From Flavobacterium luminosum (lineage in GTDB: Bacteria > Bacteroidota > Bacteroidia > Flavobacteriales > Flavobacteriaceae): DNA of 64,000 nucleotides. The notes under the pieces are model-generated. The model searched no databases. It saw nothing but the letters and a program-made list of their open reading frames with translations, and was not told the origin of the DNA. Both the position numbers and the translations under genes were made by a program. Every line of letters starts with the position of its first letter. Positions within the stretch are counted from its first letter, which is position 1. The stretch lies in assembly GCF_023635005.1 (NCBI RefSeq), contig NZ_JAMLJM010000001.1:496001-560000 (forward strand), in the 5' to 3' direction. Below are positions 1-64,000 of this stretch, piece by piece.

Positions 1-149
1 ATTGCCATACCACCACAGATACCAATAGTTCCTTCAGGAGCTAATTCGTAGGCTCGAACCAATTCCATAATATTCATATTCATATCTGTAGGGGCTTGTA
101 CTTCATGTATTACCCCTTCTCTATCCGTTATTTTTATAGTGATGTCCAT
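1..149 (-). CDS. 2Fe-2S ferredoxin, N-terminal part (gene runs off the left edge)
   Basis: Only the first 49 codons are inside the window. They read as a small acidic beta-grasp protein that ends at TIGICGGMA, which matches the start of the cluster-binding loop of adrenodoxin-type 2Fe-2S ferredoxins (first cysteine at residue 45; the further CxxC would lie off the edge). Such proteins carry electrons in the cytoplasm. The ATG at 149-147 is the only sensible start. A TATTTTTG element at 172-165 (minus strand) resembles the Bacteroidota -7 promoter and would give a leader of about 10 bases. I see no clear -33 TTG. The family call is fairly firm; the partner enzymes are unknown. Confidence 0.8.
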   Translation of the reverse strand, partial: MDITIKITDREGVIHEVQAPTDMNMNIMELVRAYELAPEGTIGICGGMA

Positions 150-193
150 TTTTATTTTTTTAAACAAAAATATCAATTATTCAATAAAAAGAG

Positions 194-201
194 TATATTT
201 G
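194..201 (+). promoter_or_regulatory. Probable -7 promoter element for tRNA-Ala(GGC)
   Basis: TATATTTG matches the Bacteroidota -7 consensus TAnnTTTG and lies 11 bases before the mature tRNA 5' end. No TTG is seen at the expected -33 position, so this is a partial match. Confidence 0.5.
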
Positions 202-212
202 ACAATCTTTTT

Positions 213-286
213 GGGGGATTAGCTCATTTGGCTAGAGCGCTACGCTGGCAGCGTAGAGGCGACCGGTTCGAATCCGGTATTCTCCA
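213..286 (+). tRNA. tRNA-Ala, anticodon GGC
   Basis: A 74-base cloverleaf. The acceptor strand GGGGGAT pairs with ATTCTCC using G-T wobbles. The anticodon stem CTACG/CGTAG closes the loop CTGGCAG, giving anticodon GGC, which reads GCC and GCU alanine codons. The T arm is ACCGG-TTCGAAT-CCGGT. The 3' CCA is not encoded: the discriminator A is followed by CT. It shares its acceptor and D-arm with the second alanine tRNA 112 bases downstream but differs in the anticodon stem and T stem. Confidence 0.95.
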
Positions 287-357
287 CTGAAAGCCATTTA
301 CAACATTTTGAGTGTTCCTAACATATTTTGACTGATTTGTTAATTAATGTTGTAGTA

Positions 358-388
358 TTGATTTTTTTTAAATAAAACAGTACATTTG
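358..388 (+). promoter_or_regulatory. Promoter of tRNA-Ala(UGC)
   Basis: TTG at 358-360, 20 bases, then TACATTTG at 381-388: a full match to the Bacteroidota promoter. The tRNA begins 10 bases after the -7 element, so the second tRNA has its own promoter and is not simply processed from the first transcript. Confidence 0.7.
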
Positions 389-398
389 GGTTCGTTCT

Positions 399-472
399 GG
401 GGGATTAGCTCAGCTGGCTAGAGCGCCTGCCTTGCACGCAGGAGGTCATCGGTTCGACTCCGATATTCTCCA
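399..472 (+). tRNA. tRNA-Ala, anticodon UGC
   Basis: A 74-base cloverleaf. Acceptor GGGGGAT/ATTCTCC, anticodon stem CCTGC/GCAGG around the loop CTTGCAC, so the anticodon is UGC and reads GCA, GCG and, with wobble modification, other alanine codons. T arm ATCGG-TTCGACT-CCGAT. CCA is not encoded. Together with the GGC tRNA upstream it covers the alanine codon box. Confidence 0.95.
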
Positions 473-500
473 CAAATTAACCAAAACCAAAAACCAAGTA

Positions 501-536
501 AAAAAACGCCTCATCTTTTTAGAGGCGTTTTTTTTA
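501..536 (+). terminator. Intrinsic terminator after the alanine tRNAs
   Basis: An ACGCCTC/GAGGCGT stem with a short loop is flanked by an A run and a run of eight T. It ends the tRNA transcript before the DUF3078 gene. Confidence 0.85.
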
Positions 537-556
537 ATACTCAAATCTTTGTTGCC

Positions 557-1507
557 ATGAATTTGAAAGTAACTTTTTCAGTCATAACTTTACTTTTTTT
601 AATTCAATTTTCATTTGCTCAAGAGAAAATTGTCACTAAACTTCCTGACTCTACTTCCAACTGGGAAAAGAAACACAAAATTGGTTTTGACATCAGCGAA
701 ACAGCTTTTATGAATTGGAATGCCGGAGGAAACAATTCTATATCTGGATTATTAAAAGGTGTTTTTACCCGTTCTTACAAATACGAACACCTAAAATGGA
801 ATAACGAATTGATTGTTCGCTATGGTGTGAACAAACAAGATGGTTTAGAGATTCGTAAAACAGATGATGTTTTACAATACAACTCCACTTTTGGTTACAG
901 AACGGATACTATCTCGAAATGGTTTTACTCAGCCAAACTGAATTTTAACACACAATTTACTGACGGATATGCCTACCCCAATACAGAAAAAGCAATTTCT
1001 CAATTTTTTGCTCCGGCCTATCTTTTCCTAGGGATTGGTACAGAATATATCGATAAAAAAAACAAATTCAATTTTTACCTTTCTCCTTTAACTCAAAAAA
1101 CCACTTTTGTTCTCAATCAAAGACTCGCCAATGAAGGAGCTTACGGTGTGACCAAAGCTATATATGATGAATTTGGAAATTTAACACGTAAAGGACATAA
1201 AACCAGAACGGAATTAGGTGTCTTAGTCTCAGGTCAACACAAAGATGAAGTCTTTAAAAACATGGTTTTGGAAAATCGATTGAGTTTATATTCCGATTAC
1301 CTCAACAAATTTGGCAATATTGATGTGAACTGGCAAATGCAACTGGATTTGGTCGTGAACAAATACGTAAAAGCCAATGTTGGGACTCATCTGATTTATG
1401 ATGACGACATCAAAGCCAAAGAAGAAATAAATGGTGAACAAGTAACTTTAGGACCAAAAGTTCAGCTAAAACAAATTCTTGGAGTAGGCTTAGAATACGT
1501 TTTCTGA
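557..1507 (+). CDS. DUF3078 family exported protein
   Basis: A 316-residue protein with a signal peptide at residues 1-21 (hydrophobic stretch, then FSFAQ). The rest is rich in alternating aromatic and polar residues (for example NWNAGGNNSISG and the closing LGVGLEYVF). This matches the DUF3078 family of Bacteroidota, thought to sit in the outer membrane or periplasm, with no assigned function. A C-terminal aromatic residue and regular amphipathic strands suggest a beta-barrel; that is inference. The start is the first ATG before the signal peptide. It lies just after the tRNA terminator, so it must have its own promoter; a weak AATCTTTG lies at 544-551. It is monocistronic. Confidence 0.8.
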   Translation: MNLKVTFSVITLLFLIQFSFAQEKIVTKLPDSTSNWEKKHKIGFDISETAFMNWNAGGNNSISGLLKGVFTRSYKYEHLKWNNELIVRYGVNKQDGLEIRKTDDVLQYNSTFGYRTDTISKWFYSAKLNFNTQFTDGYAYPNTEKAISQFFAPAYLFLGIGTEYIDKKNKFNFYLSPLTQKTTFVLNQRLANEGAYGVTKAIYDEFGNLTRKGHKTRTELGVLVSGQHKDEVFKNMVLENRLSLYSDYLNKFGNIDVNWQMQLDLVVNKYVKANVGTHLIYDDDIKAKEEINGEQVTLGPKVQLKQILGVGLEYVF

Positions 1508-1636
1508 TTGATCTATACTTTTACGCAAATCAAATTTAACTATTTGTCACACGTTATCACTTTTTAAACCAAAAATTCAAATTAATAATCTGATTTTCAG
1601 CAACTTTATACGTGTTATTCCTTAACCAATAGAGTT

Positions 1637-2269
1637 ATGAAAGACAACAGGTTTAAAAATAGAACGGAAGCAGGTTTATTACTCTCTAAACAATTATCAG
1701 AATATAAAAACACCAATGCTGTGGTATTAGCGATACCTAGAGGAGGTGTCCCTGTAGGACATATCATTGCCAAAGAATTACAACTTCCCTTGAGCATTGT
1801 ACTCTCAAAAAAAATTGGTCATCCCAACAATAAAGAATATGCAATTGGGTCCGTCTCTTTAGATACCGTAATCACTGAAAACCATACCGAGATCCCACCG
1901 GAATATATTGAAAATGAAATTATTAGTCTTCGAAAAAAATTAAGAGAAAAACAAAAACAATATATGGGGCACCAAAACCCTATTGATGTAACCAATAAGA
2001 ATGTAATTCTGGTCGACGACGGCATTGCTACCGGAAACACAGTCTTGGTGAGTATTCGTATGTTACGAAAAAGCAAACCTGCCCAGATTATTGTAGCCGT
2101 TCCGGTAGTTCCTTATAACAAGATTTCTCTTTTTGAAAAGGAATCCGATGTATTTGTTTATTTACTAGCTCCCGAAGATTTTAATGCTGTTGGAGAATTT
2201 TATGAAGAATTTAATCCAGTAGAAGATGATGAAGTCATCAGAATGTTAAACAATACTCCTTCAAACTAA
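1637..2269 (+). CDS. Type I phosphoribosyltransferase domain protein (COG1926-like)
   Basis: A 210-residue cytoplasmic protein with the type I phosphoribosyltransferase fold. The PRPP-binding signature VILVDDGIATGNTV is at about residues 123-136, and an N-terminal AIPRGGVPVG loop at about 33-41 is typical of the COG1926 group. The substrate of this group is not established, so a specific enzyme name would be a guess. The next gene, a small alpha/beta hydrolase, begins 5 bases after this stop, so the two are almost certainly cotranscribed. From memory, the same two domains occur fused in single proteins in other bacteria, which would support a shared function. The ATG start at 1637 fits the family. 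Confidence 0.8.
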   Translation: MKDNRFKNRTEAGLLLSKQLSEYKNTNAVVLAIPRGGVPVGHIIAKELQLPLSIVLSKKIGHPNNKEYAIGSVSLDTVITENHTEIPPEYIENEIISLRKKLREKQKQYMGHQNPIDVTNKNVILVDDGIATGNTVLVSIRMLRKSKPAQIIVAVPVVPYNKISLFEKESDVFVYLLAPEDFNAVGEFYEEFNPVEDDEVIRMLNNTPSN

Positions 2270-2273
2270 ACTT

Positions 2274-2909
2274 ATGAAACAGCACAAAATAAATATCCCT
2301 TTAACATCCGTTACCCTAAAAGGAGAATTAATGATACCCAAAAACGCCTACGGAATCGTAATTTTTTCACACGGAAGTGGTAGCAGTCGTTTGAGTCCAA
2401 GAAATCAATATGTTGCTGAATTAATTCAAATCCGAAACATTGGGACATTATTATTCGATTTGTTAACAGAAAAAGAAGATCTGGAACAAGAAAATCGGTT
2501 TGATATACCATTATTAACACAACGTTTGATTGAAACAACCCAATGGGTGCAGACTCAAGAATTCGGTCGTAATATTCCTATTGGCTATTTTGGAGCCAGT
2601 ACCGGAGCCGCTTCAGCCTTAGGTGCCGCCGCTTATTTTGGGCAAACCATCCGCGCTATTGTCTGTCGGGGTGGTCGTCCTGATCTGGCTATGAATGTAC
2701 TATCTACCGTTACGACACCTACCCTGTTCATTGTTGGAGGTTGGGATCATGAAGTAATCGAATTGAATGAAGTGGCTTATGATAAATTAAACGGAATCAA
2801 ACAAATTGAAATTGTTCCTGAAGCCAGTCATCTTTTTGAAGAACCCGGAAAAATGGAAGAAGTAGCCAATTTGGCCATTTCTTGGTACGAACGCTATCTG
2901 ATACAATAA
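2274..2909 (+). CDS. Small alpha/beta hydrolase, dienelactone-hydrolase-like
   Basis: 211 residues with no signal peptide. A complete catalytic triad can be read: Ser109 in the nucleophile elbow GASTG, Asp158 in GGWDHE and His186 in EASHLFEE. An oxyanion-type HGSGSS segment lies near residue 33. This fits the dienelactone hydrolase-like group of small esterases; the substrate is unknown. The start ATG lies 5 bases after the phosphoribosyltransferase stop and the pair is followed by a terminator, so this is a two-gene operon. Confidence 0.8.
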   Translation: MKQHKINIPLTSVTLKGELMIPKNAYGIVIFSHGSGSSRLSPRNQYVAELIQIRNIGTLLFDLLTEKEDLEQENRFDIPLLTQRLIETTQWVQTQEFGRNIPIGYFGASTGAASALGAAAYFGQTIRAIVCRGGRPDLAMNVLSTVTTPTLFIVGGWDHEVIELNEVAYDKLNGIKQIEIVPEASHLFEEPGKMEEVANLAISWYERYLIQ

Positions 2910-2946
2910 AAAAAACCGTTACATTTTACTGCAACGGTTTTTTTAA
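2909..2946 (+). terminator. Terminator between the hydrolase and the RND operon (convergent)
   Basis: AAAACCGTT and AACGGTTTT pair across a short loop, with A and T runs on both sides. It can serve both the hydrolase gene and the efflux operon on the other strand. Confidence 0.75.
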
Positions 2947-2963
2947 CTAATTAAAACTTATAA

Positions 2964-5900
2964 TTACAACTCGTGTTTAGGTGTAAAACCATCTTCACTT
3001 AATTCGTTATGATTGTAATCTGCAGTCATTAATTCTGCATAATTTACTTTTTCTCCTTTTCCAAAACGTCTTTTTAAGCTATCAAAAATTGCATACACCA
3101 CAGGTACAACTACTAACGTTAAGAATAACGAAGAAACTAATCCTCCGATAATTACCCAAGCTAAACCATTGTTCATCTCAGCAGCGGCACCTTTAGCCAA
3201 TGCAATAGGAATCATACCAATAACCATTGCAATAGTGGTCATCAAAATTGGTCGTAAACGAGCGTGATTCGCCTGAATTAAAGCGTTAAAAGTAGTTTCT
3301 CCTTCATCTTTTCTATGATTCGCAAAATCGACCAATAAAATTGCATTTTTACAAACCAATCCAATCAACATAATAATCCCTAAGATTGTAAAAATATTTA
3401 AAGAGTTATTGGTTAATGCTAAGGCAAAAAGTGCTCCAATGAAAGACAAAGGAATTGAAAACAACACTACAAAAGGCGTAATGAAATCATCATAAAGTGC
3501 CACCATTACCAAGTATACCAAAATAATAGCTGCTAACAAGGCTACACCCAAGGTACCAAAACCTTCTGTCTGGTTTTCCATATCACCACCCCAAACATAG
3601 TTAACTCCAGTAGGACGTTCCATTTTTGAAAATACTGCTTCCCACTCCGTTGCAATGGTACCCGAAGGTCGACCAACCGTTTGAGCTTCAATGGTTACTG
3701 CAGTACTCTTATCTCTTCGCTCCAACATACTCGGCCCTGAACTTTCTATTACATCGGCAAACTGAGATAATTTAATTTGTTGTCCTTTGTTATTTACAAA
3801 AATCAATTCATTAACATCTTTCACATTAGAACGATCGTATTCATTAAAACGAATGTTAATGTCGTATTCGTATTCGCCGGCTCTGAACTTTCCATCGGTG
3901 TTACCGTTAAAAGCGGTTTGCATTGTTAACCCAACCGTTTGCAAGTTTAATCCAAGAGCGGCCATCTTATCTCGATCCACTTGAACTTTAATTTCCGGAT
4001 TACCCGCTTCTGAGGTTAATTTTACTTCTGAAGAACCCGGTATTTTTTTCAGTTCTTGAGCTGCTTTTTGAGCAAAAATAGTTACATCTTCAAAATTAGG
4101 TCCCGTAACTGTTAAGGCAATTGGTGCTTTGTCGGCCCCCATTAATCCCATAGGAACCGTTTTCACTTTGGCACCTACCAAAACTTTTTCTAATTCGCGT
4201 TTAATTTTAGCAGCATAAATAAATGAATCGTCATCGCGTTTCGCTTTCTCTACCAAAGACACCAAAATTTCTGCTTTATAGGCTGTAGATTGCGTCGCTC
4301 CCATTCCTTCACTGGTCTGACCAACAGTAGTAATCATATCGACCACTTCTTTTTTACTTCTCAAAAACTGTTCTGCTTTTTGAGTCATGAAATTTGTCTG
4401 CTCTACCGATACATCTTTCGGCATTTCAATTTGAACCAAAAATTCCCCTTTATCAGTTTTGGCGAAGAATTCCCCTCCGATAAATCCACCTCCTAATAAA
4501 CCAAACACCGATCCGAAGAAAGCCACTACCATAATCAATAAAGTTGTTTTCTTATGGTGTAACGCCCATTTTAAGATGTCTGTTACTTTGTGTGTAAATT
4601 GCTCCAAATAATTTTCGAAACCAAAAATGATTTTACCGAAAAAAGACTCTTTATTCAAATGTTCTAATTTTCCGTAACGAGAAAACAACCAAGGCACAAT
4701 GGTAAACGAAGCCAGTAAAGACAACATTGTCGCAATAATTACCGTAACACAGAATTGGGTTATAATATTCGAAACCAAACCAGTACTCATCGCAATTGGC
4801 AAGAATACCACCACAATTACCAAAGTAATAGCCGTTACAGTAAAACCAATTTCTGCAGCACCATCATACGCCGCACGTACTTTATTTTTACCCATTTCCA
4901 TGTGGCGGTGAATGTTTTCCAACACTACGATGGCGTCATCCACTAAAATACCTACCACTAGAGAAAGTCCTAACAAACTCATCAAGTTTAGTGTATATCC
5001 CATTAATGAGATTCCGATAAACGTTGCAATTAACGATGCAGGGATAGAAACCATTACAATTACCGCATTTCTCAAGCTATGTAAGAAAAACAACATTACA
5101 AAAGCTACCAAAAATATGGCAATGAACAAATCGTGCATTACATTATCAGCGGCCGTTAAAGTAAACAAACTACTATCGTTGGCTACCTTCAGTTTCAGAT
5201 TCGATTTTGCATAATCTTTTTCTATTTTGGCAATGGCTGCATTTACTTTTTTACTTACTTCTACAGCATTAGCATCCGATTGCTTAATAATTTGAAGAAG
5301 AATTGAACTCTTTTGGTTAATTCTAGAGATTTTAGCAACATCTTTTTGAGCGTCTTGTACGTCGGCTATATCTCCCAAACGGATCTGAACTCCCTGATTA
5401 GAAGAAATTACTAAATTTCTTAATTCTTCAACCGATTTATATTTTCCAGAAAGACGAATTTGTGTACTATTTTCTCTAGTTTTAATGTTACCCGTAGGAA
5501 AATCTAAGTTAGAAGTCAAAATGGCTTGTTGTACTTGAGGCACAGACAATCCGAAACCTTGCAATTTGTTAGCATCCAAACTTACTTTGATTTCTCTTTC
5601 TTGTCCCCCAACGAGATTTACCTGAGCTACACCCTGAACACGGGAAATTACCGGTTGTATTTTTTTATCCAGTAAGTCATAGAACTCAATTTCATCCATA
5701 CTCGCTGTAGCACCAATGGTCATGATTGGTAAATCGCTCAAGGAGAATTTACTCAATGATGGTGGATCTACATCATCCGGAAGGTCTTTTAAAACCGCAT
5801 TAATTTTTCGCTGAGCATCATTAAGGGCATAATCGGCATCTGCATCAGCGGTCAGTGTAATCATAACCACCGAGAGACTTTCGTATGATTTAGATTCCAA

Positions 5901-6137
5901 CTTCTTAATATTCTCCATGGTAGAAACCGCATCTTCCAATTTTTTGGTTACCGTGTTTTCTACTTCACTTGGCGAAGCTCCCGGATATATCGTAGAAACA
6001 GTTACTACGTTGATTTCAAATTTTGGTACCAGCTCATAACTTAACTGTTTGTAGCTGTATAAACCTCCGAGCAAGAGTATTGTGAACAACACTATTACCA
6101 GGGAAGGTCTTTTTATGGATAAGTCTACTATTTTCAT
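2964..6137 (-). CDS. RND efflux pump, inner-membrane permease (AcrB/HAE1 type)
   Basis: At 1057 residues it has the usual length of an RND pump. The first transmembrane helix follows the start (RPSLVIVLFTILLLGG). The proton-relay signature GILVDDAIVVLENIHRH lies in the fourth helix, with the adjacent DD pair intact. Two large periplasmic loops and a second helix bundle (AIILVYLVMVALYDDF, VCKNAILLVDF) follow. It exports drugs or other amphiphiles using the proton gradient, with the adaptor and the TolC-like channel encoded upstream. The adaptor stop lies 14 bases from this start. Substrates cannot be read from the sequence. It is the last gene of a five-gene operon. Confidence 0.95.
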   Translation of the reverse strand: MKIVDLSIKRPSLVIVLFTILLLGGLYSYKQLSYELVPKFEINVVTVSTIYPGASPSEVENTVTKKLEDAVSTMENIKKLESKSYESLSVVMITLTADADADYALNDAQRKINAVLKDLPDDVDPPSLSKFSLSDLPIMTIGATASMDEIEFYDLLDKKIQPVISRVQGVAQVNLVGGQEREIKVSLDANKLQGFGLSVPQVQQAILTSNLDFPTGNIKTRENSTQIRLSGKYKSVEELRNLVISSNQGVQIRLGDIADVQDAQKDVAKISRINQKSSILLQIIKQSDANAVEVSKKVNAAIAKIEKDYAKSNLKLKVANDSSLFTLTAADNVMHDLFIAIFLVAFVMLFFLHSLRNAVIVMVSIPASLIATFIGISLMGYTLNLMSLLGLSLVVGILVDDAIVVLENIHRHMEMGKNKVRAAYDGAAEIGFTVTAITLVIVVVFLPIAMSTGLVSNIITQFCVTVIIATMLSLLASFTIVPWLFSRYGKLEHLNKESFFGKIIFGFENYLEQFTHKVTDILKWALHHKKTTLLIMVVAFFGSVFGLLGGGFIGGEFFAKTDKGEFLVQIEMPKDVSVEQTNFMTQKAEQFLRSKKEVVDMITTVGQTSEGMGATQSTAYKAEILVSLVEKAKRDDDSFIYAAKIKRELEKVLVGAKVKTVPMGLMGADKAPIALTVTGPNFEDVTIFAQKAAQELKKIPGSSEVKLTSEAGNPEIKVQVDRDKMAALGLNLQTVGLTMQTAFNGNTDGKFRAGEYEYDINIRFNEYDRSNVKDVNELIFVNNKGQQIKLSQFADVIESSGPSMLERRDKSTAVTIEAQTVGRPSGTIATEWEAVFSKMERPTGVNYVWGGDMENQTEGFGTLGVALLAAIILVYLVMVALYDDFITPFVVLFSIPLSFIGALFALALTNNSLNIFTILGIIMLIGLVCKNAILLVDFANHRKDEGETTFNALIQANHARLRPILMTTIAMVIGMIPIALAKGAAAEMNNGLAWVIIGGLVSSLFLTLVVVPVVYAIFDSLKRRFGKGEKVNYAELMTADYNHNELSEDGFTPKHEL

Positions 6138-6151
6138 GTGTTATTCCTTAA

Positions 6152-7216
6152 TTATTTTACAATGGTAACTTTAGTATTATCAGTTAAGTTAATCTGACCA
6201 CTGGTTACAACAACATCACCTTCTTTTAGACCATCCAAGATTTCAACTTTGTCACCGAAAACTCTTCCGGCCACAATTTTTTTCAATACTGCCACTCCGT
6301 TTTCAACTACAAAAACCTGATTACTGCTTACACTTCCCACAAAAGCATTTCTAGGAATATTTAACAATTGTGGTTGCTTAGTACTACTCCCAAACGTTGC
6401 TGTTCCGTACATTCCGGCTTTAATTTCATTGTTAGGATTATTGGTTACTGCTATTTCAATAGGAAAATTAAGCGAAGCATCCGCTTTAGCAGCAATAAAC
6501 ACTACTTTTCCTGAATATTCTTTATCTGGAAAAACACTTGCTTTTACTTTTACCGGAGAACCAATTTTTAATTGCGCTATTTGATTCTCGCTTACCGAAA
6601 CTTTTAATTTTAAAGCACTTAAGTTAACAATTTCAAACATTTGTGTTGGCGGCATTGCACTTAAAATCGTTCCTACCTCAATATATTTTTTATTGATGAT
6701 TCCGCTAAAAGGTGCTTTTACTTTAGTATCACTTAGATTAATGTTCGCTTGAGTTAATCTCGATTTTGCATTAACCATATTTATTCGAGCCTGATCTAAT
6801 TGTTGTTTGGTCACACCGCCTGTTTTATAAGCACTCTCGAAACGATTGTAATCGTTCAAAGCGTTTTGATAATTGGCATTAGCTGTTTGTGCTTCTACCC
6901 CAATAATATCTCCTCTAATGATCGCTAGCGTTTGTCCTTTGGCTACATAATCTCCTTCTTTAACCAAAACACTGATCACTTTTCCTGATCTTTCCGCAGC
7001 AAAATTTAACTCTTGGCTAGGAGCAAAATTACCATTTGCTACAAAATCTGCATCAATAGCGCTAGTTGCTGCCGTAGCCACACGTACCGATACACTAGCA
7101 TTTTGTTCCGCCACAATAGCCGTATCTTCAGCATTTTTCTTTTTATTATTTATTAAAGTAACTACGGTTCCTGCCACCAATGCTACCCCAATTATGATAT
7201 ATATTGTCTTTTTCAT
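6152..7216 (-). CDS. RND efflux periplasmic adaptor (membrane fusion protein)
   Basis: 354 residues. An N-terminal anchor helix (residues 4-22) has no lipobox cysteine, so the protein is probably held by this helix and not by lipid. A split lipoyl/barrel-sandwich domain (SGKVISVLVKEGDYVAKGQ; later VKAPFSGIINKKYIEVG) flanks a helical hairpin, followed by beta-barrel and membrane-proximal domains (IPRNAFVG, LKEGDVVVTSGQ). It bridges the pump and the outer-membrane channel. The spacing is 7 bases to the upstream TolC-like gene and 14 bases to the pump, indicating tight cotranscription. Confidence 0.92.
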   Translation of the reverse strand: MKKTIYIIIGVALVAGTVVTLINNKKKNAEDTAIVAEQNASVSVRVATAATSAIDADFVANGNFAPSQELNFAAERSGKVISVLVKEGDYVAKGQTLAIIRGDIIGVEAQTANANYQNALNDYNRFESAYKTGGVTKQQLDQARINMVNAKSRLTQANINLSDTKVKAPFSGIINKKYIEVGTILSAMPPTQMFEIVNLSALKLKVSVSENQIAQLKIGSPVKVKASVFPDKEYSGKVVFIAAKADASLNFPIEIAVTNNPNNEIKAGMYGTATFGSSTKQPQLLNIPRNAFVGSVSSNQVFVVENGVAVLKKIVAGRVFGDKVEILDGLKEGDVVVTSGQINLTDNTKVTIVK

Positions 7217-7223
7217 CTGTAAA

Positions 7224-8558
7224 TTATTTTAATAAATTTTTTAATTCGCCTTTTGATTTTATGATTTGTATCTCAGCCAATTTGTATTCTAATTGTGCTG
7301 AAGTATAATTATTTTGTGATTCTGTTAAAGAATTTTCGGCATCCAGCAACTCGGTTAATGAAGCCAAGCCATTGATATAGTTATTTTTAGTATTATCTAA
7401 AACCTGTTGAGCTAACTTCACATTTTGTTCTTGGGTATTGATATTGATAATGCTATTATTCATTTGGGTTTTCGCATTTTCGAAACCATAATTCAATGCC
7501 AATTCTGTATCTTTTATATCTTCCTGAATTTTCTGAAGATTGATATTTGCCTGACGTACTTTAGAACGGGTTGAAAAACCGTTAAACAAAGGCATTTTCA
7601 AATTTAATCCTACCGAAGAAAAATCAGTCCAATACACTCCGTCAGCTGGTTTTGCAAACCAAGGCATTTCTTTTCCTAAACCTTGGTATCCGTAATTTGC
7701 ACTCAATGACAACGTTGGATAATATTCCGCCAAATATGATTTTTTCTGGTAAGTTAACAACTGTTCTTGTTTTTTTAACAACGCTAATTCTGTTCTATTG
7801 CTTGTTTCTACTTTGTCTGTAAAAGCCTCTGCTGTTACAGAAATCGTATTTTCAGGTAATTTAATAGGTTGATCTATAGCCATTCCAATAAAAAACTTCA
7901 ATGTGTTTTCCTGTAACTGTACCGCATTAGTTAATTGTTGTTTGGCGGCTTCCAGATTACTCACTTTGACAGACATGCGGTCATAATCTATTTTTTTTGC
8001 CAAACCATTCTCATATTGTCCTTTGATAATGTCTCTGACTTTTTTAGTAGATTCTAAATTGTTTTCTGCTATTTTAAGCTTTTGTTGATAAACATATACC
8101 TGATAATAACTTGACGAAACTTTTTCAATAAGCTGTTCCTCGGTTAATTGCTGATTTATGGCGTAAAATTCGCGTGTTGTTTTAGCCGCTTGCAAACCTG
8201 TAAAAACAGATTGATTGAATAAATTCTGAGTCAATGAAGCCACTGCCGTACTATTCCATTTTTGACCAAAAGGAACTAAAATAATTGTTCCCGGCTGACC
8301 GAAAATTTCTCCAGGCAAAGCACTTTCCTGCAAAATAGGATTGTACGTTAATCCTCCTGTTAAATTGACTTGCGGTAATGCTTGTGCTCTAACCTCTGCA
8401 ATTTGGTGGTTACTGTTCTCTACCTGAAGCTTTGCTTTCTTGGCATCCGATTTATTTTCGAGCGCAAACTGCAAGGCTTCTTTTAATGTTAGTTCTTTCA
8501 CCTGCGCCTGAATAAGACCGGTTAAAAAAACAAAAGCTATTACGATTTTATTTCTCAT
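7224..8558 (-). CDS. TolC-family outer-membrane efflux channel
   Basis: 444 residues. A signal peptide at 1-18 (VIAFVFLTGLIQAQ) is followed by two repeats of the TolC/OEP pattern: long alpha-helical coiled coils (LTLKEALQFALENKSDAKKA; AEIQIIKSKGELKNLLK) separated by short beta strands. It forms the outer-membrane exit duct for the RND pump encoded downstream. The start is 4 bases after the TetR stop, so translation is probably coupled. Length and repeat pattern are normal for the family. Confidence 0.92.
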   Translation of the reverse strand: MRNKIVIAFVFLTGLIQAQVKELTLKEALQFALENKSDAKKAKLQVENSNHQIAEVRAQALPQVNLTGGLTYNPILQESALPGEIFGQPGTIILVPFGQKWNSTAVASLTQNLFNQSVFTGLQAAKTTREFYAINQQLTEEQLIEKVSSSYYQVYVYQQKLKIAENNLESTKKVRDIIKGQYENGLAKKIDYDRMSVKVSNLEAAKQQLTNAVQLQENTLKFFIGMAIDQPIKLPENTISVTAEAFTDKVETSNRTELALLKKQEQLLTYQKKSYLAEYYPTLSLSANYGYQGLGKEMPWFAKPADGVYWTDFSSVGLNLKMPLFNGFSTRSKVRQANINLQKIQEDIKDTELALNYGFENAKTQMNNSIININTQEQNVKLAQQVLDNTKNNYINGLASLTELLDAENSLTESQNNYTSAQLEYKLAEIQIIKSKGELKNLLK

Positions 8559-8562
8559 TGAC

Positions 8563-9159
8563 TTAATTATTGTTAGTGTTTAAATTTTTCTCTAATTCTT
8601 CTATTCCTTTAGCTGTAGCAATGGCTCTGGTATGGTATTCCAATGCTTTTAACTCTAAAATATTGGCTTCTTTTTCCATTAGTGTATTTTCATTGATGGA
8701 AAACATCAAAGTATAGAAAAACTGTACCACCGCTTCTACGTCAATCGCCGATCGATACAGGCCTTCTGCCATTCCTTTGATAACATTTTGAGTAAAAAGC
8801 TTTCTACATTCAATAAACTCATCCTCCGTTATTTTTGCATAAATCTCCGGATAATGTTTCTTTAACTGAAAAGCGGGAGATTGATCTACCGACTGAAACA
8901 TGTTTTTGAAAGTTTTACGTATTTCAAAATTTTCTCTAATGGCATTATAATTTTTAGCCACAATGTCGTTAATCGCATTCTGAATCTGATTTTTAATCGC
9001 TTCCGTTCCTTCTTCAATTAACGCTTCTTTATTGCTGAAGTACTTGTAAATGGTTTTTTTAGAAATACACATTTCGCATGCTATATCATCCATCGTTACG
9101 CTTTTAAAACCCAGTTTTAAAAACATATCATTTGCTTTTGATATAATCTTATCTTTCAT
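8563..9159 (-). CDS. TetR/AcrR-family transcriptional regulator of the efflux operon
   Basis: 198 residues from the ATG at 9159. An open frame extends upstream, but starting there would overlap the previous gene, and MKDKIISKANDMFLKLGF is the usual TetR N-terminus. The helix-turn-helix lies at about residues 21-43 (TMDDIACEMCISKKTIYKYF), followed by NKEALIEEG. The C-terminal part is an all-helical ligand-binding domain. As part of the operon it probably represses its own transcription; an inverted repeat over the operon promoter (9741-9768) is the likely operator. The ligand is unknown. Confidence 0.88.
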   Translation of the reverse strand: MKDKIISKANDMFLKLGFKSVTMDDIACEMCISKKTIYKYFSNKEALIEEGTEAIKNQIQNAINDIVAKNYNAIRENFEIRKTFKNMFQSVDQSPAFQLKKHYPEIYAKITEDEFIECRKLFTQNVIKGMAEGLYRSAIDVEAVVQFFYTLMFSINENTLMEKEANILELKALEYHTRAIATAKGIEELEKNLNTNNN

Positions 9160-9181
9160 ATTATTTCTTTTTCTATTGTTC

Positions 9182-9703
9182 TCAGTTTGCAGATTCCTTA
9201 GCGTCAACAAAATTATCGAACTCTAAATTTGCCCTAAGCTTGATATTTTTTTCCAACGGAAAACCTTTTAGTCGTGTAAATTCATTAGAAGACCAACCAA
9301 AATCTTTTTTGTTAATATCTCCGGATATTTCTAAAACCGCTTGAGGCAGGATTTCAGAATCGTTTTGGTAAATCACAGAAACTTCTAATTCTACTATTTT
9401 GGTGATACCGTTAATGGTCAAATACCCTTTAATAAAGTTTATGGTTGGACTTACTTTCTGAAACGCGATCGAGGTAAAACTGATCACTGAGTCTACTTCA
9501 TTCTTCGAAAAAAAAGCATAATTCCCGTTTGAAATCACTTCTAAGACAAACTCTACCGACATGTCTTCCAATTGATTATTTGAAATAGACATGGTTCCTT
9601 TGGAATATCTGATTCTGGTTTTCAGATATTTATTCATGGAACGTCTGACTTTAATTAAAACATTCGATTGTCCTTCATTAACCCACAAATTATTTGCAGT
9701 CAT
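9182..9703 (-). CDS. YceI-like domain protein, first gene of the efflux operon
   Basis: 173 residues from the ATG at 9703. The longer frame upstream overlaps the promoter and operator, so it is rejected. The pattern TRIRYSKGTMSI..., IKGYLTINGITKIVELEV and DFGWSSNEF resembles the YceI lipocalin-like fold, which binds polyisoprenoid or other amphipathic molecules. No signal peptide is visible, unlike classical YceI, so it is probably cytoplasmic. It sits 22 bases before tetR and just after the operon promoter, so it is made with the pump. A role in binding the pump's substrate or protecting against it is inference. The family match is moderate. Confidence 0.65.
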   Translation of the reverse strand: MTANNLWVNEGQSNVLIKVRRSMNKYLKTRIRYSKGTMSISNNQLEDMSVEFVLEVISNGNYAFFSKNEVDSVISFTSIAFQKVSPTINFIKGYLTINGITKIVELEVSVIYQNDSEILPQAVLEISGDINKKDFGWSSNEFTRLKGFPLEKNIKLRANLEFDNFVDAKESAN

Positions 9704-9728
9704 CTTTTCTGATTCTAAATTTGAGGAG

Positions 9729-9757
9729 CAAAGGTAATAAGGAAACTTTAGAAACAA
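9729..9757 (-). promoter_or_regulatory. Promoter of the RND efflux operon
   Basis: On the minus strand TTG (9757-9755), 18 bases, then TACCTTTG (9736-9729): a full Bacteroidota promoter. The start of transcription should be near 9724, giving a leader of about 20 bases before the ATG at 9703. The -33 TTG lies in the middle of an inverted repeat. Confidence 0.7.
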
Positions 9758-9768
9758 AAAAAGTTTCC
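9741..9768. promoter_or_regulatory. Candidate TetR operator: inverted repeat over the efflux promoter
   Basis: GGAAACTTT (9741-9749) and AAAGTTTCC (9760-9768) are perfect 9-base inverted copies 10 bases apart. The -33 TTG of the operon promoter lies exactly between them. TetR regulators bind such palindromes and block RNA polymerase. That the regulator encoded in this operon binds here is inference from position. Confidence 0.6.
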
Positions 9769-9849
9769 GCTGTATTTACATAAAATTAACATTTCTATTT
9801 TTAATTGTAGGTGTCTGAGATTTCGAGTATTTTAGCAAAAAAATACACC

Positions 9850-10824
9850 ATGCACCCTATTTCATATTATCAAGAGATTATTTCGGACCATTTTTCTTCG
9901 TTAGCTATTGACAAACAACCTGTTAATTTATACGAACCCATACGCTATATTTTATCCTTGGGCGGAAAAAGAATGCGTCCTGTTTTAACCTTAATGGCAA
10001 CCGAAATATTCGATGTAGACTGTAAAAATGCCCTAGCAGCAGCTACTGCCATAGAAGTTTTTCACAACTTTTCGCTAATTCACGACGACATAATGGATGA
10101 TGCGCCATTGCGTCGTGGCCACGAAACTGTTCATGAAAAATGGGATATCAATACGGGTATTTTATCCGGAGATGCCATGCTAATCTTGGCTTATCAATAT
10201 TTTGAACAATACGAACCTTCGATTTTCAGAGATTTGGCAAAATTATTTAGCCAAACAGCCTTAGAGGTTTGTGAAGGCCAACAATATGATGTAGATTTTG
10301 AAACCCGCGATGATGTAACCATTCCGGAATATTTGAAAATGATTGAATACAAGACTGCTGTTCTTGTTGGTGCTGCCATGAAAATGGGCGCTATCGTGGC
10401 CGGGACTTCTATTGATAATGCAAATCTTATTTATGATTTTGGATTAAATTTAGGAATTGCTTTTCAGCTACAAGACGACTATCTAGATGCTTTTGGTGAT
10501 CCAGAAACTTTTGGAAAACAAGTAGGAGGCGATATAATTGAAAATAAAAAAACCTATCTTTACTTAAAAGCCTTAGCTTTTGCCCAACCAGAAATAAAAG
10601 AACAACTTTTACATTTATTCTCCATCCAACCGACTGACAATACGGATAAGATTGCCTCTGTAAAAGAAATTTTTAATACGACCGGCGCTAGCGAAGCGAC
10701 ACGACAAGCCATTAAAGAATATACTTTGAAAGCCTTTAAAACTTTAGAAAAAATGGATATTGAGGACAGTAAAAAAGTAATGTTGAAGGCCTTTGGCGAA
10801 AATTTAATGGAGCGAAAGGTATAA
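9850..10824 (+). CDS. Polyprenyl diphosphate synthase (trans-isoprenyl type)
   Basis: 324 residues from the ATG at 9850. Both aspartate-rich motifs are present: HDDIMDDAPLRRG near residues 78-90 and QLQDDYLDAFGD in the C-terminal half, plus GGKRMRP for pyrophosphate binding. It condenses isopentenyl diphosphate into all-trans prenyl diphosphates, used for menaquinone or other isoprenoids; the chain length cannot be read safely. A GTG at 9811 would add 13 residues, but TTG-N20-TATTTTAG at about 9805-9835 would then place the promoter inside the gene, so I prefer the ATG. The gene is divergent from the efflux operon. Confidence 0.88.
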   Translation: MHPISYYQEIISDHFSSLAIDKQPVNLYEPIRYILSLGGKRMRPVLTLMATEIFDVDCKNALAAATAIEVFHNFSLIHDDIMDDAPLRRGHETVHEKWDINTGILSGDAMLILAYQYFEQYEPSIFRDLAKLFSQTALEVCEGQQYDVDFETRDDVTIPEYLKMIEYKTAVLVGAAMKMGAIVAGTSIDNANLIYDFGLNLGIAFQLQDDYLDAFGDPETFGKQVGGDIIENKKTYLYLKALAFAQPEIKEQLLHLFSIQPTDNTDKIASVKEIFNTTGASEATRQAIKEYTLKAFKTLEKMDIEDSKKVMLKAFGENLMERKV

Positions 10825-10881
10825 GCAAAACATTATGATCAAAAACTTTCATTCTTAAGATGTTATAATAAGTTTACAGAT

Positions 10882-11232
10882 ATGTACATAGCGCCAAAAA
10901 ATACCGATTTATTACTCTCTGAAGCTCAGAAAGAAGAATTGTACATAAAACTTATTGAACAACTGAACAAGGATTTTACGTACGCCAATGAAAGTCTTGA
11001 TTTTTCAACTAAGCTGACTCCTATTGAATTAAAAATGCAGTTGCATGAGAAAATTTATAAGTTGATTCAGTTCAAGTTTGCAGAATATCTCAATTTACTA
11101 TACATCATCGATGTATCTGAAGAACAGGTAAAAAAACTAGATGGTTCTGATCTCGTTGCGCTTACAGAACAAGTTACTTTCCTGATTTTGAAAAGAGAAT
11201 GGCAAAAAGTTTGGTTCCGAAACCGTTATTAA
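10882..11232 (+). CDS. Conserved small protein of unknown function
   Basis: 116 residues, mainly helical and charged, with no signal peptide, membrane segment or recognised motif. It is followed within 20 bases by a strong terminator and preceded by the polyprenyl synthase gene (57-base gap), so it may be cotranscribed with it. Codon use and base composition match its neighbours, and the frame is fully open with a plausible ATG, so it is probably real. I do not recognise a family beyond a resemblance to short hypothetical proteins of flavobacteria. Confidence 0.7.
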   Translation: MYIAPKNTDLLLSEAQKEELYIKLIEQLNKDFTYANESLDFSTKLTPIELKMQLHEKIYKLIQFKFAEYLNLLYIIDVSEEQVKKLDGSDLVALTEQVTFLILKREWQKVWFRNRY

Positions 11233-11249
11233 TATACCCATCTTAAATA

Positions 11250-11283
11250 ATAAAAAATCCCGCAAATTGCGGGATTTTTTATT
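11250..11283 (+). terminator. Bidirectional terminator between convergent genes
   Basis: AATCCCGC and GCGGGATT pair around an AAATT loop with A and T runs on both sides. It serves the small protein gene on the plus strand and the HIT gene on the minus strand. Confidence 0.9.
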
Positions 11284-11671
11284 ATAGATTTTTAGCGATT
11301 GCTTTAGCTAAATCCTGAAACTCTTCTGGTGTTAATTTTACTTTATTTTGAAAACGAGCATCATCCATCATATTCAAAGGGATTAAGTGCACGTGGGCAT
11401 GTGGCACTTCTAAACCTATCACGGTCATACCAATTCTTTTGCAAGGAACGGTTTTTTCTAAAGCTATGGCTATCTTTTTAGAAAAAGCCATTAAACCCAG
11501 ATACAACTCGTCTTCTATATCAAAAATTTTATCAATTTCTTTTTTTGGAATACAAAGGGTATGCCCTTTTACATTGGGATTCACATCTAAAAAAGCCAAG
11601 AAATTTTCATCTTCAGCAATTTTGTAACAAGGAATCTCTCCGTTTACAATTTTAGTAAAAATAGAAGCCAT
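11282..11671 (-). CDS. HIT-family nucleotide hydrolase (HINT-like)
   Basis: 129 residues. The histidine triad HAHVHL lies at residues 91-96 in the usual C-terminal place, with IFTKIVNGEIPCYKI at the N-terminus, typical of HINT/Hit proteins that hydrolyse adenosine phosphoramidates or similar nucleotide conjugates in the cytoplasm. The gene begins 12 bases after greA, so the two form an operon. The physiological substrate is not known for this group. Confidence 0.92.
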   Translation of the reverse strand: MASIFTKIVNGEIPCYKIAEDENFLAFLDVNPNVKGHTLCIPKKEIDKIFDIEDELYLGLMAFSKKIAIALEKTVPCKRIGMTVIGLEVPHAHVHLIPLNMMDDARFQNKVKLTPEEFQDLAKAIAKNL

Positions 11672-11683
11672 AATAATAAACGT

Positions 11684-12160
11684 TTAGTCTCGAGTGATTT
11701 CTAAAATTTCAAATTTCAAAATACCATTTGGCACTTGAATTTCGGCAACTTCACCCACAGATTTACCCAATAAACCTTTTCCAATCGGTGAGGTTACCGA
11801 AATTTTGTTCTTTTTCAAATCCGCTTCGCTCTCAGCCACTAACTGATAAGACAATTCCATACCATTGGCTTGGTTTTTAATCTTAACATGAGATAGAACC
11901 AATACTTTGGAAGTATCCAATTGCGATTCATCAATCAAACGTGCATTGGCATACAACTCTTCCATTTTAGCAATTTTCATTTCTAAAAGACCTTGCGCTT
12001 CCTTGGCTGCGTCGTATTCTGCGTTTTCTGACAAATCACCTTTATCTCTCGCTTCAGCAATTGCCTGAGAAGCTTTAGGGCGTTCTATATTTTTTAGTTG
12101 ATCTAATTCTTCTTTTAATTTCTTTAAACCTGCTGCCGTATAATAAGATACTGTACTCAT
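11684..12160 (-). CDS. greA: Transcription elongation factor GreA
   Basis: 158 residues, the full family length. The N-terminal coiled coil carries the acidic tip GDLSENAEYDAA (Asp42, Glu45), which enters the RNA polymerase secondary channel and stimulates cleavage of backtracked RNA. The C-terminal FKBP-like domain contains SPIGKGLLGKSVGE. It is cotranscribed with the HIT gene. Upstream are two tandem promoters and, between them and the start codon, a terminator-like hairpin, so expression is probably attenuated in the leader. Confidence 0.95.
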   Translation of the reverse strand: MSTVSYYTAAGLKKLKEELDQLKNIERPKASQAIAEARDKGDLSENAEYDAAKEAQGLLEMKIAKMEELYANARLIDESQLDTSKVLVLSHVKIKNQANGMELSYQLVAESEADLKKNKISVTSPIGKGLLGKSVGEVAEIQVPNGILKFEILEITRD

Positions 12161-12182
12161 AACTTCATTATTTATATAAATA

Positions 12183-12208
12183 GAAAAAATCCCATCGCGA
12201 CGGGATTT
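12183..12208 (-). terminator. Terminator-like hairpin in the greA leader (candidate attenuator)
   Basis: On the minus strand AAATCCCGT, loop CGCG, ATGGGATTT, followed directly by more T (six in a row). The nine-pair stem includes one G-U that would be an A-C mismatch on the other strand, so the structure fits minus-strand RNA. It lies 22 bases before the greA ATG and downstream of its promoters. No other minus-strand gene ends nearby, so it cannot be the terminator of an upstream gene. Confidence 0.7.
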
Positions 12209-12215
12209 CTTTGTA

Positions 12216-12245
12216 CAAAGGTACTATTTTTTATTCAGTTTGTAA
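12216..12245 (-). promoter_or_regulatory. Second, weaker greA promoter
   Basis: TACCTTTG (12223-12216) preceded at 19 bases by TTA (12245-12243). It is followed by GTACAAAG, part of a 12-base perfect palindrome CTTTGTACAAAG (12209-12220). Transcription from here would begin almost at the hairpin. Confidence 0.45.
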
Positions 12246-12270
12246 TTTATTTCTTCTATTGTGCGTTGTA

Positions 12271-12300
12271 CAAATGTAATTAAATTAAATTTGTTATCAA
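12271..12300 (-). promoter_or_regulatory. Main greA promoter
   Basis: TTG (12300-12298), 19 bases, then TACATTTG (12278-12271): a full Bacteroidota promoter. Transcription would start near 12266, giving a leader of about 105 bases that contains the hairpin. Both greA promoters continue into the same TTTGTACAA, 55 bases apart. Confidence 0.65.
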
Positions 12301-12319
12301 TATCTTTTAAAAAAATTAA

Positions 12320-12742
12320 ATGAAGAAGATTCTAACTCTCGTAACCCTTTTACTTTTTGCTTGTAGCCCTGACGGAAACACAAGTAATAATCCTTATTTG
12401 CAAAATATAAATTTCTCTAAAGACATTAATACTAATTTACCTTCTTACAACTCCTTGAAATTCGTGAGTAATCCTGTAATTATCACTGATCCTGGCGTAG
12501 GGATAAAAGGCATCGTTGTAATGAAAGTTGGTGAAGGTGCTTATAACGCTTTTGAACTTAGCTGCCCAAATCATTATCCTAGTTCTTGTTCTCAAATGAC
12601 TATTAACGGTATTAATGTGGTTTGTTCTTGCGAAGATTACGAATACAGTCTTTATACCGGAGGAAGTATCAATGGAGCACAATATCCTTTGCGATTTTAC
12701 CGCACCGAGATCATGGGAGATATTATAAGGGTTTACAATTAA
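12320..12742 (+). CDS. Rieske-fold lipoprotein with altered cluster ligands
   Basis: 140 residues. The lipobox LLFAC places the lipidated cysteine at residue 15. The C-terminal half follows the Rieske pattern, box 1 at CPNHYPSSC (residues 82-90) and box 2 at CSCEDYEYSLYTGG (102-115), then GAQYPLRFYR and GDIIRVYN. In a functional Rieske protein the ligands are Cys-x-His and Cys-x-x-His. Here box 1 is Cys-x-x-His and the box 2 histidine is replaced by Glu105, while all four cysteines, including the usual disulfide pair, are kept. It may not hold a normal 2Fe-2S cluster. It is monocistronic and divergent from greA. The family assignment is mine, from motif alignment by eye. Confidence 0.65.
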   Translation: MKKILTLVTLLLFACSPDGNTSNNPYLQNINFSKDINTNLPSYNSLKFVSNPVIITDPGVGIKGIVVMKVGEGAYNAFELSCPNHYPSSCSQMTINGINVVCSCEDYEYSLYTGGSINGAQYPLRFYRTEIMGDIIRVYN

Positions 12743-12882
12743 ACAAACCTTCTCTTTTAAACAGCATTGATAATTAATTCGAGTGTTTTTTCCTAGTGAA
12801 ATGTAGCGAACATGTGTCCTGAATCGTTTTAACAATCATTTCTCTTGTTCTCACTTAGTTCGAATTTGAAATCTGTCATAGT

Positions 12883-12918
12883 CAAAGCAAATTTTGCTTT
12901 TTACAGCAAATTTGCTTC
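12883..12918. repeat. Two adjacent AGCAAATTTGCT-type palindromes
   Basis: AAAGCAAATTTTGCTTT (12885-12901), an 8-base inverted repeat around one base, is followed within a few bases by the perfect palindrome AGCAAATTTGCT (12905-12916). They lie in the 286-base gap between the Rieske-like gene and the TonB receptor gene. Function unknown; they could be a double binding site or a remnant of a small repeat. Confidence 0.5.
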
Positions 12919-12940
12919 TGTTCAGGATTTGAGTAATAGT

Positions 12941-13018
12941 AAAAAAAGAGATTATTAGATATAACTGTAAAATCTTTACTTTAAACGTTTTTTACAATTG
13001 AAAATCTAATAATCTCTT
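12941..13018 (-). terminator. Long-stemmed terminator of the TonB receptor gene
   Basis: On the minus strand AAGAGATTATTAGAT (13018-13004) pairs perfectly over 15 bases with ATCTAATAATCTCTT (12960-12946), which runs into a T tract. The 43-base interior carries a second stem, TGTAAAA/TTTTACA. It begins 11 bases after the receptor stop codon. Confidence 0.65.
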
Positions 13019-13028
13019 GAGTTAAAAA

Positions 13029-15149
13029 TTAAAATTTCAAGCTAATTCCTGCCAAAAAATTGGCACCCGCTTGTGGATAATAATAATTTGTTCCGTAATA
13101 ATCATATCCATTAGAAACATACTTTCTATCCAAAATATTATTGCAAACTACGCTTAAACTAATTTCTTTCAAAGCTTTCTTCACCGGAAAATCCCAATTA
13201 AAATGGAAATCGTTAATAAAATAATCTGGCAAATATGCTTTTTTGTCGTCTAGGTTGTTCAAATATTGCTTACCTACAAATTTTGAAAGCAGACTAACAG
13301 ATACATTTTTAATTGGCATATAAGTAAAAATATTACCCACAATGAATTGAGGCGAATACGCAATTTTTGTATTACCCAACGACACTGGTGTCCCAGAGGC
13401 ATCGTTGTAAAAATCTTTATTTCTATTTTCACTGATACTCACGTTAGGAGCCAATAGGAACTTTTTGGAAAGCATAATTTTCGCATCGGCTTCCAATCCT
13501 AAACGATAACTTTTTCCGCTATTTTTACGAATAGGCGATCCAACATCATCTAATTCTCCCGTAAGCACCAACTGATCTTTATACAACATATAGTAACTGT
13601 TGATATTAAGCTTTACCCTTTCAGAACTTAAACGCCATCCTAATTCAAAATCATCCAACTTTTCAGGACGAGGATTTCCGTTTTCATAATCCGTTCGGTT
13701 CGGTTCGCGATGCGCTTTGGCGTAAGAAAAATAAATATTGCTATTCGATTTTATAGAATATGTCAAACCAGCCTTAGGATTAAAAAAATTGAAGCTATCA
13801 TTAATTAAATTAGCTTGTACTCCATTTGCTTTATATTCCACATTTCTTAATTGAATATCTCCATACAAATTCAATTTATCCCAAAGCGTATGTGTCACTT
13901 TTAAAAAAGCATTAGCATCTGTTTTAATTCCGTAATCGTTATAATATTGATCGCCTAGCTCGCTGGTTGAGGCGTTTCTCGCCCAAATTACTTTACCAAA
14001 GTGCGTTCCGTCATACTTATTTAAAGCACCTCCAAAAACCGCATCTGTTTTGTCATTTTTATAATTCAAGGAAAACGTTGTACCGTAAAAATCATTATTC
14101 AACCATTTTTGACGGATTAAATCGGTAGTAGATAGACCTTGAGGAGCCGTCATACCATAATCTTCAAAAACAGCGTCTTCTTTGTAGTTTTCGTAATATC
14201 CTTTACCCTTGGTGTAATGCAACGCTAGATTTAAGTACAAAACATCCGAAAATTTTTCATTCCAATGCAATTGTGCATGATCTTGTTGATAATTATCCGT
14301 CTCATTATCATAAAAACGTTCTTTCCCATTTTCGTCAACATAATAACCGGACCAGTTAAATTGAGGATTGGAATTTAAAGTGGCCCCATCAATACCATTC
14401 CAAGCTTGGTAGGTATTTTCTTTTCCTCCAAAAACCAACGCTTTTAGTCTAGTGGTTTTACCAATGTAGGTTCCTTGCAAAAAATACGAACTCAGCCTTG
14501 TAAAAGCTCTATCAATATATCCATCCGATTTGATTTTTGACAAACGGCCTGATAATTCGAAGCCTTTGTTTAATAAACCTGAGCTGAATTTTACGGTGTG
14601 TTTGAACGTGTTGAAGCTTCCCATTGAATTTGAAATTTCTCCCGAAGCCTTTTCAGAAGTTCTATCGGTCAATAAATTCAAACTAGCTCCAAAAGCTCCT
14701 GCTCCGTTGGTAGAAGTTCCCACTCCGCGTTGCAACTGAATACTTTCCGTTGAAGAAGCAAAATCAGGCATATTCACCCAGTAAGTTCCATGACTTTCCG
14801 AATCGTTATACGGTATTCCGTTGATGGTTACATTTACACGTGTAGCATCACTACCGCGAACTCTAAGTCCTGTATAACCAATTCCATTACCGGCATCTGT
14901 AGTAGTAACCACCGAAGGCAGATAATTCATTAAAACCGGGATATCCTGACCTAAATTTTGTTTAGAAAAATCTTTTTTAGAAAAATTCGTAAATGTAACA
15001 GGTGTTTTTTCATCGGCTCGCGTTGCCTTTACAATAACTTCCTCTAAAGATTTGGTTGGAACAGAATCTTTTGGCACTCTTTCCTGAGCTACCGCCAAAG
15101 ATGTTTGCAGTACACTAACTGCGAAGATTGTTTTGAATAAAGTTTTCAT
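13029..15149 (-). CDS. TonB-dependent outer-membrane receptor, probably for thiamine compounds
   Basis: 706 residues. A signal peptide (1-21) is followed by a TonB box-like EEVIVKATR, a plug domain (QNLGQDIPVLMNYLPSV; GLRVRGSDATRVNVTINGIP; the LQRGVGTSTNGAGAFGA segment) and a 22-strand-type barrel ending in LAGISLKF. It imports a scarce nutrient across the outer membrane using TonB energy. The leader carries a TPP riboswitch, so the gene is controlled by intracellular thiamine pyrophosphate and the cargo is probably thiamine or a precursor. Riboswitch-controlled TonB receptors are known in Bacteroidota thiamine regulons. It is monocistronic here; no inner-membrane thiamine transporter lies beside it. 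Confidence 0.88.
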   Translation of the reverse strand: MKTLFKTIFAVSVLQTSLAVAQERVPKDSVPTKSLEEVIVKATRADEKTPVTFTNFSKKDFSKQNLGQDIPVLMNYLPSVVTTTDAGNGIGYTGLRVRGSDATRVNVTINGIPYNDSESHGTYWVNMPDFASSTESIQLQRGVGTSTNGAGAFGASLNLLTDRTSEKASGEISNSMGSFNTFKHTVKFSSGLLNKGFELSGRLSKIKSDGYIDRAFTRLSSYFLQGTYIGKTTRLKALVFGGKENTYQAWNGIDGATLNSNPQFNWSGYYVDENGKERFYDNETDNYQQDHAQLHWNEKFSDVLYLNLALHYTKGKGYYENYKEDAVFEDYGMTAPQGLSTTDLIRQKWLNNDFYGTTFSLNYKNDKTDAVFGGALNKYDGTHFGKVIWARNASTSELGDQYYNDYGIKTDANAFLKVTHTLWDKLNLYGDIQLRNVEYKANGVQANLINDSFNFFNPKAGLTYSIKSNSNIYFSYAKAHREPNRTDYENGNPRPEKLDDFELGWRLSSERVKLNINSYYMLYKDQLVLTGELDDVGSPIRKNSGKSYRLGLEADAKIMLSKKFLLAPNVSISENRNKDFYNDASGTPVSLGNTKIAYSPQFIVGNIFTYMPIKNVSVSLLSKFVGKQYLNNLDDKKAYLPDYFINDFHFNWDFPVKKALKEISLSVVCNNILDRKYVSNGYDYYGTNYYYPQAGANFLAGISLKF

Positions 15150-15237
15150 TCGTAAATGGAAACGAATAAAAGGGGCAATTATTCCTTTTTTAAAAAATTA
15201 ATATTGATTTTCTCGCCAAACGGAATTATGAAATCCG

Positions 15238-15325
15238 AATAGCCTTTCCCTAAACAGCATTACCTGTTCTAGGTTCGTTGGGTATAATCTCAGCTCGTAA
15301 TTTAGAGCACCCCTTTGAGACGGTG
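15238..15325 (-). promoter_or_regulatory. TPP riboswitch (THI element) in the TonB receptor leader
   Basis: Read on the minus strand, the order is GGGGTGCTC, then GCTGAGATTATACCC, GAACCT, ACAGGTAATGC and GGGAAAGGC. These are the conserved blocks of the thiamine pyrophosphate aptamer. The aptamer ends about 90 bases before the receptor ATG. In that interval AAAAGG and CCTTTT (around 15161-15186) can pair next to a T-rich stretch, a possible but weak expression platform. Binding of TPP should switch the receptor off. Confidence 0.93.
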
Positions 15326-15354
15326 CAAAAGTAAGGCTTATTTTAGAATGACAA
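15326..15354 (-). promoter_or_regulatory. Promoter of the riboswitch-receptor transcript
   Basis: TTG (15354-15352), 18 bases, then TACTTTTG (15333-15326). Transcription would start just before the TPP aptamer, giving a leader of about 170 bases. Confidence 0.65.
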
Positions 15355-15360
15355 AAGGTT

Positions 15361-16113
15361 TTAGTATTTTTTCAATTCGAAAGTTGTACCATCAAATACT
15401 CCGTAGGTAAAATAACCAATCCAATCGCCCAGATTTATATAACGTGAAGACTCATCTAATTGAATTTCCAGAGGCAAATGGCGGTGCCCAAAAACAAAGT
15501 AATCGTAATGTTTGGTTTCTAATTTACGTTTGGCATACTGAATTAACCATTCATTTTCTTCCCCTAAAAAGTGTACATCAGCCTCTCCGGAAATTAGTTT
15601 GTTTTTTACGGAAAGATATTGTGCCAAAGACACACCCAAATCCGGATGCAACCATCGGAACAACCATTTGGAAAAAGGATTGGTAAAAACTTTTTTCATT
15701 CGTTTATAGCCAATATCTCCAGGTCCTAATCCGTCACCATGACCAATTAAAAACTCTTTCCCATTGAATTGAAATTCTTTAGCTGAATGGTACACCGGTA
15801 TATTTAGTTCTTTTTCAAAATAATCATTCATCCATAAATCGTGATTACCTACAAAAAAATACACGGGAATTCCACTATCTCTAATTTCGGCTAATTTACC
15901 AAGGACACGCACAAATCCTTTGGGTACCACTGTTTTGTATTCAAACCAAAAATCGAATAAATCGCCTAATAAAAAAATAGCTTCGGCATCTTGTTTTACC
16001 TCATCTAACCAGGCTACAAATTTTTTTTCACGCGGAAAGCTAGCTTCGGCAGTAGGTGCGCCTAAATGTTGATCGCTGGCGAAATATATTTTTTTATTGG
16101 CTGTTAAAGTCAT
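15361..16113 (-). CDS. UDP-2,3-diacylglucosamine diphosphatase (LpxH-like)
   Basis: 250 residues with the five metallophosphoesterase motifs: DQH (Asp14, His16), GDLFD (Asp51), GNHD (Asn90, His91), GHGD (His125) and GHRH near 210. Members of this group cleave UDP-diacylglucosamine to lipid X in lipid A synthesis, at the inner face of the membrane. The fit to LpxH-type Bacteroidota proteins is good, but activity is inferred from family. A TATCTTTG element (16134-16127) would give a very short leader. The next minus-strand transcript, the riboswitch one, starts only a few bases after its stop. Confidence 0.85.
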   Translation of the reverse strand: MTLTANKKIYFASDQHLGAPTAEASFPREKKFVAWLDEVKQDAEAIFLLGDLFDFWFEYKTVVPKGFVRVLGKLAEIRDSGIPVYFFVGNHDLWMNDYFEKELNIPVYHSAKEFQFNGKEFLIGHGDGLGPGDIGYKRMKKVFTNPFSKWLFRWLHPDLGVSLAQYLSVKNKLISGEADVHFLGEENEWLIQYAKRKLETKHYDYFVFGHRHLPLEIQLDESSRYINLGDWIGYFTYGVFDGTTFELKKY

Positions 16114-16154
16114 TTTAGATTTTTTACAAAGATATGATTTCTAACGAAGACTTG

Positions 16155-17369
16155 TTAATGATGTTTTTTCAGTGCAGCATAAGCTATTATTGTACTTAAC
16201 AACATGCCTATCCCTCCTAAAATAAACGGCGCTCCAGCAAATTTAAAAGGAGCTTCATTATGAGTAAAATAATAGAACACACTTGCCATCATTGGCGGGC
16301 CTATAATAGCAGAAGCACTCATTAAACTGGTCAACGTACCTTGAATTTCTCCTTGTTCATTTGGTTGTACTTGCGAAGCTATCACGGCTTGCAACGCTGG
16401 ACCTGCTATTCCACCTAGACAATAGGGGATTAAAAAGACAAACATCATCCAACTTTGCGACGCAAAACCAAAAAGAAACATGCCTAAGGTATAAAATGCC
16501 ATACCTGCATAAATACTTTTTACGTTTCCTAACTTTGGATTAATCCATCGAATTAATCCACCTTGCACAATAGCGACCAACAATCCAATAATCCCTAAAG
16601 AGATTCCCACTGTTTTTTCATCCCATTTAAACTGATACATGGTAAAATAGCTCCAATTGCTCTGAACAGCATGAGAAGCAGTATGTAAGATAAACACCGC
16701 AACGACTAAACCAATAAGTTTAGGATATTTTTTCAATCCGATAAATGAACCTATCGGATTGGCGCGTTTAATATCGAAGGCTCTTCGATTACTGGCAGAC
16801 AATGACTCTGGAAGGATAAAATATCCGTATAAGAAATTGAAAAAACACAATACCGCTGCCGCATAAAAAGGAATTCGAGCGCCGTATTGTCCTAAAATCC
16901 CTCCGATAACCGGTCCAACGATAAATCCCACACCAAATGCCGCTCCAATCATTCCGAAGTTTTTAGCTCTATTTTCGGCGGTACTTATATCGGCAATATA
17001 GGCCGATGCTGTGGTAATACTAGCTCCGGTAATCCCAGCTATAATTCTACCTACAAAAAGCCAAGTGATTGTTGGAGCAAAAGCCAACAACAAGTAATCT
17101 AAACTAAAGCCTAAAAGGGATAGTAACAAAACAGGCCTTCTTCCAAATTTATCACTCAGGTTTCCCACCAAAGGCGCACAAACAAATTGCGTAATCGCAT
17201 AAGCAAAAGTAAGCCAACCTCCATATTTTGCCGCTTCGCTAACATCTCCATGAATCAATTCCTGAATTAGTTTGGGAACAACCGGTATAATAATTCCGAG
17301 TCCTATAACATCTATCAGCAAAGTGATAAAAATAAATCCAATGGCAGCTTGTTTTTCGTTTTGTTTCAT
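16155..17369 (-). CDS. Major facilitator transporter, TCR/Tet type
   Basis: 404 residues from the ATG at 17369; nine further upstream codons are open but give a poorer N-terminus. Twelve hydrophobic helices are visible. The MFS motif [20 protein letters not shown] lies between helices 2 and 3, and [13 protein letters not shown] in helix 5 is the antiporter motif C. This is the tetracycline/H+ antiporter family, but most chromosomal members have no proven drug. The gene lies directly after the sucAB terminator, so it may depend on readthrough or on a promoter I could not identify. Confidence 0.88.
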
Positions 17370-17382
17370 AGATACAAATAAA

Positions 17383-17417
17383 CGAAAAAATCCCAAATTC
17401 AGTTGAAAATGGGATTT
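17383..17417 (-). terminator. Terminator of the sucAB operon
   Basis: On the minus strand AAATCCCA, a 14-base loop, then TGGGATTT followed by more T (six in a row). It lies 31 bases after the sucB stop and 14 bases before the MFS gene start. Confidence 0.75.
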
Positions 17418-17447
17418 CTTATTTTGTCAAAAAAACTTGTTGAAGTC

Positions 17448-18668
17448 TTATAATTCCAACGCTTTTTTAGGATTGTTATCCATTAATAATTCTACTGGAT
17501 TTTCTAATGCTTCTTTCACGGCTACTAGGAATCCCACTGACTCACGACCATCAATAATTCTGTGATCATAAGATAATGCTACATACATCATTGGAGCAAT
17601 AACTACCTGACCGTTTACAGCAATTGGACGCTCAATAATATTGTGCATTCCTAAAATTCCAGATTGAGGAGGATTGATGATTGGGGTAGACAACATACTA
17701 CCGAAAACACCACCGTTAGAAATGGTAAATGTTCCACCAGTCATATCGTCTACTGTGATTTGACCATCACGAGCACGTAAAGCCAAACGTTTGATTTCAG
17801 CTTCTACTCCACGGAACGTTAATAATTCCGCATTTCTAACAACTGGAACCATTAAACCTTTTGGACCCGATACTGCCACAGAAATATCACAGAAGTCATA
17901 TGAAATCTTGTGATCTCCATCGATCATCGAGTTTACATCCGGATACAATTGTAATGCTCTTGTAACCGCTTTGGTAAAGAATGACATGAATCCTAAAGAA
18001 ACTCCATGTTTGTCTTTGAAAGCATCTTTGTATTCGTTTCTTAATTTATTAACGTTCGTTAAGTTAACTTCGTTAAAAGTAGTCAACATCGCCGTTTCGT
18101 TTTTAGCCGCTACTAAACGTTCTGCTACTTTACGACGCAACATCGACAATTTTGTTCTTTCCGAACCACGAGTGCCTCCGGTAGGAGTTCCCATAGATGG
18201 TACTGCATTTACTGCATCTTCGGTAGTAATTCTACCTGCTTTTCCTGTTCCAGCAACAGTTGCTGGATCTATATTTTTCTCCGCTAATATTTTTTTAGCA
18301 GCCGGAGAAGCTGAACCTGTCGCATAAGTAGCTTGCGGAGCTGGTGCTGCTTTTGGAGCCTCTACTTTTTTCTCTTCCACTTTTGGAGCTTCTACAGCTG
18401 GTGCAGCGCTTGTTGAACCTTCTGGTTTTGCAGCATCTGTATCGATTAAGCACACTACTGCACCTACTGCCACAGTGTCTCCTTCTTCTGCTTTTAGAGT
18501 AATAATACCACTCATTTCAGCAGGTAATTCCAGCGTAGCTTTATCTGAATCAACTTCTGCAATTGCTTGGTCTTTTTCTACATAATCTCCATCTTTTACT
18601 AACCAAGTTGCAATCTCTACTTCCTTGATTGATTCCCCTGGTGAAGGGACTTTCATTTCTAAAATCAT
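17448..18668 (-). CDS. sucB: 2-oxoglutarate dehydrogenase E2 (dihydrolipoyl succinyltransferase)
   Basis: 406 residues. One lipoyl domain (lysine in [10 protein letters not shown], near residue 43), an Ala/Pro/Lys-rich linker, a peripheral-subunit-binding domain ([20 protein letters not shown]) and the acyltransferase domain with the catalytic histidine in [12 protein letters not shown]. It transfers the succinyl group from E1 to CoA in the citric acid cycle. The pairing with sucA 53 bases upstream supports the 2-oxoglutarate complex and not the pyruvate one. The E3 subunit gene is not here. Confidence 0.96.
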
Positions 18669-18721
18669 CGTTATAATTTTATAAAGTGTTGTTATATATC
18701 AGTTTATCAAAAATACAATTT

Positions 18722-21490
18722 TTATTGAAATAAGGTCTTATCAAAAACCATTGCAATAGCTGCTGCATGACGTTTCTTAGAACGTACATAACTTCCTGCT
18801 GCTGGAGCACTATATGCTTTTGGTGATGCTACTCTGAATTTTACTTCATTGAAATTCATCAACATATAACCGTAAGCCCCCATGTTTTTAGGCTCTTCTT
18901 GCGCCCAAACGTAATCATCTACGTTAGGATATTTAGTAATAATCGCTTTCATTTGTTCTACAGGAAGTGGGAACAATTGTTCTACTCTTACTAGAGCCAC
19001 ATCTTTTCTTCCGTTGGCTTCTCTTTCAGCTTTTAAATCGTAATAGAATTTACCGGTACAGAACACCAATGTTTTAACCTCAGCTGGATTCACATTTGCG
19101 TCATCGATTACTTCTTGGAATTGACCATCGGTGAAATCACTTATCGGTGAAACAGCTTCTGGATGTCGTAATAAACTCTTAGGAGTCATTACTACTAACG
19201 GTTTACGGAACTTGGTTACCATTTGTCTTCTCAATAAATGGAAGAAGTTAGCTGGAGTAGTACAATCGGCTACGTACATATTATGATGTGCACACAATTG
19301 TAAGAAACGCTCCATACGTGCCGAAGAATGTTCTGCTCCTTGGTTTTCGTATCCGTGTGGCAATAACATTACAATACCGTTTTGATTGTTCCATTTATCT
19401 TCGGCAGCCGAAATGTATTGGTCAATCATGATTTGCGCTCCGTTAGCGAAATCTCCAAACTGTGCTTCCCAGATAGTTAAAGCATTCGGATTGGCTAATG
19501 CATATCCATATTCGAATCCTAAAACTCCATATTCAGAAAGGTGTGAATTGTATACCGAGAAGTTTCCTTTTTTGTTTGGTACATGGTTCAATAAAATTAC
19601 TTCTTCTTCCGAATCTTCTACTTTTACCACCGCATGACGATGTGAGAAAGTACCACGTTCTACGTCTTGTCCAGAGATACGAACATCGTAACCTTCGGTT
19701 AATAAAGATCCGTAAGCTAACATTTCTCCCATTGCCCAGTCTAACTTATCAGTTTCGACCATTGTTTTACGGTCTCCTATTAGCTTGGTAATTTTACTAA
19801 TGAATTTTTTATCAGATGGTAATTCGGTTACTGTTTTGGCAACCGCATCAATAATTTCTTTGCTTACTTTTGTATCATATTTTTGAAGCATTCCCTCTGC
19901 TTCAACTTGCACAAAGCCTTTCCATTCATCCTGCATAAATGGAGAAATTACGGTTAAGTCTTTCTTACGCGAGTTCTCCAAATTTTCTTCTAAAGCAGCT
20001 TTGTACTCTTCTTCTAACGATTTCACATAATTACCATCTATAGCTCCTTCTGCCTGTAATTTTTCAGCATAAAGATCTCTTGGGTTTTTATGTCTTGAAA
20101 TGGTTTTATATAATTTTGGTTGAGTAAAACGAGGCTCATCACCTTCGTTGTGACCATATTTTCTGTAACCTAATAAATCGATAAACACGTCTTGCTTGAA
20201 TTCCATACGGTACTCTAAAGCAAATAACATTGCGTGAACTACCGCTTCAGCATCATCGGCATTAACATGCAATACCGGAGACAAAGTTACTTTTGCAATG
20301 TCCGTACAATACGTTGAAGAACGTGCATCTAAATAATTAGTCGTAAAACCAACTTGGTTATTAAACACTACGTGAATAGTTCCATTAGTTTTATAACCAT
20401 CCAACTTAGCCATCTGAATAATTTCATACACGATACCTTGACCGGCTACGGCAGCATCACCATGAACGGCAATTGGTAACACTTTAGAGGGATCTTCTGA
20501 ATAGTATTTATCTTGTTTCGCACGTGTAATTCCCTCAATGACCGCTCCTACTGTTTCTAGGTGAGATGGATTGGGTGCTAAATTAATATTGATTTTCTTT
20601 CCGTTTTGTGTTTGTCTGTCCGCAGTAAGTCCCAAATGGTACTTCACGTCACCGTCGAACAAAGCATCATCATCGTAATCTTTTCCGTCAAATTCCGAGA
20701 AGATATCTTGCGTTGGTTTTCCGAAAACATTCGCCAAAACATTCAAACGGCCACGGTGCGCCATTCCCATCACAAATTGCTCTACTCCTTTATCGGCAGC
20801 AGCTTCAATTAAGAAATCTAAAGCCGGAATAGCTGATTCGATTCCTTCTAATGAGAAACGTTTTTGACCCACATATTTAGTGTGCAAGAAATTCTCAAAC
20901 GAAACAGCTTCGTTTAATTTCTTAAGAATGCGTTTCTTTTGGTCTGTATTGAAATTTGGTAAATTATCATTGATATCCAAACGACGTTGAATCCATTCGA
21001 TAGTTTTAGGATCACGAAGGTACATATATTCCACACCAATGTGTTGGCAATATACATTATCCAAATGTTTGATAATATCACGTAATGAACACGGATTTAG
21101 ATTCACCACCTTAGCGGCATCAAAAACTGTATTCAGGTCTGCTTCCGATAATCCAAAATTTTCGATGTTTAAAGTAGGAGAATAATTTCTTCTGTCTCGA
21201 ACCGGATTTGTTTTAGTAAACAAGTGACCTCTGGTTCTGTAAGCATCAATTAGTTTTAAAACTTTGAATTCTTTCTGAAGCTTATCGGTTACTAAAGAAC
21301 AATCAGCCTGACCATCGGCTGCTAAAGCAAGACCTTCTACAGGGCCTGCACCAAACTCATTAGCAAAGTCAAACCCTTGAAAGAATGCTCTCCAACTAGG
21401 TTCTACACTGTCTGGATTTTGTAAATACTGATCGTATAAATCGGCAAAAAAAGCCGTATGTGCTGCGTTTAAAAAGGAAAACCTATCCAT
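18722..21490 (-). CDS. sucA: 2-oxoglutarate dehydrogenase E1 (thiamine-diphosphate decarboxylase)
   Basis: 922 residues, the usual size. The E1o N-terminal motif SVEPSWRAFFQGF is near residue 28. Active-site segments are GMAHRGRLNVLANV, IAVHGDAAVAGQGIVYE for diphosphate and magnesium binding, and a C-terminal transketolase-like domain with GTFSHRHAVV and LPHGYENQGAEHSSARMER. It decarboxylates 2-oxoglutarate with thiamine diphosphate and passes succinyl to SucB. A TACTTTTG element (21536-21529) with TTG at 15 bases lies 39 bases upstream. First gene of sucAB. Confidence 0.96.
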   Translation of the reverse strand: MDRFSFLNAAHTAFFADLYDQYLQNPDSVEPSWRAFFQGFDFANEFGAGPVEGLALAADGQADCSLVTDKLQKEFKVLKLIDAYRTRGHLFTKTNPVRDRRNYSPTLNIENFGLSEADLNTVFDAAKVVNLNPCSLRDIIKHLDNVYCQHIGVEYMYLRDPKTIEWIQRRLDINDNLPNFNTDQKKRILKKLNEAVSFENFLHTKYVGQKRFSLEGIESAIPALDFLIEAAADKGVEQFVMGMAHRGRLNVLANVFGKPTQDIFSEFDGKDYDDDALFDGDVKYHLGLTADRQTQNGKKININLAPNPSHLETVGAVIEGITRAKQDKYYSEDPSKVLPIAVHGDAAVAGQGIVYEIIQMAKLDGYKTNGTIHVVFNNQVGFTTNYLDARSSTYCTDIAKVTLSPVLHVNADDAEAVVHAMLFALEYRMEFKQDVFIDLLGYRKYGHNEGDEPRFTQPKLYKTISRHKNPRDLYAEKLQAEGAIDGNYVKSLEEEYKAALEENLENSRKKDLTVISPFMQDEWKGFVQVEAEGMLQKYDTKVSKEIIDAVAKTVTELPSDKKFISKITKLIGDRKTMVETDKLDWAMGEMLAYGSLLTEGYDVRISGQDVERGTFSHRHAVVKVEDSEEEVILLNHVPNKKGNFSVYNSHLSEYGVLGFEYGYALANPNALTIWEAQFGDFANGAQIMIDQYISAAEDKWNNQNGIVMLLPHGYENQGAEHSSARMERFLQLCAHHNMYVADCTTPANFFHLLRRQMVTKFRKPLVVMTPKSLLRHPEAVSPISDFTDGQFQEVIDDANVNPAEVKTLVFCTGKFYYDLKAEREANGRKDVALVRVEQLFPLPVEQMKAIITKYPNVDDYVWAQEEPKNMGAYGYMLMNFNEVKFRVASPKAYSAPAAGSYVRSKKRHAAAIAMVFDKTLFQ

Positions 21491-21528
21491 AATATTGTCT
21501 GAGGACGATTTTGGTTAAAAATATTATG

Positions 21529-21554
21529 CAAAAGTATAAACTTTTCGCCGACAA
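21529..21554 (-). promoter_or_regulatory. Probable sucA promoter
   Basis: TTG (21554-21552), 15 bases, TACTTTTG (21536-21529). The -7 element is exact and is followed by C, but the spacing is shorter than the usual 17-20 bases. Confidence 0.5.
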
Positions 21555-21865
21555 TTTAAAAGAATTTAGCACATTTATCTGTTTAATTTTGAAATATTTA
21601 AAAAATGTGAAAAATAGGTCAAAACATTATGGAATTACTTTTTATTCGACCAATATTTTCCAATTGTGCAATTTATAAGACTTAAAATTAACCTTTTTTC
21701 AAAACTCTAAAAATACACAAAGAAATATGCGAGAAAAACTACCGAATAAAACCATTACAACCTTAAACAAGATAAACTTTCATAAAAAAGAATCAACCCA
21801 ACCTCCCTCAAGAAACAAAATCACCAAGATTATTATTTTATAGAATCAGACCTTTGAATTTAACA

Positions 21866-21894
21866 TTGCCATTGAGGTCGAATTACTATCTTTG
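21866..21894 (+). promoter_or_regulatory. tyrS promoter
   Basis: TTG (21866-21868), 18 bases, TATCTTTG (21887-21894). It overlaps the in-frame TTG at 21892, which argues that translation begins at the ATG at 21913 and not further upstream. Confidence 0.7.
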
Positions 21895-21912
21895 CAGCAA
21901 ATTTGTTTAGAA

Positions 21913-23214
21913 ATGAAGAATTTAATTACTGAATTACAATGGCGTGGCTTAGTTCACGACATGATGCCTGGAACAGAAGAGCAACTTTTAAAAGAAAGCA
22001 CCTCAACATATATTGGTTTCGATCCAACTTCTGACTCACTTCACATCGGGAGTTTAGTTCCCATTATTTTATTGGTTCATTTAAAAAACTTCGGACACAA
22101 ACCTTTTGCTTTAGTAGGAGGAGCAACCGGAATGATTGGTGACCCAACAGGAAAAAGTGACGAAAGAAACCTATTAGACGAAGAAACTTTGGCTAAAAAC
22201 GTTGAAGGAATCAAAAAACTACTTTCTAAGTTTCTGGATTTCAATTCAAACGAAGCTAACGCTCCTATCCTAGTTAATAATTATGACTGGATGAAGAATT
22301 TTACGTTCATCGATTTTGCCCGCAACGTAGGAAAACGTATTACCGTAAACTACATGATGGCTAAAGATTCCGTAAAAAAACGTTTGTCTGGAGAAGCAGG
22401 AGACGGCATGTCGTTTACCGAGTTCACGTACCAATTAATACAAGGATACGATTTTTACCACTTGCACAAAACTCACAACTGTTTATTACAAATGGGTGGT
22501 AGTGACCAGTGGGGAAATATTACCACCGGAACAGAATTAATCCGACGAATGAATCCTGAAGGAAACAACAAAGCTTTTGCAATGACTTGTCCTTTAATCA
22601 CTAAAGCAGATGGATCTAAATTCGGAAAATCTGAAGGAGGAAACGTTTGGTTAACAGCAGACAAAACATCTGTTTACAAGTTTTATCAGTTTTGGCTTAA
22701 CACTTCTGACGAAGATGCCGAAAAATACATCAAGATTTTCACATTCTTAGACAAAGAAACTATCGAAGCTTTGATAGAGGAACACAAACAAGCGCCTCAC
22801 TTAAGAGTTTTACAACGTAAACTTGCAGAAGAAGTAACCACGTTTGTTCACAGCAAAGAAGCACTAGAAAAAGCAATTTCAGCTTCTAATATTTTGTTTG
22901 GAAATTCTACTTCCGAAGAATTAAAAGGATTAGACGCAGAAACTTTCCTAGAAATTTTTGAAGGAGTTCCTCAAGCGGAAATTTCACGTAGCGAAGTTGA
23001 AACCGGTATTAACATTGTAGATATCTTGAACACCAAAACCGGATTTTTAAAATCTAACGGTGAAGCTCGACGTGCATTAACCGAAAATTCGATAGCTGTA
23101 AACAAAGAAAAAGTAACAGAAGAATACTCGGTTTCCAATAAAGATTTAATTAATAATCAATTTATCTTATTACAAAGAGGTAAGAAAAATTATTTTGTAA
23201 TAAAAATTCAATAA
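21913..23214 (+). CDS. tyrS: Tyrosyl-tRNA synthetase
   Basis: 433 residues from the ATG at 21913. The class I signature appears as HIGS in [10 protein letters not shown], and the KMSKS loop as KFGKSEGG. The tyrosine-binding segment [12 protein letters not shown] and [12 protein letters not shown] are typical of TyrRS. A C-terminal S4-like RNA-binding domain ([19 protein letters not shown]...SVNKEKV) ends the protein. It charges tRNA-Tyr. An upstream TTG in frame is rejected because the promoter overlaps it. Confidence 0.97.
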
Positions 23215-23229
23215 AAAAGTTGAAAATAG

Positions 23230-23268
23230 AAAACGAGGTCATCTCATTTTTGAGACAGCCTCGTTTTT
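23230..23268 (+). terminator. tyrS terminator
   Basis: AAAACGAGG and CCTCGTTTT pair, with an inner CTCA/TGAG stem, and are followed by T. Confidence 0.85.
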
Positions 23269-23331
23269 ATTGGTTTAAACTTAACTAACATAAAATTTCA
23301 GTAATTTAGCCAGACTTTTAAATTCAACACA

Positions 23332-25233
23332 ATGAAAAAACTCCTTATTTTAACTCTTGGAATGATGGGACTAAGCGCAAATGCACAAAACGTCATGACT
23401 CCTGAATTACTTTGGAAACTTGGTCGAGTAACACCTCTAGGGATCTCTAACGACGGAAAAAATATTGTTTACAAAGTGGCCACTCCTTCTATGGAGGAAA
23501 ACAAGTCCAATTCAAAATTTTACATTATCCCTGTCAACGGTGGTAATCCAACAGAAGTAAAGGATACCAAAGATTTACTGAGAAACAAAAATATTTCACC
23601 GGATGGTCGTTATTTGATTTCGCACCAAGCCGTAAAAATCAGCAATGTTTTTGGTAAAGATATTTATCCAGAATTGACAAAATCGGATGCTAAAGTTTAT
23701 GATGGATTAGACTATCGTCATTGGGATACTTGGCGAGATGGAACTTACAATCATGTTTTTTACGGAAATGTCGCTAATGCAGAAGCTCCTGTAGATATTA
23801 TGCAAGGAGAACTATTCGATTCCCCGCAAAAACCATTTGGTGGTGATGAAGATTATATCTGGTCGCCTGACAGCAAAAATATTATCTATGTTTCTAAAAA
23901 GAAGTCTGGTACTGCTTATGCTACGAGTACCAACACCGATTTGTACCAATACAACATCGACACTAAAGAAACTAAAAACCTTACTGAAAACAATTTAGGT
24001 TACGATACAAATCCCGTTTTTTCTCCTAAAGGTGACTTAACTTGGTTACAAATGAAACGTGACGGTTATGAAGCTGATAAAAATGATATCATTGTTCGTT
24101 TTAAAGGCTTAGATATCAATCTAACTGCAGGTTGGGATGGAACAGTGGAAAGTTTCAAATGGAGCGATGATAATAAAAAAGTTTATTTCATAGCTGCGGT
24201 AGACGGAACCAAACAACTTTTCGAAGTAAATTTTCCAGGTTTAACCAAAATTGCTATTACTGTTAAGCAGATTACTAAAGGAGATTTCGACGTAACCCAA
24301 ATTGTTGGTTTTTCTGATTCTAAAGTAATTTTAGCAAGAAATGACATGAACCATGCGTCAGAGGTTTATTCTTACGATTTAGCTAAGAAAACATGGAAAC
24401 AGTTAACAGAAGTTAATACAGAAATTTACAACAAATTAGCCTTAAGCAAAACTGAAAAACGTTATGTAACAACAACCGACGGTAAAAAAATGCTAGTTTG
24501 GGTGATTCTTCCTCCTAATTTCGATGCTACTAAAAAATACCCGACACTTTTATATTGCCAAGGTGGACCACAAAGCGCACTAACTCAATCTTATTCTTAC
24601 CGTTGGAATTTCCAAACTATAGCTGCACAAGGTTATGTAGTAGTTGCGCCAAATCGTCGTGGTATGCCAGGACACGGTGTAAAATGGAATGAACAAATTT
24701 CAGGGGATTGGGGCGGACAAGTTATGGATGACTACTTAACTGCCATTGACGAGATCGCAAAAGAATCGTATGTAGACAAAACACGTCTAGGGGCTGTTGG
24801 TGCCAGCTACGGAGGATATTCTGTTTTCCAATTAGCAGGAATACACAAAAACCGTTTCAAGACTTTTATTTCACATTGTGGTATTTTTAACACACAAAGC
24901 ATGTACGGAACTACCGAAGAAGTTTTCTTTACCAATTGGGATGCAGGTGGAGCGTATTGGGAAAAAGAGAATCAAATTGCTCAAAAAACCTACAACGAAT
25001 TTAATCCTATTAACTACATCAACAATTGGAACACTCCTATTCTTATCATTCAAGGAGAAAAAGACTACCGTGTGCCAATTGGACAAGGACAAGAAGCCTT
25101 CCAAGCTGCTCAACTTAAAGGAATCAAAAGTAGATTTTTACTTTTCCCTGAAGAAAATCACTGGGTGTTAAAACCTCAAAATGCATTAATTTGGCAACGT
25201 GAATTTTTCAAATGGTTACAAGAAACACTATAA
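23332..25233 (+). CDS. S9-family serine peptidase (prolyl oligopeptidase/acylaminoacyl type)
   Basis: 633 residues. A signal peptide (1-18, SANAQ) directs it to the periplasm. A beta-propeller with WD40-like PD40 blades (SPDGRYLIS, WSPDSKNIIYVS, FSPKGDLTWLQ) precedes an alpha/beta-hydrolase domain. The triad is Ser492 in GASYGGYS, Asp578 in GEKDYRVP and His610 in ENHWV. It removes or cleaves short peptides; whether it is a dipeptidyl peptidase or an acylaminoacyl peptidase is not decided by sequence. It is monocistronic between two terminators. Confidence 0.92.
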   Translation: MKKLLILTLGMMGLSANAQNVMTPELLWKLGRVTPLGISNDGKNIVYKVATPSMEENKSNSKFYIIPVNGGNPTEVKDTKDLLRNKNISPDGRYLISHQAVKISNVFGKDIYPELTKSDAKVYDGLDYRHWDTWRDGTYNHVFYGNVANAEAPVDIMQGELFDSPQKPFGGDEDYIWSPDSKNIIYVSKKKSGTAYATSTNTDLYQYNIDTKETKNLTENNLGYDTNPVFSPKGDLTWLQMKRDGYEADKNDIIVRFKGLDINLTAGWDGTVESFKWSDDNKKVYFIAAVDGTKQLFEVNFPGLTKIAITVKQITKGDFDVTQIVGFSDSKVILARNDMNHASEVYSYDLAKKTWKQLTEVNTEIYNKLALSKTEKRYVTTTDGKKMLVWVILPPNFDATKKYPTLLYCQGGPQSALTQSYSYRWNFQTIAAQGYVVVAPNRRGMPGHGVKWNEQISGDWGGQVMDDYLTAIDEIAKESYVDKTRLGAVGASYGGYSVFQLAGIHKNRFKTFISHCGIFNTQSMYGTTEEVFFTNWDAGGAYWEKENQIAQKTYNEFNPINYINNWNTPILIIQGEKDYRVPIGQGQEAFQAAQLKGIKSRFLLFPEENHWVLKPQNALIWQREFFKWLQETL

Positions 25234-25270
25234 AAATAACCCCGAAGCGCAAAACTTCGGGGTTATTTTT
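25233..25270 (+). terminator. Terminator of the S9 peptidase gene
   Basis: AAATAACCCCGAAG pairs with CTTCGGGGTTATTT and is followed by T; it begins directly at the stop codon. Confidence 0.88.
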
Positions 25271-25279
25271 TATTATAAG

Positions 25280-25310
25280 AAAACCTCATGATACATGAGG
25301 TTTTTCTTTT
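25280..25310 (-). terminator. Terminator of the acc operon (convergent)
   Basis: AAAACCTCATG, loop ATA, CATGAGGTTTT. It lies just after the accC stop on the minus strand and could also act as a second terminator for the peptidase gene. Confidence 0.75.
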
Positions 25311-25311
25311 A

Positions 25312-26661
25312 TTAGTTATTCGGTTCTTTCATTTTGAATGTTTCCATGAATTTTGTGGTGTAGTTACCTGCCACATAATCCGGCTCATCCATTAATTGTC
25401 TGTGGAACGGAATAGTAGTTTTAATTCCTTCAATTACAAACTCATCTAAAGCACGTTTCATCTTATTTATAGCTTCTTCACGTGTTTGAGCTGTTGTAAT
25501 TAACTTAGCAATCATTGAATCGTAATTTGGCGGAATAGTATATCCTGCGTATACGTGAGTATCTAAACGAACTCCATGACCTCCTGGCGCATGTAAAACG
25601 GTAATTTTACCTGGCGAAGGACGGAAATCGTTATAAGGATCCTCAGCATTGATACGACATTCGATAGAGTGCAATTGAGGTAAGTAATTTTTACCTGAAA
25701 TTGGCACACCTGCTGCTACCAATATTTGCTCACGAATCAAATCATAATCGATAACTTGTTCTGTAATTGGATGCTCTACTTGGATACGAGTATTCATTTC
25801 CATAAAGTAGAAATTACGGTGTTTGTCTACCAAGAACTCAACAGTACCTGCTCCTTCGTATTGAATGTACTCCGCAGCTTTAACTGCTGCTTCACCCATT
25901 TTATGACGCAATTCGTCAGTCATAAAAGGAGATGGCGTCTCTTCTGTTAATTTTTGGTGTCTTCTTTGAACAGAACAATCTCTTTCTGAAAGGTGACATG
26001 CTTTACCGAATGAATCCCCTACCACTTGAATTTCAATATGACGAGGTTCTTCGATTAATTTTTCCATGTACATCCCATCATTTCCGAAGGCTGCAGCTGC
26101 TTCCATACGAGCACTTTCCCAAGCTTTTTCAAGCTCTTCTTCTTTCCAGATGGCACGCATTCCTTTTCCTCCACCACCAGCAGTAGCTTTCATCATTACA
26201 GGGTAACCTATTTCTTTGGCTACTTTTTTAGCTTCTTCAAAAGATTCTAAAATCCCTTCAGAACCAGGAACGCAAGGAACTCCCGCTGCTTTCATGGTTG
26301 CTTTAGCCGTAGCTTTGTCACCCATTTTATCAATCATTTCAGGAGAAGCTCCAATAAATTTTATGTTGTGCTCCTGACAGATTTTAGAAAACTTAGCATT
26401 TTCAGATAAGAATCCATAACCTGGGTGAATAGCGTCTGCATTCGTGATTTCTGCTGCAGCAATGATGTTCGACATTTTCAAGTAAGATAAATTACTTGGT
26501 GCTGGTCCGATACATACTGCTTCATCTGCAAATTTCACATGCAAACTATCGGCATCAGCCGTAGAATATACTGCTACGGTTTTGATCCCCATTTCTTTAC
26601 AAGTTCTAATTACACGAAGTGCAATTTCGCCCCTGTTAGCAATTAATATTTTTTTAAACAT
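25312..26661 (-). CDS. accC: Acetyl-CoA carboxylase, biotin carboxylase subunit
   Basis: 449 residues with the ATP-grasp biotin carboxylase layout: N-terminal [20 protein letters not shown], glycine-rich ATP loop [28 protein letters not shown], and [14 protein letters not shown] with the metal-binding and catalytic residues. It carboxylates biotin on AccB with ATP and bicarbonate, the first half of malonyl-CoA synthesis. It lies 88 bases after accB, in the fabH-accB-accC order. The carboxyltransferase genes are not in the window. Confidence 0.96.
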
Positions 26662-26749
26662 CTTCTGAAATTTTAAATGTTGAATTATAAATTTTAAATT
26701 ACTTGAATGAAGTAAAATACATCATTCAAAATTTAGCATTTAAAATAAC

Positions 26750-27238
26750 TTATGATGGGTCAACTAAAAATAACGGTTGATCAAATTCTACTGGAGAAGC
26801 ATCATCAACTAAAACCTTAACGATTTTACCAGAAACTTCACTTTCGATTTCGTTGAATAATTTCATCGCTTCGATCACACATAAAGTATCACCTTTACCG
26901 ATGGTAGAACCTACTTCAACAAACACAGGTTTATCTGGAGATGGTTTACGGTAAAAAGTTCCAATCATTGGTGATTTCACTGTTACGTATTTAGAGTTAT
27001 CCTCTGCTGTTTCGGCTACAGGTGTTGCAGCAACAGGAGCTGCAGCCATAGGAGCTTGAGCTACCGGCATCTGAGGCATTGCAGCCTGCATTGGCACCTG
27101 GTGAATGTAAGTAGTCTCAGCTGCACCTTCAGCAGTAGTTTTAATGGTGATTTTGAAATCATCCATCTCTAATTTTACTTCGGTAGCACCTGATTTTGCT
27201 ACAAACTTGATTAGGTTTTGAATTTCTCTAATATCCAT
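26750..27238 (-). CDS. accB: Acetyl-CoA carboxylase, biotin carboxyl carrier protein
   Basis: 162 residues from the ATG at 27238 (MDIREIQNLIKFV, the usual family start). An N-terminal helix region is followed by an Ala/Pro/Met-rich linker (near 60-85) and a C-terminal biotinyl domain, with the biotinylated lysine in CVIEAMKLFNEIES. It carries biotin between AccC and the carboxyltransferase. An upstream in-frame ATG would overlap fabH and is rejected. Confidence 0.96.
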   Translation of the reverse strand: MDIREIQNLIKFVAKSGATEVKLEMDDFKITIKTTAEGAAETTYIHQVPMQAAMPQMPVAQAPMAAAPVAATPVAETAEDNSKYVTVKSPMIGTFYRKPSPDKPVFVEVGSTIGKGDTLCVIEAMKLFNEIESEVSGKIVKVLVDDASPVEFDQPLFLVDPS

Positions 27239-27257
27239 GATATTGGGTTTTGGTTTA

Positions 27258-28256
27258 TTATTTAGTATCATATGCCCACTTTAGGTAAATAGATCCCCAT
27301 GTGAATCCACCACCGAAAGCTGCAAATATAAGATTATCTCCTTTTTTTAATTGTTTTTCAAAATCATGCATCAGCAACGGTAAAGTCGCTGAAGTGGTAT
27401 TTCCATAACGATGAATATTGATTAAGACTTTATCATCCTCTAAATTCATACGTTGAGCCGTTGCATCGATGATACGTTTATTTGCCTGATGTGCCAATAA
27501 CCAATCTACCGATTCTCCAGTTAAACCATTGCGTTCCATGATTTTTTCACTAACGTCTGCCATACCGGAAACTGCATATTTGAATACTGTTTTTCCGTCT
27601 TGGAACACGGTATGTAAACCATTTTCAACCGTTTCCTTGGAAGCCGGTAAAATAGATCCACCTGCATCAATTTTAAGATACTCACGTCCGATTCCGTCAC
27701 TTCGTAAAATTTCATCTTGTACTCCCAAGCCTTCATAATTCGGTTCAAAAAGTACGGCTCCACCACCATCTCCAAAGATAATACAAGTTGCTCTATCGGT
27801 GTAATCTATAATAGACGACATTTTATCGGCACCAATCAACAATACTTTTTTATATTTACCTGATTGAATATAAGCTGAAGCGGTAGACATCCCGTAAAGG
27901 AAACTAGAACATGCAGCTTGTAGATCGAAAGCAAAAGCATTCGTTGCTCCAATTTGCGTAGCAACAAAAACACCTGTCGATGCTACTGGCATATCTGGAG
28001 TTGCTGTAGCCATAATAACCAAATCGATTGTTTTAGGGTCTAAACCTGTTTTCTCGATAAGATTTTGCGCAGCTTTTATCGCTAAAAAGGAAGTTCCTTT
28101 CCCTTTTTCTTTTAAAATTCTTCTTTCTTTTATTCCAGTACGTGTAGTAATCCACTCGTCTGTCGTATCTATCATAGTTTCAAGAACTTGATTAGATAAG
28201 ACAAAATCCGGGACATAGGCACCTACGGCGGTTATTGCGGCAGTTATTGTACTCAT
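27258..28256 (-). CDS. fabH: 3-oxoacyl-ACP synthase III
   Basis: 332 residues from the ATG at 28256. The catalytic triad of the KAS III family can be seen: Cys in DLQAACSSFLYGM, His in LLAHQANKRI and Asn in HRYGNTTSATLP. It condenses acetyl-CoA (or a branched acyl-CoA) with malonyl-ACP to start fatty acid chains. Flavobacteria make many iso-branched fatty acids, so a branched primer preference is likely but not readable here. It sits between rpmF and accB in one operon. Confidence 0.96.
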   Translation of the reverse strand: MSTITAAITAVGAYVPDFVLSNQVLETMIDTTDEWITTRTGIKERRILKEKGKGTSFLAIKAAQNLIEKTGLDPKTIDLVIMATATPDMPVASTGVFVATQIGATNAFAFDLQAACSSFLYGMSTASAYIQSGKYKKVLLIGADKMSSIIDYTDRATCIIFGDGGGAVLFEPNYEGLGVQDEILRSDGIGREYLKIDAGGSILPASKETVENGLHTVFQDGKTVFKYAVSGMADVSEKIMERNGLTGESVDWLLAHQANKRIIDATAQRMNLEDDKVLINIHRYGNTTSATLPLLMHDFEKQLKKGDNLIFAAFGGGFTWGSIYLKWAYDTK

Positions 28257-28421
28257 GTTTTTCAAATAATTCCTCTTAAAACGAGCCTTTTTAAAATCAG
28301 GTTGAAGATACAAAATTCTTTAATACAAAGATACAATGCACTTCTAAATAAATTCGGTTATATCCAACAAAAAAACTCCCACATTTCGAGTGAGAGTTCG
28401 ATTTTCTTTTACTAAAACGTA

Positions 28422-28616
28422 TTAAGCAACAGCTACTGATTTATCAATAACTACCTGACCTCTATAGTACATTTTACCTTCATGCCAGTAAGCTCTGTGG
28501 TATAAATGTGCTTCTCCAGTTACAGGGCAAGTTGCGATTTGAGCAACAGTTGCTTTATAGTGAGTTCTTCTTTTGTCTCTTCTAGTTTTCGAGGTTTTTC
28601 TCTTAGGATGTGCCAT
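28422..28616 (-). CDS. rpmF: 50S ribosomal protein L32
   Basis: 64 residues: [20 protein letters not shown] at the start is diagnostic for L32. Only one cysteine is left of the usual zinc-binding set ([14 protein letters not shown]), suggesting the zinc-free form. It lies 9 bases after the DUF177 gene and upstream of fabH, a widely conserved arrangement. Confidence 0.96.
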
Positions 28617-28625
28617 TTTACAAAA

Positions 28626-29159
28626 TTATTTATCCGTTAATAGTTTCTTTAATGCTGCCCAACGCGGGTCAATTTCTTTTTCTTGTATTTCTTCGTCTTC
28701 GGTTTGTGTTTCCTCTTGCTCGATTAAAACTTCTTCTGACAAAGTTTTATTTTTCGCATCAGGATGTACACGTTTTAAAGGGATTGACAAAACAATCATT
28801 TCATAAATGTATTGCGATACATCAATTTGGTGTTCTCCATAAGGCAAAATGAGCAACTCCTCATTATCGTCGTTATAGTGTTCACCAAAACGAACCACTA
28901 GCTTTAATTTTCCTTTAATAGGTAAATCAAAAGGTTCATTGGTTATATCACAAGGAACATGTACGGTTCCAGTATGCTTAAAATTTAATTCAAGCATATT
29001 GCTTTGTTTTTCCAAAACCAGTGTCACTTTTATTTCGGCCGAATCAAATTCGTCGTATTCAAAGTGATCAAAGAACGATTTATTAATTTGATATTCAAAC
29101 TGATGTTTCCCCAGCTTTAATCCCACATAGGAGATTAAATATTCATTTGTAACTTTCAT
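28626..29159 (-). CDS. DUF177/YceD-family protein
   Basis: 177 residues from the ATG at 29159. The core is the DUF177 pattern VPCDITNEPFDLPIKGKLKLVVRFGE followed by an acidic C-terminus (EETQTEDEEIQEKEIDPRWAALKKL). DUF177 proteins sit next to rpmF in most bacteria and are implicated in 23S rRNA metabolism. Here it is the first gene of the rpmF-fabH-accB-accC transcript, with its own promoter upstream. Confidence 0.9.
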   Translation of the reverse strand: MKVTNEYLISYVGLKLGKHQFEYQINKSFFDHFEYDEFDSAEIKVTLVLEKQSNMLELNFKHTGTVHVPCDITNEPFDLPIKGKLKLVVRFGEHYNDDNEELLILPYGEHQIDVSQYIYEMIVLSIPLKRVHPDAKNKTLSEEVLIEQEETQTEDEEIQEKEIDPRWAALKKLLTDK

Positions 29160-29192
29160 CTTAACAACAATTTGTCCCTTATTTAGGGTGTG

Positions 29193-29220
29193 CAAAGATA
29201 TAAATTATTTATAAAATCAA
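29193..29220 (-). promoter_or_regulatory. Promoter of the DUF177-rpmF-fabH-accB-accC operon
   Basis: TTG (29220-29218), 17 bases, TATCTTTG (29200-29193). The leader begins with a small hairpin CCCT-AAATA-AGGG (29189-29177) close to the predicted 5' end. Confidence 0.65.
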
Positions 29221-29243
29221 AAGGGTTATGAACATTTTTTTGT

Positions 29244-30293
29244 TTATAACTGTTTTTCTTTTATTTTTAATGGATTAGCAACCATTTCTTCATAAGCCAT
29301 TCTTGACTTAAAAATATCAATTGCCGCATAGATCGCCTCTGAAAAAGACTGATGGTCTGCTATTCCTTTTCCGGCTATATCAAAACCGGTTCCGTGATCC
29401 GGAGAAGTTCTTATTTTATTGAGACCTGCTGTATAATTAACTCCTTTTCCGAAAGACAAGGTCTTGAAAGGAATCAATCCTTGATCATGATAAGTTGCTA
29501 TAACCGCATCGTATTTTTCATATTGGTTGCTTCCAAAAAATCCATCCGCAGAATAAGGGCCAAAAACCAAAATTCCTTCTTCAAAAATTTTCTTCAAAGC
29601 AGGTTTCAATACTTTTTCTTCTTCATCACCAATCACACCATTATCACCAGAATGTGGGTTAAGTCCTAAAACTGCAATTTTTGGTTTGTTAATTCCAAAA
29701 TCTCTAACCAAGGTCTGATTAATGGTTTGTATTTTTTTACGTATTAAATCTTCTGTAAGATGTTTCGCCACTTCGTTGATAGGCACATGATCTGTCAACA
29801 ATCCTACACGAAGATTATCTTGAATCATCAACATTAACGCATTACCTTCTAATTCCTGATTCAAATAGTCAGTATGCCCCGGAAAAGAAAATTCTTCCGA
29901 TTGAATATTTGACTTATTAATTGGCGCTGTCACCAACACATCGATTGTTCCTTCTTTTAAAGCCTTGGTTGCTTCCACAAAAGATTTCACAGCATAACTT
30001 CCTACATTCTCATCTACCTTTCCAAATTCTAAATTAACCCCTTCTCGCCACACATTTAAAACATTAATCTTTCCGGGAAGAATTTGATCTACTTTATCTA
30101 TTCCGTGAAGATTCACATTCAGATTGAGTTGTTTTTTTAAGAAAGAAAGGATTTTTACATTAGCAAAAATAACCGGCGTGCACAATTCTAGCATACGCGT
30201 ATCTTCTAAAGATTTCAGAATAACTTCGCTACCGATACCGTTCAAATCACCAATTGAAATTCCTACAATTATATTTTCTGGTCTTTTTGTCAT
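29244..30293 (-). CDS. pdxA: 4-hydroxythreonine-4-phosphate dehydrogenase
   Basis: 349 residues. Family motifs: GISIGDLNGIGSEVILK at the N-terminus, VTAPINKSNIQ, the metal-binding FPGHTDYL, GLNPHSGDNG and TYHDQGLIPFKTLSF near the C-terminus. It oxidises 4-phosphohydroxy-L-threonine in the DXP-dependent pyridoxal phosphate pathway, in the cytoplasm. A TAAATTTG element (30333-30326) is a probable -7 promoter. The following operon has a separate promoter, so pdxA may be transcribed on its own. Confidence 0.95.
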   Translation of the reverse strand: MTKRPENIIVGISIGDLNGIGSEVILKSLEDTRMLELCTPVIFANVKILSFLKKQLNLNVNLHGIDKVDQILPGKINVLNVWREGVNLEFGKVDENVGSYAVKSFVEATKALKEGTIDVLVTAPINKSNIQSEEFSFPGHTDYLNQELEGNALMLMIQDNLRVGLLTDHVPINEVAKHLTEDLIRKKIQTINQTLVRDFGINKPKIAVLGLNPHSGDNGVIGDEEEKVLKPALKKIFEEGILVFGPYSADGFFGSNQYEKYDAVIATYHDQGLIPFKTLSFGKGVNYTAGLNKIRTSPDHGTGFDIAGKGIADHQSFSEAIYAAIDIFKSRMAYEEMVANPLKIKEKQL

Positions 30294-30350
30294 CAGTTCA
30301 ATGTATTTATTGCTAATTTTGAATGCAAATTTACTAAAATAAAATCAGTA

Positions 30351-30941
30351 ATGTTTACAGGAATCATAGAAACTCTCGGAACCATCAAAGGGCTGGAAAA
30401 AGAAGGCGAAAATCTTCAAATTTCGATACAATCTAACATCACCCACGAATTAAAAATAGATCAAAGTGTGGCACACAATGGCGTGTGTTTAACTGTTGTT
30501 GCTATAGAAAATGACACATATACTGTTACAGCCATTAAAGAAACTCTTGAAAAAACCAACCTAGGAGAATGGAAAGTGGGAGAAAAAGTAAATTTAGAGC
30601 GCGCCATGAAACTAGGCGATCGTCTAGATGGGCATATAGTTCAAGGGCACGTGGATCAGACTGCTATTTGTAAAAATATTGAAGAAGCCGATGGAAGTTG
30701 GTATTTTACTTTTGAATACGACAAATCTCTAAACAATATTACTATTGAAAAAGGTTCGATTACGGTAAATGGTACGAGTTTAACGGTCGTGAATTCGAAA
30801 ATTAATGAATTTAGTGTAGCGATTATCCCCTATACTTACGAGCATACCAATTTTAATAGTTTCAAAATAGGAACAAAGGTTAATTTAGAATTTGATGTGA
30901 TTGGGAAGTATGTAAAAAGATTACATGAATTACAAGCCTAA
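30351..30941 (+). CDS. ribE: Riboflavin synthase, alpha subunit
   Basis: 196 residues made of two similar lumazine-binding barrels. The first begins MFTGIIETLG and contains AHNGVCLTV; the second begins DGHIVQGHVD and contains VNGTSLTV. It dismutates two 6,7-dimethyl-8-ribityllumazine molecules to riboflavin. It is divergent from pdxA. A TAATTTTG at 30314-30321 is a candidate -7 element. It is followed by a strong terminator, so it is monocistronic, away from other rib genes. Confidence 0.96.
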   Translation: MFTGIIETLGTIKGLEKEGENLQISIQSNITHELKIDQSVAHNGVCLTVVAIENDTYTVTAIKETLEKTNLGEWKVGEKVNLERAMKLGDRLDGHIVQGHVDQTAICKNIEEADGSWYFTFEYDKSLNNITIEKGSITVNGTSLTVVNSKINEFSVAIIPYTYEHTNFNSFKIGTKVNLEFDVIGKYVKRLHELQA

Positions 30942-30997
30942 AACAACCATTTTATTTAAATAGTTACAAAACTTCGATTTTTACTCGAAATAATAAG

Positions 30998-31038
30998 CAA
31001 AAAAAACCAAATTCGAAATGAATTTGGTTTTTTTTATT
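30998..31038 (+). terminator. Bidirectional terminator between ribE and glyS
   Basis: AAACCAAATTC and GAATTTGGTTT pair around a GAAAT loop with long A and T runs on both sides. Confidence 0.88.
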
Positions 31039-31060
31039 TGATCAGTGGTAGTCTAATTTT

Positions 31061-32605
31061 TTATTTCATCTTCATCAACCAGTTTCGCATAGAAACTTCA
31101 TTAGAGATAATTCCTCTTAACTCAGAAATTGCCACACGGTCTTGTTGCATAGAATCACGATGACGAATCGTAACTGTTTTATCTTCTAAAGTTTGATGAT
31201 CCACAGTAATACAGAACGGAGTTCCTAAGGCATCTTGACGACGGTAACGACGACCTACGGCATCTTTCTCATCATATGCCACATTGAAATCCCATTTCAA
31301 ATCTTCGATAATTTCCCTTGCTAACTCCGGCAAACCATCTTTTTTCACTAATGGTAAAACCGCAGCTTTTGTTGGGGCTAACACCGAAGGCAAACGCAAT
31401 ACCGTTCTGCTTGAACCATCCTCTAAAGTTTCTTCTTGTAAAGCTTTAGAGAAAACTGCCAAAAACATACGATCTAAACCAACCGAAGTTTCCACTACGT
31501 ATGGAACATAGTTTCTGTTCTCTTCTGTATCGAAATATTGAAGTTTTTTTCCTGAAAATTGCTCATGTGCTTTTAAATCGAAATCAGTACGCGAGTGAAT
31601 TCCTTCCAACTCTTTAAATCCAAATGGGAAATTAAACTCGATATCTGCCGCTGCATTAGCATAATGCGCTAATTTTTCATGGTCATGGAAACGATAATTT
31701 TCTTTTCCTAAACCAAGTGACAAATGCCATTTCAGACGTGTTTCTTTCCAGTATTCGTACCATTTCATTTCCTCTCCTGGCTTTACGAAAAACTGCATCT
31801 CCATTTGTTCGAATTCACGCATACGGAAAATAAACTGGCGCGCCACAATTTCATTACGGAATGCTTTTCCGGTTTGTGCAATACCAAAAGGGATTTTCAT
31901 ACGACCTGTTTTTTGCACATTCAAGAAGTTTACGAAAATACCTTGAGCCGTTTCAGGTCTAAGATACAAATCCATTGCTGTATCCGCTGAAGCGCCCAAC
32001 TTAGTCCCGAACATTAAGTTAAACTGACGTACTTCAGTCCAATTTTTAGAACCAGTTTCTGGATCAGCAATTTCTAGTTCTTCGATTAAAGCTTTCACGT
32101 CGGCCAAATCACCAGAATCTAAACCTTTAGCCATTCTTTGTAAAATAGCATTCTTTTGATCTAAATACCCTTTTACTCTTTCATTAGTCGCTACAAATTG
32201 TGCTTCATCAAAAGCTTCACCAAAACGGCCTCTTGCTTTTTCGATTTCTTTTTGTGCTTTTTGGTTTAATTTTTCGGCATAATCCTCAATTAAAACATCT
32301 GCGCGGTATCTTTTTTTAGAATCTTTATTATCAATCAACGGATCATTGAAGGCGTCTACGTGACCAGAAGCTTTCCAAGTAGTAGGATGCATAAAAATTG
32401 CAGCATCAATACCCACGATGTTTTCATGCATCTGCACCATGGATTTCCACCAATAATCTCTAATATTTTTCTTTAATTCTACACCGTTTTGCGCATAATC
32501 ATATACAGCGCTCAAACCATCATAAATTTCGCTAGACGGAAAAATAAATCCATACTCTTTTGCGTGCGAAACTACATTTTTAAATAAATCTTCTTGTTTT
32601 GCCAT
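31061..32605 (-). CDS. glyS: Glycyl-tRNA synthetase, dimeric (alpha2) type
   Basis: 514 residues, single-chain class II enzyme. Motif 1 lies near the N-terminal ADVLIEDYAEKLN region. Motif 2 is FRNEIVARQFIFRMREFEQMEMQFF and motif 3 is VETSVGLDRMFLAV. A C-terminal anticodon-binding domain (VLPLVKKDGLPELAREI) follows. It charges tRNA-Gly. The start MAKQEDLFKNVV fits the family. The only promoter-like TATTTTTG lies 8 bases upstream inside the T tract of the preceding terminator, so I do not trust it. Confidence 0.96.
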   Translation of the reverse strand: MAKQEDLFKNVVSHAKEYGFIFPSSEIYDGLSAVYDYAQNGVELKKNIRDYWWKSMVQMHENIVGIDAAIFMHPTTWKASGHVDAFNDPLIDNKDSKKRYRADVLIEDYAEKLNQKAQKEIEKARGRFGEAFDEAQFVATNERVKGYLDQKNAILQRMAKGLDSGDLADVKALIEELEIADPETGSKNWTEVRQFNLMFGTKLGASADTAMDLYLRPETAQGIFVNFLNVQKTGRMKIPFGIAQTGKAFRNEIVARQFIFRMREFEQMEMQFFVKPGEEMKWYEYWKETRLKWHLSLGLGKENYRFHDHEKLAHYANAAADIEFNFPFGFKELEGIHSRTDFDLKAHEQFSGKKLQYFDTEENRNYVPYVVETSVGLDRMFLAVFSKALQEETLEDGSSRTVLRLPSVLAPTKAAVLPLVKKDGLPELAREIIEDLKWDFNVAYDEKDAVGRRYRRQDALGTPFCITVDHQTLEDKTVTIRHRDSMQQDRVAISELRGIISNEVSMRNWLMKMK

Positions 32606-32620
32606 AGTATTGCAAAAATA

Positions 32621-32646
32621 AAAAAAAACGGACTTAAATTCCGTTT
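32621..32646 (-). terminator. Terminator of the coiled-coil membrane protein gene
   Basis: On the minus strand AAACGGA, loop ATTTAAG, TCCGTTT, then a run of T. It lies 60 bases after the gene's stop and just before glyS. Confidence 0.75.
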
Positions 32647-32707
32647 AATATTACAGTTTATATTACGTTGAAAAATTGCTTTTCCTTTTTCACAAAATTA
32701 AGACAAA

Positions 32708-33544
32708 TTATCTCAATGTTAAGACTGAATTTCCAATTAAATTGACACCCGAATAAATATTGATTTCATAATCCCCTTTTATGAGATCCTCCTTTTTTGG
32801 TTCCACAAAAAGACAAACATCTACTTCTTTGTTCTCGTAATATACATTTGTTTTTGCGCTGTAACTCGACAAAGGTGCTTTACGCGTCGAAATATTATCT
32901 TCTTGAGCCACTACTTTTTTCGAAGGATTTATGACTTGGATATAAATATCTTTTTTTCCTTTTACCGCTGTATTGTTTTCTAAAAGCGTAAAACAAACTC
33001 TAATCTGTTCTGTTTTGTTAAACCTTCTAGTTTTAATGACATTATTAGACACTATTTTAATTCCATTGGCCCGCACGTTTTTGGCTTCAAGATTTTTTGA
33101 TACTGCCACTACTGTTTCATTTTGGCTATTTTTTTTCTGAAGTTCCCTATTGGCTTCCAACAATCTTTTTATATGATTGTTTAACTGTTTATTCTCCTGA
33201 ATCTTATTCTCCAAAGTCCCAGAATCTAGTTGCAACACTTCTTTTTCAGCTATCTTATTTTCCAATACTTGTTTGTATTTCACACTATCTAAAACACCAT
33301 GTTTGGCTAAAATACCACTGTACAAAAGCAATTGTTTATTCTTCAGCAATTCAGCATCGTAACGATTTAAAATTTCTCTTAACTCGTTATTATGGGTGAC
33401 TACTTCTAATTTGTAGTTTTTTACTAAATTTTCATTTTTGACATTAGCTTCATAATTTTTAAATCCTAAAATTATGGAAATCGACATGAATACAATCGAT
33501 GTTAGAAGGTATATAGATTTTGGTACTTTCTCTATCATTTTCAA
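32708..33544 (-). CDS. Membrane-anchored coiled-coil protein of unknown function
   Basis: 278 residues. One N-terminal transmembrane helix (YLLTSIVFMSISIILGF, about residues 12-28) precedes a long heptad-rich segment (about 40-140; many Leu, Asn, Lys and Glu, e.g. ENKQLNNHIKRLLEANREL). The C-terminal part is beta-rich (IRVCFTLLENNTAVKGKKDIYIQVI...GDYEINIYSG), like a small Ig-like domain. The topology suggests a periplasmic C-terminus. I do not recognise a named family; similar proteins occur as hypotheticals in flavobacteria. It is divergent from comF and followed by its own terminator. Confidence 0.75.
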   Translation of the reverse strand: MKMIEKVPKSIYLLTSIVFMSISIILGFKNYEANVKNENLVKNYKLEVVTHNNELREILNRYDAELLKNKQLLLYSGILAKHGVLDSVKYKQVLENKIAEKEVLQLDSGTLENKIQENKQLNNHIKRLLEANRELQKKNSQNETVVAVSKNLEAKNVRANGIKIVSNNVIKTRRFNKTEQIRVCFTLLENNTAVKGKKDIYIQVINPSKKVVAQEDNISTRKAPLSSYSAKTNVYYENKEVDVCLFVEPKKEDLIKGDYEINIYSGVNLIGNSVLTLR

Positions 33545-33608
33545 AAAAGATGAATATATTTATTAAATTTATCTTATTCACTCAACAACTTAAAAAAAAA
33601 TCGATGAA

Positions 33609-34292
33609 ATGCTTGAATATTTGATAAACATATTTTACCCTAAAACATGTCCCGGATGTCTAAATTTGATACTAAAATCTGAAAATCAACTATGTACGAG
33701 CTGTAGACATGAGATTCCTCTTACAAATCATCTATCTACTAAAGAAAACGAAGCTTTTCAGAAATTTTACGGTAAAATACCCCTTGAAAATGCATTTTCG
33801 ATGTTTTATTTTCACAAAAAAGGAATCACTCAAGAACTCATTCATCATTTGAAATATAAAAAAAGACAAGAAATTGGTACGGTTTTAGGCCAATGGTATG
33901 CTGAAGATTTGAAACAGCAGAAAGTATTCGAAGAAGTGCATTATATCATACCTGTACCTTTACATCCAAAACGACTTAAACAAAGAGGCTATAACCAAAT
34001 TAGTACTTTCTGCCATGCTATTGGTGATACATTGAATATTCCTGTAACAACCGATATTCTTTACAGAAATCACTATTCGATCACACAATCCAAAAAAAAT
34101 CTGGAAGAAAGATCGAGTCTTAATACCAATAGCTTTGACGTGAATCATAACGAAGAACACCACCATAAACACTTTTTACTGATTGATGACGTGCTAACAA
34201 CCGGAGCCACCTTGGAAGCGTGCGGAAAAGCCATTTTAAAAATTCCCGGAGCCAAACTGAGCATCCTAACAATGGGATTTTCGGAATCATAA
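33609..34292 (+). CDS. ComF-family phosphoribosyltransferase-like protein
   Basis: 227 residues. An N-terminal four-cysteine zinc-finger-like knot (CPGCLN...CTSCRH) and a C-terminal PRPP-binding loop LLIDDVLTTGATL are the two hallmarks of ComF/GntX proteins, which help natural transformation or the reuse of DNA. The middle segment VPLHPKRLKQRGYNQ is also typical. The cysteines are intact, so it looks functional. The next gene's true start lies 71 bases after this stop. Confidence 0.92.
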   Translation: MLEYLINIFYPKTCPGCLNLILKSENQLCTSCRHEIPLTNHLSTKENEAFQKFYGKIPLENAFSMFYFHKKGITQELIHHLKYKKRQEIGTVLGQWYAEDLKQQKVFEEVHYIIPVPLHPKRLKQRGYNQISTFCHAIGDTLNIPVTTDILYRNHYSITQSKKNLEERSSLNTNSFDVNHNEEHHHKHFLLIDDVLTTGATLEACGKAILKIPGAKLSILTMGFSES

Positions 34293-34363
34293 TCGTTAAA
34301 CTAACTAAAAATATTTCGTTTACACTAAATAAAGTGGTTATTTTGTGCTGTAAATCGATATCC

Positions 34364-35962
34364 ATGAGAAAAATTAAATTTCTATTCTGTATCATTATAA
34401 CCCTTTCCTTAGCGGTGAGTTGTGCCAAAAGAGGATCTATAACTGGCGGCGACAAAGATGTTACCCCTCCAAAAATTGTCTCGAGTTACCCTGAAAATTT
34501 TTCTAAAGATTTTAATACTAATACCATCAAGATTAATTTTGATGAATATATAAAGATTAAAGATTTACAAAAAAATCTGGTAGTTTCCCCACTTATGAAA
34601 ACTCCCTTAACGGTATTACCGCAAGGAAGCGCCAGCAAACAAATGATTATAAAAATCAACGATACTTTACAACCTAACACAACATACAGTTTTAATTTTG
34701 GCCCAAGTATCACTGACAATAACGAAGGAAACCCGATAAAACAGTTCAAATATGTTTTTTCAACAGGAAAAGAACTAGATTCTCTTACCGTTGAAGGATT
34801 CGTTAAAGATTCTTACGAAAAAGTAACCGACAAATATGTGAACGTGATGCTTTATGAAGTAGATGACACGTTTACCGATTCTATCATTTACAAACAAACG
34901 CCACGATATATCACCAATACGCTAGACAGCACCACGACGTTTAAACTCGATAATGTTAAAGCAGGAAAATACAAATTGATCGCTTTAAAAGAAAAAGCTG
35001 CGAACTATAAATTTGATCCTACGAAAGATAAAATAGCTTTTTATAATCAGACCATTACCGTTCCGGATCCTTCTATTTTTGAATTGGAATTATTCAAAGA
35101 GGTACCTGCGTTTAAAGCACACCGACCGTCTCAAGCTTCTGGTAACCGACTTCTGTTAGGTTATGAGGGGAACCCAAAAGATGTTATAATTACCGCAACT
35201 AGAAACCAAGAAAAGGTTCAGGTAATATCCACTAAATTAACGAATAAAGATTCTCTCCAACTTTGGTTTCAGCCTTTAAAAAATGATTCTTTAAAACTGA
35301 CCGTATCCAATAAAGGTATCGATAAAATATTTGCACTTAAAACAAGAGAGTTGAAACAAGATTCTTTAAAAATAACCGCTAAAACTAAAGGAATCGTAGG
35401 ATTTAACGACAAATTCATTCTGCATTCGGAAACTCCTTTGACTAAATTTGATGAGAGTAAGATACGTTTGACAAAAAAAGATTCCTCGACGGTTCAATTC
35501 AAAAAACATTACGATGTATTTCATCAAGATTGGGAATTTTTATTTGATAAAGAACCAAACGAAAAATACACTTTAACCTTACTTCCTGAAGCTACAGAAG
35601 ATTATTTGGGTCAGAAAAACGACACTTTGACTTTTCAGGTTAATACAAAATCATTGGAAGATTATGGTAATTTGAAATTGAATTTGAAAAATGCCAAATC
35701 GTTACCAGTCATTGTAGAACTTACAAACGAAAAAGGAGAAACAATAGTTTCTAAATATACAGAAACTACTCTGGTGGAATTTTTGTTGTTAGAACCTCAA
35801 AAATACTCACTGCGCGTTATTTATGATGAAAACAAAAATCAACAACGCGATACTGGAAATTACCTTGAGAATCGTCAGCCCGAAGAAGTGTACCATTTCC
35901 CGAACGAAATAGACTTAAGAGCTAACTGGGATGTGAATCAGGAAATTGATCTAGGAAAATAG
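34364..35962 (+). CDS. Lipoprotein with bacterial Ig-like (Big_5) domain
   Basis: 532 residues from the ATG at 34364; the open frame extends into comF but the signal peptide starts here. MRKIKFLFCIIITLSLAVSC carries a lipobox with the acylated cysteine at residue 20. The N-terminal domain (TPPKIVSSYPENFSKDF...INFDEYIKIKD) is the Big_5/SbsA Ig-like pattern common in Bacteroidota. The rest is beta-rich. It is probably anchored in the outer membrane; the function is unknown. A perfect 12-base-pair hairpin starts one base after its stop. Confidence 0.82.
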   Translation: MRKIKFLFCIIITLSLAVSCAKRGSITGGDKDVTPPKIVSSYPENFSKDFNTNTIKINFDEYIKIKDLQKNLVVSPLMKTPLTVLPQGSASKQMIIKINDTLQPNTTYSFNFGPSITDNNEGNPIKQFKYVFSTGKELDSLTVEGFVKDSYEKVTDKYVNVMLYEVDDTFTDSIIYKQTPRYITNTLDSTTTFKLDNVKAGKYKLIALKEKAANYKFDPTKDKIAFYNQTITVPDPSIFELELFKEVPAFKAHRPSQASGNRLLLGYEGNPKDVIITATRNQEKVQVISTKLTNKDSLQLWFQPLKNDSLKLTVSNKGIDKIFALKTRELKQDSLKITAKTKGIVGFNDKFILHSETPLTKFDESKIRLTKKDSSTVQFKKHYDVFHQDWEFLFDKEPNEKYTLTLLPEATEDYLGQKNDTLTFQVNTKSLEDYGNLKLNLKNAKSLPVIVELTNEKGETIVSKYTETTLVEFLLLEPQKYSLRVIYDENKNQQRDTGNYLENRQPEEVYHFPNEIDLRANWDVNQEIDLGK

Positions 35963-35994
35963 CGAGATTACGAAAATATTAATTCGTAATCTCG
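35963..35994. terminator. Hairpin shared by two convergent gene ends
   Basis: CGAGATTACGAA (35963-35974) and TTCGTAATCTCG (35983-35994) pair perfectly around 8 bases. It begins directly after the stop of the Ig-like gene and at the same time encodes the last residues and stop of the omega-amidase on the other strand. It lacks a clear T run. Confidence 0.5.
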
Positions 35995-36746
35995 AAAATG
36001 TCCTTATCATTTAGGAAATTCAATTTTTGTCTAGTCGTCAACATTTCTGCTTTGTCTAAGGTTACTAGTTGAACTGCTTCGGTTTCAAATGGAGCAATCA
36101 ACGCATTCCCTAAATAATCTATAACCTGAGAGTGTCCTACATAAGGCATACCATTGCCATCGATTCCAATGCGATTAACGCCTATAGTATAACAAAGATT
36201 TTCTACAGAACGTGCCTTTAGTAATATGTCCCAAGCATTGATTCTTGGTTTAGGCCAGCTTGCCACATAGAGAAGCAAATCATAATTTTCTACATTACGA
36301 ACGAAAACCGGAAAACGCAAATCGTAACAAATTTGAAGACAAATTTTCCAATCTTTATATTCCACTATAACTTTTTCTCTTCCAGGAGTAAAAACGGCTT
36401 CTTCTTTAGCCAAAGTAAATAAATGACGTTTGTCGTACTTTTGAAAAGTACCGTCAGGATACACAAAAAGCATTCGATTGTAAAAATTACCTTCCTCCTC
36501 TATCACTAGACTTCCCGTAATAGCGGTATTTTTCTTTCTCGCTAAAGCAATCATCCAAGAAACCGTCACACCATTCATTTCTTCAGCCACAGCAGAAGGA
36601 TTCATGGTAAAACCAGTAGAAAACATCTCGGGCAAAACAATTAAATCTACCGCTTCTGAAATAGCATTGATTTTTTCTTCAAAATAAATTCTATTGGCTT
36701 CTGGATTTTCCCAGACTAAATCGGATTGTATGATAGCTATTTTCAT
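35979..36746 (-). CDS. Carbon-nitrogen hydrolase, omega-amidase (YafV/Nit2-like)
   Basis: 255 residues of the nitrilase superfamily. The catalytic triad is Glu40 (VLPEMFSTGF), Lys106 (YDKRHLF) and Cys140 (QICYDLRFP). These motifs and the SWPKPRINAWDILLKARSVEN segment match omega-amidases, which hydrolyse alpha-ketoglutaramate and related amides, a metabolite-repair role in the cytoplasm. It starts 25 bases after the thioredoxin-like gene and is probably cotranscribed with it. The last codons lie within a hairpin. Confidence 0.9.
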   Translation of the reverse strand: MKIAIIQSDLVWENPEANRIYFEEKINAISEAVDLIVLPEMFSTGFTMNPSAVAEEMNGVTVSWMIALARKKNTAITGSLVIEEEGNFYNRMLFVYPDGTFQKYDKRHLFTLAKEEAVFTPGREKVIVEYKDWKICLQICYDLRFPVFVRNVENYDLLLYVASWPKPRINAWDILLKARSVENLCYTIGVNRIGIDGNGMPYVGHSQVIDYLGNALIAPFETEAVQLVTLDKAEMLTTRQKLNFLNDKDIFEITN

Positions 36747-36771
36747 GAATTAATTTATAAAAAACGTGTAA

Positions 36772-37284
36772 TTATTGCTTTGGCTTCCAAGCTTCCAAAA
36801 AGGCCTTAATTTTGTCAAAACTATAACTTTTCCCTTCTTCTAAAGAGCCTGTTTCTTGTACATGAATTAATTTCCCTATGGGATCTAAGATCAAAAAAAC
36901 AGGATAACCTTGCTTTTCTCCAGGATTACCATAGTTGCTAAAAAACAATTCGTTTTTGTTCTTAGGGGACCAATTTAAATGATAATAAAGATAATTCTTA
37001 TCGATTATATTTTTTAAATCATCAGATTTTTGAATAAAATCATTCAATCGAAGGCACCAGACGCACCAATTCCCACCAACTTGAAGAATAATGTTTTTAT
37101 TTTCGGCCGCGGCTTGAATACGTAATTCTTTCACTTTGGCATCTGCGTCTTCTAGTTCCTGATATGGTTTTGGCAAACTGGCTTTTTCTAATTCAATTTT
37201 CTTTTTCTTTTCAGCCTTTTCTTCTTCTGTTTGTGAAAATGCCAAAGTAGAAACTAATAGGCAAAATAAGTATATCTTTTTCAT
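36772..37284 (-). CDS. Exported thioredoxin-like protein
   Basis: 170 residues. The signal peptide at 1-18 (LVSTLAFSQ) is followed by a charged helical linker (about 20-65) and a thioredoxin-fold domain with the active site GGNWCVWC (Cys74, Cys77) and the cis-proline region QGYPVFLILDP. It probably reduces or forms disulfides in the periplasm. WCVWC differs from the WCGPC of cytoplasmic thioredoxin, so its redox potential is probably different. It follows the sdh terminator and precedes the omega-amidase gene. Confidence 0.88.
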   Translation of the reverse strand: MKKIYLFCLLVSTLAFSQTEEEKAEKKKKIELEKASLPKPYQELEDADAKVKELRIQAAAENKNIILQVGGNWCVWCLRLNDFIQKSDDLKNIIDKNYLYYHLNWSPKNKNELFFSNYGNPGEKQGYPVFLILDPIGKLIHVQETGSLEEGKSYSFDKIKAFLEAWKPKQ

Positions 37285-37321
37285 GATTCGATTTAAATTG
37301 TTTACTTTAAAAAAGTCATAA

Positions 37322-37345
37322 AAAAAGCGTCCGAAGACGCTTTTT
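37322..37345 (-). terminator. Terminator of the sdhCAB operon
   Basis: AAAAAGCGTC, loop CGAA, GACGCTTTTT, with T on the minus-strand 3' side; it lies 4 bases after the sdhB stop. Confidence 0.88.
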
Positions 37346-37348
37346 GAC

Positions 37349-38113
37349 TTATTTTATCAAACTCGCTTTCAGATATTCTCTGTTCATTCGAGCGATATTT
37401 TCTAATGAAATACCTTTTGGACATTCAATTTCACAAGCTCCAGTATTCGTACAATTACCAAATCCTTCTTCATCCATTTGACGAACCATATTTAGTACAC
37501 GTTCTGTAGCCTCTACTTTACCTTGTGGTAATAAAGCATATTGAGAAACTTTTGCTCCTACGAATAACATTGCAGAACCATTTTTACAAGTTGCCACACA
37601 AGCTCCACAACCAATACATGCAGCAGCCTCGAAAGCTTTGTCTGCATCAGCTTTAGGAACTGGAATCGTGTTAGCGTCGATAGTGTTGCCCGAAGTATTT
37701 ACAGATACGAAACCACCTGCCTGTTGAATTCTGTCAAAAGCACTTCTATCTACCACTAAATCTTTGATTACTGGGAATGCTTTACTTCTCCATGGCTCAA
37801 CAAAGATTGTATCACCATCATTGAACATACGCATGTGTAACTGACAAGTTGTAATTCCTGTATCTGGACCGTGTGCACGACCATTAATATACATAGAACA
37901 CATACCACAAATCCCTTCACGACAATCGTGGTCAAAAGCGATCGGTTCTTTCTTTTCTGCAACCAATTGTTCATTTAATTGGTCCATCATTTCTAAGAAT
38001 GAACTATCTGTAGAAACGTTATCTAATTTGTATGATTCCATACTACCCGCAGCTTTAGCGTTTTTTTGACGCCAAACTTTAAGGTTTATATTGATATTCT
38101 TTTTTGAAGCCAT
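37349..38113 (-). CDS. sdhB: Succinate dehydrogenase/fumarate reductase, iron-sulfur subunit
   Basis: 254 residues. The 2Fe-2S loop reads [19 protein letters not shown], and later [18 protein letters not shown] plus [15 protein letters not shown] provide ligands for the 4Fe-4S and 3Fe-4S clusters. It passes electrons from SdhA to the menaquinone site in SdhC. It follows sdhA by 24 bases. The form matches the Bacteroidota/epsilon-type (type B) complexes. Confidence 0.95.
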
Positions 38114-38137
38114 AATCTTTACATTTTAAGCCGTTGA

Positions 38138-40147
38138 CTATTTATAGTTACGTGCAGCAATTTTGATAAACTCGTATTTCAACTCTTCTTTATGCATTAT
38201 TTCTTTGTTGATGTCTTCTCCTTGGTATTCCCAAGCCCCAACGAAAGCAAAATTTTCGTCATCACGCAAAGTTTCTCCTTCAGCATCTTGGTATTCTTCA
38301 CGGAAGTGACCACCGCAAGATTCATTACGTTGTAAAGCATCCATTGCCATTAACTGACCTAATTCCAAAAAGTCAGCTACACGAAGGGCTTTTTCTAATT
38401 CCGGATTCATTTCATCGTTGTTTCCCGGTACATAAACGTCTTTGTAAAAATCTTCTTTTAACTGTGCAATTTCGGTAATAGCTTCAGTAAGTCCTTGAGC
38501 ATTTCTACCCATTCCTACTTTATTCCACATAATTAAACCTAATTTTTTATGGAAATAATCAACCGATTTAGTTCCTTTATTGTTAAGGAAGAAATTAATT
38601 TGATCCATTACTCGCTTCTCTGCTTCAGCAAATTCAGGAGAATCTGTAGAAATTTTCCCTGTACGGATTTCATCAGCCAAGTAATTCGAAACTGTGTAAG
38701 GTAATACGAAATATCCATCAGCCAAACCTTGCATTAAAGCCGAAGCTCCTAAACGGTTAGCACCATGGTCAGAGAAGTTAGCCTCACCTGCTACGAAACA
38801 TCCCGGAATAGTTGATTGCAAGTTATAATCAACCCAAACACCACCCATAGTGTAGTGAACGGCAGGGTAAATTTTCATCGGAGTTTCATATGGATTCTCG
38901 TCGGTAATTTTTTGGTACATCGTAAACAAGTTACCGTATTTCTCTTCTAACCAAGCTTTACCTAAAGTGGTAATTTCTTCTGGTGTTGGATTGTGATTCC
39001 CTTTAGCGTATGCGGCTTGTTTACCTTTATTTTGAATTTCGGTAGAGAAATCTAAATAAACCCCTTCATTGGTATCGTTAGCTTCGATTCCGTAACCTGC
39101 ATCACAACGCTCTTTTGCAGCTCTTGAAGCTACGTCACGCGGTACTAAGTTACCGAAAGCCGGATATCTTCTTTCTAAGAAATAATCTCTATCTTCTTCT
39201 GCAATTTGAGTTGGTTTTAATTTACCGGCTCTAATTGCTTCGGCATCTTCTTTTTTCTTTGGAACCCAAATACGTCCTGAATTACGTAACGATTCAGACA
39301 TCAAGGTTAATTTTGACTGATTCGTTCCGTGTACCGGAATACAAGTTGGGTGAATTTGTACGAAACATGGGTTAGCAAATAAGGCGCCTTGTTTGTGTAT
39401 TTTCCAAGCTGCCGTTACGTTACTTCCCATGGCATTAGTAGACAAGAAGTACACGTTTCCGTAACCTCCAGAAGCAATGATCACAGCATGAGCGGAATGT
39501 CTTTCAATTTCACCGGTGATTAAGTTACGAGCAATAATCCCTCGTGCTTTGCCATCCACTTTTACTAAATCTAGCATTTCGTGACGGTTATACATTTTTA
39601 CACGACCTAAACCGATTTGTCTAGATAAAGCAGAATAAGCTCCTAATAACAATTGTTGACCTGTTTGTCCTGCAGCATAAAACGTACGTTGTACCTGTGT
39701 ACCACCAAACGAGCGGTTATCTAATAAACCTCCGTATTCACGAGCAAAAGGAACCCCTTGTGCCACACATTGGTCAATAATATTTCCGGAAACTTCTGCT
39801 AAACGATGTACGTTAGCTTCACGTGCACGGTAATCACCACCTTTGATGGTATCGTAAAACAAACGATATACCGAGTCTCCGTCGTTTTGATAATTTTTAG
39901 CAGCATTTACACCTCCTTGTGCCGCAATAGAGTGTGCGCGACGAGGAGAATCTTGAAAACAAAATGCTTTTACGTTATATCCCATTTCACCCAAAGATGC
40001 TGCAGCAGAAGCTCCAGCCAATCCCGTACCTACAACAATAACATCAATTTTCGGACGGTTATTCGGTGCAACTAATTTTAGATGGTTTTTATGGTTAGTC
40101 CATTTCTCTGAAATGTGACCTTCTGGTATTTTAGAATCTAACTTCAT
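38138..40147 (-). CDS. sdhA: Succinate dehydrogenase/fumarate reductase, flavoprotein subunit
   Basis: 669 residues, longer than the proteobacterial SdhA, as usual in type B enzymes. FAD-binding [17 protein letters not shown] is near residue 41. The flavin-attachment region [18 protein letters not shown] contains the histidine. The active-site segments HPTCIPVHG and [14 protein letters not shown] and the capping arginine region [17 protein letters not shown] are present. It oxidises succinate to fumarate (or the reverse). Middle gene of sdhCAB. Confidence 0.96.
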
Positions 40148-40165
40148 AATATATTCTGATGTTGA

Positions 40166-40978
40166 TTATTTAGTAAAGTGAATGTAAAGTGGAATAATTG
40201 CAAACAATAACGGAACAATAATCGCAAACAATTTTCCGAACAATTTAATCGCAGGAGTAAACTTATTATTGATTCCTAAAGATTGGAATGCACTTTGAAA
40301 ACCGTGTAACAAATGAAACGCCAACACAATCATAGATAGCACATAAAAAATAGTAAAAGGTAATCCCCATTTTGCATCTCTAAAGAAATCGAAAGTAATT
40401 TTATGCAAATCTTTATAAGCATCCTTGATTTTTAAATTCACATTGGCATCGTAAATTTCTGTTTTATTCTTAATCACGTATGCCGGATCATTTACTGGCA
40501 CATAACCACCATCGGTCGTGATATAAAAATCATTTTTCATTCCTTGAAATTCAATTGTCGTTTTTTGCAACGGCATTTGGGAAAAATGCATTTTTGCCCA
40601 AAAGTTCACCATGTGTGTAGCAATAAACACTAAGATAACCGTTCCTAATACCGCCATGTTTCTGGATGCGAAACTACTGTTTCCGCTTGGGTTATTCATT
40701 GCATAAGCTACAGGACGCGCTTTTTTGTTTTGAATTGCAAGCATAATTCCATCGATCGCGTGAAAAATGATCGAAATGTAAGTTAAATAAGAAAGTAATT
40801 TTACCGCTGGATTGGTAGTCATGAACAATGCATACTTATTGAACTGTAATGCATCTCCAAAAATTAACTGTAAGTTACCAGCTAAATGACCAGCCAAAAA
40901 CAAGCATAAAAATAAACCCGTAAGAGCCATCCAGTATTTTTTTGCTAGTGATGACTTTAAAAGTGCAGATTTTGCCAT
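40166..40978 (-). CDS. sdhC: Succinate dehydrogenase cytochrome b subunit (single-chain, diheme type)
   Basis: 270 residues with five hydrophobic helices in a single chain, as in type B complexes where one polypeptide holds two hemes. Candidate heme histidines are in LAGHLAGNLQ, IIFHAIDG, ATHMVNFW and LAFHLLHGFQ. It anchors SdhAB in the membrane and exchanges electrons with menaquinone. It is the first gene of the operon, with a well-formed promoter 38 bases upstream of the ATG. Confidence 0.93.
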   Translation of the reverse strand: MAKSALLKSSLAKKYWMALTGLFLCLFLAGHLAGNLQLIFGDALQFNKYALFMTTNPAVKLLSYLTYISIIFHAIDGIMLAIQNKKARPVAYAMNNPSGNSSFASRNMAVLGTVILVFIATHMVNFWAKMHFSQMPLQKTTIEFQGMKNDFYITTDGGYVPVNDPAYVIKNKTEIYDANVNLKIKDAYKDLHKITFDFFRDAKWGLPFTIFYVLSMIVLAFHLLHGFQSAFQSLGINNKFTPAIKLFGKLFAIIVPLLFAIIPLYIHFTK

Positions 40979-41015
40979 AATATTTGTTAGATAATTGGTT
41001 GTATAAAAATTAAAA

Positions 41016-41046
41016 CAAAAGTAAGGGAATTTGCCCGGAAGTACAA
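41016..41046 (-). promoter_or_regulatory. sdhCAB promoter
   Basis: TTG (41046-41044), 20 bases, TACTTTTG (41023-41016): a full Bacteroidota promoter. The remaining 200 bases up to the next gene show nothing I can interpret. Confidence 0.68.
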
Positions 41047-41252
41047 CCCAGACTTTCTTATTTATAATGAATTTAAAATGAATTTAACTATCGTTGAATA
41101 TCAATATTTTACAAGAACAAAAAAAGAGTTTTAGCTGCAAACTTTTATAAAAAATTTAATAATCCAAACTTAATTTTAAAAATAGGTACATCAATCAAAT
41201 GAAATGAAACAACACCAACGACCTATGGGCTAATGTAAATCATTGCTGAACG

Positions 41253-44030
41253 CTATTTTTTAGGCGTCAAAATTTCTAAATATTGACTTTCTGACATTTT
41301 ATCTTTAAAAATCGTTAGTTTGTACTTCCCGACAGGCAGATAAAACTTCTTGTTTTCCGCTTCTTTGATTTTGACATTTTTATCTTTTTTATTCCAATTT
41401 CCAGCCACCTCTTTGGTCATTGAATAATCAAAAACAAACGCATTCAAACCTTTTTTAGCTTCGACTTCACGAGTAAACACAACCATTCCGGCTTCATTGG
41501 TCACAGAAATATTTACAACTCCGTTTAGATTAGCATAAAACCAAATGTTTTGTAAAGGCTCATTGGGTTTTCCCCAAGCATAATTTTGCACCCCCCAACG
41601 TTCAGATTTCGTTCTATCGTTTACTTTAAATAAATGCAGGTTTTTAGCCAAAACTTCTTTCGTTAATTCCTGAACTTTAGAAATATCGATCTTATAAATT
41701 GAACGACCGTGAGTTCCTACAATTAACTCTTTTGCTTTGGATTGAATTACCGCATCATGAACCGCCACTTTTGGTATTCCATTAGAAAAATCTTGCCAAG
41801 TTGTGCCTTTGTCTAATGAAATGAATAAACTATTATCCGTTCCCACATATAAGATATTCTCGTTGATCGAATCTTCTACAATTACGTTAACCGATTGCGT
41901 TATTCCATTCGAAATTGAAGCCCAAGTCGCACCAAAATCTTCTGAAACAAAGACATAACTTTCAAAGTTATCGCTTCTGTAGCCGTTTAAAGTAACATAA
42001 ACGCGTTCCTTTTTGTGAGCCGAAGCTACCACTCTTGAAACCCATAAATTTTGAGGCAAATTAACCGAAATCAATTGCCACGAAGCGCCACCATCTTTAG
42101 AAACGTGAATTTTCCCATCATCGGAACCCGTATAAAGCAATCCAAATTGGAATTTACTTTCTGAAATAGTCGTCAATGTTCCAAAAGCTACATTTCCTTC
42201 TTTGGCTCCATTGGTTAAATCCCCTGAAATTTTTTCCCAAGTTTCGCCTTGATTCATTGAACGGTGTAAAAACTCCGAACCCATGTACAAAATATCTTGG
42301 TTGTGCAACGACAGTAAAATCGGCGTTTGCCAATTGAAACGATACGGTTTTTCGCCTTTTGGCGCTTTGGGTGTGATGTAGTCAACCTTGTTCTCTTTTT
42401 GATTGATTTTGTAATAATTCCCAAACTGATTTCCCGTAAAAACCACACTAGGATTACGACGATCGATTTGCGTTTGCATACCATCGCCACCCATTAATTC
42501 TTGATACGGATATTTTCCTTCTTGATGCCAAGCTACAGAATGTGTGTAATTATTGGGGCCAAACCAAACTCCGTTGTCTTGCATTCCGCCATAGACATTA
42601 TATTTTTCCTGATAATCGACATTTACCGCATAAAACTGACTTACCGCTTCATTGTTGCATTTAATCCAATGTTCGCCATTATCATAAGAAATATTCACAC
42701 CACCATCATTTCCATTAATAATGTGATTTGGATTTTCTGGATTAATCCAAGTTACGTGATGATCCGCATGCACATTTTCTTTTGAAATTAGAGTGAAAGT
42801 TTTTCCCCCATCTTCCGAAAACAGTAAAGGAACACCACCGATATAAACTCTATTTTGATTTTTCTCATCTACCGAAATATTTGCAAAATAATAACCATAG
42901 GTGTAAAACATATCGTCGATATAATTCTGATTGGTTTTCTTCCAGGATCTTCCGCCATCTTCCGATTTGTAAACTTCGCAACCAATTACTTCTGTTTCAA
43001 ATAAAGCCTTATTCGCATCAGACAAAACAGCCAAAACTTCTTTTGGTTCCATATTATTATCGGCCACCCAATTTTTAATGTTTTCCGCGCGATATTTATC
43101 TCTAAAACCACTTTCTTTCAAAGCACGATTCAATTCTTTATTCGAAATTTCCATAAAATCAGCCCCTGGAGTTGACAACATCGTAGTCAATTTGTTTTTT
43201 GAAACTGTTTTTGGTCGTTTGTTCTGATTATCTAAAACCGCATAAATTACATTTTCGCCGAACATCGCTAAACCAATTCTTCCAACACCTTCGTTAGCGG
43301 GAAATCCACTTTCTTTTGTGGTAACTAATTTCCAAGTATTTCCGCCATCTTCACTTTTATAAATACCCGATTTTTCTCCATCACCATCAAAATGCCACGC
43401 TTTTCGATCTTTTTGCCAAGACGCCGCAAACATAATTTTAGGATTGTTTTTAGAAACGGCTAAATCAATAATTCCTGTATCTTCCGCTACAAATAACGTT
43501 TGTCTCCAAGATTTCCCACCATCGGTTGATTTATAAATTCCGCGCTCTTTATTAGTGGTATACAAATGTCCGACAGCGGCCACCACAATTTCATTCAAAT
43601 TATTGGGATTAACCCAAATTCGGCTAATATGATGCGAATCATTCAATCCTAAATTTTCCCAAGTCTTGCCTTTATCTGAAGATTTCAAAACACCAACTCC
43701 AGCATACGATGAACGCGAAGCATTCACTTCACCCGTTCCAACCCAAATCGTACCTAAATTCCAATCTACCGTAACCGAACCACAATTAACGGTTTCGGCA
43801 GCATCCATTACTGGCGAAAAAGAAGTACCGTTGTTATTAGTATACCAAAGTCCACCCGTAGCATACGCTACATAAAACTCCGTTGGATTTTTCGGATTTA
43901 CGGCTAAATCTACCACGCGACCACTCATAATCGTTGGTCCGATAGTTTTAGCTTCCACTTGATTGAATAAAGAATTTTGAGCAATTGAAGATTGCAAAAT
44001 CAATAAAAACAATAACGTAATTTTCTTCAT
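41253..44030 (-). CDS. Secreted BNR/sortilin-like beta-propeller protein
   Basis: 925 residues with a signal peptide (1-18, LILQSSIAQ). The chain is built from BNR/Asp-box repeats: SSDKGKTWENLG, STDGGKSWRQT, SEDGGNTWKLV, SEDGGRSWKKT, SEDGGKTFTLI, SKDGGASWQLI, SEDFGATWASI and SLDKGTTWQDF. These form one or two VPS10-like propellers. Such proteins are often labelled glycosyl hydrolases, but I see no catalytic signature, so the role (binding, sialidase-like or structural) is open. No type IX secretion C-terminal domain is obvious. It is monocistronic. Confidence 0.85.
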   Translation of the reverse strand: MKKITLLFLLILQSSIAQNSLFNQVEAKTIGPTIMSGRVVDLAVNPKNPTEFYVAYATGGLWYTNNNGTSFSPVMDAAETVNCGSVTVDWNLGTIWVGTGEVNASRSSYAGVGVLKSSDKGKTWENLGLNDSHHISRIWVNPNNLNEIVVAAVGHLYTTNKERGIYKSTDGGKSWRQTLFVAEDTGIIDLAVSKNNPKIMFAASWQKDRKAWHFDGDGEKSGIYKSEDGGNTWKLVTTKESGFPANEGVGRIGLAMFGENVIYAVLDNQNKRPKTVSKNKLTTMLSTPGADFMEISNKELNRALKESGFRDKYRAENIKNWVADNNMEPKEVLAVLSDANKALFETEVIGCEVYKSEDGGRSWKKTNQNYIDDMFYTYGYYFANISVDEKNQNRVYIGGVPLLFSEDGGKTFTLISKENVHADHHVTWINPENPNHIINGNDGGVNISYDNGEHWIKCNNEAVSQFYAVNVDYQEKYNVYGGMQDNGVWFGPNNYTHSVAWHQEGKYPYQELMGGDGMQTQIDRRNPSVVFTGNQFGNYYKINQKENKVDYITPKAPKGEKPYRFNWQTPILLSLHNQDILYMGSEFLHRSMNQGETWEKISGDLTNGAKEGNVAFGTLTTISESKFQFGLLYTGSDDGKIHVSKDGGASWQLISVNLPQNLWVSRVVASAHKKERVYVTLNGYRSDNFESYVFVSEDFGATWASISNGITQSVNVIVEDSINENILYVGTDNSLFISLDKGTTWQDFSNGIPKVAVHDAVIQSKAKELIVGTHGRSIYKIDISKVQELTKEVLAKNLHLFKVNDRTKSERWGVQNYAWGKPNEPLQNIWFYANLNGVVNISVTNEAGMVVFTREVEAKKGLNAFVFDYSMTKEVAGNWNKKDKNVKIKEAENKKFYLPVGKYKLTIFKDKMSESQYLEILTPKK

Positions 44031-44045
44031 CTTGAAAAATTTTTT

Positions 44046-44076
44046 GAAAAATAGCCAAAACGTTACACTTCTACAA
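44046..44076 (-). promoter_or_regulatory. Probable promoter of the BNR-repeat protein gene
   Basis: TTG (44076-44074), 20 bases, TATTTTTC (44053-44046). The last base of the -7 element is off consensus. It lies 16 bases before the ATG. Confidence 0.5.
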
Positions 44077-44145
44077 AATTTCTAAAGTATTTAACAACTT
44101 TTCATTTTTATCTTATTAATTTTGAAAATCAAAAAATTCAAGATC

Positions 44146-45438
44146 ATGAAATACCATCAAATAGACCGCGATTTATTCATCAAAAATCGAAGTAAGTTTG
44201 CTTCTCAGATGAAACCTAATAGCGTTGCCGTTTTTAATTCGAATGACATTTATCCTGTAAGTGCCGATAGTACCTTGCCTTTTGCACAACATCGTGATAT
44301 TTTTTATTTATCGGGTGTTGATCAGGAAGAAAGTATCTTGTTATTGTTCCCTGATGCGCCTTACGAACATCTAAAAGAAATTCTTTTTTTAAGAGAAACA
44401 AACGAGCACATCGCTATTTGGGAAGGTGAAAAATTGACTAAAGAGCGTGCTTTTGAAGTTTCAGGTGTTAGAACTGTAATTTGGTTACAGGACTTTCACA
44501 AAACTTTAAAAGAAGTGATGATATATGCCGATACCATGTATATTAACACCAATGAGCACTATCGCTCGTCTGTTGAAACAGAGACGCGAGAAGATCGTTT
44601 TATCAAATGGTGGAAAGAAAATTACCCGGCACATAAAGTAGAAAAATCAAACCCGATTTTACAAAGACTACGTTCGATTAAAGAGAGTGAAGAAATCGAC
44701 TTACTACAACAAGCTTGTAACATTACCGAAAAAGGAATTCGTCGTTTGTTATCGTTCGTAAAACCTGGAGTAATGGAATATGAGATTGAAGCCGAATTGG
44801 CGCACGAATTTTTACGTAACCGTTCGAAAGGTTTTGCTTACACTCCGATTATTGCTTCAGGAAACAATGCGAATGTGTTGCATTATATTGAAAACAATCA
44901 ACAATGTAAAGAAGGAGATTTATTGTTATTAGACGTTGGTGCTGAATACGCCAATTATTCAAGCGATTTAACTCGTACTATTCCAGTTTCAGGACGTTAC
45001 ACCAAAAGACAACGCGAAGTTTACGATGCGGTTTTAAAAGTTAAAAACGAAGCGACTAAAATGTTGGTTCCGGGAACACTTTGGAAACAATATCATATTG
45101 AAGTAGGTAAAATCATGACTTCTGAATTGTTAGGTCTTGGTTTATTAGACAAAGCAGACGTACAAAACGAAAATCCGGAGTGGCCAGCTTACAAAAAATA
45201 TTTCATGCACGGTACTTCTCACCACTTGGGCTTAGATACTCATGATTACGGTTTATTGCACGAGCCTATGCAAGCCAATATGGTTTTTACTGTTGAACCT
45301 GGAATTTATATTCCTGCTGAAGGTTTTGGTGTTCGTTTAGAAGATGACGTGGTAATTCAATCAACCGGAGAGCCTTTTAACCTAATGCGCAACATTCCGA
45401 TTGAAGCAGATGAAATTGAAAGTTTAATGAATAGTTAA
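44146..45438 (+). CDS. pepP: Xaa-Pro aminopeptidase (aminopeptidase P, M24B)
   Basis: 430 residues from the ATG at 44146. The pita-bread fold has the five metal ligands in LLLDVGAEYANYSSDLTRT (two Asp), HGTSHHLGLDTHD (His), VEPGIYIP (Glu) and VRLEDDVVI (Glu). The N-terminal domain matches AMP_N (FASQMKPNSVAVFNSND). It removes N-terminal residues before proline. TAATTTTG (44117-44124) is a likely -7 element, and the in-frame TTG inside it is rejected as a start. Confidence 0.93.
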   Translation: MKYHQIDRDLFIKNRSKFASQMKPNSVAVFNSNDIYPVSADSTLPFAQHRDIFYLSGVDQEESILLLFPDAPYEHLKEILFLRETNEHIAIWEGEKLTKERAFEVSGVRTVIWLQDFHKTLKEVMIYADTMYINTNEHYRSSVETETREDRFIKWWKENYPAHKVEKSNPILQRLRSIKESEEIDLLQQACNITEKGIRRLLSFVKPGVMEYEIEAELAHEFLRNRSKGFAYTPIIASGNNANVLHYIENNQQCKEGDLLLLDVGAEYANYSSDLTRTIPVSGRYTKRQREVYDAVLKVKNEATKMLVPGTLWKQYHIEVGKIMTSELLGLGLLDKADVQNENPEWPAYKKYFMHGTSHHLGLDTHDYGLLHEPMQANMVFTVEPGIYIPAEGFGVRLEDDVVIQSTGEPFNLMRNIPIEADEIESLMNS

Positions 45439-45463
45439 TAGATTTATTTTTTAACAAAGAAAG

Positions 45464-45492
45464 AAAACGACTCTGAAAAGGGTCGTTTTTTT
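45464..45492 (+). terminator. pepP terminator
   Basis: AAAACGAC pairs with GTCGTTTT, followed by a T run. Confidence 0.82.
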
Positions 45493-45520
45493 ATTAGCTT
45501 TACTTTATTAAAAATTGGTT

Positions 45521-46579
45521 ATGAAAAAAATATTCCTTCTCCTAATACTTTCCACCGGAATTCAAGCTCAAGAACTCACCGTTGCAACTGCACTTAAGCT
45601 AAGTCAAATGCCATTGCATTGCATCAATACAGAATTTCCTAACAAAACTTCTCACCTTTCCGATGGAGAAAAAGATGCTCGTTTGTTGCCCCATGAGTTA
45701 CATCCTGTGTTTTATGGATGTTTGGATTGGCACAGCAGCGTGCATGGTCATTGGATGTTGGTTAAATTATTAAAAGAATTTCCGAATCTTGAAAATAAGG
45801 AAGAAATCATTGCAACCCTGAATAATTCTTTTCAGAAAGACAAAATGATTTTAGAAGCAGAATATTTTGGAAAATACACCGCCTCAAAAGGGTTTGAGCG
45901 AACTTATGGATGGGCGTGGCTATTAAAGCTAGATGAAGAGTTATACACTTGGGATACAGAACTTGGAAAAAAATGGCACGAATCCTTACAACCGTTGACT
46001 CAAAAAATTGTGACGATTTGGAAAGATTTTTTACCCAAACAAACGTATCCTAATCGAACCGGTGTGCATCCTAACACTGCCTTTGGACTTTGTTTTGCAT
46101 ACGATTGGGCAAAAGCAAAAAATGAGGATGACTTTTTAAAATTAATCATCGAAAAAAGTAAATCTTTTTATTACGACAACGAAGCCATTCCAGCACATTT
46201 AGAACCAGACGGAAGTGATTTCTTTTCTCCAAGTTTGCAATCTGCTGATTTAATGACCCGTATTTTGTCTCCAAAAGAGTTTGAAAAATGGTTCAAAAAA
46301 TTCTACACCAAAAAAGGCTTAGAAAGAATTTGTCAGGCACCTACAGTCAGCGATCGTAACGATTATCAGATTGTACACTTAGACGGCCTCTCTTTTAGTC
46401 GATCTTGGAACATGAAAAATATTGCCCGTCATCTTCCCAAAAATCATACTGTCGGGAAAACTTTTAGGACTGCTTCACAAGAATTCATACAAAAATCATT
46501 ACCAGTTTTATTTGATAGTGGTTACGGAGGAGAGCATTGGTTAGCATCTTTTGCTATTTTTGCACTCTCAACAAAATAA
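45521..46579 (+). CDS. DUF2891 family exported protein
   Basis: 352 residues from the ATG at 45521; a TTG six bases upstream is in frame but the ATG starts a clean signal peptide (KKIFLLLILSTGIQAQ). The protein matches DUF2891: HPVFYGCLDWHSSVHGHWML, RTYGWAWLLKL, and HLEPDGSDFFSPSLQSADLM, a helical toroid-like fold with conserved His and Asp. No enzyme activity is established. The following alpha/beta hydrolase begins 4 bases after its stop, so the two form an operon. Confidence 0.88.
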   Translation: MKKIFLLLILSTGIQAQELTVATALKLSQMPLHCINTEFPNKTSHLSDGEKDARLLPHELHPVFYGCLDWHSSVHGHWMLVKLLKEFPNLENKEEIIATLNNSFQKDKMILEAEYFGKYTASKGFERTYGWAWLLKLDEELYTWDTELGKKWHESLQPLTQKIVTIWKDFLPKQTYPNRTGVHPNTAFGLCFAYDWAKAKNEDDFLKLIIEKSKSFYYDNEAIPAHLEPDGSDFFSPSLQSADLMTRILSPKEFEKWFKKFYTKKGLERICQAPTVSDRNDYQIVHLDGLSFSRSWNMKNIARHLPKNHTVGKTFRTASQEFIQKSLPVLFDSGYGGEHWLASFAIFALSTK

Positions 46580-46582
46580 CCT

Positions 46583-47365
46583 TTGCAAATAGTCTATTTT
46601 AAAAACACCACTATAGCCTATTCCGATTCAGGAAAAGGCAAAACTATAGTTCTGCTTCATGGCTTTCTAGAAAACCGTGGTATGTGGAATTATCATGCTG
46701 CTATTTTAGCCAAGAAACATCGTGTTGTGGCCATCGACCTACTGGGACATGGATCATCGGAATGTTTAGGATATATCCATACCATGGAAGACATGGCTGA
46801 TGCTGTACATGCCGTTTTACATCATTTAAAAATTAAGACCGCAGTATTTGTGGGGCACTCTATGGGAGGTTATGTTTCTTTGGCTTTTGCCGAATTATAT
46901 CCGGATTGGGTGAAAGGAATTGTTTTATTAAATTCGACAGCAAAAGAAGATAGTGAAGAAAGAAAGATAAACCGATTACGCGCGATTAAAGCAGTAAAAC
47001 AAAATTATACTACTTTCATCAGTATGGCCATTGCTAATTTATTTTGTGAAGAAAACAGAGACCGTTTGCGCAATGAAATTGATACTGTTAAAGAAGAAGC
47101 GCTAAAAACTCCTTTACAAGGAATAATAGCTGCTTTGGAAGGAATGAGAGAAAGAGTCAACCGAGAAAAATTATTGCATATTGCAACTTTCCCGATACTT
47201 TTAATTTTAGGAAAAAAAGACCCTGTTTTGAATTATAGCGAAACCATAACTCAAATTGAAGGAACAGAAACACAGTTTGTCTCTTTTCCTGACGGACACA
47301 TGAGTCACATCGAAAACAGAGACGATTTGAGTACCGTTTTGTTGGATTTTATGGATCAAACGTAA
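46583..47365 (+). CDS. Alpha/beta hydrolase, TTG start
   Basis: 260 residues. The triad is Ser93 in GHSMGGY, Asp213 in GKKDPVL and His242 in GHMSHIE; the oxyanion motif is LLHGFLENRGMW. I start at TTG 46583 because the next ATG (residue 34) would remove the oxyanion loop; the TTG also sits 4 bases after the DUF2891 stop. It resembles small esterases of the MenH/BioH group, but a specific substrate is not evident. Its stop codon abuts the stop of the next gene on the other strand. Confidence 0.85.
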   Translation: MQIVYFKNTTIAYSDSGKGKTIVLLHGFLENRGMWNYHAAILAKKHRVVAIDLLGHGSSECLGYIHTMEDMADAVHAVLHHLKIKTAVFVGHSMGGYVSLAFAELYPDWVKGIVLLNSTAKEDSEERKINRLRAIKAVKQNYTTFISMAIANLFCEENRDRLRNEIDTVKEEALKTPLQGIIAALEGMRERVNREKLLHIATFPILLILGKKDPVLNYSETITQIEGTETQFVSFPDGHMSHIENRDDLSTVLLDFMDQT

Positions 47366-50137
47366 TCAATTTCGTTTTTCCTCAAACGGTATGGATGTGT
47401 CTAAAATTTCACTGATTAATCGCACCAATTCTCCTATAAACTCCGATAAAATTTCTGAAGTAATACTTGTGGATACTTGTTTGCCTTCTTTAAAACCAAA
47501 AGACATAAAACCGGCTCTCATATTTTTAAAAGAAATTATTCCGGCTTCCATTTCCCTATTGTCTAAAAATGGTTCGTACATGAATGCGTAACATAATAAT
47601 TGGATGATTTTTTCATTTTTAATATCCAATGTCAACCCATCCCATGTTGATACTAATAAATTCCCGGTTTCTACTTTGCCTGTTTTATAATCTACGATTC
47701 GAAGTTTATTGTTTCTAATCTCAACACGGTCAACATTTCCAGAAATAATTACAGGATAAGGTAAACGATCATCGACTAATTCTCTTGATAATTTTTTTTC
47801 CAAATCAATAATTTTAACTGCATCACCATCTTCAATCAACCGCTTTTCGTCTTTCAAAAAGTTAAATACATTACGTTTCGCTACTTCGAAAGCCAACAAA
47901 TTACGTCCTTTTTTAACTTCTCCTTCTTTGTACACTTCCTTAAATTGCCTAAATACTTCTTCATCCGCAACTTTAAGCATTGTATCGACATCGGCTACAG
48001 ATAAAAATTTATTCAGATAGGGTTTGTATAATTCTTCTAAAGTTTGATGAATTATTGTTCCAAGAGTATTCAAAGCTATGCTTTCTTCTACTTCATCGGC
48101 TTCCTGAATAGACAATACCCTTTGAGAATAAAACTGAATAGGATTTCGTACATACGTAGTTAAGGCAGAAGGCGAAAATCCTTTCCCTGAAGCAATAACC
48201 TTCAAACGTTCTTTTATGGAGTCTGATTTTGGAATCGATAAGATTTCACGCGCTACATTGGGCACATGAGGTTGGATTATTTTATGAGACAAATGATGAT
48301 TCGGCTGTCGCTCTACTTCCAATTGGGTGATAAATCTACTTTTCTCTCCACCATCTAACCCTTCGCTTTCTGTATTGTACAACAAATAAATATTTTTGGC
48401 ACGCAACAACAGATGATAAAAATGATAGGTATAAATAGCATCCTTTTCTTTATATGTTGGCAATTCAATTTCTTTTTTTACATCGTAAGGAATAAACGAA
48501 TTTACGCTCTTCCCTGCAGGAAATTTGCCTTCGTTCATAGAAGTAATGATTACCGTATCAAAATCAAGCACACGACTTTCTAAAACACCCATAATTTGTA
48601 AACCAGACAAAGGCTCACCTTCAAAAGAAACTTCGGCAAGATCAATGACTTGTTTATAAATAGTATGTAACATTTCGATAGAACTAACAAAATCGTTCTT
48701 AGAACAATACGAAATGAGTTTATTGATGACTTTATAAATAGAATATAAGAAGGTTTTGACTAAACTAGTATCTTCCTCAACATTAACAGCTAATTGCTCT
48801 TTAATGGAAAGCAACAATTGAGAAATTGTTTCCAATACCTCTACAGGTTTTTTATCCCATTTCGCAAACAACAAATCGAACAACGGATTCGTATCATTAT
48901 AAAGCGAAAGAAGTTTTTGTAATGGAATGAAAGTATAGTTGTTTTTTTTAATGATTGTAATCAAATCTAGAGCATTTACATAAGGCTCAACTATAGGATT
49001 AGTCAACACATCTAATACATCTTTATAATACAAAACATAGCTCTGGCCGTTACGTTTTAGAGCATTATGATGCATTTTAAACAATTTGGCTATTAAAACC
49101 TGAACGGGATTGTTCTTACTAGAATATCCCATAGTAATGTTTAAACTACCTACATTTTCTGGTAACGAATGTAAGATAGGGATAAGCAAATTTTCATCAC
49201 CTAGAACCAAAGCTACATTATCTAATTTCACATCGGCATGCGCGTCGATTCTATCTTTTATGATTGAAGAGGCTATTTTTGCTTGACCTATAGATTTTGA
49301 AGTACCGATAATCTCGATATTTTTTTCCTTTGAAAATTCATCTACAATCCATTCGAACGGATGTGACTTATAATAACTCCACTTTTCCTTAAATCGTCGC
49401 ACAAATAGTCCTGTATCATGCAAATAATCATTCAAAAACACCTTGTCAATATCCCAAAGTACTTCTGCTTTATTATTAGCCAACAAATATTGTATGATTT
49501 TTTCTTCAGCCTGATTCAAAGCATTAAATCCCGCAAAAATTAACTTTCCAGTTTGAAGATTAGACGATAAACTTTCAAGTTTATTCACTGCTTCCCGATA
49601 AATCAATCCTTGATAACCACATTTTTTTTGCAGCAATTGTTGATACAAAGCCTCGTAATATATTGGAAGTTTGCTCCAGAATTCTAATTGTTTATCAATT
49701 AACTCAGTTTTGTGTTCAGGATTCAGTTCCCAACGTTTTAAAACTTCAATATCTTTTAAATATGAAAATACGTAATTAGGGTCTAGAAGATATCGATCTA
49801 TTTCGTTAAAATCCTGCAGTAATATTTTAGCCCAATTGGCAAATTTTTCAAAAGATTGAACCTCTTTTTCTTCAGAAATAGAAACATAAACTTCATAAAA
49901 CTCAAATAAAAGTTCAATAGAATCAATAGCTCTTATTCCTGATAAATCTTGTATAAATTCTTCGATACTAATAATTGAAGGCGCAAAAAAAGGATTGTCG
50001 ACCTTATTTCTTAGTACTTCCAACAAAAAAACACGAGCGCGCTTATTGGGAAGAACAACAATAATATCAGAAAGTGATTGGGCGTAATTATCAAGAAGGT
50101 GATCCGCCAATTTATCAAGGAAAGAATTATTTGTCAT
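47366..50137 (-). CDS. AddB-like PD-(D/E)XK nuclease/helicase-fold subunit
   Basis: 923 residues. The N-terminal part resembles a degenerate UvrD-like helicase (SDIIVVLPNKRARVFLLEVL) with no Walker A motif. The middle contains VIITSMNEGKFP. The C-terminal nuclease domain shows the PD-(D/E)XK pattern in VDRVEIRNNKLRIVDYKTGK. This fits the AddB/RecC-like partner of an AddA-type helicase-nuclease, which processes DNA ends for recombination. The AddA-like partner lies 2.8 kb upstream on the same strand, with ompA and kbl between. It overlaps nothing but directly abuts the convergent hydrolase gene. Confidence 0.85.
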   Translation of the reverse strand: MTNNSFLDKLADHLLDNYAQSLSDIIVVLPNKRARVFLLEVLRNKVDNPFFAPSIISIEEFIQDLSGIRAIDSIELLFEFYEVYVSISEEKEVQSFEKFANWAKILLQDFNEIDRYLLDPNYVFSYLKDIEVLKRWELNPEHKTELIDKQLEFWSKLPIYYEALYQQLLQKKCGYQGLIYREAVNKLESLSSNLQTGKLIFAGFNALNQAEEKIIQYLLANNKAEVLWDIDKVFLNDYLHDTGLFVRRFKEKWSYYKSHPFEWIVDEFSKEKNIEIIGTSKSIGQAKIASSIIKDRIDAHADVKLDNVALVLGDENLLIPILHSLPENVGSLNITMGYSSKNNPVQVLIAKLFKMHHNALKRNGQSYVLYYKDVLDVLTNPIVEPYVNALDLITIIKKNNYTFIPLQKLLSLYNDTNPLFDLLFAKWDKKPVEVLETISQLLLSIKEQLAVNVEEDTSLVKTFLYSIYKVINKLISYCSKNDFVSSIEMLHTIYKQVIDLAEVSFEGEPLSGLQIMGVLESRVLDFDTVIITSMNEGKFPAGKSVNSFIPYDVKKEIELPTYKEKDAIYTYHFYHLLLRAKNIYLLYNTESEGLDGGEKSRFITQLEVERQPNHHLSHKIIQPHVPNVAREILSIPKSDSIKERLKVIASGKGFSPSALTTYVRNPIQFYSQRVLSIQEADEVEESIALNTLGTIIHQTLEELYKPYLNKFLSVADVDTMLKVADEEVFRQFKEVYKEGEVKKGRNLLAFEVAKRNVFNFLKDEKRLIEDGDAVKIIDLEKKLSRELVDDRLPYPVIISGNVDRVEIRNNKLRIVDYKTGKVETGNLLVSTWDGLTLDIKNEKIIQLLCYAFMYEPFLDNREMEAGIISFKNMRAGFMSFGFKEGKQVSTSITSEILSEFIGELVRLISEILDTSIPFEEKRN

Positions 50138-50151
50138 AGGATAAAAATAAA

Positions 50152-50182
50152 AAAACGCCCCGAAATTCGGAGCGTTCTTTTT
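50152..50182 (-). terminator. Terminator of the ompA-like gene
   Basis: AACGCyCCGAA and TTCGGrGCGTT pair (one mismatch each way) with T on the minus-strand side. It separates the OmpA and AddB-like genes. Confidence 0.75.
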
Positions 50183-50199
50183 AAAATATTTTGAAGAAA

Positions 50200-51621
50200 T
50201 TATTTTACTAATTTCACTTCAACTCTTCTATTTAAAGCTTTACCAGCTTTAGTTTTGTTAGAAGCAATTGGTTTAGTTTCACCAAAACCAGATGAAGTTA
50301 ATCTAGCAGCATCAATACCGTTTTCGATTAAGTAATTTTTAACTGCAGCAGCTCTATCTTCAGATAATTTCATGTTTACAGCATCTTTACCGTCAGAATC
50401 AGTGTGACCTTCGATAGAGAAGTTAGACGATGGATATTCTTTTAAAATAGCTACCATAGCTTGTAACACTGGATATGTTTTTTGTTGGAAAGAAGCTTTT
50501 GCTGAATCAAACAAGATAGTTTTAGCGTAATCGTTTAATTTTTTCATTACTTCTTCGCTCACTTCTGGACAACCATTGTTAGCAACAGTACCTTTAACAT
50601 CTGGACATTTGTCATCTTTGTCAAGAACTGAGTCACCGTCAGTATCTGGCCATGGACATCCAGCATTTTCTTTTGGACCAGCAACTGAAGGACATTTGTC
50701 TTTGTTATCAGCTACACCGTCACCGTCAGCATCTGGACAACCTTGTAATTTAGCTAAACCAGCAACTTCTGGACAAGCATCGTCTTTATCAGCAATACCA
50801 TCACCATCAGCATCTGGACAACCGTTTAATTCTTTAGGACCAGCAACTTCTGGACAAGCATCTTCTTTATCTTGGATACCATCTCCATCTGTATCAGGAC
50901 AACCATCGAATTCTTTTAAACCAGCAACTTCTGGACAAGCATCATATTTATCATAGATACCATCGTTGTCTGTATCTTTACCTCCAAATTGGAAGGTTAA
51001 ACCAGCCATGTGTTGGAATACAGAAGGCACATCTAAAGAACCGTCTGAATCTATTCTATCTGTAAATGCTTTTTTGTAGGTAGAAGCTAAAGATAAACCA
51101 ACATTCTCTGTTAACCAAAAAGTTAAACCAGCACCAATGTTAGCATTTCCAGCACTTTTATCTTCCATCCAAGTGTAACCACCACCAATGTTTAATGATG
51201 GATCGAACCATTTTAAACCTATTAAAGATTTGAAACTGTAAGCGATTTTACCATCTGCTCCGTAATATGCAAAATTACCTGGATTGTAAACTGTTGTAGT
51301 GTTAGGAGAAGCTCCAGGTACGTGATCTACCCATTTCTCGATTTTGTTAACCGATCCTGTTATTCCTACAGACCAGTTTCCACCAACATTTTTAGAAACT
51401 GATAAATAAGAAACAGAAGGAATCATGTTCCAGTTGTCTTTTACTCTAAAAAGTTGAGAAAAATGATCTTTTAAATTAAAATCTCTTGGACTTGCACTAG
51501 TTCTAGTATCTACTGCATTAGCACCAAAAGATATTGCCCATGGATTATCACTACTTTGTGCATTAGCGCTCAAACCAGCAACCATCAACATGGAAACATA
51601 AAGTTTACTAAGATGTTTCAT
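50200..51621 (-). CDS. OmpA-family outer-membrane protein with thrombospondin type 3 repeats
   Basis: 473 residues from the ATG at 51621. A signal peptide (1-21, GLSANAQ) is followed by an eight-stranded barrel domain (about 25-215), then five calcium-binding TSP3-type repeats ([80 protein letters not shown]). The C-terminal OmpA domain ([30 protein letters not shown]) binds peptidoglycan. It is an abundant-type porin/anchor, with a strong promoter and its own terminator. Confidence 0.94.
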
Positions 51622-51657
51622 ACTTAATTTTATTTGATTACAATACGTTATATTAGA

Positions 51658-51687
51658 CAAAAGTAAGTCGTAAATAATTAATTACAA
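51658..51687 (-). promoter_or_regulatory. Promoter of the ompA-like gene
   Basis: TTG (51687-51685), 19 bases, TACTTTTG (51665-51658), 37 bases before the ATG. Confidence 0.7.
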
Positions 51688-51730
51688 AATGAATTGTTAA
51701 AAAAAAGCTTTGTTTTGTTGAAAAAAAGTG

Positions 51731-52924
51731 CTATTTTATTACTTTTAATTCCCTTCCAACCTCTGTAAACGCACTGATAGCCTTGTCTAAATGCTCTTGA
51801 GTATGCGCTGCAGATAATTGCACTCTAATTCGGGCTTTGTCTTTTGGAACCACTGGAAAAAAGAAACCAATCACATAAATTCCTTTTTTTAAGAGCTCAT
51901 CGGCCATAGTTTGTGAAAGCTTTGCGTCATACAACATTACCGGAACTATAGCAGAATCCCCATCAATAATATCGAAACCGGCGGCTTTCATTCCTGCTTT
52001 GAAATAATTTGTATTCCATTCTAATTTATCTCGCAAAGAAGTGTCTTTTTCCAATAATTCGAAGACTTTAAGAGAAGCTCCCACTATAGAAGGCGCCAAA
52101 GAATTTGAAAACAAATATGGTCTTGATCGTTGACGCAAAATTTCGATAATTTCTTTTTTTCCTGTAGTATAACCTCCCATAGCACCTCCCAGGGCTTTAC
52201 CTAGTGTTCCCGTGATAATGTCTACACGTCCCATTACTCCTTTTGCTTCCAAGGTTCCTTTACCAGTTGCCCCAATAAAACCCGCAGCATGACATTCGTC
52301 TACCATGACCATAGCATCATATTGGTCTGCTAAATCACATATTTTATCTAAAGGAGCCACTAACCCATCCATAGAAAACACACCATCGGTAACAATCAAT
52401 TTGAAACGATGCCCCGCTTCAGTTGCTTTTTTGAGTTGCTCTTCCAAATCGGCCATATTATTATTTTCATAACGATAACGGGCGGCTTTACACAAACGAA
52501 CCCCATCGATAATGGAAGCATGGTTCAAACTATCCGAAATAATACAATCCTCTTCTCCTAATAAAGGTTCAAAAACACCTCCATTGGCATCGAAAGCTGC
52601 AGCGTACAAAATAGTATCTTCTGTGCCGTAAAATTTAGCGATAGTTGCTTCTAATTCTTTGTGAATATCTTGTGTTCCACAAATGAATCGCACCGAAGAC
52701 ATTCCAAATCCATGAGAGTCCAAGGTATCCTTGGCGGCCTGAACAACTTCTGGATGAGAAGACAATCCTAGGTAGTTGTTGGCACAAAAATTTAAAACGG
52801 TTTCCCCATTAACGGTAATTTCAGCGCCTTGAGGAGAGGTGATAACTCTTTCTTTTTTGTACAACCCGTTAGCTTTTATCGTTTCTAACTCTTGTTGTAA
52901 ATGTTGTTTAATTTTTCCGTACAT
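51731..52924 (-). CDS. kbl: Glycine C-acetyltransferase (2-amino-3-ketobutyrate CoA ligase)
   Basis: 397 residues, alpha-oxoamine synthase family. N-terminal [19 protein letters not shown]-contacting [16 protein letters not shown] and the Schiff-base lysine in [15 protein letters not shown] are all present. It cleaves 2-amino-3-oxobutyrate with CoA to glycine and acetyl-CoA in threonine breakdown. Threonine dehydrogenase is not nearby. A TACATTTG element (52972-52965) may give it its own promoter. It lies between the AddA-like and OmpA genes. Confidence 0.93.
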
Positions 52925-52961
52925 ATTCTGTTATTGTCGTTGTTTCAATTATTCTTTCTGT

Positions 52962-55900
52962 TTACAAATGTACTACTTCTAGATTTTTACCTATATACAA
53001 AAGCGTTTTTTTCTGCACGTTATAACCCATTTCTTCCAAAACCTTTTCATATTGTTCAAGCTGTTTGGCGTATTTATCCTGATGCGTTCCTGTTTTATAA
53101 TCTAACAAATAGGCATTTTTCCCCTGAATCACTACTCGATCCGGAACCATGGTTTTTGCATTTGGTTTTAAAATACTGCGTTCATTAAAAACCTGATTCT
53201 CTTTAGCGAAAAAATCGGTCAACTCGGGATGTACAACAATCTCATTCAACGTTTTTTCAATAGTTTCTTTTTGTTGTTCCGATATCAATCCGTTTTCCAA
53301 AGCTTTAAGAACCGAAAGACCAACATCTTCTTTCACTGTAATAAAAGACAAAATCTCATGCATTACATTTCCAAACGCAATGGCTTCCTGTTGTTGTGTT
53401 CCCCACATTAAGGCTTCGCGTTGGGCAATTTTAATAGCTTCGGGTTTGATAACCGCTGTTACCGTTTTAATTTTTTCAATATTTTTAGTCGTTGTTTCTT
53501 TCACTGAAACTTTTTCCGGAGAACCAAATTCATAACTCATTTTATTTGGCTCATTGTCGACTCTATCTTCTACAAATTCTATAAAATAAGAAGCTAAATT
53601 ATTAGGCAACATTCCATCTTTATTGCGATCCTTAGCTCTAGTAATGATATATAGCTGTTCTTCGGCTCTAGTTAAAGCCACATACAAAACATTAATATTG
53701 TCTAATAAATCCTCTTGTGCTTTTTGCTGATAAACTTGAGCCGCTTTCTCACCAAATTTTTGCACCTCTTTATTTTTAGCCACCAATGCTTTAGGTATAC
53801 CTAATTCCTCTTCATTACCTTCAATCCAAAGTTTTTCTCCTTTATTTCTACTAAAATCTTCTTCAGCAAAAGGAAAAATAACTACTGGGAATTCTAATCC
53901 TTTGGATTTATGAATAGTCATGATTCGGATGGCATTAGCTCCTTCCGCTGATGGCACACTGAGTTTACTTCCGCTCTTTTGCCAATATTCTAAGAAATCG
54001 GCAATACTCAACTGATATTTTACATCGCGCTCCAGAACCACATCTAAGAAAAACTGAACGTATGCGTTATTCTTCTCACTCGAAATTGCTTTTAAAATTA
54101 AAGTCTCCGCAATTTCATACAACGATTTTCTTCGTATCGTACTCAACGGTATTTCGATTCCCTGCTGGTAAAGCCATTCCTGTAACTGGATTTCTTTTTG
54201 AAATTGAATTCCCTGATTAATAAAGTCATGAACCGGTAACGTTATAGGGAAATTTTGCGCCAAATAATACAAACTATGCGCTAGTGATTCTTTGTCTTTT
54301 TTATCATTTAGATACCGTAGCATGTTTAAAAAAAACTGCACTTCTGAAGAAGAATCCAACAACAAACTTTCCGAAGAAATAACCGGATAATGATGTTCCG
54401 TTAGATAATTCGCCAATAAAACACCATGTTTATTACTTCGGGTAAGCAAAACAATATTGTGGAGTTCAAAACCTTTTGTTTGTATCGACTGAATTGTCTC
54501 CAATGTTTTTTGCAAGTACAAATCATCTTGGGTTAGCTCTTCTTCTGTCGATTCCTTTTCCAGTTTTGGAAGGAACGTGATATTAACATAACCTCCTTGT
54601 TTCGCATTCGACTTTTGAAAACTATTATTTAGATATAATTCTTTGTAGTCTTCGTTTTCGAATTTTTCAGCTAAAAAACGAAAGAATTCATTATTAAAAT
54701 TGATCACCTCATCATAACTGCGGTAATTGATTTCAAGATGAATAACTTTTTTATCTTTATTACTAAACGGATTGCTATTTTTAGATAACTCGATAAACTG
54801 CTCTGCTTTCCCTCCACGCCAACGATAAATGGATTGTTTAGGATCGCCTACAATTAAAAGTGAGCCTCTATTTCCCTGTAAGTCTTCACTAGACAACGCA
54901 TTGTCTATTAACGGAATCAAATTTTGCCACTGCATCTGAGACGTATCCTGAAATTCGTCTATAAAAAAATGCTTATACCGTTCACCTAAACGTTCGTAGA
55001 TGAATGGAGCTGGTTGGTTTTGAATCTGTTCATTGATGAGTTTATTGAACTCTGAAATCGACAAAATACTCTGCTCTTCCTGAATTTTTGTCAATTGATT
55101 GCTCACTGTATTGAGCAAAAACAAAGGGGTGATATTTTTTAGAAAAGCTTCATAAAAATGCTTTTTTTCGAATTTTTGATATATCACATCCAGTGCAGAC
55201 AACAATTGCGGGACTAAAGTTTCTATCTGAGGTTTATCCTTTGCCGTTTTATTGATCTTAATATCATCCGGTTCGTGATAGGTTTTGTTTTTAGGATTGA
55301 ATTTTCTTTCTTGGATTCCTTTTAAATGATTAGGAAAATGTCCTGCGGAAAAAGATTTCAAATCAATTCCTTGAGATTCTAAAAGGTTCAATGTCTGTGT
55401 GGCCAAATCAGAAGTTTCATCGTCTATTTGGTTACACAACTCCGTAAGATTTTGTTTGAGCGCAACAAATTCTGGAATCTGCTTGTCTTTTAAGGATAAC
55501 ACTTCTTCCCGATAATTCTCATTCAAAATAAGTTTCCCGGTGGTAAAAATATCATTGGAAACATCCCAAGATTTATCATCATCGGTTTTTTCCATGGTAA
55601 AATCAACTAAAAGTTTGGTTAAAACCTCGTCTTCACCAGCTTGAGCAACAATAGCATCTACAGCTTCTTGCAACAAATTTTCGGTATCTAACGACACATC
55701 AAAATTGATCGGTAAATCCAAATCATGAGCAAAAGAACGAATCACTTTGTGGGTGAACTTGTCGATAGTAGAAATATCGAAAGCCGCATAATTATGAATA
55801 ATGTTTTTAATAATTGCTTTTGCCTTCTCGATTATTTTATGCTGATCCAAACCCGTTTCAGTAGCAATATCCCTCATTAATACTATCGACTTCTCAGAAG

Positions 55901-56108
55901 GATTCTCTTTTGTAAAATCAAAAAGACTATCTACAATTCGGCTTTTCATCTCATGAACCGCTTTATTCGTAAAAGTTATGGCTAAGATGTTTTTGTAAGC
56001 ATCGTCTTTTTTTGCTGTTAGAATAATCTTTAAATATTCTTTTACAAGTGTATAAGTTTTACCAGAACCAGCGGATGCGTTATATATGGAAAATGCGGAT
56101 TTTTGCAC
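52962..56108 (-). CDS. AddA/RecB-like UvrD-family helicase-nuclease, GTG start
   Basis: 1048 residues from GTG 56108, which gives the family's usual beginning and avoids overlap with the previous gene. Walker A is ASAGSGKT near residue 11. Motif II is FIDEFQDTS, and further helicase motifs include LIVGDPKQSIYRWRGG and MTIHKSKGLEFPVVIFPF. A C-terminal nuclease domain carries YLLDYKTGTH. It unwinds and trims double-strand ends with the AddB-like partner encoded downstream. It starts 13 bases after the metallopeptidase stop, suggesting cotranscription. Confidence 0.88.
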   Translation of the reverse strand: MQKSAFSIYNASAGSGKTYTLVKEYLKIILTAKKDDAYKNILAITFTNKAVHEMKSRIVDSLFDFTKENPSEKSIVLMRDIATETGLDQHKIIEKAKAIIKNIIHNYAAFDISTIDKFTHKVIRSFAHDLDLPINFDVSLDTENLLQEAVDAIVAQAGEDEVLTKLLVDFTMEKTDDDKSWDVSNDIFTTGKLILNENYREEVLSLKDKQIPEFVALKQNLTELCNQIDDETSDLATQTLNLLESQGIDLKSFSAGHFPNHLKGIQERKFNPKNKTYHEPDDIKINKTAKDKPQIETLVPQLLSALDVIYQKFEKKHFYEAFLKNITPLFLLNTVSNQLTKIQEEQSILSISEFNKLINEQIQNQPAPFIYERLGERYKHFFIDEFQDTSQMQWQNLIPLIDNALSSEDLQGNRGSLLIVGDPKQSIYRWRGGKAEQFIELSKNSNPFSNKDKKVIHLEINYRSYDEVINFNNEFFRFLAEKFENEDYKELYLNNSFQKSNAKQGGYVNITFLPKLEKESTEEELTQDDLYLQKTLETIQSIQTKGFELHNIVLLTRSNKHGVLLANYLTEHHYPVISSESLLLDSSSEVQFFLNMLRYLNDKKDKESLAHSLYYLAQNFPITLPVHDFINQGIQFQKEIQLQEWLYQQGIEIPLSTIRRKSLYEIAETLILKAISSEKNNAYVQFFLDVVLERDVKYQLSIADFLEYWQKSGSKLSVPSAEGANAIRIMTIHKSKGLEFPVVIFPFAEEDFSRNKGEKLWIEGNEEELGIPKALVAKNKEVQKFGEKAAQVYQQKAQEDLLDNINVLYVALTRAEEQLYIITRAKDRNKDGMLPNNLASYFIEFVEDRVDNEPNKMSYEFGSPEKVSVKETTTKNIEKIKTVTAVIKPEAIKIAQREALMWGTQQQEAIAFGNVMHEILSFITVKEDVGLSVLKALENGLISEQQKETIEKTLNEIVVHPELTDFFAKENQVFNERSILKPNAKTMVPDRVVIQGKNAYLLDYKTGTHQDKYAKQLEQYEKVLEEMGYNVQKKTLLYIGKNLEVVHL

Positions 56109-56121
56109 TACTCTGAAATAT

Positions 56122-57546
56122 TTAAAATTGTAAAGGCTGTTTGATATCAAAAAAAACTTGACGCTTCATTTTCGATAATTCTGATGGAAGTTCAGAAATG
56201 TCTTTTAAAACCAACACAATAATAGCCCTTCCTTTAATATCGAAAAAACTTAAATTCATGGATGCATTTTTGTACTTATAACTTCCAACCAATGGAAAGT
56301 ATTCTTTCAAAACATCCAACGTTTCCTGTTGGTTGTTGTGAATAATGAAAAGTTGAGTCTCAGGCGAATTATTAATTGATTCTATACTATACGGATGAAA
56401 AATTGGACTAGAAAGATTCAAGGTATATATTTGAAAATTCTCACTTACGGCTTCTAATATTTCTCTTTCTTTAAGATCATTGGCATACACCACCGTTTTG
56501 TTGAATAAAATGGTATAATCTTGAATTGCCTTAGGAAAATTTGCAGCAAAAGTTTTCACGGAATGAGTCAAAAATTCCTTATCAATCGACTTGTTCTTTT
56601 CGATGTAACTTTCAACTTTCGGGTAAATTAATTTTGCGAATTTATTAATGGTTGCATCGGCATACCACTCGCGATCATCTAACTTATGATTGACTGTTTT
56701 ATATGCCCATCCGTTGCCAATTGCTGTGGCTAGAGCTTCGTCGAGATAAGAATAGGCGAATTTGGAATAAAGTGTATTGTTTTCTTTAAAATGATTTTCA
56801 ATCTCAAACTGTTTTTTTATTTTTTGCTCTTTGTAAAGAACGTGACACATTTCATGAAGCACAACACCGTTTTTCGAATTGTAATCAGTTTCATCTGAGA
56901 AAATAGCCACACATAGATTATTCACATGAGGTGTAGCGGTTATAAAACCATTGGCGCCCGGAATAGGATACAACGCTACCTGAAAAGGGACATCGGCTGT
57001 CCAAGAAGAATCATAAAACTGTTTTATTCTATTAAAAATTTGAATATTCACATTTTCAAACTTCGATAGTTCTTGCAACTGTTTTTCTAGTTTCGGTTTA
57101 TTTTCGTTCCAAACCATTGTATCGTAATAGGATTCAATATTCCGAAGCAGTTGGATTAAATTCTGACTCGTTTCCAACGGAAGGAACCCCAAACAATTTA
57201 ATTTAAAGTCGGTTAAGTTTTTAGAATTCACTGCGCTCGCAACGACCAAATCATACGTTGAAACCCCATGATTTCTGGAAGTAGGGTAATCATCTCTAGA
57301 AACCGTGTAATATATATTGATTTTCTTGTACTCTTCGATTGCTTCTTTAAACTTTAAATCATTAGCAGGATGCTTTTCAATAAAATCTTTAAATGTACTC
57401 GAGGTACCATGCGATCCGGCTGCGGTTTGCATGAAATTTAACAAACAATACGGCTTACTTATTTTGTATTTGAAAAAAACTTGGGAATTCCCCAAGACAG
57501 AAATAAGAAGAAAAATTAAGAAACTTATTTGTTTTATTGAAAGCAT
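56122..57546 (-). CDS. Putative exported zinc metallopeptidase (gluzincin-type signature)
   Basis: 474 residues. A signal peptide (1-21, ISVLGNSQ) precedes a helical N-terminal half. The zinc motif HEMCH occurs in VVLHEMCHVLY (about residue 233), and a third ligand is offered by Glu in DEALATAIGNGW some 40 residues later, a gluzincin arrangement. I do not recognise a named family. The C-terminus is variable (FDIKGRAIIVLVLKDISELPSEL). It is the first gene of a possible operon with the AddA-like helicase; no functional link is obvious. The protein call is solid as an open frame with normal composition; the activity is inference. Confidence 0.65.
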   Translation of the reverse strand: MLSIKQISFLIFLLISVLGNSQVFFKYKISKPYCLLNFMQTAAGSHGTSSTFKDFIEKHPANDLKFKEAIEEYKKINIYYTVSRDDYPTSRNHGVSTYDLVVASAVNSKNLTDFKLNCLGFLPLETSQNLIQLLRNIESYYDTMVWNENKPKLEKQLQELSKFENVNIQIFNRIKQFYDSSWTADVPFQVALYPIPGANGFITATPHVNNLCVAIFSDETDYNSKNGVVLHEMCHVLYKEQKIKKQFEIENHFKENNTLYSKFAYSYLDEALATAIGNGWAYKTVNHKLDDREWYADATINKFAKLIYPKVESYIEKNKSIDKEFLTHSVKTFAANFPKAIQDYTILFNKTVVYANDLKEREILEAVSENFQIYTLNLSSPIFHPYSIESINNSPETQLFIIHNNQQETLDVLKEYFPLVGSYKYKNASMNLSFFDIKGRAIIVLVLKDISELPSELSKMKRQVFFDIKQPLQF

Positions 57547-57679
57547 TATGGTTTAGTCTATTTGATGAAACTACAAAACTGTTAACTTATAGTGAAATAA
57601 GAAATAACTATTTCCATTTCCAAAGTTAAATGATTAATTTTGAAATTAAATTATTTATTAATCTTAAACAAACAATATT

Positions 57680-58285
57680 ATGGCTTTTGAGTTACCACAA
57701 TTACCTTATGCATACGATGCACTAGAACCACATATTGATGCCAGAACTATGGAAATTCACCATACAAAACATCACAATGCATATACTACCAACTTAAATG
57801 CTGCCATTGCAGGTACTGATTTAGAAGGAAAATCTATTGAAGAAATCCTTAAAAACCTAGATATGAGCAAAGCAGCAATCAGAAATAATGGTGGAGGTTT
57901 TTATAACCACAATTTATTTTGGACTGTTATGTCTCCTAATGGTGGCGGTGAACCTACAGGTGAATTAGTTGAAGCAATTCGTTCTGCTTTTGGAAGTTTT
58001 GAAGAATTTAAAAATGTTTTTTCAAAAGCAGGAATTTCTCAATTTGGTTCTGGATGGGCTTGGTTGTGTGTTAAAGACGGAAAATTAGAAGTTTGCGGAA
58101 CTCCTAATCAGGATAATACACTAATGCCAGGTGTAGGCTGTGGAGGAACACCTATCTTAGGAATGGATGTTTGGGAACATGCTTATTATTTGCATTACCA
58201 AAACAGAAGACCTGATTATGTTGAGGCTTTCTTTAATGTAATTAACTGGGATGAAGTAGCTAGACGTTACGCTGAAGCGAAATAA
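57680..58285 (+). CDS. sod: Superoxide dismutase, Mn/Fe family
   Basis: 201 residues. Metal ligands are visible: His in [12 protein letters not shown], His in [11 protein letters not shown], and Asp and His in [19 protein letters not shown]. It converts superoxide to hydrogen peroxide and oxygen. Gln in [11 protein letters not shown] fits the Mn-type or cambialistic form more than the classic Fe-type, but metal use cannot be fixed by sequence. No signal peptide, so cytoplasmic. It is monocistronic with a strong terminator. Confidence 0.94.
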
Positions 58286-58303
58286 TTGATTTTTATTTCT
58301 CAT

Positions 58304-58343
58304 AAAAAAAGAGGCAATCTATTTTAAGATTGCCTCTTTTTTT
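58304..58343 (+). terminator. sod terminator
   Basis: AAAAAAAGAGGCAATCT pairs with AGATTGCCTCTTTTTTT (17 base pairs, loop ATTTTA). It separates sod from the small-RNA array. Confidence 0.92.
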
Positions 58344-58368
58344 GTTGTGAATTAATAGTTAACCTAAT

Positions 58369-58441
58369 AAAAAAGGTGGAGATTCACTTCCACCTTTTTT
58401 GCCCCAAATCTACCATAAACTTAACCTACTTGTGTAATGGT
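58369..58441 (-). ncRNA. Candidate small RNA, copy 1 of a tandem family
   Basis: Read on the minus strand, the unit begins ACCATTACACAAGTAGG, carries a conserved 41-base 5' part (58441-58401), and ends in a hairpin GGTGGAAGTG...CTCCACC with a T run (58400-58369). The 5' part can form a short ACCAT/ATGGT stem enclosing a 20-base loop. Promoter TTG-N20-TACATTTG lies 4 bases upstream. The unit matches copies 2 and 3 in all but one base of the 41-base block. No protein is encoded. I infer a stable, independently transcribed RNA; its target is unknown. Confidence 0.72.
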
Positions 58442-58445
58442 GAGT

Positions 58446-58476
58446 CAAATGTATTTTGAAATTATTTTATTCCCAA
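58446..58476 (-). promoter_or_regulatory. Promoter of small RNA copy 1
   Basis: TTG (58476-58474), 20 bases, TACATTTG (58453-58446), then 4 bases to the conserved RNA start. Full consensus match. Confidence 0.7.
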
Positions 58477-58584
58477 AGAAAATCGTTAAAAAACCAATAA
58501 AATCGACAAGTTAATTTTGATACAATTATTTAATCATCAATAAATTATAATTTATCTATTTATCAATTGATTCTTTTGAAAAAT

Positions 58585-58658
58585 AAAAAAGGCAGAAGTG
58601 TTAGTTCCGCCTTTTTTGCCCCAAATCTACCATAAACTTAACCTACTTATGTAATGGT
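58585..58658 (-). ncRNA. Candidate small RNA, copy 2 of a tandem family
   Basis: The unit has the same layout: conserved 41-base 5' block (58658-58618), then the terminator hairpin GGCGGAA-CTAACAC-TTCTGCC with an A run before and a T run after (58617-58585). In the stem, G-U replaces the A-U or C-G seen in the other copies, keeping the pairing. Transcription is expected to begin within a few bases of 58660. Confidence 0.72.
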
Positions 58659-58662
58659 ACAG

Positions 58663-58693
58663 TAAAAGTATGTGACTTGTAATTGAAATTCAA
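58663..58693 (-). promoter_or_regulatory. Promoter of small RNA copy 2
   Basis: TTG (58693-58691), 20 bases, TACTTTTA (58670-58663), then 4 bases to the conserved RNA start. Confidence 0.65.
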
Positions 58694-58786
58694 AATTTAT
58701 CGATGAATTGTGTAAAAAATCGTTAAAAAGGTATCGCATCATTAATTTTAATGAGATAATCTACCGAATAAGAATTTCGTATAAAT

Positions 58787-58860
58787 AAAAAAGGCAGAAG
58801 TGTTAGTTCTACCTTTTTTGCCCCAAATCTACCATAAACTTAACCTACTTATGTAATGGT
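58787..58860 (-). ncRNA. Candidate small RNA, copy 3 of a tandem family
   Basis: Conserved 41-base block at 58860-58820, identical to copy 2, and terminator hairpin GGTAGAA-CTAACAC-TTCTGCC (58819-58787). The stem differs from copy 2 at two bases and remains paired through U-G and A-U. This copy lies 76 bases downstream of the purF stop on the same strand, so its hairpin would also end purF readthrough transcripts. Confidence 0.72.
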
Positions 58861-58864
58861 GGGA

Positions 58865-58895
58865 TAAAGGTAAAATTATATAATAATGTCTTCAA
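58865..58895 (-). promoter_or_regulatory. Promoter of small RNA copy 3
   Basis: TTG (58895-58893), 20 bases, TACCTTTA (58872-58865), then 4 bases to the conserved RNA start. It lies in the purF 3' flank. Confidence 0.62.
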
Positions 58896-58936
58896 ACTTA
58901 ATCGGTGAATAGTCAATAAAGTCGATTAACGGCATT

Positions 58937-60835
58937 TTAATACGCTCGAGCATCCTTTCCTTCGTAGAAATTCATAAAAGCTCGATTCACTACCCGATTA
59001 CCTCCCGCGGTAGGGTAATTACCTGTAAAATACCAGTCTCCTAGGTTTTTAGGACAAGCTTTATGTAAATTCTCAACACTTTGGAAAATGATTTTCACTT
59101 CAGCTTTCACCGAAGGCTCCGTTAACATTTCTGCAATTTTATCCGAAATCTGTTCGTCTGTAAATTGTGCATACAACTCATTTACGTAATTCACTATTTC
59201 AGAATCGCTATAATGTTCTTGTGCTTTACATTTCGCATAAACTTCATCGACCAAATGATACTTATTAGTATCTTTTAACAATTCTAACATCGCTTGAAAG
59301 GCAACTAAGGTCTCGAGTTTTGCCATGTCGATTCCGTAACAATCAGGGTAACGAATTTGTGGTGCCGACGAGACTATAATGATTTTTTTAGGATTCAAAC
59401 GATCCATCATTTTAATGATACTTTTCTTTAAAGTAGTTCCACGAACAATACTATCATCGATGATCACCAAGTTATCAGTAGGTTTAATCACACCATAGGT
59501 TACATCATAAACATGTGCCACCATATCGTCACGTGAACTATCTTCGGTAATAAACGTACGTAGTTTTACATCTTTAATAGCAATTTTTTCGGAACGTAAC
59601 TTCACAGACAAAATCTCCTGTAATTTCTCGGCTGATAAGTTCTCTTTATTCTGTAAAATTTCAGCTATTTTTCTTTGATTCAAAAAATCATTAGCCGCTT
59701 CAATCATACCAAAAAAGGAAGTTTCCGCAGTATTTGGGATATACGAAAAAACGGTATTGTCTGTATCATTATCTACTGCTTTTAGCACTTCAGGCATGAT
59801 TAGTTTACCCAATTCTTTTCGCTCTTGATAAATTTCGGCATCACTACCGCGAGAAAAATAAATACGCTCAAAAGAACAAGCTTTTTTTATGGAAGCTTCG
59901 CGTACTTTTTCGTCTAAAACCGTTCCATTTTTTTTAATGATTAACGCATGACCCGGAGTTATTTCCTTAATCTGATCAAAAGGCACGTTGAATACCGTTT
60001 GAATCACTGGTCGTTCTGATGCCACTACTACAATTTCATCATCCTGATAGTAATAAGCTGGTCGGATTCCTGCCGGATCTCGTGTCACGAAAGCATCACC
60101 ATGACCAATTAATCCGGCCATTGCGTAACCTCCGTCCCAATTTTTAGAAGCTCTTTTTAAAATACGAGCCACATCTAATCGTTCAGCTATCACTGCTGAG
60201 GCCTCTTGTTTAGAAAACCCTTCGTTTTTGCATTGTTGGTATAAATCGGTTACTTCATCATCTAAGAAATGACCAATTTTTTCCATTACTGTAACAGTAT
60301 CTGCCATTTGTTTCGGATGTTGTCCTAGACGAACTAAATCATCGAACAACTCTTTAACATTGGTCATATTAAAATTTCCTGCTACAATTAAGTTGCGGTG
60401 CATCCAATTATTTTGACGTAAGAAAGGGTGTACGTTTTCAATACTATTTTTACCAAAAGTACCATAGCGCACATGACCCAAAAAAACTTCTCCCACATAA
60501 GGGATATGCTCTTTTTGTAAAGCTACATCCTCACGATATTCAGGATGTTGAACTAACTCTTCATTGATTCTAGTGTTAATCTGGCTGAAAATATCCTGAA
60601 TAGGTTGTGCATGATTGGAACGGATTCTACTTATATACCGTTGACCAGGTTTTACGTCTAATTTGATACTAGCCAATCCAGCACCATCTTGACCTCTGTT
60701 GTGTTGCTTTTCCAGCAACAGATACATTTTTTCTACGCCATAAAAAGCCGTACCGTACTTTTGTTTATAATAATCTAAAGGTTTTTTTAACCTTAAAAGT
60801 GCAATACCACACTCGTGTTTAATTGCGTCGCTCAT
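58937..60835 (-). CDS. purF: Amidophosphoribosyltransferase
   Basis: 632 residues, longer than the roughly 500 of the Bacillus and E. coli enzymes. The N-terminal nucleophile is Cys9 in KHECGIALL; the eight residues before it would be a propeptide. The glutaminase domain contains HVRYGTFG, and the phosphoribosyltransferase loop reads VIIDDSIVRGTTLKK near residue 465. It makes phosphoribosylamine from PRPP and glutamine, the first committed step of purine synthesis. The leader is rich in CAA-type repeats. A PfkB-kinase terminator separates it from the upstream gene. The small-RNA array follows it. Confidence 0.92.
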   Translation of the reverse strand: MSDAIKHECGIALLRLKKPLDYYKQKYGTAFYGVEKMYLLLEKQHNRGQDGAGLASIKLDVKPGQRYISRIRSNHAQPIQDIFSQINTRINEELVQHPEYREDVALQKEHIPYVGEVFLGHVRYGTFGKNSIENVHPFLRQNNWMHRNLIVAGNFNMTNVKELFDDLVRLGQHPKQMADTVTVMEKIGHFLDDEVTDLYQQCKNEGFSKQEASAVIAERLDVARILKRASKNWDGGYAMAGLIGHGDAFVTRDPAGIRPAYYYQDDEIVVVASERPVIQTVFNVPFDQIKEITPGHALIIKKNGTVLDEKVREASIKKACSFERIYFSRGSDAEIYQERKELGKLIMPEVLKAVDNDTDNTVFSYIPNTAETSFFGMIEAANDFLNQRKIAEILQNKENLSAEKLQEILSVKLRSEKIAIKDVKLRTFITEDSSRDDMVAHVYDVTYGVIKPTDNLVIIDDSIVRGTTLKKSIIKMMDRLNPKKIIIVSSAPQIRYPDCYGIDMAKLETLVAFQAMLELLKDTNKYHLVDEVYAKCKAQEHYSDSEIVNYVNELYAQFTDEQISDKIAEMLTEPSVKAEVKIIFQSVENLHKACPKNLGDWYFTGNYPTAGGNRVVNRAFMNFYEGKDARAY

Positions 60836-60872
60836 TGTTGTTGTGTTGTTGTAATGTGTGTTGTTGTTTTAA

Positions 60873-60900
60873 TAAAAAACGCCCCGAAATTTCGAGGCGT
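60873..60900 (-). terminator. Terminator of the PfkB-kinase gene
   Basis: On the minus strand ACGCCTCGAAA and TTTCGGGGCGT pair (one wobble) and run into T. It lies 8 bases after the kinase stop. Confidence 0.82.
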
Positions 60901-60907
60901 CAGTGAT

Positions 60908-61834
60908 TTATGTTAACTCAATATCAAATTGTGTTAAAGCTTTGAATTGCTGTAATCTGTTTTGAACCTCTTCTTTGGTTAAATTCACCATTCTTTCTGT
61001 TCCGAATTTCTCTACACAGAAAGAAGCTAAATTAGAACCATGAACGATGGCACGTTTCATATTTTCAAATGAAATATTTTCACTTTGAGTAATGAATCCT
61101 GAGAAACCTCCTGCGAAAGTATCACCAGCTCCTGTTGGATCGAATACTTCTTCTAGTGGTAACGCCGGTGCAAAAAATACATGAGCATCATGGAATAATA
61201 AAGCTCCATGCTCTCCTTTTTTAATTACGACATATTTAGGTCCCATTTCTTGGATTTTAGCTGCCGCTTTCACCAAAGCATATTCTCCAGATAATTGACG
61301 CGCTTCCTCATCGTTAATGGTAATTACATCTACACGTTTCATTACTTCTTTCAATTCTGGCAAGGCACAATCCATCCAGAAGTTCATCGTATCTAAAACT
61401 ACCAATTTAGGTTTTTCGGTTAACTGATCTAAAACACTGCTTTGTACCAAAGGATGCAGGTTTCCTAACATCACTACATCGGTTTTTTTGAAATTCTCAG
61501 GTACTACCGGTTTGAAATCTGCTAATACATTAAGTTCTGTTACCAAAGTATCGCGAGAATTCAAATCGTTATGGTATTTTCCGCTCCAGAAGAATGTTTT
61601 TCCTCCTTTAACCACTTCTAGACCTGTTACATCGATATTTTTTGACTTTAACAAGTCTATATATTCTTGTGGAAAATCCTCACCGACTACAGAAACAATA
61701 GCCGACTGTAAATTAAAATGAGATGCTGAAAGACCGATAAATGTACCTGCACCACCTAGAATTTTATCTGTTTTACCAAACGGAGTTTCAATCGCATCAA
61801 AAGCAACTGTTCCTACAATTAATAATTTGTTCAT
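60908..61834 (-). CDS. PfkB-family sugar/nucleoside kinase
   Basis: 308 residues from the ATG at 61834 (MNKLLIVGTVAFDAIETP is the usual beginning; the longer frame runs through the promoter). The PfkB signatures are seen at the N-terminus (KILGGAGTFIGLSASHF) and near the C-terminus (DPTGAGDTFAGGFSGFI, with the catalytic Asp). It phosphorylates a sugar, nucleoside or related alcohol; the substrate cannot be chosen from sequence. It lies between rnhA and purF. Confidence 0.9.
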   Translation of the reverse strand: MNKLLIVGTVAFDAIETPFGKTDKILGGAGTFIGLSASHFNLQSAIVSVVGEDFPQEYIDLLKSKNIDVTGLEVVKGGKTFFWSGKYHNDLNSRDTLVTELNVLADFKPVVPENFKKTDVVMLGNLHPLVQSSVLDQLTEKPKLVVLDTMNFWMDCALPELKEVMKRVDVITINDEEARQLSGEYALVKAAAKIQEMGPKYVVIKKGEHGALLFHDAHVFFAPALPLEEVFDPTGAGDTFAGGFSGFITQSENISFENMKRAIVHGSNLASFCVEKFGTERMVNLTKEEVQNRLQQFKALTQFDIELT

Positions 61835-61858
61835 TAATCTTGAATTTGAAATAAGGGG

Positions 61859-61866
61859 CAAAGATA
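61859..61866 (-). promoter_or_regulatory. Probable -7 promoter element of the PfkB-kinase gene
   Basis: TATCTTTG followed by C, 25 bases before the ATG. No good -33 TTG is seen. Confidence 0.45.
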
Positions 61867-62038
61867 ATCTTTTAGTTTGAAAGTTTAAAATAGCCTTCGA
61901 TTTTAGCAAATAAAAATCTTTTCTATCTCAAATTATTTTTAATCAAAACTGAATATTGAATAAAACAAAGATTATAATAGGATAAGGAGTACTTAAAACT
62001 ATTATAGAGAATACGTTGGATTACAAATAAAACTATAA

Positions 62039-62512
62039 CTATCTTGCTTCTTCACTTTCATAAAACTGATCTATCGATAGCTTTTTTTGTTGGGAAGCCA
62101 TTACTGCCAACTGGTCGCAACGTTCGTTTTGAGGATGATTGTTGTGTCCTTTGATCCACTTAAAATCGACTTGATGTTGTCGGTAAATTTTCAAAAAGCG
62201 AACCCATAGATCTGGGTTTTTCTTTCCTTTGAAACCTATTTTTTCCCAACCCAAAACCCATTTTTTTTCCACAGAATCTACTACATACTTCGAATCGGAA
62301 ATCACCAGAACTTTCATATTTGGATTTTTAAGCTTTTCCAAACCCACGATTACCGCAAGCAATTCCATACGGTTATTGGTTGTTAATCGAAAACCTTCGT
62401 AAAATTCTTTCTTATAGTTTGTGCCGACCAATTCCATAACCACACCGTAACCTCCTGGTCCGGGATTTCCTTTTGATGCACCGTCTGTATATATGTGTAC
62501 TTGATGAGACAA
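62039..62512 (-). CDS. rnhA: Ribonuclease HI
   Basis: 157 residues with the four catalytic acids: Asp in YTDGASKGNPGPGGYG, Glu in RMELLAVIVGLEKL, Asp in VISDSKYVVDS and Asp in ERCDQLAVMAS, plus the handle helix segment (KKWVLGWEKIGFKGKKNPDLW). It degrades RNA in RNA-DNA hybrids. The start is 4 bases after the purN stop, so translation is probably coupled. Confidence 0.96.
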   Translation of the reverse strand: MSHQVHIYTDGASKGNPGPGGYGVVMELVGTNYKKEFYEGFRLTTNNRMELLAVIVGLEKLKNPNMKVLVISDSKYVVDSVEKKWVLGWEKIGFKGKKNPDLWVRFLKIYRQHQVDFKWIKGHNNHPQNERCDQLAVMASQQKKLSIDQFYESEEAR

Positions 62513-62516
62513 AAAA

Positions 62517-63083
62517 CTATGATTTAGAAATTAACTGTTCGATTACCTTCGGAAAATGTTCATGCTCTAACTGATGTACTTTTTCCGCAATCTCTTCCGG
62601 AGTAGTACACTCTTCTACAGAAACCGCCTTTTGAAAGATGATACCGCCTTCGTCATACTGTTCGTTAACGTAATGAATAGTTATACCTGTTTCTCTTTCT
62701 TTATTTTCTAAAACAGCTTTATGTACATTCTCCCCATACATTCCCTTACCTCCATATTTAGGTAACAAGGCAGGATGAATATTAATAATCTTCTGAGGAT
62801 ACATTGCAATAATATCTTCAGGAAACTTTAGAAGAAATCCAGCCAGAACAATTAAATCCGGTTGTATTGTATTAATTTTTTGCAAAACCGTACCGTTGTT
62901 TAAATCTTCTCTTGTAAAAACCTCTGCAGGTAATTCGTGATTCGCCGCACGTTCTAGAACTTTAGCTTTTGGATTGTTTGAAAATACTTTAACTACTTTA
63001 GCTTGGTCACTATGTTTAAAATGTGCTATAATTTTTTCGGCATTTGATCCGGAACCGGAAGCAAAAATTACAATTTTTTTCAT
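62517..63083 (-). CDS. purN: Phosphoribosylglycinamide formyltransferase
   Basis: 188 residues from the ATG at 63083; 54 further upstream codons are open but unlike the family. KIVIFASGSGSNAEKII is the phosphate-binding start, and INIHPALLPKYGGKGMYG contains the catalytic Asn and His, with GITIHYVNEQYDEGGII carrying the third (Asp) residue. It transfers a formyl group from 10-formyltetrahydrofolate to GAR in purine synthesis. First gene of purN-rnhA; divergent from acpP. Confidence 0.96.
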   Translation of the reverse strand: MKKIVIFASGSGSNAEKIIAHFKHSDQAKVVKVFSNNPKAKVLERAANHELPAEVFTREDLNNGTVLQKINTIQPDLIVLAGFLLKFPEDIIAMYPQKIINIHPALLPKYGGKGMYGENVHKAVLENKERETGITIHYVNEQYDEGGIIFQKAVSVEECTTPEEIAEKVHQLEHEHFPKVIEQLISKS

Positions 63084-63246
63084 TAGTTGTGTTGTTATCA
63101 TTAGCTTAGAAAACCTTAATAGATCTACTTCTGCCAGTGTAATTTTATTACGCAAAAAAAAGAATAAAAATTGAGAATTAAACAAAAAGAACTCTCTTTT
63201 AAAATTAATTTTTACCTTCGCGATTAGATTTATTAACGAATTCATG

Positions 63247-63275
63247 TTGTATTAAAATAAAGTTTTTTATTTTTG
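63247..63275 (+). promoter_or_regulatory. acpP promoter
   Basis: TTG (63247-63249), 18 bases, TATTTTTG followed by C (63268-63275), about 30 bases before the ATG. Confidence 0.72.
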
Positions 63276-63305
63276 CCAACTAATTAAAATTTAAAATTTA
63301 AGATT

Positions 63306-63542
63306 ATGTCAGACATTGCATCAAGAGTAAAAGCGATTATCGTAGACAAATTAGGTGTTGACGAAAATGAAGTTGTTACAGAAGCAAGCTTCACTAACGA
63401 TTTAGGAGCTGATTCATTAGACACTGTTGAGCTAATTATGGAGTTCGAAAAAGAGTTCGATATTCAAATTCCAGACGATCAAGCTGAAAACATTGCTACT
63501 GTAGGTCAAGCTATTTCTTACATCGAAGAAGCTAAAAAATAA
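63306..63542 (+). CDS. acpP: Acyl carrier protein
   Basis: 78 residues, strongly acidic. The phosphopantetheine attachment site is Ser37 in [16 protein letters not shown]. It carries acyl chains through fatty acid synthesis. It is followed by fabF, and two hairpins lie in the 195-base gap, which fits a need for far more ACP than FabF. Confidence 0.97.
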
Positions 63543-63553
63543 TTATACTAAAA

Positions 63554-63583
63554 GCATCTGTAAGTGAAACACCTTACAGATGT
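63554..63583 (+). terminator. First hairpin between acpP and fabF
   Basis: GCATCTGTAAG (63554-63564) and CTTACAGATGT (63573-63583) pair around 8 bases and are followed by a T-rich stretch. Probably a partial terminator that sets the ACP to FabF ratio. Confidence 0.7.
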
Positions 63584-63634
63584 TATTATTTTTTACTGTC
63601 TTTAAGAATCTTTTCATAGATTTGTAAAAACATT

Positions 63635-63649
63635 GATTGTATTACAATC
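63635..63649. repeat. Short inverted repeat upstream of fabF
   Basis: GATTGT-ATT-ACAATC. It lies between the two hairpins and just after a TAGATTTG -7-like element (63617-63624); it could be an operator. Low confidence. Confidence 0.35.
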
Positions 63650-63668
63650 GAAAAATACTATGTAATAC

Positions 63669-63714
63669 CCCATTGTTTCTTTTAGTTGATATTAAAAGTA
63701 CTATGGGTTTTTTT
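63669..63714 (+). terminator. Second hairpin between acpP and fabF
   Basis: CCCAT...CTTTT pairs with AAAAG...ATGGG in two blocks and is followed by seven T. It lies 24 bases before the fabF ATG, in terminator or attenuator position. Confidence 0.55.
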
Positions 63715-63737
63715 ATATTAAACAAAACCAACTATAT

Positions 63738-64000
63738 ATGCAGTTAAAGCGAGTAGTAGTAACAGGATTAGGTGCATTGACACCTATAGGAAACAACCTT
63801 CAAGAATACTGGAATGCATTAATTAATGGTAAAAGTGGCGCAGCCCCAATTACCTATTATGATACCGAAAAACACAAAACAAAGTTTGCTTGCGAAGTAA
63901 AAAACTTCAACGTTGAAGATTTTATTGACAAGAAAGAAGCAAGACGAATGGACAAATTTGCACAATATGCCATCGTTGCCGGTGAAGAAGCTATTCGAGA
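63738..64000 (+). CDS. fabF: 3-oxoacyl-ACP synthase II, N-terminal part (runs off the right edge)
   Basis: 87 codons are present. MQLKRVVVTGLGALTPIGNN and EYWNALINGKSGAAPITYYD are the standard FabF beginning, followed by RRMDKFAQYAIVAGEEAI. The active-site cysteine lies outside the window. It elongates acyl-ACP with malonyl-ACP. The ATG at 63738 is the family start. Position after acpP is the conserved order. Confidence 0.95.
   Translation, partial: MQLKRVVVTGLGALTPIGNNLQEYWNALINGKSGAAPITYYDTEKHKTKFACEVKNFNVEDFIDKKEARRMDKFAQYAIVAGEEAIR

Follow-up and report, generated by a model that had tools for sequence, protein, structure and literature searches.

A tandem family of predicted small RNA genes between purF and sod in Flavobacteriaceae, complementary to the start regions of CAP-domain lipoprotein genes

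The stretch of Flavobacterium luminosum DNA analysed here (64,000 nucleotides, hereafter the window) contains, in the gap between sod and purF, three direct copies of a short unit on the minus strand, with start-to-start spacings of 217 and 202 nt. Sequence inspection confirmed, at the coordinates given in the initial annotation, the geometry which it had described: each unit consists of a TTG, exactly 20 nt, a TAnnTTTR motif (TACCTTTA, TACTTTTA and TACATTTG in units 1, 2 and 3, respectively), exactly 4 nt, a 41-nt block and a terminator whose stem is preceded by an A run and followed by a T run. The sole difference between the three blocks is at base 10, which is a C in the third unit. A second promoter box, at -49 to -43, was present in all three units and goes beyond that first description. 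At E ≤ 0.001 the genome carries these three copies of the predicted small RNA (sRNA) gene and none besides. Beyond sod, at window positions 52962-56150, lies a gene that resembles RecB/UvrD by eye, and such a gene was also seen in L228, L233, L235, L237 and L240. Since it stands beyond sod in several genera, the conserved block can be written as purF, the sRNAs, sod and the RecB/UvrD-like gene.

Table 1. Position of the predicted sRNA genes, their parts and their neighbours in the window.
Feature	Position	Strand	Remarks
sRNA gene 1 (purF-proximal)	58787..58860	-	predicted RNA of 74 nt; 41-nt block and predicted +1 at 58860 (family alignment)
sRNA gene 2	58585..58658	-	predicted RNA of 74 nt; 41-nt block and predicted +1 at 58658 (sequence)
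sRNA gene 3 (sod-proximal)	58369..58441	-	predicted RNA of 73 nt; 41-nt block and predicted +1 at 58441 (sequence)
Promoter, gene 1	58865..58895	-	TTG (58895-58893), 20 nt, TACCTTTA (58872-58865); motif position conserved in the family
Promoter, gene 2	58663..58693	-	TTG (58693-58691), 20 nt, TACTTTTA
Promoter, gene 3	58446..58476	-	TTG (58476-58474), 20 nt, TACATTTG
Upstream box, gene 1	58903..58909	-	TTCACCG at -49 to -43; putative regulator site
Upstream box, gene 2	58701..58707	-	TTCATCG at -49 to -43
Upstream box, gene 3	58484..58490	-	TTTAACG at -49 to -43
5' hairpin region, RNA 1 (bases 1-30)	58831..58860	-	predicted from pairing, compensatory changes and folds of other RNAs (RNA 1 itself not folded)
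5' hairpin region, RNA 2 (same bases)	58658-58629	-	
5' hairpin region, RNA 3 (same bases)	58441-58412	-	
Open linker AGATTTGGGGC, RNA 1	58820..58830	-	putative seed; pairs at 10-11 of 11 bases with target leaders
Open linker, RNA 2	58628-58618	-	
Open linker, RNA 3	58411-58401	-	
Terminator, RNA 1	58787..58819	-	A run, stem, T run
Terminator, RNA 2	58617-58585	-	same layout
Terminator, RNA 3	58400-58369	-	same layout
purF	58937..60835	-	upstream neighbour, family-wide
sod	57680..58285	+	Fe/Mn type by eye; convergent downstream neighbour, family-wide
Inverted repeat and T run 3' of sod	58306..58344	+	likely terminator of sod itself, by eye

The positions of the motifs recur over 282 distinct homologous units, showing that the element is not due to chance. 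In the family alignment the predicted transcription start, the A of ACCAT, was found in 97% of these units, and the promoter frequencies upstream of it were 92% for T-12, 92% for A-11, 97% for T-8, 98% for T-7, 69% for T-6 and 68% for G-5. TA..TT occupied positions -12 to -7 in 260 of the 282 units and TAnnTTT was present in 188, while at 45 other offsets this latter motif was encountered in 2.5 units on average and in 18 at most; TTG stood exactly 20 nt before the TA in 84 units. The housekeeping motif of Flavobacterium psychrophilum is given with TAnnTTTG at this same position, -12 to -5 (PMC9723704). A predicted hairpin of -6 kcal/mol or lower ending in at least four T residues was found in 281/282 units. 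The -49 box is marked by T-49 (92%), T-48 (80%) and C-44 (70%) and, in a loose form, was present in 76/93 first, 49/59 middle, 52/93 last and 13/14 single copies; we regard it as a putative regulator site. With their own promoter, an intrinsic terminator and no coding frame, the units look like sRNA genes, and the sequences support the earlier proposals of three independent RNA genes, here predicted to give RNAs of 73-74 nt, and of membership in a multicopy family whose 5' region is constant. The suggestion that this family might correspond to Flavo-1 was not borne out, as neither Flavo-1 nor any other Rfam family matched it at cut-off: at gathering score the window gave two tRNAs and nothing else, and the 60 matches obtained at the sRNA locus up to E = 10 all fell below the cut-off of their families, at chance level.

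When unit 2 was used as a blastn query, the element was recovered in its own genome, in 27 of 36 genomes of the same genus and in 0 of 23 genomes from other families of the order; matches in G024 and G033 were rejected, the terminator stems alone being similar. A pattern scan of named genomes yielded at least 119 loci, 80 of them named. Among the loci listed, the genera were Flavobacterium, Winogradskyella, Algibacter, Xanthomarina, Psychroserpens, Lacinutrix, Tamlana, Mangrovimonas, Gelidibacter, Hanstruepera, Gaetbulibacter, Mariniflexile, Aquaticitalea and others, a few loci coming from metagenome bins with other labels such as 'Lentimicrobium' (L077). A covariance model of the 46-nt core built from 32 sequences (R1) matched 202 of the 249 Flavobacteriaceae genomes sampled, corresponding to 192 of 235 genera. 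For 198 of these 202 genomes the match was at E<1e-8, and the best E values of the other four were 1.7e-6, 3.3e-6, 3.6e-6 and 9.2e-4. Outside the family, R1 gave four matches in 247 genomes of the class and five in 296 genomes of the order (E 0.002-0.009), which is chance level; three of them were inspected, L216 and L217 lying inside coding sequence and L441 being intergenic, and L218, L219, L442, G553, G591 and G753 were left out. Neither the element nor CAP homologues (see below) were found in viral contigs.

Twelve R1-negative genomes of the family were read by eye over 900 nt after purF and contained no array there; three of them keep sod beside purF. Downstream of purF in L249 we noticed TTATGGTAGATTTGAG without promoter or terminator, a possible relic of a lost sRNA copy. 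The purF-sod gap of L242 has no array; in its first 60 bases on the purF side it holds an inverted repeat (AATCCCCAAATCAA/TTGATTTGGGGATT) that includes both the linker sequence and the complement of the linker, which may be a relic or a coincidence.

The address of the array is highly conserved. Among 119 fetched loci, some of which are incomplete at their ends, purF was upstream on the same strand in 108 and sod downstream and convergent in 98; both genes were present in 94 and neither in seven. In the 107 complete arrays (of 133 loci), a tally which may include one false unit (L129), two copies were the most frequent arrangement (57 arrays), followed by three (18), one (14), four (14), five (3) and six (1). 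Six genomes with distant copies were inspected. Two proved to be rearrangements that part purF from sod (L229/L230 and L231/L232), each side retaining a copy, and four contain true extra loci (L227, L234, L236 and L238). The extra loci L227 and L238 adjoin genes which, by eye, resemble TonB-dependent receptors.

The location between convergent purF and sod could suggest that the repeats act only in cis, as terminators or spacers between these genes, or represent a DNA repeat element. We consider this highly improbable: the promoters are exactly spaced, the core is less variable than the terminators, copies persist where purF and sod have been separated as well as at the four other loci, and in the window a separate inverted repeat with a T run already stands 3' of sod.

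The copies of one array are not always equivalent in sequence. Eight arrays that belong to one deeper clade (L429-L436) have GGGGC in the first copy, GGGGA in 15/17 middle copies and GGGA(C/T) in the last copy. The last-copy form is also seen elsewhere, as the final copy of L044 and of L130 and as a middle copy of L079. Such position-specific forms indicate that one copy cannot simply stand in for another. In some lineages drift has affected the middle and sod-proximal copies, and both control and targets may vary from copy to copy.

Three parts are predicted in the RNA: a hairpin at the 5' end, a G-rich linker that stays open and the hairpin of the terminator. The initial annotation had regarded the constant part as largely single-stranded; a 7-bp hairpin with a few compensatory changes is predicted there instead, and the open part is restricted to the 11-nt linker. 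In the family alignment the arm ACCAUAA can pair with UUAUGGU in 91.6% of cells, part of the pairing set having been collected with a pattern in which one arm is almost invariant. Double changes were observed at three of the seven pairs in four cells (C-G to U-A three times and A-U to G-C once), and as many double-change pairs were obtained in 4/500 shuffles; further pair types were not in excess (239/500 shuffles). One slid version of the pairing displayed five double-change cells on two pairs. Covariation support for the 5' hairpin is modest. Best folds computed for five RNAs comprised the hairpin, the open linker AGAUUUGGGGC and the terminator in four cases, the 5' hairpin not being part of the best fold of window unit 3. 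The linker and the loop are the most constant parts of the family. Most cores also contain an in-frame AUG from which a short peptide (MVDLGQK...) might be made, an explanation to which we give practically no credence since the frames vary, the shortest having 5 codons and others continuing past the terminator without a stop, and the covarying stem of L099 removes the AUG.

Within genomes of the family R1 also produced ten weak hits (E 1.8e-5 to 0.0068), and all ten are antisense to a start codon. Seven belong to genes encoding CAP-domain lipoproteins that are predicted to be secreted, one to the gene of a 120-aa protein and two to genes of small proteins (42 and 41 aa, predicted); blastn added an eighth CAP site, in G021. 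PF00188 was detected in both CAP proteins tested (3.5e-11 and 3e-13), the lipoprotein character being assigned by eye, and a protein search gave 953 relatives of the CAP lipoprotein, the best 120 of which were examined. The leaders of ten out of ten CAP genes, identified by tblastn in the loci examined and distributed over eight Flavobacterium genomes, can pair with 34-40 of the 46 core bases; eight of these genes had been found via the site itself and two had not. A typical target leader is GTTTGCCCCACAATCTACTTTAAACTTAAACTACTACAATTATG. The predicted sRNA-leader duplexes contain 33-40 pairs, with energies of about -35 to -50 kcal/mol for the CAP genes. In these ten genes and in that of the 120-aa protein the AUG is complementary to bases 3-5 of the RNA, and in the CAP leaders the linker is matched at 10-11 of its 11 bases, with GCCCC located 35-38 nt before the AUG in all ten. 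When three leaders were folded alone, GCCCC fell within the loop of a small hairpin with AAAG/CUUU arms, a weak fold (z -0.7 to -1.2). The AAAG/CUUU arms are found in 10/10 CAP leaders, which would explain the poorer fit of the sRNA to that stretch.

Eleven target start regions reached -39.0 to -50.1 kcal/mol, a range attained by none of 939 control start regions (mean -15.9, best -30.8 kcal/mol) taken from the loci examined, including regions fetched for a seed match. In a prediction test, 400 kb of a G007 contig was scanned, the place of the CAP gene not being known beforehand, and this gene (L516) ranked first of 1502 start regions (-35.3, the next being -31.0). The second CAP gene of G021, within the stretch fetched for the first, likewise has a site (-44.1). 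As judged from the control regions and the prediction test, complementarity to mRNAs encoded elsewhere exceeds chance. CAP genes also occur as neighbouring paralogues, each with an sRNA-complementary leader, in L448 (171-665 and 929-1423, minus strand) and in L437 (2570-3079 and 3522-4034, minus strand). The 120-aa protein (L439 2142-2504, minus strand), from the same genome as a CAP target, has a signal-like N-terminus and a weak DP-EP match below cut-off. The predicted 42- and 41-aa proteins (L440 2337-2462, minus strand, and L447 1471-1593, plus strand), whose leaders are also complementary to the sRNA, come from two genera outside Flavobacterium, resemble each other (33% over 42 aa), share an LPEP motif and had no Pfam hit.

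The complementarity spans almost the whole core, which is more than usual for a trans-acting sRNA, and one might thus imagine that the CAP leaders carry either a decayed copy of the element in inverted orientation or a cis-antisense gene, the likeness being due to descent and not to regulation. We hold this to be very unlikely, as the leader pattern is common to orthologues of eight genomes and includes leader-specific features (ACA for AA, AAAG/CUUU arms), the opposite strand carries no terminator in the stretches read, and in the 120-aa gene and the small genes of other genera the complementary stretch is placed at the AUG in the same way.

CAP sites at E ≤ 0.01 were present in 6/24 array-bearing Flavobacterium genomes and small-gene sites in 2/16 array-bearing genomes of other genera, counts which are lower bounds because R1 misses the G007 site. 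The genome of F. luminosum itself yielded no CAP gene (none at E ≤ 1 by tblastn) and R1 finds the array alone in it; 1.264 of its 2.647 Mb (48%), scanned by counting every frame of at least 40 codons, contained no outstanding start region (best -32.0 of 2942 and -30.1 of 1357). The conservation of the core across the family suggests that there are targets beyond those found, since the known ones do not yet explain it.

Searches based on the seed alone gave no conserved target. In the own genome a 15-mer with up to 3 mismatches had 195 hits, compared with 127 in the reversed control, and the seed sites by the ATG of a uvrA-like and a lipoprotein-like gene resembled promoters and were discarded. 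A search for CCCCAAATC-N0-22-ATG was carried out in 37 genomes, with 60 places read among the matches listed, the first 20 being chosen by eye, which biases the proportion of leader sites among them. Two candidates were rejected: an M28 peptidase, for which the exact CCCCAAAT occurred in just 3/21 orthologue leaders, and an outer-membrane protein, for which CCCCAAAT was found in the own genome only (1/17 readable leaders of 30 loci).

The search for protein partners covered Hfq (PF17209) and RRM_1. No Hfq was detected in the 249 genomes of the family, the own genome included, 5 of 14 controls being positive. RRM_1 was found in 10/249, six of which carry the sRNA, and 196 of the 202 sRNA-bearing genomes had no RRM_1 hit. 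F. luminosum is among the ten, with its gene at G000:C1:489749-489958, 6 kb before the window. Given this rarity, an RbpB-type partner is no family-wide need. CsrB and RsmY are RNA decoys for an RNA-binding protein, and the sRNA could similarly sequester a protein through its hairpin loop and GGGG linker, with copies raising the capacity and the CAP leaders being incidental. The multicopy array, the hairpin with its compensatory changes and a core kept in 192 genera with targets known in few would fit such a role. We nevertheless find it a rather unlikely one, considering that the weak R1 hits in the family are antisense to start codons without exception, that the blind prediction in G007 held and that RRM_1 is rare.

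We consider it likely that the sRNA is an Hfq-free antisense repressor, whose core would pair with the leader and start codon of CAP genes in related species and would thereby block translation. Transcription of each copy would start from a separate housekeeping-type promoter, with a regulator at the -49 box probably adjusting its activity, and several copies would raise the dose of sRNA. The linker AGAUUUGGGGC would first contact GCCCCAC(A)AUCU, predicted to lie in the loop of the small leader hairpin. After opening of the hairpin in the sRNA, the duplex would lengthen to about 40 nt and reach the AUG, whose partner would be the CAU that forms bases 3-5 of the RNA.

Pairing alone is compatible with either sign of the effect. 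The same leaders could be paired with the opposite outcome, opening of the leader hairpin or shielding of the mRNA resulting in a rise of the CAP lipoproteins, and two protease mRNAs of Flavobacterium reach their full levels only with the sRNA Rfp18 (PMC9723704). Activation or stabilisation appears unlikely to us, however, because the start codon lies inside the duplex in 10/10 CAP duplexes, which should bar initiation, and because the weak leader folds offer little to open. We regard as evenly balanced a broader proposal, namely that this is a family-defining riboregulator of Flavobacteriaceae, encoded by the purF-sod array, independent of Hfq and RRM chaperones, acting by contact of a G-rich linker with a C-rich loop and by an AUG duplex of about 40 nt, and whose array positions have diverged as subtypes, each with a promoter and targets of its own, CAP genes being the first of these targets.

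Several known systems share part of this organisation. LhrC1-5 of Listeria monocytogenes are tandem multicopy sRNAs with their own promoters that pair near start codons, using C/U-rich motifs on G-rich sites, whereas here a G-rich linker would face a C-rich leader. No model of the LhrC family, which we take to be included in Rfam, was among the Rfam matches at the locus. PrrF1/PrrF2 of Pseudomonas are tandem duplicated sRNAs kept as a pair, under iron control and working with Hfq; unlike them, the present RNAs belong to bacteria in which Hfq was absent from all Flavobacteriaceae genomes sampled (0/249).

Closer parallels are found in Bacteroides thetaiotaomicron, where FopS and GibS (PMC11697453, PMC7366714) are described as a multicopy Bacteroidota family with housekeeping promoters, without Hfq, that represses by pairing over the start-codon region of surface-protein mRNAs, as predicted here. 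FopS has 14 members, which are intergenic, antisense or 3'-UTR-derived, with a seed in an unstructured 5' end and binding by the RRM protein RbpB (PMC11697453). The purF-sod sRNA differs by its single tandem array, its 5' hairpin followed by a linker, its pairing of about 40 nt and the limited occurrence of RRM_1 (10/249), and the GibS covariance model scored 21.3 bits at the locus for a cut-off of 115. Dispersal of the FopS kind was not seen, the window containing one tandem array and extra loci being present in four of the six genomes inspected for extras. From its sequence features it would work like FopS yet is no member of that family, with no GibS match, another architecture, a tandem locus and no family-wide RRM protein.

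Rfp18 of F. psychrophilum (PMC9723704) is comparable as a genus-conserved Flavobacterium sRNA acting on mRNAs of exported proteins; by its description it pairs through a third stem-loop and has metalloprotease and adhesin targets, whereas two hairpins and CAP targets are predicted here. This comparison is with the published description, and the two RNAs may be one and the same. Flavo-1 (RF01705, PMC2864571) is, like our RNA, a candidate trans-acting RNA of Bacteroidetes. At gathering score it was not detected anywhere in the window, and it was likewise absent from the matches obtained at the locus up to E = 10. Candidate sRNAs of F. columnare have been reported from RNA-seq, without names in the text (PMC5395568), and transcripts of the present kind may be among them. 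No description of the present family was found in the full texts of one open-licence library, supplements excepted, and a published table of candidates may already include it.

Few sRNAs have been studied in Flavobacteriaceae, large as this family is, and the sRNA described here offers a fixed address, countable copies and named candidate targets. It represents a predicted case of extended trans pairing across the AUG in bacteria lacking Hfq, and its array allows one to ask why cells keep several almost equal copies. The purF-sod sRNA is ordinary in kind and notable in its spread, its locus and the length of its predicted pairing.
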